From Nymphaea colorata (taxonomy: Eukaryota > Streptophyta > Magnoliopsida > Nymphaeales > Nymphaeaceae), in NCBI RefSeq assembly GCF_008831285.2, contig NC_045140.1, forward strand, positions 3,203,528 to 3,267,527: 64,000 bases of DNA, written 5' to 3'. A program made the translations under genes and the position numbers. Within the stretch, counting starts at the first letter, position 1; each line of letters starts with the position of its first letter. Positions 1-64,000 of the stretch are shown here, piece after piece. The notes beneath the pieces were generated by a model. It was not told the origin of the DNA. It made no database searches and saw only the letters and a list, made by a program, of their open reading frames with translations.

Positions 1-105
1 TGAATTATGAGTTCTATAAATCATGTTTAGCAGAAAGACAGATGTTTCTTGCTCATTATCAGACAATTACTTATTCACAAACCCACATGTGGAGGTAATA
101 GTTCT

Positions 106-160
106 CATTTTCCATCTTATGGAAAACCCTTTTCGCTCTGTGTAGCCCTACCCCCTTCTA
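106..160. repeat. dispersed repeat fragment, copy 1
   Basis: A block of about 55 bp is shared with 41569-41625. It includes the exact 20-mer ATGGAAAACCCTTTTCGCTC followed by a C-rich stretch. The other copy lies about 70 bp after a TATA-like sequence (CATAAATAGG). I infer, without proof, a fragment of a long terminal repeat. Confidence 0.45.
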
Positions 161-599
161 GGGGGCACACCAAAAGAGCCCGAACTTATTTTGATTCAAG
201 TGCAGGTTTGCAGATAAGTGGCTGTTTATTAATGTATCAAGTTGATGCACTTCTAATACGTGACATTAGACGGACACCGGGGAGTTAAGATACTTACCTG
301 TCATCTGCCAGTACTTCCTACCAAGGTTTTCAAAAGTTTGGACGTGTGCATGGAAACTTTAGAAAAGAAAATGTGAACAAGTAACAAGCTGCGATTCGAA
401 CAACGCGGCTCACAACCAACATAAGCAGTTAGTGTAGCAGATCTCAGCCTGTCAAATATGAGACCAAGATATCAGTCTTTTGTCAAATGAGAATTACTTG
501 TTTTTTGTTCATAACAGCAGGAAATTTGTGCAACTTTTCGTAGAAGCTATGACGAGATTCCAATTGAAAATCAGCTTTCATCCTCTTAACTACAGAGCT

Positions 600-739
600 T
601 CAGATATCAATAATCTGGATCAAAAAGAGATTGGCACCAATGGCAACTCCACAAAATGCTAGGACCTTCGGATATTGGTCGGTAAACCTTATAAAGGCCC
701 AGTTTGTCGATCTGGCCACATACACAGTCAATCGTCTAA
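600..739 (-). pseudogene. possible orphan C-terminal exon of a membrane protein
   Basis: Read on the minus strand, a segment preceded by an AG (741-740) gives 45 sensible residues and ends in TGA at 602-600. The end is hydrophobic, including KVLAFCGVAIGANLFLIQII, which would make one membrane segment. I do not recognise the family. No upstream exon could be joined with confidence; the minus-strand frames between 840 and 1560 are broken by stops. It could be a gene remnant, the last exon of a gene with large introns, or chance. Confidence 0.2.
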
Positions 740-1889
740 CTGGTCAGGCAATCTCCTTTGACAAGCACAGAGACTAATCTTAGTAAGACCAGTTCTTGGC
801 CATTCCAGTTTATTGGATGACTACTTTCATACTGGCTCAATCTTGTGTTTTCGTAATAAAGAAGATGAAGATGGTCCGATCTTTCATTTGCGAAGTTAAA
901 ATGGTTGCGAGAGTCACTTTGCTGATTAGAAAGTCCTCGACTCCTAATACAAATTTATATAGGGGAAGGCAGATGGAAGAAGGGGATCTTCAAGTCTCGT
1001 TACTGGTGGTAGGGATGAACCTCTTGCTCACCTCTTACTAGACTGTGGGTAATCGTCACTGAAACGTGACACTTAAGTTGAAGAGTGTACTGCTTCCATC
1101 AGGTTCAGGTAATAGGGATAAACCTATCGCCCACCCGAAACAGGACCATAGGCAATCACGAAAGGCATCAAAGCCTATACAGAACCATAGAATACCGGCA
1201 AGTCTACGGGGTTTTGCTCCAACTTTGGTTAAAGGATGCCATTGACCAAAGCAATAGCGAGGTCTGTTGGTGGAGTTTTGAGCCTGCAAATCTTCCTGAT
1301 TTTGTTACAGCAGGAATTAACACAACTGTCAGAAATGCACCGCTGGGAGATGCTTGGAAAACACCTGATCAAAGTAGTTGGCATGTTCAACCAGTTGTAG
1401 ATATCATCCAACCCCATCTGCCCACCGACTGCACCGCCGAACAAGTGGCCAACAATCAAGGATTAATTGGAAAAAGGCACGATTCACCAATAAGTCTCTT
1501 TCCAAGAACCGTATGGTGGCCTTTCAAACAGTAATTAGGTCAACTATGGCCGTTCCATGAACCATGCATCTTCAAGAAAAGCTCTCCCTCGCCCAGCCTT
1601 TGTATTAAGAGGTCAATCTTCAGACGGGGAATTCGTGAAACCCGTTTTGCAGAGGACAAATTCCCTTGTAGTTGCTAAATAGCATTGTCTAGAGCATTGT
1701 GACAAATATTGTTCTAGAAAAAATATCTGCAAAATTTTTTCGAGTATATAGTATTTTTTAGCGAAGTTGTTCTTTAAAAAAAATTTAAAAAAATCTCAAC
1801 AATTTTTAAAAATTAAAAAAATCATAAGAAACACAAGAAAAACATAAATTTTTTTACAAATTAAAAATTAGTAAAATCTCAGGAAAAAT

Positions 1890-2035
1890 CATGAAAAGTC
1901 GCAATAAAATGACGACCTTTTCGTTTTGGCGAGATTTTCAAAATCTTGCGACTTGTTCCTGATTTTTTTGTTTTATTTGATTTTCTCGTAAATATCGCAA
2001 GATTTTCGAAAATGTCGCTGTATGTCATACTGGTC
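1890..2035. repeat. dispersed repeat, shared with 51895-52035
   Basis: The two places share an ordered series of short motifs: cgcaagat, gagatttt, cctgat, tttcgttttact-like, tcgtaaatat and cgaaaat. They are clearly related but diverged. The second copy sits in intron 3 of the chalcone-isomerase-like gene. No termini or target-site duplication are visible, so the class is unknown. Confidence 0.4.
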
Positions 2036-3527
2036 TAGAGAATCGGAATCCACCAGGGGATGGATAAGTGAAAGTTAAATGTAGTGAGCAAATACTAAAT
2101 AGGATTCAGGGAGTCCGTCCAGACATGCGAGATTACACATTCTAAAAGAGCTGGCACCATAAGGAAGGGCAAGGATGGACCAGAATCCTAGAGCAAATCC
2201 CACCAACGATCAAGATGCAAATAGCCTCATCCAGGAGTAAGCTAGTCAGTCGTCTATGGTAGTCCCCTTCATGACTCAGCTGTAAATGAGGCTGATAACA
2301 CAGCCAAAAACAGAAAATATATTAAAGGCACTGAGGCCTGAAAACAAAACACCGTTGAAGAATAAGACAAACTGCATTAAATAACTCGGTAACTGTGCAA
2401 AACACGGTTTATTTACATCAGGGAATACAGGTCCTATTTATACAAGAAATTCATATAGACAGGTATGCATATTATGCTTATGCTTATGCGTGTGTGTGTG
2501 TGTGTGTGTGTCTTGTGGATCCAGTCATATATGCATTATAAAAAAATGAAATAGGTTTTTGTACAGAATGACTGATGAGCAGAAGACTCATTTGCCTACA
2601 GTCTTGAAGAATGGTAATGCAACAAGCCAGAAAAAAGTGTTGCCAATGTGAAAAAGATGATAGAAAAGACATTTAAGAAAGCTATTAAACCATCAAAAGA
2701 ACAAAGTGCATCCTTGATCAAACTGATAAGTGTATGGGCCATTTGTTACATTCTCTTGTAGACAGGTCAGTGATGGACCAAAAATGTTCAATCAGCCAGG
2801 AAAACAGATAGCATTCAGCAAAGTAACGGAAGATGATAATGACATGTAGTGAAGTGGAAAATCCACATAGCTATCATAACATACTTTGAAAAGAAAAAGT
2901 GTGGCACTGGCAGCTTGAAGGAAATCTAAACAGAAAAGGATAAAAGATTATTATGTTTAGTAAACAGATTCATGAGCTCTTCCTCGCCAATGTAAGTTGT
3001 AGACCTCCTGAGTGAGGAGGGAAGGCATCACATTAGCATATTAAATAATTAAACAGCTTCATTCTTCCACGCATACACTAGGAAGAGTAAGGTAGTCACT
3101 CCAAATTATAATGGATGATACCGCAAAGTCAAAATACCCACAATCAAAAGCAAATGCTCAAATATAAGAACGTTGTTGGTTTTCGAAGTCTTGTATAGGA
3201 ATAATCCTTATCAAATGTTTTCGTATCGTTCTCTCTACAGTAAAGGGTGTTTATTTGGCAATGGAAGTGTCACAAACCCCTCCTCAAAATAGAATTATAC
3301 AACTTCCAAGTAAACATAATCAATAGATAGATATAAGCTTTTGCACTGTCAACAATTCATAGATTGCTCCACACATGCAGAATGCTTATTGATATCCATT
3401 AATGTGAAGTGGGTCCGTTAACATGCAATTCTGTACAGTCACGAAATGGATTTCTGAACACCAAGACAGAAAGTTGGGCAATTCATCCCTTTCAGCCTGA
3501 TCTACCATAAATACCTGATTTGCATGT

Positions 3528-4565
3528 TTAGCTTGATTTTGTATAGAAACGTATGGCAACAGCTAGACCCAGAATTGCCAATGGAATAAAGAACTGTAGA
3601 AGCTTGATAATGAATTCAGACTTTTTCTCTTGGTTGATAGAAGACTGCATTGGTTGTGGTGTATATATGGGCTTTGCCGGGATCGTTGATGTATCAATCT
3701 CACCAATCAAGTATCCATCCATCATTGCCCTTGCAGTACTGCTATGACCAACATCCTCAAAATCATCTGTTGCATCCTTACCTACCAACCAAGAAGGGGA
3801 TAGTTAATCTCTAGTATCTTCACAATCATGTAGATGCCAGTGTAAAGAAATTTACCTGTGGCAGACAAGAGAACATCGTCTCCACCTGGATGGTCATCTA
3901 AGAATTGGGTTACATCATATACCTGCTTTTATCATTTCAAAAAAAACATAAAGAGCAAGCTAAAAGGGCAAACAATTTTTGGCCACTCACACCAGTAGAA
4001 TACTGACAGAATCATAAAATTTATAGATAGACAAAGCAAAAAGAGAGATTTTTTGCAAGGGCATGGTACTCATGACCATCTGTATGTTGAAAACTTAAAG
4101 TACCAACAATACAATTCTCAGAAGCCAGTGCCATATTGATGAGACAAAACTCGAAGAACGTACATATCATGAGAAGTACCAACTCTTCAGGAACTCAAAA
4201 GCATAAAAGCAAATTAGCTTTTGATCTCTCATAAACTTCAAGCTTTTAACTGTACAATTTCTAGTAACATTTTTCTCCAACAATAGAAACTACAAAACAA
4301 GAACACGTCAATATCAGCTAAAGGTTCTTATAAGACATCCAGAACCGCCATCTAAATATATATCTGTTCTTTATGACCATAATAAATTGACAATACAACA
4401 CAAGAAACTGAACATATACTCCTATCCTTAGTTATGAGTCTTATGACAGTGTACCAAAATCAACATAGAAATGAAAGCACCTTTAATAGAAACATAACCA
4501 TATTCTATGTTCTCAGTTAGGAGCTACAATTAAACTCCAACAGTTAGAGAGACAAAATCATGTTA

Positions 4566-4605
<40 letters not shown>

Positions 4606-5840
4606 TTCAAAGTTTCTTCCAAACCTATCATGTATTTAAGATAGGAAAAACAAAATCAAGGGCATGGATGGGGATAAAGATCAGGTTAGGGTGTGCATCC
4701 ACAACCTGTCCCAATGTACTTAAATACAGACTTCTTTTGGGCAGTGTGTGACCACGTAATCGCAACAGGACACTAATGTAGTTCCACCACAGGGCTGCAC
4801 CATCCCGGAATAAAGCTCTTATAGCAAGAAGTTAAAGATCAAGATAGAACATTTTCACCCTACATTCAGTTCAGAGAGGTTGAGCAAATTGAAAGGCTAA
4901 AGGAATTTTTGCTCAATCCCATTATCTGTTCGTTGAAGACCATTGCTTTCAGGTATCACCTTAAGTATGTCCCTTTCATGCGCAACCTACAAAATAATCT
5001 TCACTGCTTGATTGCTAAGCTGACGTTGGACAGGCCCCATCCTGACTATGCGAAGAGATGCGCCACCCATGACCTCCATCGTCTTGGAGGTCCCAAGTGG
5101 ACCCACCAAGCCTGTTGACAGAAGCTTTTATTCGGCCAATAATATACTACGTGCAAGCAGCTAAGCTTCAACCCATCCCGTTGGATGCATGAATAGACAG
5201 TGTACTTTAGTTTTTGTATAAAGTTCTTGTTGCTTCATTTTAATAAAGCAGAGCACCAAAAACAGGTGACCTGAAAAGAAAAGAGCTACCAAGTTGAATG
5301 TCTGCAGATAAGATTATGACAGACAAAAGGAAAAGGACTTGACCAGCCAAAGCCTTTACAAAAGCCTAATTCCTCGACACAAGTGAAGATTTAGAACGAT
5401 CTTCCGTCCATTTGCTGAACAGACAAATCATAGTCTGAAGGAATTTATATAACACCATCTGCGTCTTCCTCTAAAATAGCACCATCATGAAGAAACTACA
5501 AAAGCGATACCGATCCAAACATCTTAACAGCTTCAGAAAGACAAAGAAGGGGGAACCAATAAATGAATGAGCTCTTTGACACACAAAAAATGATGGCAAA
5601 GGAAACGAGACAAGAGCAGCACATATCAACTCGTGATCATCATTTTAACTGGGTCATAAATCAACCGGTTAACAATCAAATAGAGGACAAAGCAGGAAGC
5701 ATCGAGAGAGAAAGAGAGTTTATTCGTTTATGTGGGTTGGGGGTCACCTTGCCGTTAATTACAAGCCAGCAATCCTTGGAGTTGTTGTGCTTTGAGACCT
5801 CTTCCAAAGTGAACACCTTTGCATCAGCAGCATCCCCCAT
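3528..5840 (-). CDS. cytochrome b5, tail-anchored (microsomal type)
   Basis: This encodes a heme electron carrier of the ER (or outer mitochondrial) membrane that passes electrons from reductases to fatty-acid desaturases, hydroxylases and some P450s. Minus-strand exons are 5840-5748, 3922-3856 and 3781-3528, all with GT-AG borders, giving 137 residues, usual for the family. The heme ligands are His42 in HPGG and His66 in DVGHS. A C-terminal membrane anchor lies at about 110-130, followed by a short basic tail. I chose the ATG at 5840 (MGDAADAK) because family members start there. The frame stays open to an upstream ATG at 5930, which would add 30 residues. Intron 1 (5747-3923) contains the left border of the 6.6-kb tandem duplication, so a second identical exon 1 lies upstream at 12343-12435. 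No symbol is given because the plant paralogues cannot be told apart by eye. Confidence 0.93.
4569..4601. repeat. (GA)n microsatellite
   Basis: A pure GA tract in cytochrome b5 intron 1, just inside the left border of the duplication. The same tract with the same length is present at 11164-11196 in copy 2. Open frames over it (an RE-repeat peptide) are not coding. Confidence 0.85.
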
Positions 5841-6092
5841 CCGGCTTCTCCTTCTTGCTCCCTCCCCGTTCCTCTGCTTTGTCACGCTTCCAATGGAAAG
5901 TTGCTGGGAGATAGGCTCCGACTCTGTCACGCTTCCTCTATGCGGTCCGCTTCTCTTTCCCTTCTACCTTTTTTATGTTTCCGTTTACCTTTTCTTTCAC
6001 TTGCTCAAGAACCAGAATTTTGGAAACATTGGTGCGTCTGTTCCCCATTATGCAAGTGTCGTTGAATCTCATCCTTTGACGTTCCCTTCACC

Positions 6093-6108
6093 ATATAATA
6101 TATATATG
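6093..6108 (-). promoter_or_regulatory. candidate TATA region of cytochrome b5, proximal copy
   Basis: On the minus strand a TATATATATTATATGG stretch lies about 255 bp before the ATG at 5840. It is the only TATA-like sequence close upstream and would place the start of a pyrimidine-rich leader near 6070. The identical element is at 12688-12703 before the duplicated exon 1. The call rests on sequence alone, and AT-rich DNA gives many false matches. Confidence 0.3.
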
Positions 6109-6596
6109 TATGCTACTGAGTTGACTTCATGTGGATCGCTTCCATGAAAAGGTGAAAATTAGGGAAGAATTAAATGACACTTTCAAAAACTTGGTTTTTC
6201 CAAAACCTCCTTTTGTTAAAACTTGTTTTTTTTTTTTTTTTGAGTTTTTGAAACCTGATTTGCCTGTTTGGACGGCAAAGCAACAACGAGGTCTTCATTT
6301 TTCAAATATCGGTTTGTGTTTGGATGACAAAACATGAATTTTTAATGGTACTTACCAAAAAATAAAATAAAATAAAAAGAACTTCAGCTGAATGCTGCAT
6401 ACAGCTACAACCATCCTCACAAAAAGTGAGTTTTGGATGAAAAATCTAGAGATCCAACTTTTTCAACACCATATAAATGTGTCTTTTTCACTTCATATTT
6501 TTTTACACAGGAGAGCTTCTCATAGTTTTGGATTTTATTTATTGTTCTCTTTTATGGGGATCCAGATCCACTTATATTCTATATAAAGTCAGCTGT

Positions 6597-7017
6597 AGAG
6601 ATGTCATCTTGTCGAAGATACTCTTAACTACATTCATTTTTTCAGATATTCACATATTCATATTCAAACACGAATGAGAAAAATTAATATCAATTTGAAC
6701 CAGAATCTGAAATTCAATTTCACAATCGGAACCTGACTTTTACATTCATATCGAAATTCGAATCCAAATTTTGAACTAAATACATCCGGTTTTTAAACGT
6801 AACAGCATTTGGATATATGATATTTAGTTAAAGCTAAATTCGATCTCAATCTGATCCCGATCATATATTTATGTATATTTAAATAGAAATATGATCAGAT
6901 ATCATTGCTTAAATTCAAAGATTTCTTAATCATATACTAAATTCTTTTCCATGTCAAAATTTTTTTTGAAAAGTTGAATTAGATATCTAATCAGAATCAA
7001 ATAAATTGGCATCCCTG
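6597..7017. mobile_element. MITE-like element, ~400-bp GGATGTCAA family (proximal copy)
   Basis: The ends are TAGAGATGTCA and TTGGCATCCCT, imperfect inverted repeats. The interior carries many GAATCCAAAT / GATCCGAT-like words found in the better preserved members at 47716-48117 and 49543-49949. No clear target-site duplication remains. It lies upstream of cytochrome b5 and was copied by the tandem duplication to about 13193-13614. Confidence 0.5.
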
Positions 7018-7659
7018 GTTATGAGCCGGCCGCACTAAGGGGACTGGTGTGTGGCCAAGGTTAGACATGATTCCTTGAATAATGGGTGACAATTATTGGC
7101 GTCGGTGGGTGATATGAGGTGAAGCACAATCGACAAGTCCATGCCTAACACTGACGTATTTTCTCTTCATGTGGACAGAGTTGTAGTAGCGCGCCACGAA
7201 AGAGATCAAAATTAAGAATGAGGAAATATTGTGGTAGAATAATATATGAGGTTTTAGCTAGGGATGTAAAATTAAATTGGCTTCAAACGGATACATATAT
7301 AACCATATCATGCGAAATCTAAGTTACTTAAACCAATTATAAGCATATATTTTTTTTGGTGTAATTTAGAGGTAAATTCAGGCTCGAACCTTCTTCCTGA
7401 GATCTCAGCGGTGAAATCAATGTGGTGCGGACTGCAGCGGGTTCTTCTTCATTCCCATTTGGGAAGGTGACTGTTCATCAGATGGCCAAATTAATCATGC
7501 CTCTTTAGTCTTTTGTGTTCATGTTCATCAAAATTTTGGGGTTTTGTCATGTTAGAGAAATTTTGATATCTAAGAAATTTAAAAAGTTGCAGAGTTAGAT
7601 GCAACAAAAAGTTTGTCTCACACAGAAATGGTACCTACAAAAATTTTTTATTGGGTTAT

Positions 7660-7960
7660 GGCTGGGCATTGGGCTGGACCCGATTCAAAGTCAGGCTCAG
7701 GCTGGCCGGAAGCCTATGTCTCAGCATGCGGATCGAGCCCGGGACAGGCCTCAATCATCGATTTTAATGAAAAATAATAAAATTATTCATACTTAATATG
7801 TAAATAAGGTATTTATAATGAAAAAATTGCACAAAATTATATTTTAATAATTTTATATTATATATGTTATCGGGCCACACCTTCAATCGGGCTCAAACCA
7901 GCCTGAGTCCTTGTTTTACGGTCTTGTCCGATGCTCAGCCCAACACTCATTTCTATATTG
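7660..7960. repeat. GC-rich-arm / AT-core repeat (copy in duplication unit 1)
   Basis: Two GC-rich arms made of GGGCTGG, GGCTCAGGCTGG and GGGCTCAAACC-like words flank an AT-rich core of about 110 bp. The arms are loosely inverted: the left has GGGCATTGGGCTGG and the right, read in reverse complement, has GTTGGGCTGAGCATCGG. Related elements are at 14257-14557 (the duplicate), 25712-26090 and 46262-46560. This looks like a non-autonomous foldback or MITE family; the superfamily is not determined. Confidence 0.5.
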
Positions 7961-10900
7961 GGTTTTCAAGGTATGATAGTATATATCATACCTTAAGATG
8001 TTAATAAATAAATTTTTTTTTTGGTTGTTTACATGTGGATATATAGTTAAAGAGTATAATCTGCAAATGCTCTTATTTGAGACAATTTGTCCCTGGCCAT
8101 AAAGGCAGAGGGGTCAGTAAGGGCCATGGCTACCCTCAAATTTTCAGAAAAAAAAATGTTTATAATTTTGAAAATTTTTAATGTGACCCTGTAAAAATTC
8201 TGAAAAATATTATACTGATCACTTAGAATTGATAATGCAGATAACATAAGATTCAGATTCACACTATCTTGTCCTATCGACTAGATGTTATTAAATCCAA
8301 TAATTCTTTAACATTAACATCCGACCCAGATCTGGAGAAGATTCGTTGGTGTTAGTTGGATTTGGATTCACATATAATAGTACTGAATCCATCAAAAGAT
8401 GAGCAAAATATTTTCTAATTACAAGCTTTACCCGGTTCAAAATATCTCTGATTTAGACAACACATCCAAAAGAAGAAGAAGAAGAAGAAGAAAAAAAAGA
8501 GCCGTTCTTATGTGGCACATCAATTTTTTAATTTGAGGAGAAGGCTTGAACACGGCGCAGTAGCTCCACCACACGTAGGTTGGTGTTGGCGTTTGCAGCC
8601 CACAGAATTTCTTGATTTTGTACATTGAAGACTTCGGCTATCTGCCGTTTTATAGAGTGAGATACGGCGGAATTGAAATCAACCGGCTATCTTTCTGGTC
8701 GGATGGTTGCTTTGAAGATGATATTTGTAGACATCAAATCAGGGCCATCCATCTTTTTTTATCTGGCTGACCGGATGAGTACGACCGTTGGATGGTAGGG
8801 GCCTCCCCCATCCTCCATACAAACTACGGTGTATATATATATATATATATAAAAGAGAATCTCCGCCCCATCGCAACTACCTAATGCAATATACACAATG
8901 AACATGATTATATACACGGTTCAATACAGTCCATTGAAAAGTATGTTGTGAGAGTCCGAAGGATTGCTCAATTCAATCCAAACTTGCAGAGAAAAATTCA
9001 AAAAAAAAAAAAAAAATCTCATTCATGGGCTTAGTGGGTAATCCCTTGATGTATGTACATATTGATATAAAAGTACCATAAAAATCCAATACACCATAAG
9101 TCATACAATATTGTCAAACCTGTACTTACTTGGAGTGTTATATTCAAAATAATATCTTGCATTTAATATTGGACAGAAGCATATGGTTTTTTCGGAAAGG
9201 GGATTGGCAGTTGAGAGTAAAGAAGCTCGAAATCCGGTCGCTGGGAACCTTGGAAACCGTCCCGCAGTTGGTAGTTGGCCTGACCGTAGTGTCAGTAGTA
9301 CCGCATTCAAACGAATTTATTCAATCGCTTTTGCGACGCTCGCACCGGTCATAGATTTTAATATGTATTCATCTCGCAAGAAGGACAGCAGCAAAAAGAA
9401 GATGAGAAAGATTGGATTCCGCTCGTATTCCAAAAGTTCGTTGCCACACTTTATGCAGCTAAAGAGGGTTCGAAACCAGAGGCATGTGGGTTGTGTGAGA
9501 GAGGAAGAGCACGAATAAATATTGTTGGGTTCTGCAAATTAAAGAGAAGGACGAGCATCCGTTGGTTGGCGGAACGGGGGAACAGGGGCCGTGGCTGCTG
9601 TCAGATCCAACCTGTGGCCACAATCCGCAGACGCTTTCTGTACCTTGCTTGGGCTTTATGATTGACAGTGGCCACGGCCAAGAGCGCCTCTCCGCTGCTG
9701 TTCTTGTGTGTGAATGCTGCCCCGCCGCACTGCAATCCTTTGGAAAAGGAAAAGCAATAAGTGATCACCACATGGGCAGTGTTTGTGTGTCTGTGTGACC
9801 GTCGAATCGGTGCATGAAGCAGCACATTGTATTCTCTTGGTTTCCTAAATGCTTTTACGGTTTGCACATCAAGCTAGTCATTGTTGGCAAACTCATAATT
9901 CAAACTCGGATCGATGGATGGATGATTGGGTGAAAGTTGACTGTCGACTCAATCAAGTTTTAAATTGTGCCAGTTAGGATGAGCCAATGTTCAATTATAA
10001 TAGAGGCTAGCCGAACCAACCTTGACTCATGGCTAGATATCTGAGCTGACTCGGGTGATTCTCGAGCTGACTCGGCGAGTCAGCCAACTATGGCTATAAT
10101 CAATTCAGGAGAGAATTCGCAAATTTGGTGTGAATGGGTCAGGAACACAATAAAAAATAATAAGAAACCATTTTTAAAAAAAAAAATACAAGTAAAAACG
10201 TCAAAGAAATAAAAAGGTTTTCAATATATATATATATATATATATGGAAGAGATAACTAGATAGGATGCTTTATTTGGCACTTGGGTAAACCATCGAGGG
10301 GATTATTCTGCCTTACTTGATATGGTTAGCTGATGCATACACAAGATATTTGTCCTTATGTTTAAATGAATGTCTATCCATTGTATTTGGCGGTTATCCA
10401 AAATATTGATACTCTTTGGGACATTTTCAAGATATCATTATGTTGTCAGTACTCTCGGGTTGTGCATAATGCTTGTTTGCTCTCATGCATATGGCCCCAA
10501 GAGAGCAATTCATGCCTTTGAACTTGCACCTTTTTCGTTTAGAGTCCTGTATATTGCTTTATTCAGATCATGCCAAATGGATGGAAATAGTGTTCTACTA
10601 AACTTAATTTAAATCATTTAAATCTGACCTTTACCTATGATTTCCTATAAATACTAAAGATAGAAGGCTGATATGTTTTAAAAAAGAGCAATTTTATCCA
10701 AAATTTTGGCTCTGAAGGCTCAAATTTTGGGGAGTAATCACTTGACAAGCACAGAACTTGATCTTGTTCCCAAACAACCTCATCTTATTGCATGAGGTTG
10801 CATCAATCTCATTAAACAAACTTTGCAACCTGGACAACAATAAGCAATTTTTTTGCAAAAGTTGAGGCAGAGATATGGATGGTTGGGAGAAGAACATGAA

Positions 10901-11160
10901 AAAAAGGAAAGTAGAAACTAATACTAAATAACAAAAATACTCGTCACCTTTTTTTCTTTGTTTTTCCTTAATTGTCTATCATAATAGACGATTTATTATT
11001 AAATGATAGAATAACTCCTATCCTTAGTTATGAGTCTTATGACAGTGTACCAAAATCAACATAGAAATGAAAGCACCTTTAATAGAAACATAACCATATC
11101 TATGTTCTCAGTTAGGAGCTACAATTAAACTCCAACAGTTAGAGAGACAAAATCATGTTA

Positions 11161-11200
<40 letters not shown>

Positions 11201-12342
11201 TTCAAAGTTTCTTCCAAACCTATCATGTATTTAAGATAGGAAAAACAAAATCAAGGGCATGGATGGGGATAAAGATCAGGTTAGGGTGTGCATCCACAAC
11301 CTGTCCCAATGTACTTAAATACAGACTTCTTTTGGGCAGTGTGTGACCACGTAATCGCAACAGGACACTAATGTAGTTCCACCACAGGGCTGCACCATCC
11401 CGGAATAAAGCTCTTATAGCAAGAAGTTAAAGATCAAGATAGAACATTTTCACCCTACATTCAGTTCAGAGAGGTTGAGCAAATTGAAAGGCTAAAGGAA
11501 TTTTTGCTCAATCCCATTATCTGTTCGTTGAAGACCATTGCTTTCAGGTATCACCTTAAGTATGTCCCTTTCATGCGCAACCTACAAAATAATCTTCACT
11601 GCTTGATTGCTAAGCTGACGTTGGACAGGCCCCATCCTGACTATGCGAAGAGATGCGCCACCCATGACCTCCATCGTCTTGGAGGTCCCAAGTGGACCCA
11701 CCAAGCCTGTTGACAGAAGCTTTTATTCGGCCAATAATATACTACGTGCAAGCAGCTAAGCTTCAACCCATCCCGTTGGATGCATGAATAGACAGTGTAC
11801 TTTAGTTTTTGTATAAAGTTCTTGTTGCTTCATTTTAATAAAGCAGAGCACCAAAAACAGGTGACCTGAAAAGAAAAGAGCTACCAAGTTGAATGTCTGC
11901 AGATAAGATTATGACAGACAAAAGGAAAAGGACTTGACCAGCCAAAGCCTTTACAAAAGCCTAATTCCTCGACACAAGTGAAGATTTAGAACGATCTTCC
12001 GTCCATTTGCTGAACAGACAAATCATAGTCTGAAGGAATTTATATAACACCATCTGCGTCTTCCTCTAAAATAGCACCATCATGAAGAAACTACAAAAGC
12101 GATACCGATCCAAACATCTTAACAGCTTCAGAAAGACAAAGAAGGGGGAACCAATAAATGAATGAGCTCTTTGACACACAAAAAATGATGGCAAAGGAAA
12201 CGAGACAAGAGCAGCACATATCAACTCGTGATCATCATTTTAACTGGGTCATAAATCAACCGGTTAACAATCAAATAGAGGACAAAGCAGGAAGCATCGA
12301 GAGAGAAAGAGAGTTTATTCGTTTATGTGGGTTGGGGGTCAC

Positions 12343-12435
12343 CTTGCCGTTAATTACAAGCCAGCAATCCTTGGAGTTGTTGTGCTTTGAGACCTCTTCC
12401 AAAGTGAACACCTTTGCATCAGCAGCATCCCCCAT
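12343..12435 (-). CDS. duplicated first coding exon of cytochrome b5 (alternative first exon)
   Basis: This encodes the same first 31 residues (MGDAADAK through INGK) as 5840-5748, with the same GT donor after the AAG codon. The coding bases look identical, and so do the leader and the candidate TATA. No exon 2 or 3 follows inside this copy. The next downstream sequence on the minus strand is the whole upstream region and exon 1 of copy 1. That proximal exon 1 has no 3' splice site, so a transcript from here would be expected to splice directly to exon 2 at 3922, with an intron of about 8.4 kb, and encode the same 137-residue protein. Whether it is transcribed is unknown; it could be a dead partial duplicate. 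Confidence 0.6.
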
Positions 12436-12687
12436 CCGGCTTCTCCTTCTTGCTCCCTCCCCGTTCCTCTGCTTTGTCACGCTTCCAATGGAAAGTTGCT
12501 GGGAGATAGGCTCCGACTCTGTCACGCTTCCTCTATGCGGTCCGCTTCTCTTTCCCTTCTACCTTTTTTATGTTTCCGTTTACCTTTTCTTTCACTTGCT
12601 CAAGAACCAGAATTTTGGAAACATTGGTGCGTCTGTTCCCCATTATGCAAGTGTCGTTGAATCTCATCCTTTGACGTTCCCTTCACC

Positions 12688-12703
12688 ATATAATATATAT
12701 ATG
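12688..12703 (-). promoter_or_regulatory. candidate TATA region of cytochrome b5, distal copy
   Basis: Identical to the TATA-like stretch at 6093-6108 and at the same distance from the duplicated exon 1. Both the core and several kilobases upstream are duplicated, so a working promoter could have been copied whole. Confidence 0.28.
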
Positions 12704-13192
12704 TATGCTACTGAGTTGACTTCATGTGGATCGCTTCCATGAAAAGGTGAAAATTAGGGAAGAATTAAATGACACTTTCAAAAACTTGGTTTTTCCAAAA
12801 CCTCCTTTTGTTAAAACTTGTTTTTTTTTTTTTTTTTGAGTTTTTGAAACCTGATTTGCCTGTTTGGACGGCAAAGCAACAACGAGGTCTTCATTTTTCA
12901 AATATCGGTTTGTGTTTGGATGACAAAACATGAATTTTTAATGGTACTTACCAAAAAATAAAATAAAATAAAAAGAACTTCAGCTGAATGCTGCATACAG
13001 CTACAACCATCCTCACAAAAAGTGAGTTTTGGATGAAAAATCTAGAGATCCAACTTTTTCAACACCATATAAATGTGTCTTTTTCACTTCATATTTTTTT
13101 ACACAGGAGAGCTTCTCATAGTTTTGGATTTTATTTATTGTTCTCTTTTATGGGGATCCAGATCCACTTATATTCTATATAAAGTCAGCTGT

Positions 13193-13614
13193 AGAGATGT
13201 CATCTTGTCGAAGATACTCTTAACTACATTCATTTTTTCAGATATTCACATATTCATATTCAAACACGAATGAGAAAAATTAATATCAATTTGAACCAGA
13301 ATCTGAAATTCAATTTCACAATCGGAACCTGACTTTTACATTCATATCGAAATTCGAATCCAAATTTTGAACTAAATACATCCGGTTTTTAAACGTAACA
13401 GCATTTGGATATATGATATTTAGTTAAAGCTAAATTCGATCTCAATCTGATCCCGATCATATATTTATGTATATTTAAATAGAAATATGATCAGATATCA
13501 TTGCTTAAATTCAAAGATTTCTTAATCATATACTAAATTCTTTTCCATGTCAAAATTTTTTTTGAAAAGTTGAATTAGATATCTAATCAGAATCAAATAA
13601 ATTGGCATCCCTGG
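13193..13614. mobile_element. MITE-like element, ~400-bp GGATGTCAA family (duplicate copy)
   Basis: Copy of the element at 6597-7017, carried along in the tandem duplication and not an independent insertion, because both flanks are duplicated too. Confidence 0.5.
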
Positions 13615-14256
13615 TTATGAGCCGGCCGCACTAAGGGGACTGGTGTGTGGCCAAGGTTAGACATGATTCCTTGAATAATGGGTGACAATTATTGGCGTCG
13701 GTGGGTGATATGAGGTGAAGCACAATCGACAAGTCCATGCCTAACACTGACGTATTTTCTCTTCATGTGGACAGAGTTGTAGTAGCGCGCCACGAAAGAG
13801 ATCAAAATTAAGAATGAGGAAATATTGTGGTAGAATAATATATGAGGTTTTAGCTAGGGATGTAAAATTAAATTGGCTTCAAACGGATACATATATAACC
13901 ATATCATGCGAAATCTAAGTTACTTAAACCAATTATAAGCATATATTTTTTTTTGGTGTAATTTAGAGGTAAATTCAGGCTCGAACCTTCTTCCTGAGAT
14001 CTCAGCGGTGAAATCAATGTGGTGCGGACTGCAGCGGGTTCTTCTTCATTCCCATTTGGGAAGGTGACTGTTCATCAGATGGCCAAATTAATCATGCCTC
14101 TTTAGTCTTTTGTGTTCATGTTCATCAAAATTTTGGGGTTTTGTCATGTTAGAGAAATTTTGATATCTAAGAAATTTAAAAAGTTGCAGAGTTAGATGCA
14201 ACAAAAAGTTTGTCTCACACAGAAATGGTACCTACAAAAATTTTTTATTGGGTTAT

Positions 14257-14557
14257 GGCTGGGCATTGGGCTGGACCCGATTCAAAGTCAGGCTCAGGCT
14301 GGCCGGAAGCCTATGTCTCAGCATGCGGATCGAGCCCGGGACAGGCCTCAATCATCGATTTTAATGAAAAATAATAAAATTATTCATACTTAATATGTAA
14401 ATAAGGTATTTATAATGAAAAAATTGCACAAAATTATATTTTAATAAATTTTATATTATATATGTTATCGGGCCACACCTTCAATCGGGCTCAAACCAGC
14501 CTGAGTCCTTGTTTTACGGTCTTGTCCGATGCTCAGCCCAACACTCATTTCTATATT
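14257..14557. repeat. GC-rich-arm / AT-core repeat (copy in duplication unit 2)
   Basis: Duplicate of 7660-7960, differing by a single extra A in the AT core near 14445. Confidence 0.5.
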
Positions 14558-16817
14558 GGGTTTTCAAGGTATGATAGTATATATCATACCTTAAGATGTT
14601 AATAAATAAATTTTTTTTTTGGTTGTTTACATGTGGATATATAGTTAAAGAGTATAATCTGCAAATGCTCTTATTTGAGACAATTTGTCCCTGGCCATAA
14701 AGGCAGAGGGGTCAGTAAGGGCCATGGCTACCCTCAAATTTTCAGAAAAAAAAAATGTTTATAATTTTGAAAATTTTTAATGTGACCCTGTAAAAATTCT
14801 GAAAAATATTATACTGATCACTTAGAATTGATAATGCAGATAACATAAGATTCAGATTCACACTATCTTGTCCTATCGACTAGATGTTATTAAATCCAAT
14901 AATTCTTTAACATTAACATCCGACCCAGATCTGGAGAAGATTCGTTGGTGTTAGTTGGATTTGGATTCACATATAATAGTACTGAATCCATCAAAAGATG
15001 AGCAAAATATTTTCTAATTACAAGCTTTACCCGGTTCAAAATATCTCTGATTTAGACAACACATCCAAAAGAAGAAGAAGAAGAAGAAGAAAAAAAAGAG
15101 CCGTTCTTATGTGGCACATCAATTTTTTAATTTGAGGAGAAGGCTTGAACACGGCGCAGTAGCTCCACCACACGTAGGTTGGTGTTGGCGTTTGCAGCCC
15201 ACAGAATTTCTTGATTTTGTACATTGAAGACTTCGGCTATCTGCCGTTTTATAGAGTGAGATACGGCGGAATTGAAATCAACCGGCTATCTTTCTGGTCG
15301 GATGGTTGCTTTGAAGATGATATTTGTAGACATCAAATCAGGGCCATCCATCTTTTTTTATCTGGCTGACCGGATGAGTACGACCGTTGGATGGTAGGGG
15401 CCTCCCCCATCCTCCATACAAACTACGGTGTATATATATATATATATATAAAAGAGAATCTCCGCCCCATCGCAACTACCTAATGCAATATACACAATGA
15501 ACATGATTATATACACGGTTCAATACAGTCCATTGAAAAGTATGTTGTGAGAGTCCGAAGGATTGCTCAATTCAATCCAAACTTGCAGAGAAAAATTCAA
15601 AAAAAAAAAAAAAAATCTCATTCATGGGCTTAGTGGGTAATCCCTTGATGTATGTACATATTGATATAAAAGTACCATAAAAATCCAATACACCATAAGT
15701 CATACAATATTGTCAAACCTGTACTTACTTGGAGTGTTATATTCAAAATAATATCTTGCATTTAATATTGGACAGAAGCATATGGTTTTTTCGGAAAGGG
15801 GATTGGCAGTTGAGAGTAAAGAAGCTCGAAATCCGGTCGCTGGGAACCTTGGAAACCGTCCCGCAGTTGGTAGTTGGCCTGACCGTAGTGTCAGTAGTAC
15901 CGCATTCAAACGAATTTATTCAATCGCTTTTGCGACGCTCGCACCGGTCATAGATTTTAATATGTATTCATCTCGCAAGAAGGACAGCAGCAAAAAGAAG
16001 ATGAGAAAGATTGGATTCCGCTCGTATTCCAAAAGTTCGTTGCCACACTTTATGCAGCTAAAGAGGGTTCGAAACCAGAGGCATGTGGGTTGTGTGAGAG
16101 AGGAAGAGCACGAATAAATATTGTTGGGTTCTGCAAATTAAAGAGAAGGACGAGCATCCGTTGGTTGGCGGAACGGGGGAACAGGGGCCGTGGCTGCTGT
16201 CAGATCCAACCTGTGGCCACAATCCGCAGACGCTTTCTGTACCTTGCTTGGGCTTTATGATTGACAGTGGCCACGGCCAAGAGCGCCTCTCCGCTGCTGT
16301 TCTTGTGTGTGAATGCTGCCCCGCCGCACTGCAATCCTTTGGAAAAGGAAAAGCAATAAGTGATCACCACATGGGCAGTGTTTGTGTGTCTGTGTGACCG
16401 TCGAATCGGTGCATGAAGCAGCACATTGTATTCTCTTGGTTTCCTAAATGCTTTTACGGTTTGCACATCAAGCTAGTCATTGTTGGCAAACTCATAATTC
16501 AAACTCGGATCGATGGATGATTGGGTGAAAGTTGACTGTCGACTCAATCAAGTTTTAAATTGTGCCACAGTTAGGATGAGCCAATGTTCAATTATAGAGG
16601 CTAGCCAAACCAACCTTGACTCATGGCTAGATATCTGAGCTGACTCGGGCGATTCTCGAGCTGACTCGGCGAGTCAGCCAACTATAGGTATAATCAATTC
16701 ATGGGAGAATTGCACCAAATTTGGTGGAATGGGTCAGGAGCACAATAAAAAAAACAATAAGAAACCATTTTTTAAAACAAAAATACAATAAAAACATCAA
16801 GGAGATAAAAAGGTTTT

Positions 16818-16820
<3 letters not shown>

Positions 16821-16853
<33 letters not shown>
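16821..16853. repeat. (TA)n microsatellite, expanded in copy 2
   Basis: About 16 TA units, against about 8 at the matching place in copy 1 (10228-10244). It lies in the diverged 1.1-kb end of the duplication. Confidence 0.8.
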
Positions 16854-16856
<3 letters not shown>

Positions 16857-17562
16857 GAATCGATAACCTGATAGGATGCTTTGTTTGGCACTTGGTAAGC
16901 CAGGGGATGAGTCTGCCTTACTTGATATGGTTAGCTGATGTATACACAAGATATTTGTCCTTATGTTTAAATGAATGTCTATCCATTGTATTTGGCGGTT
17001 ACCCAAAATATTGGTACTCTTTGAGACATTTTCAAGATATCATTATGTTGTCAGTACTCTCGGGTTGTGCATAATGCTTGTTTGCTAGAGAGCCATTCAT
17101 GCCTTTTGAACTTGCACCTTTTTCATTTAGAGTTGTGTATATTGCATTATTCAGATCATGCCATATGGATGGAATCGTGTTCTACTTAACTTAATTTAAA
17201 TCATTAAAATCTAACCTTTACCTATGGTTTCCTATAAATACTAAAGATAGAAGGCTGATATGTTTTAAAAAAGAGCAATTTTTGGAGAGTAATCACTTGA
17301 CAGGCACAAAACTTGATCATGTTCCCAAGCAACCTCATCTTATTGCATGAGGTTGCATCAATCTCATTAAACAAACTTTGCAACCTGGACAACAATAAGC
17401 AATTTTTTTGCAAAAGTTGAGGCAGAGATATGGATGGTTGGGAGAAGAACATGAAAAAAAAAAGTGGAAATTAATACTAAATAACAAAAATACTCATCAC
17501 GTTTTTCTCTTAATTGTCTATCATAATACATCAGACGAATTATTATTAAATGATAGAATGAC

Positions 17563-17564
<2 letters not shown>

Positions 17565-17603
<39 letters not shown>

Positions 17604-18744
17604 CCTTGCATGCATGACCGTTGAGATTATGTCTCTTGTCAACAGCCCAGCCGGTAGCCTGATTTTACGTGCCCCTGGGGGTGCATGCACTAAGGGGCTG
17701 TCATATATATATATATATATATATTATAGAGAGAGAGAAATTAGTAAATCAAAAGCCACTGCTCGACAGGTATATCATTTTTTTTATTCAAATAATGTTT
17801 CCATAGTAATTAAAAAATCAGCGGTTTTTATAATGTCAAATTTCACTTATAAAAAAGTCTACAATTTTTATATAAACAACTTGAACTCAGAGTCTTTTTA
17901 TGTTGAATTAATATTTATAAACATTCTAGAGTTGTTCATATTCTGTTTACAATATAGTTCAACAATGATTTAAGTACCTAAAAAGTAGCAGAGCCATTTG
18001 CTGGGCGACCCCATGAACACACAGGCACAAACGCGGACAAGCAGGTCTAGAGATTGGCCCTTAGTGATTCTTAGGGAAAACTATTAAGCAGCATCTAATT
18101 TTACCATGCACTCTCGATTATTTTGAGACCTTGCCTCCACAAGATTCGATGGCTGCACATTTTCGTAGGATCGCTTTGTGCGGTGGGCATCAGTGTTCTT
18201 ACTTTCTTGGGCAGTCCATCTTCAGGACGAAGACTGAAGGGTGTCACTTGGATTGTTTCCTTAATAATTCATCGTGAACCTGCTGCTCTCTGCTTTGGAA
18301 CTATGTGAAAGGAACCTCGAGACATGTTTTTCCATGTAAAACAGTGGGATGGAACATAATCATGATCACGGTAAACTATGAGATAACCATTAAACAATCA
18401 GGTTGGCAGAGTGGCCGACATGCCATATGAGAAAGAGAAAGAGAGATAATACAATTTTTTTCCTTCGTTTGCCAGCTTGACCCTGATTTCAAGGTCCCCA
18501 AGCTTAAAATCCACAAGGATCTCAATAAAATAACAGTGACAAGCTTGAAGATTGATGCCACCACCAGAACCAGAGATAGAGATATGTAGAGTGAGAGTGG
18601 TTCAGTCAGATCAATTTTTCAGCCTTTTGCTGTCTTGTAGAGCTGCCACTCAAGTTCCGAAGCAGGACGTTGAACCACACGGCCCGAAGTTCTGAACCGA
18701 AATCGAGGAGAGACTAAAATTGCACTTTTAGCAGGAGGGCGTGA
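17565..18744. other. intergenic spacer with (TA)n tracts
   Basis: This holds (TA)n tracts at about 17568-17600 and 17703-17725. No gene is recognised. An open stretch at 18460-18588 (plus) follows a pyrimidine-rich AG, but I could not link it to a family or to other exons. The part nearest 18744 is probably the 3' UTR of the pectate lyase. Confidence 0.5.
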
Positions 18745-20477
18745 TCAGCAGCTCCTTCCCCTCCTGCAACTAAGAGCTCCGGCGGAATAAGTGATGGTGC
18801 CCACAATGGACGAAGGTCTGGCGCTCAGGCTATAAGCCTTTGCGTAGCTCGATCCGCTGCCGGCACCGGACGGAGTGAAGAAGGCGCCATTAAGCATCAA
18901 GTCCCCCTGAGATCTCCAATTCCAATGGATCCATTTGCTCCGTGATGTATCTTCACGTTTTGTTACCTATTCCATTCCATCCCTCAGATTCAGCACCATA
19001 TTTTCTCAGATAGACAGAAGCACAGATATTTCAGCGATCAAGAGGTATTTCCGCTTGAGTTTTTTCTTGGAAAGGAGTTGCATTGGGATAAAAGAACAAA
19101 GTTAAACAAGAAGAAACCCCATTAAAAAACAGCGGTGCTACCAAAAAGTGAATCTCACCTCTTTGTTATATGCAGTATTAGGGGCGAGAAATCTGTTCCC
19201 TTGGCTGTTGATGGTAGGAGCGGCACTCCCACCAATGGCATACATCTCCCAGTGACTGTAGTCATTGTTCACTACATGGAAATACCCATGCCTGCATCTG
19301 AAGAGTGAAGTAATTTGGTCATGATATTGCTTCGATAATCCAAACAGGAACGAAGAAATTAAACCAAGAACACACCTTGGCATCCTCTGCACCAGGCCCT
19401 CCCCAAAGTGATTGAAGGCAATGGTGACTTGCATGTCCCTGTCCTTGGTATAAGAATCACTGTGGCCCAAGAGCATGACTTTATCATGATGTGTGAAGTA
19501 GTTGTTGGAGATGGTAATGGCTGTGGAACCCTGGATGGCATCAACTAGGCCATCGGCGCAATTAGAGAAGGAACAATGGTCCACCCATATGTGGCTGCCC
19601 CCAAAGATGGAGACACCATCACCATCAGACCTCGTCCTGTAGCCATAGTGCTGTGGGGAGTCCCTGACATAGGCGTTCCCTGCCGGCTTGCAGTCGTGGA
19701 TGTGGACTCCATGAATGATGATGTTGGTGACGAACTGGATGGTGATGCAGGGTCCATTGGAGATGTGAACGTTGGCGCCACGGCCATCGATGGTCTTGTA
19801 AGAGTTCACCATCAGCTCCTGCTTGAGCCGGATGCCCATGTCGCTGGCAAAGATGATCCACAGAGGCTCGTCTTGGATGACGCCATACCGGAGGGTGCCG
19901 GGCTTGGGGTTGACGGCGTCGTCTCCGCCGTCGGTGACGACGTAAATCCGGCCGTTCTTTCCACCGATGGCGTTCTTGCCGAAACCGTAGGCGCAGTCCG
20001 CCAGCCGCTGGCGGTTGGACTCCCAGTGGGGGTCGCACCGCCAGCAGTCGTCGATGGGATTGCCGGTTTTGCAGGAAAGGAAGCCCAGCTCCCTCCTCGA
20101 AACATTAATGCTCCTGGTGAGAAACATAGAAACCGGCGTCACGATGGGAACAGAAAATGTCTTGACCGTTTTAAGATTTTTCCCTTTCTGGAAATATCCC
20201 GAAAAGATAAAAACTGGGATATATTAATGAAAGCGAAAAAAGAAGTCCTTATTAAAGCCTTACTTTATCAAGGACAAGAGATTCTGTGTCTTTGGCGAAC
20301 AATGATATAAAATTACAGTCAACTTGCGAAAGAAAATACGATCAATGCTACTAATTATGTACCAGTGGAAACAAAGTGAATCCATGTTATCCTCAAGGAC
20401 TAAGTGAATATTACATGGAAAAAACTCCAAATACAGGATTGGTAGAGGCAAAGATGGCTTGAATCTTGAGTATTATA

Positions 20478-20520
<43 letters not shown>

Positions 20521-20651
20521 GAGTTGCAGGAGGATTACCTTTCTAATTCATTGACGATCTGTTCTGCGTCATGCAATGGAGCTGAGGTAGAAAGAGAGGC
20601 AATGGAGAAGAGACAGATGACGAGGAAGGGAAAGGACATGCCTTTCCCCAT
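18745..20651 (-). CDS. pectate lyase, secreted (polysaccharide lyase family 1)
   Basis: This cleaves de-esterified homogalacturonan in the cell wall by beta-elimination, using calcium. Minus-strand exons are 20651-20539, 20113-19376, 19297-19159 and 18966-18745 (TGA at 18747-18745), with GT-AG introns in consistent phase, for 403 residues, normal for plant enzymes. The N-terminus ([20 protein letters not shown]) is a signal peptide. The right-handed beta-helix region shows [24 protein letters not shown] and VMLLGHSD, which carry the calcium-binding aspartates. The QRMPRCRHG motif, split by intron 2, carries the catalytic arginine region. Conserved cysteines are in [10 protein letters not shown] and near the end. 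The longer open frame to 20798 has no signal peptide at its front, so I chose the ATG at 20651. Exon 4 is too short for simple ORF finding; it gives the [16 protein letters not shown] motif. All key motifs are intact, so it is probably functional. Confidence 0.95.
20477..20518. repeat. (TG)n(GA)n microsatellite in pectate lyase intron 1
   Basis: A compound GT then GA tract lies in the 425-bp first intron (20538-20114), close to its 5' splice site. Confidence 0.8.
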
Positions 20652-20864
20652 GGAGAGATGAGAGAGAGAGAGGTTCTGTAATGGAGCTGGAAGAGAAAGC
20701 GAGGCATTTAAAGAGGAGGAGCAAGGAAGTGTGAGTAAACTAAACGGGGGGAGGGCCCCATGGCTCGTGATTACTGGCCTAGAGAGATGCTCCCCCATGT
20801 GCAGGGCCGTTTTTCCTCTTCCTTCTCTGCTGTTGAATGTATGTGACTGCCCAACGTTTTGCCT

Positions 20865-20874
20865 GTTTATATAT
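20865..20874 (-). promoter_or_regulatory. candidate TATA box of pectate lyase
   Basis: ATATATAAAC on the minus strand, about 215 bp before the ATG at 20651. It would give a leader of roughly 180 bp. A weaker CTTTAAATG about 55 bp before the ATG is a less likely alternative. Confidence 0.35.
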
Positions 20875-21304
20875 TCTTTTCCTTAGCATTTATCATTCAT
20901 TTACTTATTGAAACCCTACTTCCAACATCAACGAATGGGATCCCTCGATTTTCGAGTTCTTACCTGATGAGCGTATCTTCACTGGTTGATTGGTGGGTTT
21001 GCGAATAACTATGATTATTGTGAATGTTATTCTTTTAGAATGTGGATACGTGATACTCTGGTAGTAAATGATGTATTAACTCAGTGAACAAAAATACCTA
21101 CTATTTTTTTCTACTTATTGATCTTCCTAACCATCCATAATATTAGATCAAAGGATTCTCATTAAATGGCTGGGTGACTCTAAAAAGTTGGGGTCACAAT
21201 TCAATTTATATTTATTGGATCAAATGGTCTTTACTTATATTTATTGGATCAGATGGTCTTTATTAAATGATTGAGTGACTCTAAAAAATTGAAGTCACCT
21301 TTTG

Positions 21305-21336
<32 letters not shown>

Positions 21337-21524
21337 CCGGACCAAGTACCCATCAGCAAGCTTATCCTGGTAAATATTCCTAAGCAATGAGTAGTTTAGT
21401 CGAGCTCATCTCACTTATGCCCATAGGGATAATGTGCAACCCGAGGTATTGAATTTTAGATGGTCTCAACCATATGTTACAAAAAACTTGTGTTATTAAA
21501 AAAAGACGCATATGATACACTAAA

Positions 21525-22545
21525 ACAGTGTCAGCCGTATCAAACGTGAAAAAACACGTTTTTTTTAAATACCAAAAAATAAAAAACGTGAAAAAACACA
21601 TTTTTTCATATTTGTATAATTTTTTAATTTTTAGGATTTATTAAATGTTTTAAAATTTTAAAAAATTTACCGATATTTTTTCGTTTTATTCTTGAGATAT
21701 ACAACTTTGACATATTATACCCAAAAAATTCCTCGCTGTATAATACCTATACACGTTTTTTTGTAACAATGGTCTCAACCCCGTTCCCATTTCTACAGGT
21801 ATTGGAGTCTTTAAATAACTATAAAATTTATTGTTGTGTCTACAAAGTTTGGTGGGGATGCTCTAAACGGGAACTTCTTTATCTTGATAATAAAAAAAGA
21901 AACAAAAAGAATTAGTTTAAGAAGCGATGAGAAGAATGTGAGAAGAAACATAATTTATTTGAAACAAAAAGTACAAACGCGATTAGTTTTGAAATGGGCA
22001 GTTAAAGAATTATTTCAATTTATTGTTGTCAGCGGCAATGAATTCTGTTAGATAAAGCATGTGCATTTCCTGTACATCCTGCTTGAATTTCTCAACAGTT
22101 AGCTGCCTGTTCAAATGGGCAAAATATTTTATTAATGACATTAATTTCCAATCATCACCTGCTGTTTGGAGTCAACAATTGCCGAGTCAACCTGCCTATG
22201 AACTTGGGCTTTACTGAATTTGGAAGAGATTAAGGCTCCAATCTAAATCAAAGAAAGTTCCTTCTTACTGTATTTGCAAATCACGGTACCATGCACACCG
22301 TTGTCACAGAAAACGTGTTTCTTTTAAATCATAAAAAAATAAAAAACATAGAAATATAGGTATTATATTTTTTTTCCTTCTTCTTATTTTTATTAATTTT
22401 TATTTATTATATTTTTTATGATTTATTACATGTTTTCAATTTTTTAAAAATTCGTCGAGATTTTTTTGAGACATTCCTGAGATATACAACTTTGCCGTAT
22501 TGTACTTATTTTTTTTCTCACTGTATAATACTCGTACACCAGGGG
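21525..22545. repeat. pair of diverged direct repeats (~230 bp each)
   Basis: Segments at about 21525-21770 and 22295-22545 share the order ACGTGTTTTTT / AAATAAAAAAC, TTATTAAATG or TTATTACATG, CTTGAGATATACAACTTTG and CTGTATAATAC. About 0.5 kb of unrelated DNA lies between them. Termini are not visible; probably two old copies of one short dispersed element. Confidence 0.45.
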
Positions 22546-23425
22546 CGGGTCAAATGAGAGTTGAGTTTATTGAGTTGGATTTGAGCAGGATCAAACTGAA
22601 CTTACATTCAAAAAATACATAAAAAGAAAAAAAATCAATTTTTATACTGTATTTTTTTTTTTCATTTGCTTGGGGTGGGGCCATGGCCTAGGCGTGCCCC
22701 CTCCCTCCGCCCATGCCGTACATGTTTTTTGTGACAATGATGCACACATATCAACAGGTTGCAAAATGTAGATGCAGCAAAATCGCAAAATCACAAAGAA
22801 AAAAAGATCCTGATTAAAACGTTGGGATAATATTATCTAATCAATGTTTAGCAAGATAATCTCTGTTTCATATTTTCCATTTTATCTTGCATTGAATCTA
22901 GTAGGCTATGTTTTAAATGAAAATTAAGCACAAAGAGCATAAGAAATGTTTTTGTTGAATCTCGTTCTAGTCTGGAGTAGTCTAATAAAAACGTGTAATC
23001 TGCCTGTAGAATTAATTGTGAGAAAAAACACTGGTTTTCCTCATTATACTTTCATAAAGTCATGATATCATACAATGTTTCTGTCAGTATGAGGTTGAAT
23101 TCCTCCGCCTTGGGTGATGCAATAGTGGTCATGAAATGGTAATACGTTGAGCAATCAATTAGATCCTTACCTTTCTTTAGTAAATTAATATATATATATA
23201 TATATATTAGGAAATTCAATTTTGTTGTATGCTCGATGTTGTCGGATGCATAAAATTCAAAAATTTGTTACTGAAAACAGTCACTAAGTTGGCATTACTC
23301 ATAGTTTATGATGTGACAAGGGTTTATGGTGATTTTAGCAACAATTTAGAATCTTTTTTAACAAATAATTTTTAAAATTTTGCTCTCTGAAAACTATGCT
23401 ACTTAACATAAATATAATATATATA

Positions 23426-23487
<62 letters not shown>

Positions 23488-23490
<3 letters not shown>

Positions 23491-23547
23491 ATGAATACTT
23501 TAACAAAATCCATATATATATATGGATTTCGTTAAAGTATTCGTTGA
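23488..23547. repeat. 60-bp near-perfect inverted repeat beside a long (TA)n tract
   Basis: The left arm TCAATGAATACTTTAAC and the right arm GTTAAAGTATTCGTTGA are reverse complements with one mismatch. The stem continues through AAAATCCATATA to a self-complementary TA centre. There are about two mismatches over a stem of about 30 bp. It directly follows about 70 bp of (TA)n (23416-23487). Confidence 0.8.
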
Positions 23548-24059
23548 CTTAGCAACAATTAAATATACATTTCTATTTAATCAATGTTAAACTTTCCGTA
23601 TATGGCGAGAAAATTAGAGAAATTAGTATTTTGAAAATAAGCTCATCATGTTCAAGATTGCCATATAAGCTCAGTATCCGAAGATCGTGATAATAACTAA
23701 GCTTGTCATTGAAATGCAGTTTCAGAAAAATAAACCAGCAGAAGGAACAAAGCTCTATGGTACAGATTGTAGCAGGTTCATAGGATACTAAAATTATTAA
23801 TTCATAAAATTGCTCCAATTTTTTAGATAGATTAATGTGACTATTCATATTGTCAAACAACACACACAAAGGGAGGAACAGACAGGAGAGATTTATCAAG
23901 GAATGCTTGTAGCGACTCCCAAAAGGAGACCTGTAACGAAGACCAATCAATGTGACCATATCGATTTACTCTGTCATCAAACTCGGATTAATATTTCTTA
24001 CTACAGAAGAAACAGAAAGGAAAGAGCAAGAACAGCTAGTGGTGCAACGCGCGGCCCTC

Positions 24060-24097
24060 CTCTTCTTCTTCTTCTTCTTCTTCTTCTTCTTCTTCTT
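24060..24097. repeat. (TTC)n microsatellite
   Basis: About 12 TTC units. It produces long runs of one residue in the overlapping open frames, which are therefore not evidence of coding. Confidence 0.9.
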
Positions 24098-24854
24098 CAC
24101 GATATCGGGGATGCATAAATCAAAAGACAGGCTATATCGTGTAGAAGAGGGAAGGCTGGTGGAGGAGGGTAGAAAGTTAAGGAAAAAGAACGCAAGTTCC
24201 TTGAGCAGTACTAGCAAGACTTTGCAAAGGTGAGCCACATTAACCGGGATCTTTAGATTTCTCCTTGCTGGTTCCTCCAACTTTTGACAGCATACCACCT
24301 AATGCATTGCATCAATTAGCGGTGCATTAATTCGGCCATTGCATTGAGTCAGGGGCGAAGCTAAGATTTTTTTCAGGGGTCGGCTAAATGGTCCAACGAA
24401 CTACAACGAAAGGGGCTGAGTTCTATGGGTTGGATCCGAATAGGGCCAAACTAAACATATTACTCGAGCCTACCACCAGTTGCATAGTGAGTCAAGTAAC
24501 TGTTAGTAGCAAGTCAAGTAACTGTTAGGAACGAGACACTCTTACACTCTCTTAGTGCATGAAGGGAATAGAAACCAGAAGAAGAAAGAGAAAGAATACA
24601 TGAAAATAACATTTTCTTATGTCCACATCCGCCGCACAAAGTAGTTTTCACTATCACAGAAGAATATGGAGTACAAGCAAAATGCCGCTCTCATAAACAT
24701 AAGATTAGGGTAAAACCTGCAAAGTAAAGAGAAATGACATACGTGCCATTATACAAAAAATCACAAAAATTAAGGAAGGCTATCAAGTATGGATCAAGCT
24801 CCACACTCCAACAGTAACTCGTCCTCGGCTCAATGTATAGATTTATTATTATTT

Positions 24855-25120
24855 GAATTTCTTGAAAAAAAAAATCAGATACGAAAAAAATTAATATCCG
24901 ATTAAGAAATCAGATCAAATTTGAACTTGGATTTGAATCAGATTAAGTTTTACATCAATATCTTATATTTTGAAAACCGAATAGATTCAGTTCAAAATTC
25001 GGATTCAGATTCAGATGTGAATGTAAAAATTTGATTTGGATTGTGAAATCGAATTACATATATGACTTTTCTTTGTTAAGGGTACATCGAATTCAACTCG
25101 AATCCCTTGGCATCCTTATT
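24855..25120. mobile_element. decayed MITE-like element, ~400-bp GGATGTCAA family
   Basis: The right part ends in CCCTTGGCATCCTTA, like the right terminus of the family, and the interior shares words such as AAATTCGGATTCAGATTCAG. The left end is missing or too diverged to place. It is a truncated relative of 49543-49949. Confidence 0.4.
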
Positions 25121-25711
25121 GGTACTAATAGTCTACATTTATTTTATGTTATGTGAATCTCCATGAAACAAGCAAGGCCGGCAGGCGGTAGGGTATCTTC
25201 GTAAACTGTAGAGACTCCTCGGGGACAATGGTTTTAGGTCGACCATCAATATGCAATGTTTGTACCAAGAGATATTAATTGTATCGCAATTTGAATGTCA
25301 ACTGAACAGAGAGCACGGTAGCTACTTAAAAAGAAAAGGAAAGGTTAAAAAGCGTGCATTTGCTTAGATGGTTAAGATTATGAGTCCTAGATTCTCAAAA
25401 TCCTTGAGATTTCAAATCTATGGATTTGAGATCAGACTTCTCCTCATCCGACCTTAGGCCTGTAGATTTGAACATGCAACATGGATTTAAAGTCCATGGT
25501 ATTAAACCCTCAGTTTGTTTAGAAAGATGTCCAAAACATACTTTTTTATGCAGCCTTGTTTTTAATAGCTGAGACTATCAAACACAACTTTATAAATTAT
25601 AAAGAGTCCCGAGAACATATGAAATACGCGTAACTTACCCTTAACTTGGTTTTGATTACATAATAAAACAGGGTCAAAACATAAACATGCATGGATTTCA
25701 ATGCCTATATT

Positions 25712-26090
25712 AAGCATGGGCATTGGGCCGGCCCAGCCTGATAACGAGTCCGGCCTAGGTTGGCCCAACATCTAATACTCGGGCCTGGGCCCGGCCCGAC
25801 TCAGAAAACCCGAGCCTAAACCTGGCCAGATTGCATTAAAAAATATTTTTTAAGTATAACATAATACATAAAAATAATTAATTGTAATATAATATTATAT
25901 ATAAATATAAATAATGAAAAAATTTTAAAAAATAATTATTGGGCCCGATCCGGGCTTATCGAGCCCACCTGGGTCTGCTTGATAACGAGTCGGACTGGCC
26001 GGGGTCTTGTTTTTCCGGGCCCGGGCCCAAGCCCGAGTCGGGCCGGGTACCGGGTACCCAACGGCTGCCCGGCTCGGTGCCCAGGCTTAA
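25712..26090. repeat. GC-rich-arm / AT-core repeat
   Basis: The left arm (25715-25820, GGGCATTGGGCCGGCCCAGCC and GGGCCTGGGCCCGGCCCGA) and the right arm (25940-26085, GGGCCCGGGCCCAAGCCCGAGTCGGGCC-like) surround an AT-rich core. It belongs to the same family as 7660-7960 and 46262-46560 and is the most GC-rich member. Frames across it (e.g. 25936-26271 minus) are not genes. Confidence 0.5.
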
Positions 26091-28629
26091 TTGCCGATCG
26101 GAACAATCTTTTTAATATTTTCGATGGTGAAATATTAAACATCGAAGATTCAATCCAACCTTTTAGGCCACCCGTAGCTTTCTCTACCATTTTACCTGTG
26201 AAAAACCACCCCAGGTTGATATAAAACCCCAAGACCATTTTCAGAGCCCTCTTGATTAGAGGCGGAGCCATAGATTTTTCATGAGGAAAGCTGAATTAAA
26301 GCTTTTAAATTTTGACAGGTGCCTAAAAATTGAAGAGCATTAATTAATAAAACTAGAACGTTACTATTTAGGAATTAGGGGAAGCAAATTAATTGACGAC
26401 ATATTGCCTGTTTGATCACATTAAAACTGCAGTTGGTCTGTTACAACCATTAATCTCCAACACGGAAGATGATAACTGTCTCATAACAAATGAATGGTGC
26501 GGTGAGTATGGTTGTTTGCCAGGTTATATCAATCTGCTTTCTTACCGAGGTCGATCAATTATAACTACTCACGTTCCTTGAGGATTCGAAACAAGAAGAT
26601 GAATCCCAACAATGTAACTTGTATTTAATTTTGCCGATTAAAAGTCTGAAACTACAAGTACTGAAGACCGTGTTATTATAATCGGTTTCTGAATCAATAG
26701 GAACAGTTACTTGATTAAATAAAATATATATACGAATCATGGTTTGTGAATCAGATCAAATTATAATTTATATTTTTAAATAACAAAAGAAAAAAAGGTA
26801 AGACAAGAATCGTTAACTTGTTAAAAAATAGTAAAAACATAAGACAATGCCAGGCACTAGACAAAGTTTAGCATAATATTATATATAAGATTATGTCCTT
26901 AATCGTGGCCTTCTTAACTAAAGCTTACAAATATATAAATGGCCCTTAAATTTCAGGCTCCTCCTTTACATTGTGTCACGTATCTCCACTCAAAAGAGTT
27001 CTTCGATTCAATTTGATTCATCACATTAGGGCCAATTTTTAATAAGAGTTCATGGCTACCCAATCCTGGTTAGCAAAAAAGCTATGCACATCCTCAAGAG
27101 TGGAGTCTGGGAATTCTAATTAAAGAGCGCTGGTTATAAAATCTTAAATTTGTAAGGAACACTAATATGTAAATAAAAAAAATTACCCTGAAATATTAAT
27201 GAGAAAAACCAAACATTTTTTTAGGTCTGCATAGATAAATTGCCCACACAGTGCCCACACTTGCTATGTTTACGTCAAGGGTGTGCTCTCCTCTTGGGCT
27301 AAGCACTGACACTATCATCTCGGTTATCTCGTTGTAGACTGCAAAACTTTCCTGCAATTTGAGTAATTGGATCGAATTAAATCCAGACTTGGCACTATCT
27401 GAACTATTTTGGATCTGCCCAAGGGTCAGATCCAGGTCCAACTGGTTGAGGTCAGAACCTAGATTGGACTTGGATCTAGCATATATATCAGTTTGAATTC
27501 AGGATTGGCGGAATCAATGAGACTTGGATACAAACAGTCCGATACATATTTTTTCCGAACCACATAACGCTTGCTTGAAGATGTATACAGGTAGGAGGAC
27601 CATGGATCGATCCAACCGTACTCGGCATTGTACGTAAAAGAAAGCATCGGTGGAAGCAATCAGATTTGGTTCAACGATCCGATCCAAAACAAACGCGAAA
27701 GGTCTGAATCTTGGTTCGTATTTCAAACCCATATTGAAAACAATTTATCAGATTCAAAAGTGGCGGAGCAAAAAAATTTTGGCTGCGGAGCACTAATCGG
27801 TTTCTAGCTTAATACAGTGAGCGCTTGCGAGAATACAACATAGATCTGATGTGAGCATCATATGTGGCTACACTCAAATCCAGCTGAGGCAGAGTCGGAG
27901 CCAAGGTAGGGCCGGCATGGACCTTGGCACCACCTCAAAATTTTGGTATCTCAGATTGAATCTGAGATTATTAATATAAAATTTTGCATCTGAAAAGGAA
28001 ATATGTACTTATGAAAAAAGTAACTATGAACAACAATTATGTCGGACTTCTTAAAAAATTATCTCGCTTTGCAATTCCTTGTATGAAACCATCACCAAAC
28101 GTATGGCAGAAAGAATGAAATATATTAGTTATTGATGAGGAACAAGGAGCTTTTATTCCTAACATGTACATTCATGATTCATGAGCTGATTATATATATA
28201 TATATATATTAAAACTTGATCTTTCTAAGGGCTGTGATAGGCTTAGATGTACTGGCGGAGACAGAAATTTTGGATGGAAAGAACACTAATTCAATAACAT
28301 TAATGCTTTTAAGGGCACCTATATATATAAACAATAAAATATATCAAATTATGAACATATGTTTAAGAAAACTCGTCTATATTTGGATTTCTGAGAAGAT
28401 TGGATCCATAAACTCATCGTATGTGTCACCATTCTTGTAAGTGCAGCTATCATAAATGGCAGCAGCGAGGGAGAGTTTTCCAAAGTCCGAAGAGAAATAG
28501 TTCCTGTGATGACGATGAAGCAATCGACCTCGAGCAAGCGAAAGGAATTGCAGAAGAGAATATGACAGAGAAAGGAAGAGCAAATATGAGAGCGGGAACA
28601 GCCAATGTAATTTGTGGACTCTCTCTACA

Positions 28630-28838
28630 ACACTAAACCCTAATTCTTCACTCCATGTTTTTTTTTCTTCTCAGCTGCCATTTAAAGCCCTAAGCTAAGG
28701 AAAATTCATCATCTCTGAACTTGAAGGCTAAAAGAGAAGAGGAAGAATCCTTGGTTCCTGATTGGGTTCTGCTTCGAGTCTTCAATTAGTTAGACATCGG
28801 AATCGAAAATCAAGAATCAGGTATATGATTTTGATTAT
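28630..28838 (+). other. possible orphan 5' leader exon with telo-box
   Basis: A CTAAACCCTAATTC motif (telo-box type, common at plant housekeeping transcription starts) is followed by about 190 bp of leader-like sequence without a long frame. It ends at AATCAG followed by GTATATG, a plausible splice donor. No coding exon that would follow it was found before the kinase gene at 33539, and the next sequence is a MITE. It may be a leader that has lost its gene, or chance. Confidence 0.2.
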
Positions 28839-29020
28839 GCTCATGTGCCCACATGCAGATCTAGCTTGCTTAGGAAAATGTATAATTTTTGTATCGAATG
28901 TCTGCTTTTGTACCCTTTTGTTATATGTTCTTGAGTAACTTCTCTCAACATTTTAATTCATTTTCATTTCTTTCTTTCTCTCTCTCTCTCTTTATTTCTA
29001 AACTTTAGCTGGTTTAAGAC

Positions 29021-29178
29021 ATGTGGTGAAGTCAGAAATTTTTAACTAAGGATCCCAACTATTTGAATGTCAAACTTCAAGGGACACTTATATATATAAA
29101 TCAATATGTAAATAAAACAAATTATGTAGACTAGTGTGGGCAAGTGCCCACAACAGTTACGACGTGGCTTCGCCACTG
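29021..29178. mobile_element. hAT-like MITE with 8-bp target-site duplication
   Basis: The 158-bp element is flanked by TTTAAGAC (29013-29020) and TTGAAGAC (29179-29186), 7 of 8 identical. The ends ATGTGGTGAAGTCA and, in reverse complement, CAGTGGCGAAGCCA form a terminal inverted repeat matching at 10 of 14. The interior is AT-rich and non-coding. An 8-bp duplication and a CA(R)TGG-type end fit the hAT superfamily. Relatives are at 40591, 42496 and 50778. Confidence 0.65.
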
Positions 29179-29545
29179 TTGAAGACAGTAAGTTGCAATT
29201 TTGTAAGCCCAATCAATTTGAATTTAATGTAAATTGAAACAGTAAGTCAATCCACTTAATGTTGAGCAAATTCAATGATTCATGCATGTCTTCCGTTGGC
29301 ACGTATTATTCCCAGGTCAAGTTACCCATCCAATAGACTATGATATACTCGATATATCGAATTTCCTAACGTACACGACTCAATTGTAAGTACATGAATA
29401 TTATTTCTTAGTGAATTGGACAAAACAATTGATGAATTAATGGAATTGAAAAAACTATTTTTATAATGTTAGTATTTTCAACGAGTAATTGAGCCGCCTC
29501 GGTTTTAATCACTAGTTGCGTCGTCGCCCCACGCACAAACATAAC

Positions 29546-29580
<35 letters not shown>

Positions 29581-29759
29581 TTTAAAAGTCACCGACTCGC
29601 GGCTCGGTGGCCATCAATCGCGGTAAGGGAGGAATGTGAGTACTTTCCTCATAGCTACGTCCATTCCTTTGTCTAATGACAAAAGTTAGTTTTTGCTATT
29701 CCTGAAATATTAAATCTATTTCTTGTGAAAAAGAATTATTTTCTCTTGAAGCCAAATGA

Positions 29760-30015
29760 GTTCGGATCTCAAGTCAACGGATTGGATTCGACTCGGATAT
29801 ATCTTTAACTGTATGTATACATTCTTATATTCGGATTCAAATATAAACAAAGAAAAGTCATGCCCGAATTTTAGTCCAAAATCTGATTTCAAGATTTGAA
29901 TCTGAATTTTGAGCAGAATCTGGCCTAGTTTTACATCTTAAGAGCATTGGATATAAAATATTTTATTTAAAACTAAATCCAATCTGAATTCAATTGGATG
30001 TCATTTATTAACCAC
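29760..30015. mobile_element. decayed MITE-like element, ~400-bp GGATGTCAA family
   Basis: It ends in AATTGGATGTCATTTATTAA and contains AAATCTGATTT, GAATCTGAATTTTGA and ATATAAAATATTTTATT words in the family order. It is truncated on the left. Two further fragments of the family are at about 32050-32250 and 32296-32420. Confidence 0.35.
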
Positions 30016-30678
30016 ACCAGCCTACAAATTTCATGATTTAAGTATACATCAGTTGATTTGTGCCCTAACTCATATGTATCATTGCATATCATAACTCATA
30101 CTTATCATTGTATATGATTGAATATCCACACCCGGGTTGGCAGACATTGAAGGATAAGGAGTTGGGTGGAGGCTTTGGCTTTCTTCTGACTTTGGGTCAA
30201 ACCTCGCTCACACGAAAGTTAATGCCCTACGTGTGATTTTTCTTCTCACGAAAAAAAAAGTAAACTTGTATTTTTTAACGTCTAGCTATAGTGAAAAGTG
30301 TACATCACACAACATTCTCTTTCAGTTGCTTTTCACTCTCCTTTAAGTTGTTTTTTAGGGCGTGTTTGTTTCACTGCAGATCTTAGATCCGATCTGAGAT
30401 CAACAGTATTCTAAACCTGTGGATTTAAGGTCGAACAATCTTCCATCCGACATTATATCCATGGTTTTTATGATTTAAGATCCATGCTATTAAGGTCCTC
30501 AACTTTTAAGAGTCACACCTTTTAATGCAACATCAGATCTGAGATCTATGGCTACCAAATACTACATAATATAAAACCTTTGAGTGCCCTTTAGATGCGC
30601 TCGAAGCAACTGTGCCTCCTGATTACTGCTTTATCAAAATGCACTTAGTCAGAAATCAGTCATTTTGAGTTATTTGAT

Positions 30679-30679
<1 letters not shown>

Positions 30680-30722
<43 letters not shown>

Positions 30723-30815
30723 TTTTTAACTTAGAAAATGTACATTGATCCAAAGTACATACACATAAATATATATATCATTTTTAACTTAGAAAATGTA
30801 CATCGATCCAAAGTT
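30680..30815. repeat. (TA)n tract followed by a 43-bp direct repeat
   Basis: After about 40 bp of (TA)n, the block starting ATATATCATTTTTAACTTAG and ending GATCCAAAG occurs twice, at about 30716-30758 and 30773-30815. The copies differ at one base (ATTGATCC versus ATCGATCC). The repeat unit starts and ends in TA-rich sequence, which suggests replication slippage. Confidence 0.75.
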
Positions 30816-33538
30816 CAATCGATGTCGGTTCCAATTGGCAAAACTTGTAGATGGATTTGATTAAAAATTGATTTTAAAAGAAAGGACTCGGCATTAACTT
30901 CATGGGGTGGCCGAATGCTTGACGGATCAACTGTAATATATTTTTCAAAATTTTTGTGAGGGTCAAATCAATATCACTAAAAAATATTTTAAAATAAAAT
31001 TTTAATTTTGAAAACCAGTTGACATCCATGCCCCTGCTGGCCTCTCTTTGGAGTCATTTGACACATTCATAGAATTAATTATGCCTAGTGTTTCATGAAA
31101 TTACTTCAATTTTTAGAGCATATTTACAAAACACTCACATGATATTCCAGTTGTCAAACAACCCTTTAGCTCCATCGTAGAGTTAATTAAGTACATTTGC
31201 TTATATCAAGGCTGATTAGAAATCCACATTTTGTGAAACCCTGAAAGGTGGTTGGAATAAAGAAGGGTCTAACTTCAATATTAAATGAATCCGTCAGATC
31301 TTTTAACTCAAAATAATAAGATAGTCATAAAGTGTTCCGAATGCCAAACGACCCATCAACTCTCCCTCATATTTCATATTCAAAACTGATCTTAAATCCA
31401 CAAAATAAGAAAGGAGGTTTTTACACTTCACATTCTCGGATCTGAAATCCGATCTAATCTTATATCACACCCAATTCCAAATCTCAGGTTTATAACATTT
31501 AATACAAGACCTCAAATCTCGATTCGTTTCCAGAGGCAACTTTATCTTCTTGCAAAATTAAATTACTGCCGACTCTGCCCGAATACTTGGGGGGCATCTT
31601 CGTCATTTGGGCAAGGAACTCTAGGGAGCGAACCGGTAGAGACTAGAGATGGACCAACTTTCTAAAATCTAGACTTTAAAAGAACAAAAAAACAATAAAT
31701 AAATATGATGTCACGCTGCTTGCACGTGCCGCAGAATTTTTTTTACTTTGGACACACGCCATCTGATCCAAAAGCCATTCCTATTCTTTTAAGAGTTAAT
31801 TTTTTTTATTTTTTTATGTAATTTTTATTTTTTTTTTAATCTTTAAAGAATCTATTGAGTCAATGAAGAAGGAAAAGTTTTTTTTGGTTCTCATTGAGGC
31901 TGAGAAAGAAGCTTTAGCAATTCCAACAAAATATGTTTGAGCTCAAGTCTTTAGTTTCACATGATTCGATGAACTTTGGCTCGTACCATATGTTATAAAA
32001 TAGACTTCCAACATGCATGGACATGGGGTACGGGACATTTTTTTTTTTTTTAAATTGAACTATAAGTTAAATCCTCGTATGAAACTGATCACATATTTAT
32101 TTAAATCCAAATCCGTATTCAATTGAATATCATTTCTTAAATTTATATCTGATCTGATTTCCTAATCAAATATTCAATTCTTTTCTACATCCGATTTTTT
32201 AAGCAGTTCAATCATATTTTGATTAGAATCAGACTTATTTGACACCCATTACTTCATCTTATAGACCCCATGGCCATGGTTTAAGCTCAAGACACTTAAA
32301 TTCAAGTCTGATTCCGATTTCCTAATCAGTAATTGAATTATTTTCTATATCATACTTCTTTAAACAATTCGATTGTGTATCTTATTAAAAACGGATTTAT
32401 TGACATCCCTAACACCAGGATTCAAGCTCTCTTAAAGAATATAGTAAATAATTTGTGGTACCATATACAATGGAACTCTATGCACTTAAAGAACATTAAA
32501 AATTCTGAATTGGTGAAGTGAAATTCTGAGACGATCCATGAGATGAGCGTGAGCTGTTATTTATGGCAAGGAAAGAAGGGGTATTTAGTTCATTCAGAGT
32601 AGTACCTCAGATTTAAGATTCTAGTTGTATGTGGATTTCACATTAATGTATAGCGCCTGGAATTTTTTGCAGGCATCTAACGCGTCAAAGTCATAGCTCT
32701 CATACGACTCTCAGAACTGTTCGTACCCTCAACAATTAATGTTGGCTTCAAAGCCTGAAAAAGTTAGCACCTTTTCCGGCACCATTTTGAATTCATGTTC
32801 TAAGTTATATGCTGTCATTTGCCGAGTTACCAACATTCGGATGGAGTTCAGTTCGCGTGATGTGAATCATTTTCATGAGATTCATTCATTTGGAGCAAGT
32901 TAAATCTTAAAAAATAATTTTTTAACTTGAGAAATAATTTTTATGTAAACAAAAAGAGTATTTCATCATACTCTTTAGAAGAGAGTAATAGCTGTTATCC
33001 GATGACCAAATATTCAGAAACCATTACTACTAGAAATTAACAATGTTTCATAGCATGATTATGGTTCAATAGTATTTTAAATATAGTTTATCATGCTAAA
33101 CATAGTTGAACATGTAATATCAAATATTTTATCCATTGGACAACATTTCATAACAAGATGAATTGAAGTTTCAAACACGGCTTCATTTAATCTGAGCAAG
33201 GAAGGACCGTTAGCTCTTTTCAGGCTTAAGCTCCAGATGAGTGATCTTTGTGCGCAGGGATTGGAAGCGGTCCGTTTCGGAAAAAGGAAGATTCTGAAAA
33301 AGCAAAAGGAAAGAAGATGACGTGCTTTAGTTTAAATATGATTTCTACATCTCCAAATCTCTCTCCACCTAAGAAAGTGAAACCCAGCTGCCATCTTCCC
33401 CTGTCACTCTATCTCTCTCTCTCCTTTTATTTTTTTTCCTTTTACTCTGCATTTCTTATTGGATTTTCTTGCTGGAGATGAGCCCACAACGCTGAGCTTC
33501 AGCAGGGGAGAAGGAAGCAGCAGCGGGAGGAAGCAGAA

Positions 33539-36500
33539 ATGGGGTTCTACAATGGGGCGGCGCTCAACGATGAGCTTTCCAAGCGAACCTCCATATTCGG
33601 GCTAAGGCTCTGGGTGGTGCTTGGCATCTCCGTTGGCTCCGCCATCGTCATTCTCCTCTTCCTTCTCTCCCTCTGGCTCACCTCTCGCAGAAAAAACAAC
33701 AACAACAGCAGCAATAATGTCCTCACGGCCACCAGTACCGCCACTACCACCAAGAACACCAGCAGCAAGACGACTCCCCTTCCCCTCCACCACCAACAAA
33801 ACAACCAGTCGCCGCCGAGCTCGAAACCGACCATCCCCCATGTGTGCAAGGAGATACAAGAGATCAGACTCGACCACACCCAAAAACCTGCTTCTGAGAC
33901 CCACAAGCCTCTAGTTCAAATCCTCGCCCTGCCCATGACGGATTCCGGCATCCTGCAGCCCTCCGGCGAGGGCCCCCGCGACGAGATCCGCGTGGACATC
34001 GGCAAAGAGCACAAAGTGACCTTGCCGGAGCGTGGTGGCACGTCTTCATCCCACTGCAGCGGTGAAAGCCGGTCCACCGTTGATCCAGCGCCAATGACTC
34101 CGGCGCCGGAGGTCTCTCACCTTGGCTGGGGCCACTGGTACACTCTGCGGGAGCTCGACATAGCCACCAACGGGTTCGCCGACGAGAACGTGATCGGCGA
34201 AGGTGGGTATGGCATCGTTTACCGAGGGGTCCTCCAGGATAACTCCAACGTCGCCATCAAGAATCTGCTCAATAATAGGTGGAAGATCATGTGATCCCTT
34301 CTTTCCATTTTTTTTCGGCCAAAGCATGCTCTGTAATGCCCCTCACCGTTCATGGTAGATTAAAGCCGTGATCATTTGCATGTTGCTCAAATGAGGCCGT
34401 TTAGAACCTTCCTTCCTCAAATGCAATATCCCAGGTTTTTCTAATTTTCTGGGAAAAGTTATGGGTGAAAACAAATGCTTCCTTGCCATCAGATAATGTC
34501 ACCGACAGGGGACAAGGGACTAGGAGTTTTCATGTGCATGTCAAGTCTTCTGATCTTTCTTATCATCATGATCACCACTATCTGTCAATCTGGCACAATT
34601 GTGTTTCATAAGATTGTGTTGTATTTATGGAGTTGTGCCCTGTGAATGGTCATGGCTCATTAGTTAATCACATTTGGTACTTGTAGCTAATTTTGATTCT
34701 TGAATTAGCAACTTATGGAGGAGAACGGAGTAACTAATGGTGAAATTTATGCTTCTCTTGCAAGAAGCTGAAACAATATGAATGATGAAGCTGTGAACTC
34801 CCTGTTTAATTTGTATGATTTTTTTTGTTCTGGACACCGTTAGGGGCCAAGCGGAAAAGGAGTTCAAAGTTGAAGTTGAAGCTATCGGGCGGGTTCGGCA
34901 TAAGAACTTAGTGAGACTGCTTGGCTATTGTGCTGAAGGAGCTCATAGGTGATCACTCATTTCTTATATCACCAGTTTCCTGTTTCTGTTCTATGTATAT
35001 TTTTGCATTTGTCGCTTGTTTTTCTTTATTTTTTTCAGAATATTTTAGTGACTGATCTTTTCTGGATGAATGTCAGGTTGCTTGTTTACGAATACCTAGA
35101 TAATGGGAATTTGGAGCAATGGCTTCATGGTGATGTAGGAACCTACAGCCCCTTAACGTGGGAAATTAGGATGAACATTATACTTGGAACAGCAAAAGGG
35201 TAGAGTTGCTTCATCTTCGTGAGATTCATTTTGTTGTTCTCCTATTTCTTTGGTAACCACATTGTTTCATACTGGTGAAATTTCATGCAAAGTGCAGGCT
35301 CACTTATCTACATGAAGGACTGGAGCCTAAGGTTGTTCATCGTGATGTCAAGTCGAGTAATATATTGCTTGATAAGCAATGGATCCCCAAGGTTTCTGAT
35401 TTTGGTTTGGCCAAGCTTTTGGGATCTGAGAGGAGCTATGTCACGACCCGGGTTATGGGGACATTTGGGTATGCTTTATTATTCCTCATAATACTTGCTT
35501 TCCTCCTGTTTTATTAGCAAATTGAAGTTTCAATATTCCATGTGCTATTCTTGCTTGACTTCTATAGGTATGTGGCTCCTGAATATGCAAGTACTGGGAT
35601 GTTGAATGAAAGAAGTGATGTATATAGTTTTGGAATTCTTATAATGGAGATTATCTCTGGAAGAAACCCAGTTGATTACAGCAGGCCTCCTGGAGAGGTT
35701 GCTACTTTGCCCTTCAATTTTTTTTCACTGTCATGCTCTTCTCATGTGTTATTTATTTATTTTTATAATTTTTCATTTGGTATGATTATCAGGTGAATTT
35801 GGTTGAGTGGCTCAAAACAATGGTTGCAAATAGGAATTCCGAGGGAGTAGTGGACCCTAAGCTGCTTGAGAAGCCATCTTCAAGGGCATTGAAGAGGGCC
35901 CTTTTGGTTGCTCTAAGATGTGTAGATCCAGATGCCCAAAAAAGGCCCAAGATGGGGCATGTCATACATATGCTTGAAGTGGATGATTTCCCATACCGAG
36001 ATGTATGCTGTTCTCATCTTTAATCATGTTCAATTTGCTTCAAGAAATTTTGCTGCTCTTCTGTTATCTTTTCTAGAAGATCCACCTGCACTTTCGTTTT
36101 TGTTTTCCCTTTGTCCTATTTTTTTCAAATTGGAAGCTACTTCTCTTTGTGTGGTCATTTTGAAGTTATATTTTGTTTACTTAGACATTGCTAGTTCATA
36201 ACTGTTTATCTTTGACTGGTGATCCAATAATCATGTTTCTTTAGTTAAAAGTTAAAACTAAATCAAGTGAATTGTTGATACATGGTGAGGGAAGGCTTTA
36301 AGCATTTCTTTCATGAACAAAAGTTTTGATCATTTTTAGTTACTGTTATTACTTCGATTTTCTATTCTTGAAAAGCATGTGTTGTCAAAGTGATTATATC
36401 TGCTTGCCATCAACATTTAACTCTATGAATATGTAACTTGGGGTACTAATTTTGTATTCAAATTATGTTGTTTGAATTCAAAAGTTTGTGCATCATTTGC

Positions 36501-36781
36501 GTATGACAAACTAGTTTTTGATCATTAGAAAATGGAAAAGTATTTGTGGAAATATTTTTTTTCCTGCTTAGCACTCATTTGCACCTACTCTTCCCATGAT
36601 GCAGGATCGTCGAATTGGGCGAGATCCTGCACGCATACTTCGTGAAAGTCCAAATAATAACAGTCCAGGACAATCATCTGAAAAGCAAACTACTGAGTCA
36701 GACGATGGTAGTGGCTCTGAAAGAGCTAACCTTTTTGAAAACAGAAATAGGTGGAGACGACAATCACTTCTGGCTAAATAA
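33539..36781 (+). CDS. receptor-like serine/threonine protein kinase (At1g01540 / At4g01330 type)
   Basis: A membrane-anchored kinase with a very short outer part. The seven exons are 33539-34278, 34844-34948, 35077-35199, 35298-35468, 35568-35697, 35793-36002 and 36605-36781; all borders are GT-AG and phases agree, giving 551 residues. The start [20 protein letters not shown] matches the family. One membrane segment lies at about 24-47, followed by a low-complexity juxtamembrane stretch (N, T, P rich) and the family signature [20 protein letters not shown]. The kinase domain has a glycine loop GEGGYG at 220-225, VAIK Lys241, HRD Asp339 (an RD kinase), NILLD, DFG Asp357 and GTFGYVAPEY in the activation segment. 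The tail is Ser/Arg rich. All catalytic residues are present. No LRR or lectin ectodomain occurs and the ligand is unknown. The exons carry mostly shadow frames on the other strand. Confidence 0.96.
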
Positions 36782-39700
36782 TTTATTTGTTGCAACAACA
36801 TGATCCAAATTGTAGCTATTTCTTGGTCAAAGGCTTCATGGTTGCCTCTTATGACCTTTGTTTCTTCGTGTGGTAGTGCTGATAGATAACCAATAAGCTA
36901 TTTTGTACATGATCGTTAGTCAATGATAGCTTAATCCATTTTGAGTTTTCGGTGGATTTATGCACGTTTGGTGGTTGAGGTAAGGTTCCAGAATCCGAAT
37001 CTGCTTGCAGTTGAAGTTTATGCTGTTGAAGTTGATTGATATCTATAAATATAAAATGGATACCATTCTCATGGATTCCACTTTTTGTCCATCAATCTGT
37101 TATATTGACGTATGTTTACATGGTCTGCCATGTCAATGCTCTTGTTGGAAACTGAGGCAGATCTAATATTCTGTGGAGCAGAGATTCTTCAGATTTTTTT
37201 GGTATTATGTGCTAATTTCCTTCTTCAGAAAATGCTTCATACAGCATATACACATACAGTTGAATAATTAAATTTGGAAACCATAAACCTGCTTATTCTT
37301 ATTGATTGTTAAAGAGACAGGTTTCTGTGAATTTTCATAAGTTCGATACAAGGAGGTGTCTTCCACAAAGTTGGCTGTCATGACAAAGCTGCATGGATTT
37401 TTTTTTTCGTTTTTTCCAAATATATTTGTTATATGCTTGTTTCTTGCTGTTTTCTCTTTCATTTGACACACAGGCATAAATATAACGCAAGATTCTCTTT
37501 AAAGTTGCGTGTACTCTAGCCACTTGGTACTTCATGCAATTGATTGTGAGACTATTAGCAGTACTACAGTCCTTTTACTTGATTACATGTTCATTTATTT
37601 TTGCTTTTATTATTGCTTACTATTTGCGGAAGTGAGAGGTTATTTCTGAGGCATCAAGTCTACGTTTTCTTCTTTACCTGAATAAAATTATCTTTCACAA
37701 TTAGGGAGACAATTTTCCAGGTAAAGGTCTATATGCCCATCTTGGTTACACCTTGTGCCCCACCCGTTTATGGTTTAGGATATCTGGAGTGTAAGATTCA
37801 TTATAGGCAACTGCAAAGTGGCAAGTGAAATTTCATTGTGGCAACTGCATAATTCTGAACAGCAAGAAACATACATATTCTGTCTCCTGGTTTTAAGGTT
37901 GCAGTATCTAATTTTTCTTCTCAATTGCTGGTACAATCTCCTCGTCTGTGTGGGACATTCTTTGTTGTGGTATAGGCAGAAGGCTAGAAGGTCACCGATG
38001 GCAAGAATCTTAAAATCAATGAGATAGAGATAGAGAGAGAAAGTGGGAGAGGAGTGGAGAATACTCACGACTTTAATGCGCATGGGCCCATATGACAGGA
38101 AGGCAATATGCTGAAGGGTTGAATTCGACAACTGGTGCAAGGAGCCACTGGAAGTAAGTGGGATGGATGGTGATTGGTGGTGGTGCAGAGAGTAATAGTT
38201 CTGGTAGCCCATCTCGTGAGATTATTTAAAAGCCATTACTAGGCGGCAGAGGTGGAGGACAAACTGTGTATTAGTAGTGATTTCTGCAGAAAAGAAAGGT
38301 GAAGTAAACAGAGCAGTACATTCTTCCATCTTAGCATGTCCAGGAGGAGGAAGCCACAGTTAATCGCTGACAGTAACAGATCAGAACGATGTGCTGCTTT
38401 TTAATGCTCCTCACCCTCCCCATCTTTAATCTTTTGGTGGTCTCACACCTCTGTGACTTTTTATTTACCTTTTTCGAAAGTGGACCTGTTACAGCCATAA
38501 TCACCACTTATTATGCATGGATGTGCTTTTTTAATGCCTCTCTCTCTCTCTCTCTCTCTACATCATCGCCATTATGAGGTGGTGACATACAGCCATCTTC
38601 ACCAACCTCTTTCTCTATCCCTTTTGTTTTTTTCTATTTGTTCTCTGGTTTCACATTGGGAGGGACTTCGATTGATTCTACACAGCCACGACTTATCTGT
38701 TTAGATTTATTTTTGTTTGTTGTAAGAGCCGGAGAACTTGCATGGACGCCGGCGCTCGTTGATTTTGTCAAAAGAATTGAGCCTGTTCTCATCGTTCGAC
38801 CTGCAATGGAACGGTCCTGTCCGTTCATCGTACTTTGACACGCATCAACGCCCAAGGCAACTGGATGCCACTATGAAGATTCTTATCGTTTCCGCGTAAG
38901 AAGCTACAAAAGTTTCTAAATGACGGCACGCCTCCGCAATCCGTTAGATTGTCTGCTTTCGTCTACTTGTTTCTAAATATAATTCCACAGGAATATTGTT
39001 AATTTCCATACACTGGATGTATATGGATTTATATATCTTACTAGTATGGGTTAGAAAGGTGCTTTGCTGATTCCGTTGGCCATTCGAGCTTTTGAAGAAA
39101 AAGATCCTCTCGTCCAATCATTGGAGTAAATTTGTAAAAGCATTTAGGTGGTAAATTTAGCCAACTGTTTGATTTTTTCTTGTAAATAGAATAAAGATGT
39201 GGACAGATGTGCAAAAAGTAAAAATTGTATAAAGGACATCACTCACCTTTTTACCTCCATTCCCAAGAGGTTTAATATATATATATATATATATATATAG
39301 TAACCTGCGCATTTTAATACGAATTAATTAGATTTCAAGAATTTTAGAAGTATGTTTTTGAAAATCGAAAGACCCAAAAGCACTGTAAAACAGAAATTGA
39401 AAATATAAAACTTTGTTAAATAATGGATTGAAAATAATATTGAGATGCTTTGAGTAGTTCGATCGGCCATTTTGTGCAGCTCCTCATTGAAGACGAGTCC
39501 ATTTTCTGGTTCATATTAGTCATTACAATTCAAATTACTGTCACTTGATCTAATTAGTTAAATATCTTTGACACAGTCGGAAACCTACTCGCATTAATTT
39601 TTTTCACTTATGATTTCTTTCATACACAACTTCGGATTAAAAAAAAAAAGTTCGATGCATTTTCAAGCATTGGAATGATTGAATTCCACTTACCGTTGGC

Positions 39701-40197
39701 CGTCCAACTTACTAATTATCAAGAGTTAATAGCTGTTTAACGGAAAAATCTAGAGAATGATGCATTTTTCGAATTTTTAAAGATGTAGAAGCGTAAGTGT
39801 GTGTGTCCTACAGCTTCAGACGCCTTGTTACATTAAAATAAAAGATGCAACCTTCCGTGTTGCACAAGAAACTCGTTGAAATAAAACAAAAAAATTCTAA
39901 AACAAACCTGATTCTCTAGCAAAACTTTAGCAAGCAATGTTTGTCTTTTTCTATACAAAAAAGATATGTATGAAAGTTGAAGTTGATTGAAGCGGCATCT
40001 CGAGGCATCAAAAGTAAGTACGGCTCCGCCTCGGATCTCAGCCGGTCGGAAAAAAGGGACGAGGAGGATCTTCTCTTGTTTACTTGAAATACATGAAATT
40101 TTGTGAAAGAATGATCTATTTTTTGTATGCTTGGTTATTGGGCATCTATGTTATTCCAATAGCGTTTTGTATACCAACCTTTTCAATCTTTGGAAAC

Positions 40198-40457
40198 AAA
40201 ATTTTAATATCAAGGGAGAAAAATTAAGGAAAAAAGGGCATCAGAAACAAAATATTACACTAGGAAAAATAACGAGAAATTTGCAGTCACGGCCACAAAT
40301 AAATAAACTTTATATTATAAACAATGATAAAATTTTAATACCAAGGAAGAAAAATTAAGGAAAAAGGCCATCAGAAGCAAAGTTTTACACCAAGAAAAAT
40401 AACGAGAAATTTGCAGACACAGCAACAAATAAATAAACTTTATATTATAAGCAATGA
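40198..40457. repeat. two-copy tandem repeat, ~130 bp
   Basis: The block beginning AAAATTTTAATAYCAAGG and ending TATTATAARCAATGATA occurs twice in a row (about 40198-40328 and 40329-40457) with roughly 90% identity. A third start (AAAATTTTG) follows and stops. AT-rich and non-coding. Confidence 0.85.
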
Positions 40458-40590
40458 TAAAATTTTGTAATAGGAACTAATAAGTCCAAAAAGAGAGAAA
40501 AAATGTAGAAACGAGGACGACTTGTGAGATGTGGGACTGGATAAACCTTCATATGACTACTTTTAGGTATTTTTTTTAAGGGGTTATAAT

Positions 40591-40774
40591 AAGGGGCAGA
40601 GCCATAAATTTTTCATGAAGCAGACCGACTTAAAGTTTATAAATTTTGAATTAAACCGAAATATTATTTTTCAAAAATATAGATAACATGTGAGAATTTT
40701 AAAAATTTACATGTAATTTTTTTTTTTTTTTTGAAGTGGAGCCAAGGCTCATGCCTACCTTGACTCCACGCCTG
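40591..40774. mobile_element. hAT-like MITE with 8-bp target-site duplication
   Basis: The 184-bp element lies between two perfect copies of GTTATAAT (40583-40590 and 40775-40782). The ends AAGGGGCAGAGCC and, in reverse complement, CAGGCGTGGAGTC are an imperfect inverted repeat. The interior is AT-rich with a poly-T run. Probably the same broad family as 42496-42679 and 50778-50942. Confidence 0.65.
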
Positions 40775-40814
40775 GTTATAATATACCACTGTTTAAGTCC
40801 ATTTGTGCATGTGC

Positions 40815-40912
40815 ATGGAACTCCAAATGTAAATTATGTGGTTAAACCTAACTCAAGTATCAAATGGAACTCCAAATGTAAATTATGTGGTTAAACCTAA
40901 CTCAAGTATCAA
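40815..40912. repeat. perfect 49-bp tandem duplication
   Basis: The 49 bases beginning ATGGAACTCCAAATGTAAAT are repeated exactly once, at 40815-40863 and 40864-40912. No difference is visible, which points to a recent event. Confidence 0.95.
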
Positions 40913-41479
40913 TTATAACAACGTGCAAGAGTGCTCCGAAGCCAAGCTAAAAAATTTTAGTTAAGGGGCACTAATTATAAAATTTTCAAAACTTAAGGAG
41001 CACCAATATGTAAAAAGTAAAAATTATCTCGAAATATGGATATGAAAATAAATAATTTTTGTTGGTTTGTGTATGATGGTTGCCAGGCCACAATCTGCAC
41101 TAATAATGCGTTTGTCCTATATATTGACAAACACTTTATTTATTTATTTACGAGTGATTAGGGTCCCTACTCCCAACACCATACAAGGGCAGCGTAAAGA
41201 GAAGAGTACACGGCAAGCAAGCTTTTGTCAAAGGCCAACAACAACAGTAGTCAGACATAGAATTGATATAATATCTTCTCCTTGTTTTGCAAAAACATTA
41301 ATGAAAGATAGTACTTTGTTGGAACTATAACCTCATCAAGCAGGTCAACCAATTTCACGGAATTCTTTGTGGCATGTTCTCAAAAGGGTAACTAAACCCT
41401 AGCAAGAGAGTTAGTTATAATGCACAAGGTATATGTCCTAGATTATGCATGGTTAATAAGGCATATAATTTTCGCAAAC

Positions 41480-41625
41480 TATGTTTTCTTATTCATTGCA
41501 TAAATAGGGGACGGTGCGACCACGTTCTTTTCTTCTTTTCAAGTAAGCACAACTTTACTAAGATCATACTCATTTCCCATCTCATGGAAAACCCTTTTCG
41601 CTCCGGTTAGCCCTACCCCCTTCTA
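41480..41625 (+). repeat. dispersed repeat fragment, copy 2 (possible LTR piece)
   Basis: It shares about 55 bp (41569-41625) with 106-160. A CATAAATAGG TATA-like sequence is near 41500, about 70 bp before the shared block, as in an LTR promoter region. No internal retroelement genes, primer-binding site or second LTR were found. Confidence 0.35.
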
Positions 41626-42495
41626 AAGGTATTTTAGTGATGGGTTTTGTAGGAACCGAACGATCATATTTTGTCATAAATGTTATTTTATTGACGACAT
41701 TGATATTGAAGATCGTGACGATATCGATATTGATGATCGTGACGATGATGACCTTGATACCAAGCTGCTAACTATGCCGAATGTGCTAACTACGTATATG
41801 ATGCCGAAAATATACCAATTTGAGATTACCCTTATATTAAATTAAAATTAGTACTACCCATAAGAGAGACCGTAGCCCTCTTAATTCGAGAGGTTTAGAG
41901 CTTGCTTTTGAACCAATATGGTCACACTCTACTCTTGGAGTGGGTGCATGCACCGTACTTGAACACCATAAAACCTGCCAACATTTGCTCTATATTCTAT
42001 ATTAGTGTGATGAAAAGGCAACGATGCCTATTCCCTCGAAGCATGGTATTAAAGATTGTAGACGTCAGACTCAACCCCCTATAGTTAGCCTCAATACCCA
42101 ATCCACCTAGTTGGCCTCAATATGAGCTTATTGATGCGCTTCCACCCCTTTAATTAAGGGATACCAATATGTAAATAAGAAAATCCAAAGCTGTCATTCG
42201 GCATAAATTTTAAGTTTTTAAGGGTACCAATGAGAAAAATTGCTCAAAAATATCAATATAAAAATAAGAATTTTAATTGCCTACACAAAGTGTACACCTA
42301 TCTCTGCACCCAAGTTATATCTAAAGGCTAACCAAAATGAGCACCGTTGTTAGTATCGCCCGATGCATATCCGCTCCGGTACATATATGTGCACATAAAT
42401 AACTGTTCTAATTATGAAGATTCTATAGATTGAAAGATAGGTGTTGCAGAATGTCCAAGATCGGTAATATGGGCGGGCAAGTAAATGAACTTTGG

Positions 42496-42679
42496 CAATG
42501 ACGGAGCCAGACATTTAAGGCAAGAACACGTATAATAAATCTTAGTTTTTAAGGGGCATTAATACATTAAAATGAAAATGAAGGAACTGGTATGTGCATC
42601 AACATGTAAATTAAGAAAATTTGTGACATGATTAATGTGGGCAAATGCCTACACCAACCCACATGTGGCTCCGCCAATG
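42496..42679. mobile_element. hAT-like MITE with 8-bp target-site duplication
   Basis: The 184-bp element is flanked by AACTTTGG (42488-42495) and AATTTTGG (42680-42687). The termini CAATGACGGAGCC and, in reverse complement, CATTGGCGGAGCC match at 11 of 13. The interior has the family words AAGGGGCATTAATA and GTGGGCAAATGCCTACACC. The CA..G termini and the 8-bp duplication fit hAT. Confidence 0.7.
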
Positions 42680-42885
42680 AATTTTGGCTTCTGCAATACC
42701 CTAAAACAATAATGCTGGGAGATAGGGCTCCCCCTTTTATTACTAATGAATGAAAAGCCATACAAGTTTTTCGTTAACCACTTTATATTTTGGTAATTAA
42801 CAAACTTATCATTTATTATTTATTATGAATTAAAATGTGCAGTGACCGACTTTTCATTCTTGTATAATTGCATTTTTATCTTTAA

Positions 42886-43169
42886 GGGGTCGTTTGGCCA
42901 CAGGAACATTAATATACTGTTCCATGTATCTGTTCTTTCGGCAAATTCATGGAACCCTATGTTACAACGTTTCATGTGAAGATGTTTCAAGTTTCGCGGC
43001 TGCGCGGTAAATTTTATGGAAGGGTACGCATTCACAGATTTTCATATCGGATCGGCGCAATCATGCATTTTATAACAAAACAAATATTTGAAGATGTAAA
43101 TGAAGAAACATCGAGGAGCTGGTGTGGGCAACAGTATGTTACTGTTCCTATATATTGCTGAACGACTCC
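42886..43169. mobile_element. Tourist-like (PIF/Harbinger) MITE with TAA duplication
   Basis: The 284-bp element begins GGGGTCGTTTGGC and ends GCTGAACGACTCC, an inverted repeat matching at 11 of 13. It is flanked by TAA on both sides (42883-42885 and 43170-43172). Subterminal words ACTGTTCC and GTTACTGTTCC are also inverted. A related decayed element lies at about 44045-44185 (GGCTGTTTGG ... CCGAACAGCC). Confidence 0.6.
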
Positions 43170-46100
43170 TAAGGTTCCCAAACACTTCGCAAATCTACAT
43201 CTTTTATGGTCTTTTGGATTGAAAACTGAGAACGCAGTCTATGCGCTAATTAATACTGTTTCACTCGAACGCAATCTTTTTGCTTTTTGGCCGTGAACTT
43301 CATTTTTTTTTTTGTTCGCTGCTTTTAAAACCTTAGCACTTCGTACAAAAACAATAGAATATAATAAAATATTAGACTGGGACTCAATCTCAAAGTAATT
43401 AATCTGTAATATGTCATAGACTCAGTGTGTAATGGGAAAACTGAATAAACCGATGGAGGAGAAATGAGAAGAACACCAAATGGAAATTGATCAATGTAAC
43501 TTACTCCAAAACCGATCGATGCTTAACTAGACATGAAATATTCCTATAGATTAAACTCCACATCCTAATGACAATCTACTCAACCAGGACTGGGAAAGAA
43601 GGGAAAATATTGATTCAAGAGAACATATTTTATACAGAAAATGTCGACAGTACGATATACAGATATTTCTACTGATTTTCTTCTTGCCACTATTCTGTCA
43701 TTTTCTGATTGCAAATTCAATTTTTCTTTCTCCCTTGGAATTGATGAGATCCCTTTCTTATCTCGAGAAATTAAACAGAGATCTTAAAGTAACATATTAG
43801 AGTAGGTCAGTTACTAACGAGATCCCACTGATTCTTTTGTTAGGCAGACACATCTTCAAATAAGGGGATTGTTCAAGGGCTTGTGATGGGGAGAATAGGG
43901 AAGTCTCAAAGTCTCATTCATTGGCCAAAATTTAGTGAGGATTGCTAAAATCTCAATTCAAAAGCCAAGTTCTATTCGAATCAGACAAATCACTATAACC
44001 CAATTCTAGGACGGGGTCGGTGCTAGACTAAAGGACCTTTTGTGGCTGTTTGGTAAGAGTAATTATGATGCTGTTCCATGTATCTGCCCAAAAGATTAGG
44101 GCAGATTTGTAGAACAAATTAAAAAAAGTTTCACAAATATATTACATGGAACAATAATACAATGTTACTGTTTCCGAACAGCCGGCCCCTTGCATGGCAT
44201 GGATTTTCCATCTTGTACATGGGTTTAGGTCTTTCTTTGAGTTAATTTGAATCCATCCACTCACAAGATGAACTTTTCTGAATGGTTTTATCCATAGATC
44301 ACAATCATGCCCAGTTTAAGCTCTCAAATCTGAGCTTGATCCCCATTTTTGATTAAATTTGCATTGGAGCTCTCTAGTGCCTATACTATGATAAATATAA
44401 AGATTGAAACACATATAAATGCATGTAATTAGTGATTAAAATATAATTATTTCATGCATTAGTGGATCTTGCTAAATGTTATAGTACTTATAGAAGACGT
44501 GATAAGCAGCTAAAGTCAAAGAAAGAAAACAAAAGGCACACGTCAATCGCAACATCTACATGAGTAGTGAATTAATCAGTTCATGAAAGAAAACTTAATT
44601 TTCATATAGAAATGTTGGTTGGACTTTTACTCTAATAAGATACCGCTCAACTCTAGAAAGGAAATCTTTAGACTTGGAGCTACAATCCTCTAAAATAGTT
44701 GCCAATGGAAACAGAAAGGCTTAACTAATGCCATCTTCTTACTGCTACTGATGTCGCCGTTTCCCTGGTGGCCACATACTTACCATCATCGCAACCTCGA
44801 AGATCCCCACTTTAAATTCTCTCTCTGTATGATCAATATTGGTCTTGTTGATCATGCCTTCGTATCTCTGTTGCAAATATAGGAACTGAGAGAGGTGACG
44901 CTCCTGATTCTAGCAAAATGAGACGGAAAGTTGTGAAAAGCTTGCGTGAGAAGCATGAGAAAAGAGGGGCTAAGAGCCCATTTGCCTTTAACCCTTCTCC
45001 TCCACGCTTCACTGCCGTAGGGAGAGATTATACATGGCTTTCCAAGTCCACCTGGTGACCAAACCATTTTCTTTAGTAAAGGCCACATTCATGTTGCTTA
45101 TCAACTATGGCATCTATCTATATATATATATATATATATATGCACATGCGTTGCAACGACCTAGCTATACGTACCGAATTTGAGAATAAATGTACATTGA
45201 AGATCATATCATGAGTAAATGTTCGACATGAGCCAAATGTAGCTCATGACTGTGAAGCATGTTAGCATATGCTAGACCATACAACAGAAGTGGGGTAGTT
45301 AGGGTTGAAATTATAACAATTCAAGTATGTGAATGGGTAAGCCTTACTCAGTTTATATACTCGTGATATTATTACTAGTTGTCTTGGTTCACAGTTTCTT
45401 ATGTATAAATTAATTAAAGCTGGCTATAGAGACAAGTGAAGATTTGCCAGACTAAATAAATACTCGTCTGTTTCAGAGTAAAAACATAACAGTTAGTATT
45501 GAGGCATTTCATCAAATACTTGGCGAAACATGAAATCTTGCAGACGTGTTCGATCCCCTCTTTCCACAGAGGAGAATGCATATGAGTTACCATACATGCA
45601 TTATTAAAAGGCGTTGGGAGTCTCGTGGCTGGGTTCTCATTAACCTCAACTCCTCAAGTCCCAGTCAAGGAGACCCCACTTAATTGAAGGAGAGATCGCT
45701 GCATCTCTGTACCTCACAACTGACTTCTAGTGATAAATGAGCTGCAGCACACCAGATGGACATATTAATTGGACTTATCAGGACTTTCCATTCTCGCCAT
45801 TCAAAAAATAATTGCCAAGAAATCTGACATCTTTATTATCGGTTGGTTTCGTCCTACTACTCTGCCATGGACATGACAAAGAGTCACAGCGAACACATCA
45901 CCGGTCAATAATGCCCATAAATATCGCAGCTTTCTCAAAGGAAAAAGAACAAAATGGTAGGTAGCGGGTGAGGTCATTTTAGATACTTTTGGAAGTAACC
46001 CTAGAGATTCTGATCTGCTACTTGATATCAAAGTTAAATGCGTGGCTCCCAATTTTAGTGTTGTCTTTTGTCGCGATGGATATATGGATATGCAAGTTGA

Positions 46101-46261
46101 AGTGTAGGAGGGGATATCCTCAGCTAACCAGGACAAGGGTTGGATGAAAGGTTTGGCCAAAGGATGGGTCTTCTTCGCTCACCTCTAAACATGATTACGT
46201 TAAAAGAAAGACATAAAAGGTGGACAAAGAAAAGAAACCAAGCAACTGACCATTTTTATGG

Positions 46262-46560
46262 CTGTCGAGCTCAGGTCTGGGTGGCCCGAAACCCAAGCGT
46301 GGCCCCAGATCGGCCCAATGCTTGAAACCCGAAGCCTCGATTAAAATAAAAAATATTTTTTAAATATAAAACAAAATTTGAATATAAAATATATTTTTAA
46401 TAATAATATATATATTATTATTATATAAAAAATAAAAAAATTAATGGGGCTAAATCGAACCCCATCGAATTTACCCGGGCCAGTTTTTTCATACCCGATC
46501 GAACCAGGAAATGGGTATCCGTCAGGTACCTAAACCTCATGTTGCCCAGGCTTAGGCAGC
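46262..46560. repeat. GC-rich-arm / AT-core repeat
   Basis: A third independent member of the family at 7660 and 25712: GC-rich arms (GGCCCGAAACCC, GATCGGCCCAATGC; then TTACCCGGGCC, TGTTGCCCAGGCTTA) around a core of about 110 bp that is almost pure A and T. Confidence 0.45.
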
Positions 46561-47176
46561 AGCCTTCCACTCAGTGTTGTCAATCTCACTCCTTATCAAG
46601 CTCGAGTTTAATTTTTACACGTCTTCTGTTTTATTCAATCTTTTTAAAAATTTTGGACTCTTTTAAATTGATAATTGCAAATAATTGCAATGGAAGGTTG
46701 CTGGGGGCCTTTAAATTGATGCTTATTTACTAATAATATAAAAAGAATGTAACGGATCGCACAATCTGAAACCGCCCTTGGATACGTAGCTGAAAATTCA
46801 TTATCATCCTTATATATGATGCACATAGTCATATTTTGTCCAACTTAAAAACTAATTAGATAAAAAAATAAAAATGGTGCTTTAGTAATGCTGAAAATGA
46901 ATATAAATAATTTAACCTAAGTTTTAAAAACTTTAAAGTAATGAGAAAAAAAGATAAAGCACGAAAAAATCATCCTGGAGTTCCGAAAAAATGGAGAAAA
47001 GATGGATTTTTCGTTTTTCATTGTTTTTTAATGTTTTAATCAGGTTTTTTTTTTTTTTTTTTCGAAAAAGACAGGTTCTTTGTGTCTATGGATCGATGAC
47101 TTGAAGTCTAAAGAAGATAACTACCCGTTTATCTAACTAGTTAATTTACAATTTGCCTACTTTGTTTCAAGGAGAA

Positions 47177-47301
47177 GCAGAAAACCACTTTATGGAATAA
47201 GGAAACGAAACATGAGAAGATTGATCACATGATTTCTATGCAGAAAACCACTTTATGGAATAAGGAAACGAAACATGAGAAGATTGATCACATGATTTAT
47301 A
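47177..47301. repeat. perfect 63-bp tandem duplication
   Basis: The 63 bases beginning GCAGAAAACCACTTTATGGA at 47177 repeat from 47240. The second copy is exact for about 60 bases, then leaves the repeat. No coding meaning seen. Confidence 0.93.
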
Positions 47302-47715
47302 CCTATTATTATTTGCTTGAATATAAAAGAAACCGCAACCAATTTCCAAGTATTCAGCAGGCAGTGAGCCCATTGGCAAGTTTTGTCAGCATGATTTACA
47401 TTATGTTATTTTAAAACTCAACCGAATGGACTCACCAAGTCACCGGGTCAACTTACTGACCAAGTGACACAGTCATATGCCGATCCGAGTTCGAGTCACG
47501 AGTTTACCAACTATACTTTTTAGGATACTCGAGTTTAGAGTGGCGGGTCATTATTTTTTCCAAGAAAGTATTCCATTCCCTGGATAAAAAGTTTGGAGAC
47601 ATAGATGTTTGTGTTGTAGAGAAACATGAACACAAGCATAAAAGCCGTAGATATGTTCACCAAGTACGCAGGCATTTCACAGTCTTCCTATAGTTTCAAT
47701 CATACTTGGGCAGGT

Positions 47716-48117
47716 CTAGGATGTCATCTGGATCATGTTCAAATAAGATTGTATATTTTTTCCATATCCACATTTTTGGATATCTATATATTCGGATTCA
47801 GATTCATATTCGAATTTGGATGAAGAAAAATATAATGTCACATGTGAATCCAAAATCCCAACACATGATCTGAATCTGATCTAAATTTGATTTGTAGATT
47901 AACTTCTGAATCCAAACCATATTACTCTTATTTAAAATTTTATCCAATCTAAATCCAAATTTGGTCAATATTTACTTAAATCCAAATCGAATCAGATGTC
48001 ATTTCTTATATTTGAACCCTAACCAAATTCTTACTCAGATGTTAACATTTTTTGCATATATTATATTTTATGAAGTTTGGTCGGATATTGATCTAAATCA
48101 AATTTATTAACATCCAG
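47716..48117. mobile_element. MITE, ~400-bp GGATGTCAA family
   Basis: The 402-bp element has ends CTAGGATGTCA and, in reverse complement, CTGGATGTTA. Its flanks are GGGCAGGT and AGGCCGGT, matching at 6 of 8, so an old 8-bp duplication is possible. The interior is full of GAATCCAAAT, GATTCAGATT and AAATCCAAATC words and codes for nothing. Length and words match 49543-49949, in opposite orientation. Confidence 0.55.
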
Positions 48118-48456
48118 AGGCCGGTCTGTCCACAATTTTTTGCGCCATGTTTCTGTGTGGGGGTTGCAAATTGCACCCGGAAGACTTAGTTTCTTGTTTA
48201 ATGTCTTATCAGAGTTTTGGTGGCGCAATTATTTCAGTACTCAGCTGCCCAAATAAATTGCAGTCAAGCTTATGGATAGAAGCAACTGCAAAAGAAAGGC
48301 TGAGTAATAACCATGCGCGACAAGACCATCCAGCCCACACAATAAATTCTCTATCCAACTCAACCAACAGCTTCCCCCGATCGATCTTCTCCTTAAATAT
48401 ACACGCTGCACTTCCTCTCTTCTCATCGCCTGTGTTTGACCTGTGGATCGGCAACA

Positions 48457-52497
<4,041 letters not shown>

Positions 52498-52861
52498 GAG
52501 AAGTTTGTACTGATTCCAAGTGGCTTTGAGTTGTATTGTTTTAAATAATGCACCTTGCACCAGCTGAGTTGTTGTAGCAGAAATTGTATGTGCACAAAAC
52601 GGAATTACATAACAGTATGGAGCCATTCTGCTGCTAAAATATTGACGTATATATATCACTTTGGAAATATTACTTCTGTCTGCAAAATTCAAGCTGTAAC
52701 TAAAACCGGAATTGGTTCTCAGAGAACGAGAGATGCACCATTGTTCCGGAAATGTCGAGGATAGTGGAGGTCGTGATAAATTTCTATAGCAGCAAGGAAA
52801 TCGTCGACAATTCTGTATGATCTTCCCCAAACCGCATTTGGCACCAAGTGATTTCTCGCAG

Positions 52862-53205
52862 GAAAGCATCATGACAGTGAACTTTTTCTTCAGATTTAGT
52901 TTTAAATAAATATCGTTTATCTAATGCTTTTACATTTTGAAAATTGGCAAAATTTCGTTCAAAATTTGGATTTCTGATTCAGATATAGAAAGCATCATGA
53001 TGATATTTTCTTCAAATTTAGTTTTAAATAAATATTTTATATCGAATGCTCTTACATTTTAAATATTGGCAAGATTCCATTCAAAATTTGGATTTCAGAT
53101 TCAGATATGACTTTTTTTTGCTTGTATTTGAATTTAAATATGTGAATATTCGAAAAAACGGATACAAGGGTATATCCAATTTGAATCTAATTTGGCATCC
53201 CCTTG
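52862..53205. mobile_element. MITE-like element, ~400-bp GGATGTCAA family, with internal tandem duplication
   Basis: The right end is TTTGGCATCCCC, typical of the family. An inner segment of about 125 bp beginning AAAGCATCATGA occurs twice in a row (about 52863-52987 and 52988-53110), with the words TTCAAATTTAGTTTTAAATAAATA and CAAAATTTGGATTT in both. The left terminus is not recognisable. It lies just downstream of the chalcone-isomerase-like gene, perhaps in its 3' flank. Confidence 0.5.
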
Positions 53206-53706
53206 TTTCTAGATTTACAGACAATTCATGCATTATATGGGATATGAACAAAGGTAAGAATATTTTTGAAACACTGGAAGTGATTCACACGGAAAGCAGC
53301 GTTAATAAAGTAGGCATCTTATTTCATCAACTATAAAGTGCAATGTTTAAAGAAACAAACAAGATTATGTCACCTATGTAGCACATCTCGATAATCATGA
53401 TGGTCAAAGGAAGCTATTATACACCTGAACTCTTACCTGACTGGAGCCCTTTTAAGTGCATTTTTTTTTAAGTTTATTATCGCGAGACATAGAAGAAAGA
53501 AGGTCTAGTGAAGTATCTCATTCTATGTCTTGTTGTCGTTATTTGTCTATATCTTCCTGAGAATAGATCAGCCATGTACAAGATAATGTATACTTTCAAG
53601 CAGTACCATATTTCTTTTCTATTTCTTTTCTACTAATATGATCGTTTGCCCTATAAATAGATTGTTATTGTCTTTAAGCCCTTAAAGCAATTGGTGTGCA
53701 AACATC

Positions 53707-54150
53707 TTCATCTTATACTTTTATGCAATCTCATTTACAAGATTATTTCTAAGGTTGCTGTGGGACATATGAAGTTGGTTCTTAATAAGGTGATTGGGAA
53801 GGAGCAAATCTTTACCAGAAAGAGGGCTTTATGACAGTGTCATTTTGGCACATGAAGGGGTTTGTCCCTTCAATTGTTCTAAGAAAGGTTCATTGCGCTC
53901 CAAATTAGATATGTATGGCAAATGCATATGATAGAGTTAGTTGGAGATTTTTGTGCAAAGCTCTTCTATTCCTAGAGTTCAATCAAATGTGGGGCTGATC
54001 AAATTATGCCGTGTTTGTTCAGCATCTGCAGCACTAGTTAATTATGATAAATGGTTATGTTGGGGAATTCTTTAGTATGAAGTGTAGATCAAAGGCAAGG
54101 AGATACTTTATCTCTGCATTTTTCTTGCTAGTAGATGTTTTTCATTTGTA
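53707..54150 (+). pseudogene. LINE reverse-transcriptase relic
   Basis: Translating with frame changes gives the order of motifs of the plant L1-type LINE reverse transcriptase: LCNLIYKIISKV, then a KV/LNKVIG region, then YDSVILAHE, a KLDMYGK stretch, VSWRFL, and further on RYFISAFFLL. The frame is broken by several stops (e.g. after RKRAL) and shifts, and the YADD catalytic part and endonuclease are absent. It is a short, old, inactive fragment. The surrounding sequence to about 54350 may be more of the same element. Confidence 0.65.
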
Positions 54151-54394
54151 AGAACCAAGAAGAGCCTACAAACCACATTTTGTTCTCATATTAGTTAGTG
54201 GAGAGAATGTGGAGGTTCATGTTCATAAATTTTGGTGACAAAATGTCATTCTAGTGTTGCTAGAGAACTGAAATAATGATAAGAGTTTAGGTTTAGAAAA
54301 GGATGGATGTAAAAGTGCTGGAAGATTTCATTGCATCATATTGTATGAATATTTGTTTGGTCTTGGCCCCAAGGAAGTGCTGATATAGGAAGTG

Positions 54395-54590
54395 TGGACC
54401 GCCAGGATTTTTTTAGGGGCGGGCCAAACAGTCCAACCTCCAGATCTCGATGGGCTCAAACTGAACTTGAATCCAAACAATACATGGCGCAACTAAAAAT
54501 TTTCAATTTTTTCAATGTAATTTTTTGTTTCCAATTCGTTGGGGTAGGGCCATGGACCATGTGCCCCCCTTCTGCCCCTGTGTAGACCCT
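54395..54590. repeat. dispersed GGGGCGGGCC repeat
   Basis: It shares with 22541-22720 the words AGGGGCGGG, CAAACTGAACTT, a T-rich middle, then TTGGGGTRGGGCCATGG and a C-rich end. A shorter relative is at 24349-24480 (CAGGGGCGAAGC). It is a short non-coding dispersed element; class unknown. Confidence 0.45.
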
Positions 54591-54840
54591 TAGCAAACAA
54601 AAACCAAACTTTACCTTGCATTGCTAAGGGACAAGGCTAGGAACTTGATGAAATGTAAAGTTTGAACTAGAACCAAAATGATTGAGAGTCACACAGAAAA
54701 CACACATTCAGTTTGATATTTCCATGAGTGTTACTCTTCTAGACTGCAGATGGTAGCATGCATGACACTCGAGTTAAGGGGTGTACCGCCTTGAACCCTG
54801 CAGGCAAGGGAAAAAGGGGTTGGCTTCACCTTTCATGGAC

Positions 54841-55325
54841 TACCAAAGAAGAAAGCTAGTCATGTTTGGTGTGTTTGCATGGATGGAAGAAAGATGCTGA
54901 AGAGACGGGCCACCAAAGAGGAAAGCTACTCATATTTGGTGTGTTTGCTTGGATGGAAGAAAGATGCTCAAGAGACGGGCCACCAAAGAGGAAAGCTAGT
55001 CATGTTTGGTGTGTTTGCATGGATGAGAGAAAGATGATGAAGAGACAGACCACCAAAGAGGAAAGCTAGTCATGTTTGGTGTGTTTGCTTGGATGAAAGA
55101 AAGACGCTGAAGGGACGGGCCACCAAAGAGGAAAGCTAGTCATGTTTGGTGTGTTTGAATGGATGGAAGAAAGATGCTGAAGAGACGGACCACCAAAGAG
55201 GAAAGCTAGTCATGTTTGGTGTGTTTGCATAGATGGAAGAAAGATGCTGAAGAGACGGACCACCAAAGAGGAAAGCTAGTCATGTTTGGTGTGTTTGCTT
55301 GGATGGAAGAAAGATGGCGAAGAGG
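54841..55325. repeat. 70-bp minisatellite, seven copies
   Basis: Units start at 54841, 54911, 54981, 55051, 55121, 55191 and 55261, exactly 70 bp apart, each beginning YACCAAAGARGAAAGCTAST. Units differ at a few positions. Because 70 is not a multiple of three, each copy shifts the frame by one base, and the open frame at 54866-55069 reads the unit in all three frames; it is not taken as a gene. There are no spacers, so this is not a CRISPR array. Confidence 0.95.
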
Positions 55326-57151
55326 GAGTTGGTATTGATATGCTCGAGTTATGGATGCCTTGTCTTATGAACCTGCCTTATAAGTGGCTAATGTGCTCCA
55401 GTCTTCCTAAAGTAGGTGTTTTGTTTTGTTTTCCTCTTATAGTTTGTTAATTGATTTCATCTAAATTGCATAGTTTAATCTTTCAATACAAGGTAGGAGG
55501 CCTACCTTCCATCAATGTGGTTTAGGGACTTTAGTGTAATGTTTAACACCTTTCACATGCTTTTTTAATATGGTAAGTTGGATTTGGGCAGAGTCGACCA
55601 CGTTATATCTGAACCAACAGCTGTAGTTAATCCCCAGTTTCTTAGCTTCACTAAATTTAACTTATGCTAAAAAATGTGCATAAGTTACATTGATTTTCTT
55701 TCCATATCTTCTGTTCCACTTTTTCTGGATTAAACCTTTAGCATCTTTCAGATATTCATTTAAGGGGCATTCGATGGCATAGAATTTTACTTTAAATTTC
55801 ACCTCAAACTAGAATTATAATGAAAATTCCAGTTCTAGTATGCTTTTGTGTTTGATCATCTCAAACATATGACTTGTTTGATAAAAAAAAAATTAAAATT
55901 CATGAATTGAAGCTTTTACGACTTGTACTCCAAAGAAAAAAGATGAAAAGTTTTCAAAATTTCAGAATCAGCGAGGTAAGGACTCCGAAATTTTGATGCC
56001 GAGGGAGCCATAATTCCGAAAGAAAAAATCTTTATTTCTTAATTCAATTTTCATTTTTTTTTAAATGAGCATAATAATTCTAAAATTCCACATATTTTGA
56101 GTGAATTTAACGCCCCCCTTAATATGGGGGGCTAGATTCGGGCACCGTACACCAGATTATGCCCGACCACTGCACCAAAAACACCTTCAGTTAAATTCCA
56201 GTTTCCTAACTCCACTACGTCTTCCTCAGCTAAAAAACGCTGGATCAAAGTGGATCAGACATTGATTTTCTTTCCATCTTTCTCGATTCGGATATCAGAG
56301 GTGAAGAAGACTCTTCCACGTTCATGTCAAGGTAACTCTTTCACCTTTCACCATGAAGATCTTAACTTCAACCCCTTAGACTGAAGGCGTGGCAGATCCT
56401 GATCTAACATTTGCATGTAAAATGCCATAATCAGGGGGGAAAAAACTGAAACATAAATGTATCTTCTTGCTCACACACTGTTTCTTTTTCTTTTTGTGTC
56501 TGAGAGCGAGACAGGCGATCTCACAGGCTCCATGAATGGTATCCTACAATCCCCAACATGTTCTTTGTCCTTCGCTTACATCAATGTATCAGTGTGGTAA
56601 TTGCGAAAAACACGTAAAGCCAAACCAAAAAACACGCTGTTCATCGCAGCCACCAGAGACCTGTGTCAGAAGGCAATTTAAAGGAGAAGGAAAAGTGAAG
56701 AAGACCATAATGCGTAGTAGAAAGTTAATCCTCTGTCTTCTTCCTTCCTGCAGACCCTTTCTCAATCCCGAGAACAATTAGAGTTCTCACAAACAGATGC
56801 CCTTTGTTCCTCCCAAAAAATCCAAAACTTCAGTTGACATTTCAAACAATTTCTGGATATGCAATTGCGGAGAACGATAGAAACTTTATAAGCAGCAAAA
56901 TTGCACCTATTTCAGCTTTACACGATTAAAACACAAAATTAACCAGAAACAGGGAAACCATGCCCTTTTGCCCTTTCCTTCCCTCTCCTCTCCCAAACAA
57001 CATTCTCAATGTCTCACCAGTGAGATTCAAACAAGCCCAACGCCAAACAGAAACCCAACCTCATCCAGAGCACGCCTCCCCATTTCTTCTTTCTTTTCCT
57101 GCCGTTTCTTGCTTCGAGAGAGAGAGAAAGAGAAAGAGAGAACAAAGGGTC
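55326..57151. other. intergenic; nothing recognised
   Basis: AT-rich sequence without a supported gene or repeat family. The last 200 bp before 57151 are probably the 3' UTR of the minus-strand membrane-protein gene. Confidence 0.5.
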
Positions 57152-57622
57152 CTAATCGTCCCTTCTAGTAGTCAAGACATAGAAGCTCAAGATGGCGCAG
57201 AGAGCGGCGACAATGTTACCTTCCTTGAGCATGATTCTAAGCGCCAGCCCCGAGATCTCGCCGGTGATCTTGCGGCCCTCGAACACGAGCGAGCGGCGAG
57301 GCTTCCCGGCAAAGGCGAGCAGCACCAAGATGGTTATCCACGTGACCAACATGGAAGGTATAGCCAGAGCCAGCACGGCCAGCATCGACAGCAGGCCGAA
57401 GACCACGCCGAAGACCACGGACGCATACACTGCAGGCCACCGGAAACCACCGCCCGTGGAGGAATCGGTGGTGGCGGTCGAGTACCAAGAGAGGATGGAG
57501 CGGATGAACGTCCATGAGAAGGAGAGGAGGAGGGCGTAGACGAGAATAAAGAGCGCAACCCAAGTCCGCCTCTTGCTCATGACCTGCAGGAACAAGGAAT
57601 CAGGAAGAAGAGGGTCTGCCAT
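57152..57622 (-). CDS. conserved plant membrane protein, four predicted TM segments, function unknown
   Basis: A single intronless frame of 156 residues from ATG at 57622 to the stop at 57154-57152. Hydrophobic segments lie at about 21-43, 65-87, 88-106 and 134-151. Charged motifs between them include MSKRRTW at 15-21, GKPRRSLVFEGRKIT at 106-120 and a short basic-acidic tail TTRRDD. It is GC-rich compared with its flanks, as expected of a real exon. A second Met at position 15 could be the start. From memory the sequence resembles an unnamed protein conserved in land plants, but I know no function. Several overlapping frames on the plus strand (56960-57539) are shadows of its GC-rich sequence. 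Confidence 0.8.
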   Translation of the reverse strand: MADPLLPDSLFLQVMSKRRTWVALFILVYALLLSFSWTFIRSILSWYSTATTDSSTGGGFRWPAVYASVVFGVVFGLLSMLAVLALAIPSMLVTWITILVLLAFAGKPRRSLVFEGRKITGEISGLALRIMLKEGNIVAALCAILSFYVLTTRRDD

Positions 57623-57649
57623 CCAACCAACTGGGGGACTGGGGATAGG

Positions 57650-60600
57650 TCTTCGCTCCCCTTCTCCCTCTTTCTTTACTCTTGCTTTTCTCCGCTGGGA
57701 TTTGCTCTGGTTATTCCTCTTCTTTCGTTTCCGTTTCTTGTATTCTCCCTTTCCTCTCAGCTTCGCTTGGCGGCAAACGATTCCGCCGGATTAGCTGCAG
57801 CGATTTTGCTTGCGATGGAAGAGGGGAATTTTGGACAGAGGTCTGCTGCGCCCTACAGCAGGCGAGCAAAGTACGTTGCTGCCCTTTTCAGGACACGGCA
57901 CGCGTGACGATGACCATTGGCCTGCAATTGTTTTTACCCTCTAAAGCAGATATTCGAGGCTTGCTTCTTGAGAGTCACTCACCTCAAGGCTTATTATTAA
58001 AGCTTGCTCCTACTTTTCTTCTTACTTTCACAGCAGAAGAATCTCTTCGGTCGGAAGACATGATGGTCCTGATTTCAACTCGCAGAGATCCATGATCAAG
58101 CTTTTTCTTTTTGACAGTGCAAGATCGTCAACAGAATGTTTGTATATTTTTAATGAACATGCAAATAAATTTTTTCTTGACTATTATGTAGTAGAATGGA
58201 AACGCATGGTTTTCCTCTTCGTTTTAGTCATTGAGCGTCTTTTCTTAGCTTCCAAAGCAATAGTCTCCATTTCCAGTGTAACAAGCTTCAACCTAATTTC
58301 CTGTAAAAAGCGGGTCACTCAGACTTCAACAAACAAAAAAACGTTTTTTTGGACAAAAAAACACTAACATACTTATGCACCAATCATATATCCGATGTAA
58401 ATAGGACATATTTTTTTGGAATGATTTGATCATATATTCGATGTAAATCCAATATATTGTCAACCTTAATCATAGTTGGTCAAGCACACTTTTGCCTTGT
58501 AGCACGATAAAATTGATTAAGATTATGAATCTCCAAGGAATAACTTTTTGTGTTCAGGGTCACTGATGTGCAAGTTGAAGCACGATGAAAGTAGCATTTT
58601 GAAGTACCAAAGCAGGTTCAGTACCTAAAAGATGAGGAGTTGCATGAAAACTTCAACCTTCTTTCGAGCGGTACGTCAAACACCACTCAAAAACATTTAT
58701 CATACATGTCAACTAAAAGCTTATCACAAACCAGTGAACTATACTTCCTTCTACTTGTTTAATGTCTCATTTCACAAAAAATATTTGAAAGTAAGAGGGG
58801 AGGCAGACAGGCAGTTGTCATAAACCAGTGAACTATACTTCCTTCTACTTCGTTCTCTAATAACTTGTTGATAATAACTTGTTGATGGTTTAAGTATATG
58901 ACCTGGTCCTAGAAGAGCAAGTTGATCATATTTAAATCATTAATAAAGGGGTTCCGGGTTGGAATTCCTGCGGCCAAAAGGAGACCCTTGAAAACCTGAT
59001 TTGGACGCCTGCTAGATTCTGATGTAGACAGATACTTTATATGAAATTCAATACAATTAGTAATAGCAATAGCCCAGCTAAAAGGGGTAGAATTAAAGTC
59101 AATATTAACAATCGAGGATATAATAAACACTTGCAACTATATCTTTATATCTTCCTTTCTTTAAATGTTTTTGAAGGAGAAGGTGAGGTTGTGAGTGGCT
59201 GGCAGGGGCCTTGCCTCCTCCTTAAATGTTAAAACATTCAAAAATGTATATATAAAATTTAAAAAGTTTTAGTTTTAACATATATAAAAAGATTTAAAAA
59301 GTTTTATTTGGACTCCTATTAAAATTTTGAAACTATAGTTCAACTTTTACAAGCTTCCCTTAACTTCTTCCACCATTTGAATTCAACCGGTAGCGGAGCT
59401 ACGTGTTGGTTGGTGTGGGCCATTGCCCACACGAGTCAACACAAGTCCTAGAAAAGGTTTATTACATGGGAGTTGGAGCTGGTTTCGGTGAAATGTAGTG
59501 CTCACACCAGACTAACGGAAATGCCTTGTTGTTCATTTCATAAAATTTTCTAGCTCCGCCACTGTGATTAAGACATTTTGTTTAAATTGAACAGGGAATT
59601 GGAGCTGGAAGCTCTGACTTTTCGCTCTGCCTCGATGAAAATATCGGCAGAACATGCTTTTAGTGACGATAAAAGATGTTATTTTCATAGCATTTAATAG
59701 GACTGTTCAACAGGTTGATTGACTGACTTGAGCTCTACTTTATTATTAATTAATTGTTAGTCAATGCCCAAAATAGACTCTAAGGACTCGAGCTAAGAAG
59801 ACTCGGCGTGATTGAACTTGATTGGGCTCGTGAAAAGAGACTATATATAAGGTGTTTCACAATATTTTCACAAAAAATAAACAATTTCCATGGGATGAAT
59901 GAATTTCGGTTTATGTTAAACAATAATTTGTTAGTAAACAACCGCTTGGCTAAGCTCCAGCCAATTCTTGACCCGAGCTGAGTTTGAGCCTTCTTGCACT
60001 CCAGTTTCGAGCTAGTCAATTAAAACATAAATTTAAAAATAATTTTAACCAATTTATGTCCTAAATTTAAACATGGCAATTACGTTTTTATATTATTATG
60101 GTTCATTGTAAAGATTAATTAAGCAAATATGTATTATTTTCTTAAATATTACCATTTAATGACGAAGTTCCCTCTTTCTTGATTAATTATTTTAGATACC
60201 ATCATTCCTACAGACGTCATCAGCGAACTTTTCTTCACAAACAGCACTTGGAAAAGTTTATGATGATTGAGAATGTACAAATTACCAACTCAGCAGGTCG
60301 CTTTCATTTTTTTATTTTTCATCGTTTATTAAAAATTTTGGATTTTTCAAGTTATATGGTTTTCCAATTTTTTTTTTTGAATTTTTTACAGTAAAATTAT
60401 ATTTTCCATCAACCTGATTGTCAAACAATTTCATTATTGACTATTAGGTAGCGTTTGAATACCCATAACTAAATACACAAGATTAAAACTGCTTGGTAAT
60501 ACCAGGTACTTTTTTTATTCATTTGTTTGATTTTATGGAACTTTTATATCAGACATTGAGAAGCTAACAACCAAAAGAATTGCTTCCAGCATTATATTCC

Positions 60601-62106
60601 ACGAGTTTTGGTGGAACTTTAATACTGATACTAAAGTTTCATAATGGCTTCAAAGGAGGTACTTTTTATAGAATTTTTGTTCTACCTTCCGTTTCCTTCT
60701 TTCTTTTTTTTTTAAGAAGTTAACAAACAAAAATATTGCTTCCGACAATATATTCCACCAGTTTAGGTGCATGTACTAAAGTTCCTTAATGGCTCTAAAA
60801 GGGGTTCTTTTTTTCTTTTTATGGAATTTTTGTTCTACCTTCCGTTTACTCCATTTGTTTGATTTCATAGAACTTTTATATCAGACATTGAGAAGTTAAC
60901 AAACAAAAAAAACTGCTTCCAGCATTACATTTCATCAGTTTAGGTGAAACTTTAATGCCACTACTAAAGTTCCATAATGGCTCCAACATCTCCTGACATA
61001 GTTGAAACTTTCCACCAAATTTGAACTCAAGTTCTCTCGACAGTCAAGTTCAGGCATTAAAGATGGAGCATGCAGCTGATCAAGTGGGAGTACGTTTCCA
61101 TCGACCAGCAGCAATGCTTAGATATGTTTTCGATGGGTGAAGAAAGCGATCTTTAGCTTCATGCAACATAATGTGAAACCATGCAGAAACTGTGTTCACT
61201 GTTGGTCAGTGATAGAGCCTGATGAGAAGGGAAATGATTATGCTATTTTTCATCAACGTTTCAATTTACAACGGCTGGCTGGGACTACACCTTGCCGTTT
61301 AGCTATCAAAGCAATCGAAGAAGATGATTTTGCCTGCTCGCTGTGACAATAAGCAACGAAAATGCAGGAGGAACATGCATATCAATAACTGCTTATAACA
61401 TGATGAGCATAACATGAACATGCCACGACCCAAAGGACTTAGTTGCAGAGTGGATCCTAACCACCTAAAGTGAAAAGCAGAGAAAAGAAATGCAAATTTA
61501 TGATGAATGAAATTGAGTTTTTCTTTTTTGGTCTATAAAAACAGATTACGGCAAGTGGCACCTAGTCACGACTTTAGACTGATCATATGACACCCAACAT
61601 CCATGATTGTATGGTCAAATGAATGGCTACATATGAGTACCAGATAATTAATAGACCGGGAACTGGAAGCATTCATACTCTGTATACATGTTGATATGAG
61701 TTCATATTTCTTTTGCTTTAGCATTTCAGTTTTCATTGGTCAAAATGCTCCTTATGTTTCAATAAAATTTCTTCAGTATTTGTATAGATCTGCATTGTTA
61801 ATCAACAATATGAAACGAAACACATTGTCAATGAGGAAAAGAACAGCAGAATGACAACAGATGTTAATGGAATTCCATTAATGTGGTTCCACTGCCAGAA
61901 AAGATACAAGTTCCTGGATAAGAACATATAACAAATACGATCAGCACCAAAGATTGGCTAATAATTACAACTTGCCAATCCAGCATGCAATACGAAATCC
62001 AGGAGTCGTCTTATAGTGAAATCACAACTGTAAAACCCACAAAGTATCTATACAGCCCAATGTGCAATATGCAACAACATACAGTAAGATAGGAAGGTTG
62101 GAAGTC
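57650..62106. other. intergenic region with dispersed repeats
   Basis: No gene is supported. It contains a hAT-like repeat fragment at about 59388-59570 (GGTAGCGGAGCTACG ... CTAGCTCCGCCACTG, no clear target-site duplication), a 31-bp direct repeat (ACCAGTGAACTATACTTCCT at about 58733 and 58824) and a triplicated segment at 60500-60990. The frame at 61137-61346 matches nothing I know. The part near 62106 is the 3' UTR of the LRR gene. Confidence 0.5.
60500..60990. repeat. three diverged copies of a ~150-190-bp unit
   Basis: Units at about 60508-60700, 60715-60850 and 60850-60990 share, in order, GAGAAGYTAACAA-type starts, TTGCTTCC, ATTCCACCAGTTTAGGTG, ACTAAAGTTCC, TAATGGCT and (units 1 and 2) TTTTTGTTCTACCTTCCGTT. 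The copies are direct and about 80% alike. AT-rich, no frame conserved. Confidence 0.7.
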
Positions 62107-64000
62107 TCATAATTGCTGGTCGAGCATGGGGTCTTTAGATGTTTCAGCGGCCAAATAACCAGCAACAGCTCCAGCAAGACCAGAAACCCAATTGTTTAAC
62201 CATGAAGCATTGCGCATCAGTAAACCAGTTTGAGGATGCACATTAGCTTCTAAAGTGCTCCTACGTTCCTCCTCCAACAGATGGTCTACCCATCTCTTTG
62301 CCATGTACCTCTTGACGGCTTCAACACCTTGGGCAACAACTTCCATCGGTGGAATAACCAAGGGATTTTGGTCCAGGTTAAGCTTAACCACATTCTCCAG
62401 CCTACCAAATGATTCAGGTAGAACATGGATCTGATTGTTGCTAATATCAAGTTCTTTGAGATTTGTTAGATCCCCAATCGTCTGAGGAAGCTCTGTTAGG
62501 TCACTGAAGTTGCTGCTCAGGTTCAGAACCTCAAGATTTGCTAGTCTTCCAATTGAAAGGGGCAGACCATGAAGCTCATTGAAATGGGCATCCAACTGCC
62601 TCAAAGACTTCATTTCACAGATTGAAGAAGGCAGAGAACGTATCTTATTGAGATGTACCAGAAACTTTTGCAAATTCACCAATTCATATCCAATACTTGT
62701 CGGTAAATAAGTAAGCTCATTGAAGCTTGCATCCAATGCAACCAATGACCTGCTTCAGAAGTGTTCCATAAACAACCAGAAGACTCCACGGTTTAGAGTA
62801 CAAACAAAACAAGAAGTCAGCATTTCTACCTGCAGTATGAGATGCTATCGGGTAGTGCTTTTAGCTTGTTCCCAGAAACATCCAGTATTTTCAAATTAAG
62901 CAACAGTCCAATTGAGTCTGGCAATGACAAGAGAAGATTGGAAGAAAGATATAATTCCTGCAAAATTTGCAGCCTTGCTAGAGAATCAGGAATGGCCTGT
63001 TGCACAAAAGTGTGAAAAAGAGAAAAGAAAGGTTAATACCTAAATACCCAAGAGCACCTTAAGGTGGGAAGAAAAATGATACATATTAGAAACGACCAAC
63101 GAAGCAAGTAGGTAACAGAGAGATAAGACCTGCAAAAAGCACGAAATTATGTAGATGTACTAGTTTTTAGGTGCCAAATGTAGAATTTCGTTTGTTTTTT
63201 AGGTCTCCCTCGAAGTAAAGTAGTTATTAAGATTCTATTTCTCAACTCAAGATCAAGGAACTGCGAAAAGAATTAATCAACTTAAGTTTCAAACTTGTAA
63301 AAAATCCTGCCATGTGGAGATCTAAGAAAACCTTGACAATGATATTTTTTAGCATGTCGGCCAACTGAAATGGAAATGAAGGAGAAGAAATTTCATTAAC
63401 AGTTATAATTTAGTGATCTTGACAAAGGAATGATCCATTACAAGGACAATTTAAAGAAAAAACAAGGTGACAAATGAAGGAGGCCAAATTCCATAAGCTG
63501 ATAATTTTGGTCACAAGAATTTTTCATAAGAAGATGAGCGAAAACCATATGCACAAAAGTAGACGAGAACAGGGTAGACCAAGAACCTGGGCTGCCAATA
63601 TCTCTTAATCCTGAAAACAGCACTGAAGGAAAGGAATCAAACCTCAAGCTGATTACTCGACAGGTTAAGCACGACTAAGCTATGAAGCCCCCCGAACGCC
63701 TCGGGAAGATACCTCAGCATACGCCCTGAAAGAACCACCTGTTCCACGTTCCTCTCCGACGCTTCTCGCAGGATATTCACGACCTCCTCGTTGATGTCGT
63801 CGCTAACAGGTAAGAACTCCGAACTTGCCGCCTCAGTAGCGTAAAGATTTTCTAGCTTTTCCTCGGCCTCCCTCAAGAGCATTGTATACACCTCGTGCAT
63901 ATCTTCCAACTGAACCACCGCGCGGAACGGCAGTTTCTCCTTATCGGCTTCCTGCCTGCACTCGTTCTCCTTCTCTGCCTTCAAATCCAGTTTCCAAAGG
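62107..64000 (-). CDS. plant intracellular Ras-group-related LRR protein (PIRL), partial (5' end outside window)
   Basis: Minus-strand exons in the window are 64000-63643 (open to the edge), 62996-62830 and 62749-62107, with GT-AG borders, giving 388 residues of the C-terminal part. At the edge the frame reads [15 protein letters not shown], so there is no start codon here and the first exon continues beyond 64000. The first exon shows a charged helix ([19 protein letters not shown]). Then come about nine LRRs of the short Ras/SHOC2 type, e.g. [54 protein letters not shown]. The family end motif [13 protein letters not shown] follows, then a hydrophobic, glycine/alanine-rich tail ([16 protein letters not shown]). 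PIRLs are cytosolic scaffold-type proteins; some act in pollen and embryo development. Member assignment (PIRL1/3/9 type) is a guess, so no symbol is given. Confidence 0.93.

Follow-up and report, generated by a model that had tools for sequence, protein, structure and literature searches.

A gene that has its promoter and first exon twice and the rest of its coding body once raises two questions: whether the arrangement exists in the plant at all, and, if it does, whether both starts would lead to one protein. We addressed these questions for a cytochrome b5 gene on C3 of Nymphaea colorata, using a window (the whole stretch of DNA analyzed) of 64,000 bases, C3:3203528-3267527, and the 407.8-Mb assembly (783 sequences) as the genome searched. 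Positions are those of the window unless a chromosome is named. A literature search for a tandem cytochrome b5 in Nymphaea colorata found nothing related, and one paper from a wider search touches on incomplete duplication in general terms only.

At 12435-12343 and again at 5840-5748 the exon 1 coding sequence is the same in every letter (MGDAADAKVFTLEEVSKHNNSKDCWLVINGK), and the start codon, frame, and donor are intact in both copies. Joined to exons 2 and 3, the far exon 1 gives an open frame of 137 residues to the stop, the product of which matches the Pfam domain Cyt-b5 (PF00173) at 7.4e-32 over residues 11-82. The translation contains an HPGG motif and a C-terminal hydrophobic tail (FIIKLLQFFIPLAILGLAVAIRFYTKSS), which we take to be marks of a microsomal-type plant cytochrome b5. 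Intron 1 measures 1,825 bp when counted from the near exon 1 and 8,420 bp when counted from the far one. An earlier note on this DNA had named the gene, placed its exons, and described the geometry of an 8.4-kb skip, and the splice check, open frame, and Pfam match show that it was right on all three; its statement that the far exon 1 has the same coding bases and the same GT donor is likewise exact. The window holds no Rfam match at gathering score, and thus no known RNA gene was found in it.

BLAST of the window against itself detected one large direct tandem duplication (4414-10695 against 11011-17282, 98.46% over 6,307 columns), with a second match at lower identity (10721-11017 against 17276-17564, 90.3%). 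The exact edges of the duplication place its breakpoints at 4418, 11014, and 17561 (Table 1), and a repeat of this kind is far beyond chance. The promoter and exon 1 are present twice and exon 2 onward once, all on one strand, as in the PEP1 type of layout discussed below. That exon 1 occurs twice and exons 2 and 3 once had been claimed before, and the self-comparison, the identical exon 1 copies, and the 3′ flank, which is found full-length only here, agree with it, as does the edge at 4418, which falls within intron 1, where the duplication had been said to end. The accompanying claim that all upstream DNA was copied stands in that upstream DNA is included, but has to be cut back in extent, to about 5.1 kb (12436-17560).

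Table 1. Features of the cytochrome b5 gene and of the tandem duplication, in window coordinates.
Feature	Coordinates	Strand	Size	Remarks
Near (proximal) exon 1, coding part	5748-5840	minus	31 codons	Donor AAG/GTGACC
Far (distal) exon 1, coding part	12343-12435	minus		Identical to near exon 1; donor AAG/GTGACC
Exon 2	3856-3922	minus		Acceptor AAAAGCAG before 3922; donor CAG/GTAAAT after 3856
Exon 3, coding part with stop	3528-3781	minus		Single copy at the locus; from translation and splice check
TATA-like AT run	6092-6108	minus		Upstream of near exon 1; far-copy equivalent near 12687-12703; run read directly, putative promoter element
Candidate in-frame cassette	5748-5903	minus	156 nt	Stop-free, if AG 5905-5904 acts as acceptor; speculative
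Duplication copy A	4418-11013		6,596 bp	5′ part of intron 1 (4418-5747), exon 1, and about 5.2 kb upstream of the near ATG
Duplication copy B	11014-17560		6,547 bp	Content as copy A, around far exon 1; abuts copy A directly
ACTC junction microhomology	11014-11017			Also at 4418-4421 and 17561-17564
Segment U, copy A	4418-9912			Against copy B at about 11014-16511: 0 substitutions, five 1-bp indels
Segment V1, copy A	9913-11013			Against V2: 59 of 1,024 sites differ, 16 gaps
Segment V2, copy B	16512-17560

The surroundings of the array contain several other features. A pectate lyase gene (19138-20142, minus strand; Pfam 9.1e-19) is the upstream neighbor of copy B. An older tandem duplication at C3:3196706-3205081 consists of four segments, shifted by 4.5-5.1 kb and matching at 88-95%; it extends into the window at 1-1554 and ends on the downstream side of the cytochrome b5 gene, about 2 kb from the stop codon. 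Minisatellite arrays lie at 54837-55324 (70-bp shift) and at 48485-48712 (33/66-bp shifts), the latter inside a repeat reading frame that encodes a 14-letter protein repeat and that has no Pfam match.

The breakpoints and the distribution of differences between the copies bear on how the array arose. The 4-bp ACTC is common to all three breakpoints, and a (TA)n tract starts just past 17564, at the right breakpoint; the overlap lends mild support to a microhomology-type join, as by our own arithmetic about 2% of joins would have it by chance. The copies fall into two parts of very different similarity. Segment U has 5,494 matches and not one substitution, and each of its five indels lengthens or shortens a run of one base (runs of at least 8 in three cases and of 1-3 in the other two). 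Segment V has 965 matches, 59 substitutions, and 16 gaps, with indels of many sizes, a mixture that makes V1 and V2 look like diverged DNA. A uniform recent duplication was rejected, as the substitutions lie only in the final 1.1 kb, which by chance would have a log10 P of about −47. For substitutions in U the upper 95% bound is 5.5e-4 per site. Plants substitute at about 6.5e-9 per site and year, and at that rate the bound for U would be some 40,000 years, and the age of V would come to some millions of years. The first-exon part of a real duplication may be read as very recent or as recently homogenized. The mosaic fits an older duplication that was partly homogenized by unequal crossing-over or conversion, a duplication between two haplotypes, or haplotypes that the assembler placed in series.

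The last of these is the main rival to a real duplication: two haplotypes of a single locus, with the same U but different V segments, would have been written one after the other, and each chromosome would carry one exon 1. The shift from 0 substitutions in 5,494 sites to 59 in 1,024 is abrupt, a pattern that a boundary between homozygous and heterozygous haplotype sequence would also give, and indels confined to 1-bp run-length changes, as in U, resemble long-read consensus errors. The assembly of Nymphaea colorata, described as built from PacBio RSII reads with Canu 1.3, Arrow, Pilon, and Lachesis, is likely an unphased long-read assembly. In older animal assemblies, false duplications were reported to take up 3.7-15.9% of the assembly, with 7-24% of those on the same scaffold, and their main marks, as given there, include gaps between the copies and half read depth (Ko et al. 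2022, PMC9516828). The array resembles the false heterotype duplications described in that work in that the copies are adjacent and part of them differs as two alleles would, but differs from them in that no gap separates the copies. Its junction lies in gap-free sequence, because neither the window nor the adjoining 200 kb on one side contains an N (264 kb examined). A direct gap-free join would normally need a read across it, and the libraries of about 20 kb can give reads longer than the 13-kb array, although a yield of 49.8 Gb from 5.5 million reads puts the mean at about 9 kb. The ACTC microhomology at the breakpoints also argues against an artefact, as does the rest of the neighborhood, in which one other repeat pair of at least 500 bp at more than 85% occurs in the 264 kb, an older tandem duplication. 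Finally, we found no leftover haplotig: exon 1 at 100% occurs at two places in the assembly, both at this locus (four matches altogether), so that there is no third identical copy, and among the best 40 of 258 candidates scored V is full-length at its two places here and at no third. We consider the serial-haplotype explanation unlikely, and the duplication probably real in the plant. Were the artefact nevertheless the answer, the locus would be a clean example of an unphased assembly imitating a partial duplication.

The wider genome contains relatives and fragments of the gene. The flank at 3300-4413, which includes exons 2 and 3, has ten genome matches, one full-length (itself) and nine partial; a second full gene at the locus was rejected because that flank is full-length once only. 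The nine partial matches are two paralogues (C2:7.82 Mb and C10), four fragments on C5 and at C2:13.98 Mb, one intron piece on C6, and two short matches. All three exons have counterparts in the C2 paralogue, which carries exon 1 once (L004 and L020, with an 811-base overlap at 100%). Exon 2 with its intron flanks (about 3786-4063) recurs at 92-95% in L018 (C5:16252097-16255374) and L019 (C2:13982116-13985402), which have common sequence around the exon 2 piece (95.9% over 2,749 columns); in L018 a frame for a hAT transposase (Pfam 1.3e-29) is found about 0.5 kb away from the piece, and the two pieces look like the product of gene-fragment capture by a hAT element. On C13 (L003, C13:6264762-6267844), a fragment of exon 1 and the 5′ part of intron 1 (92% over 152 bases) is joined directly to a piece resembling intron 1 at about 4308-4350 (86% over 43 bases). 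Two stretches of V1, about 10001-10093 and 10869-11006, are interspersed repeats, with 38 matches elsewhere at 74-89% among the best 40 of 258.

If the duplication is real, one protein from two promoters, as the earlier note proposed, is plausible by the precedent of PEP1, and distal transcripts could possibly leave out the near exon 1, since that exon is a first exon. The two starts would be hard to tell apart. No difference between the copies occurs between 4504 and 6224, a stretch that takes in exon 1 and extends 384 bp beyond the ATG on the upstream side, and over a promoter stretch of about 4.1 kb there are no substitutions and four 1-bp indels, the closest of which falls within a poly-T run at 6225. 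Because not one base of the leader or of exon 1 is specific to a copy, the spliced mRNAs of the two starts should be indistinguishable, and separating the copies by leader-reaching RACE or cDNA reads, which had been suggested before, fails if the starts fall in 4504-6224. Nascent minus-strand RNA over V1 (9913-11013) would be informative, because V1 lies within the distal intron and upstream of the proximal promoter and differs in sequence from V2; such RNA would be expected from distal transcription and not from the proximal promoter.

An effect on dosage or expression may be nil or even negative, because exon 2 lies much nearer to the proximal donor, which has the same sequence as the distal one, and because unspliced distal RNA runs into a stop. 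On general grounds, an 8.4-kb intron with an identical donor nearer to the acceptor would be a poor splicing substrate. The distal exon 1 of a real duplication could then be a dead or harmful passenger, its RNA being hardly spliced to exon 2 and either ending in the intron or interfering with the proximal promoter. The competition between a near donor 1.8 kb from exon 2 and a far donor at 8.4 kb points in this direction, and so do the frame of unspliced distal RNA, which stops after 54 codons, and ten AATAAA motifs on the RNA strand within the long intron, although counts of AATAAA in AT-rich introns weigh little alone and in PEP1 exon 1a, 6.3 kb from exon 1b, is reported to be spliced to the common exon 2 (PMC3527215). 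We regard a dead distal exon as rather unlikely, and our odds for it overlap with those for the use of both promoters, as the duplication is real in both.

Distal transcripts might instead retain the near exon 1 as an internal cassette by way of the AG at 5905-5904 (CCTATCTCCCAG/CAAC), giving a protein with a repeated N-terminus. The earlier note's statement that the near exon 1 has no 3′ splice site may or may not hold. Several AGs upstream of the near exon 1 score like true acceptors on a crude, home-made score, and this one, at 6.1 compared with 4.0 for the acceptor of exon 2 and 8.6 for that of exon 3, is the only one of the eight listed that yields an in-frame cassette free of stops. Its score is not special, however, as 23% of 1,024 nearby AGs reach at least 6.4 and it ranks below four other AGs that precede the near exon 1, and the repeat would land inside the haem domain. 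A cassette of this kind is highly improbable.

The explanation that we favor, with moderate confidence, is a real partial tandem duplication that was recently re-homogenized and in which both promoters are used with shared exons 2 and 3. It also draws support from the substitutions and variously sized indels between V1 and V2, and from the C2 paralogue, which has the three-exon layout with a single exon 1. Microhomology-type joining at the 4-bp ACTC, beside the (TA)n tract, would have duplicated exon 1 of the cytochrome b5 gene together with the adjoining 5′ part of intron 1 and about 5.1 kb of upstream DNA. A single set of exons 2 and 3 would then serve two first exons and their two promoters, which differ by no substitution. 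A second, recent rearrangement of the array, through unequal crossing-over or gene conversion, is probable, because the 1.1-kb far end has diverged and the 5.5-kb end with exon 1 and the promoter has not. The two promoters would be expected to fire in the same cells because they are free of substitutions over about 4.1 kb. Proximal transcripts would have the 1.8-kb intron spliced out, while part of the distal transcripts would skip the near exon 1 through the 8.4-kb splice to exon 2 and encode the same protein; the remaining distal RNA would be non-productive and may interfere with the proximal promoter. We would expect a split between the two transcripts like that of PEP1, probably with the proximal starts dominating. 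Of these elements, the geometry, the mosaic, and the shared ACTC are shown by the sequence, whereas the presence of the array in the plant, its homogenization, the use of the promoters, and the splicing are inferred.

If the arrangement is real and used, it would add a further plant case in which, as in PEP1, a promoter and first exon were doubled without creating a new gene. The effects of promoter number and intron length would then be separable from those of promoter sequence, because the two promoters differ by no substitution. We propose more tentatively that, in a real cytochrome b5 gene with two promoters, recent homogenization has kept the promoter and first exon free of substitutions as the outer end diverged, and that the arrangement amounts to a natural doubling of promoter input to a single coding body.

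The layout is already known from another plant gene, and the mosaic of the copies is what is new here. PEP1 of Arabis alpina is described as two overlapping genes that arose by partial tandem duplication, with both first exons spliced to one exon 2, and in accession Dor the distal share of PEP1 mRNA is given as 26% for apices before vernalization and as 3% for leaves (PMC3527215). By that description, PEP1 is an example of how a layout of this kind can give rise to a transcript from each of its two starts. The likeness is close in what is reported of PEP1: exon 1 and parts of the promoter and intron 1 are tandemly duplicated and the downstream exons single, the exon 1 copies lie 6.3 kb apart compared with 6.6 kb in the cytochrome b5 gene, and identical proteins are predicted (accession Paj). 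The two cases differ in that PEP1 has proof from cDNA and 5′ RACE, whereas the cytochrome b5 case is read from genomic sequence, and in that the longest duplicated segment reported for PEP1 is about 2 kb with diverged upstream sequences, whereas the cytochrome b5 promoters have 0 substitutions over about 4.1 kb. UGT1A and the clustered protocadherins also have tandem variable first exons with their own promoters and downstream exons in common; their first exons encode different parts of the protein, whereas those of the cytochrome b5 gene are identical.
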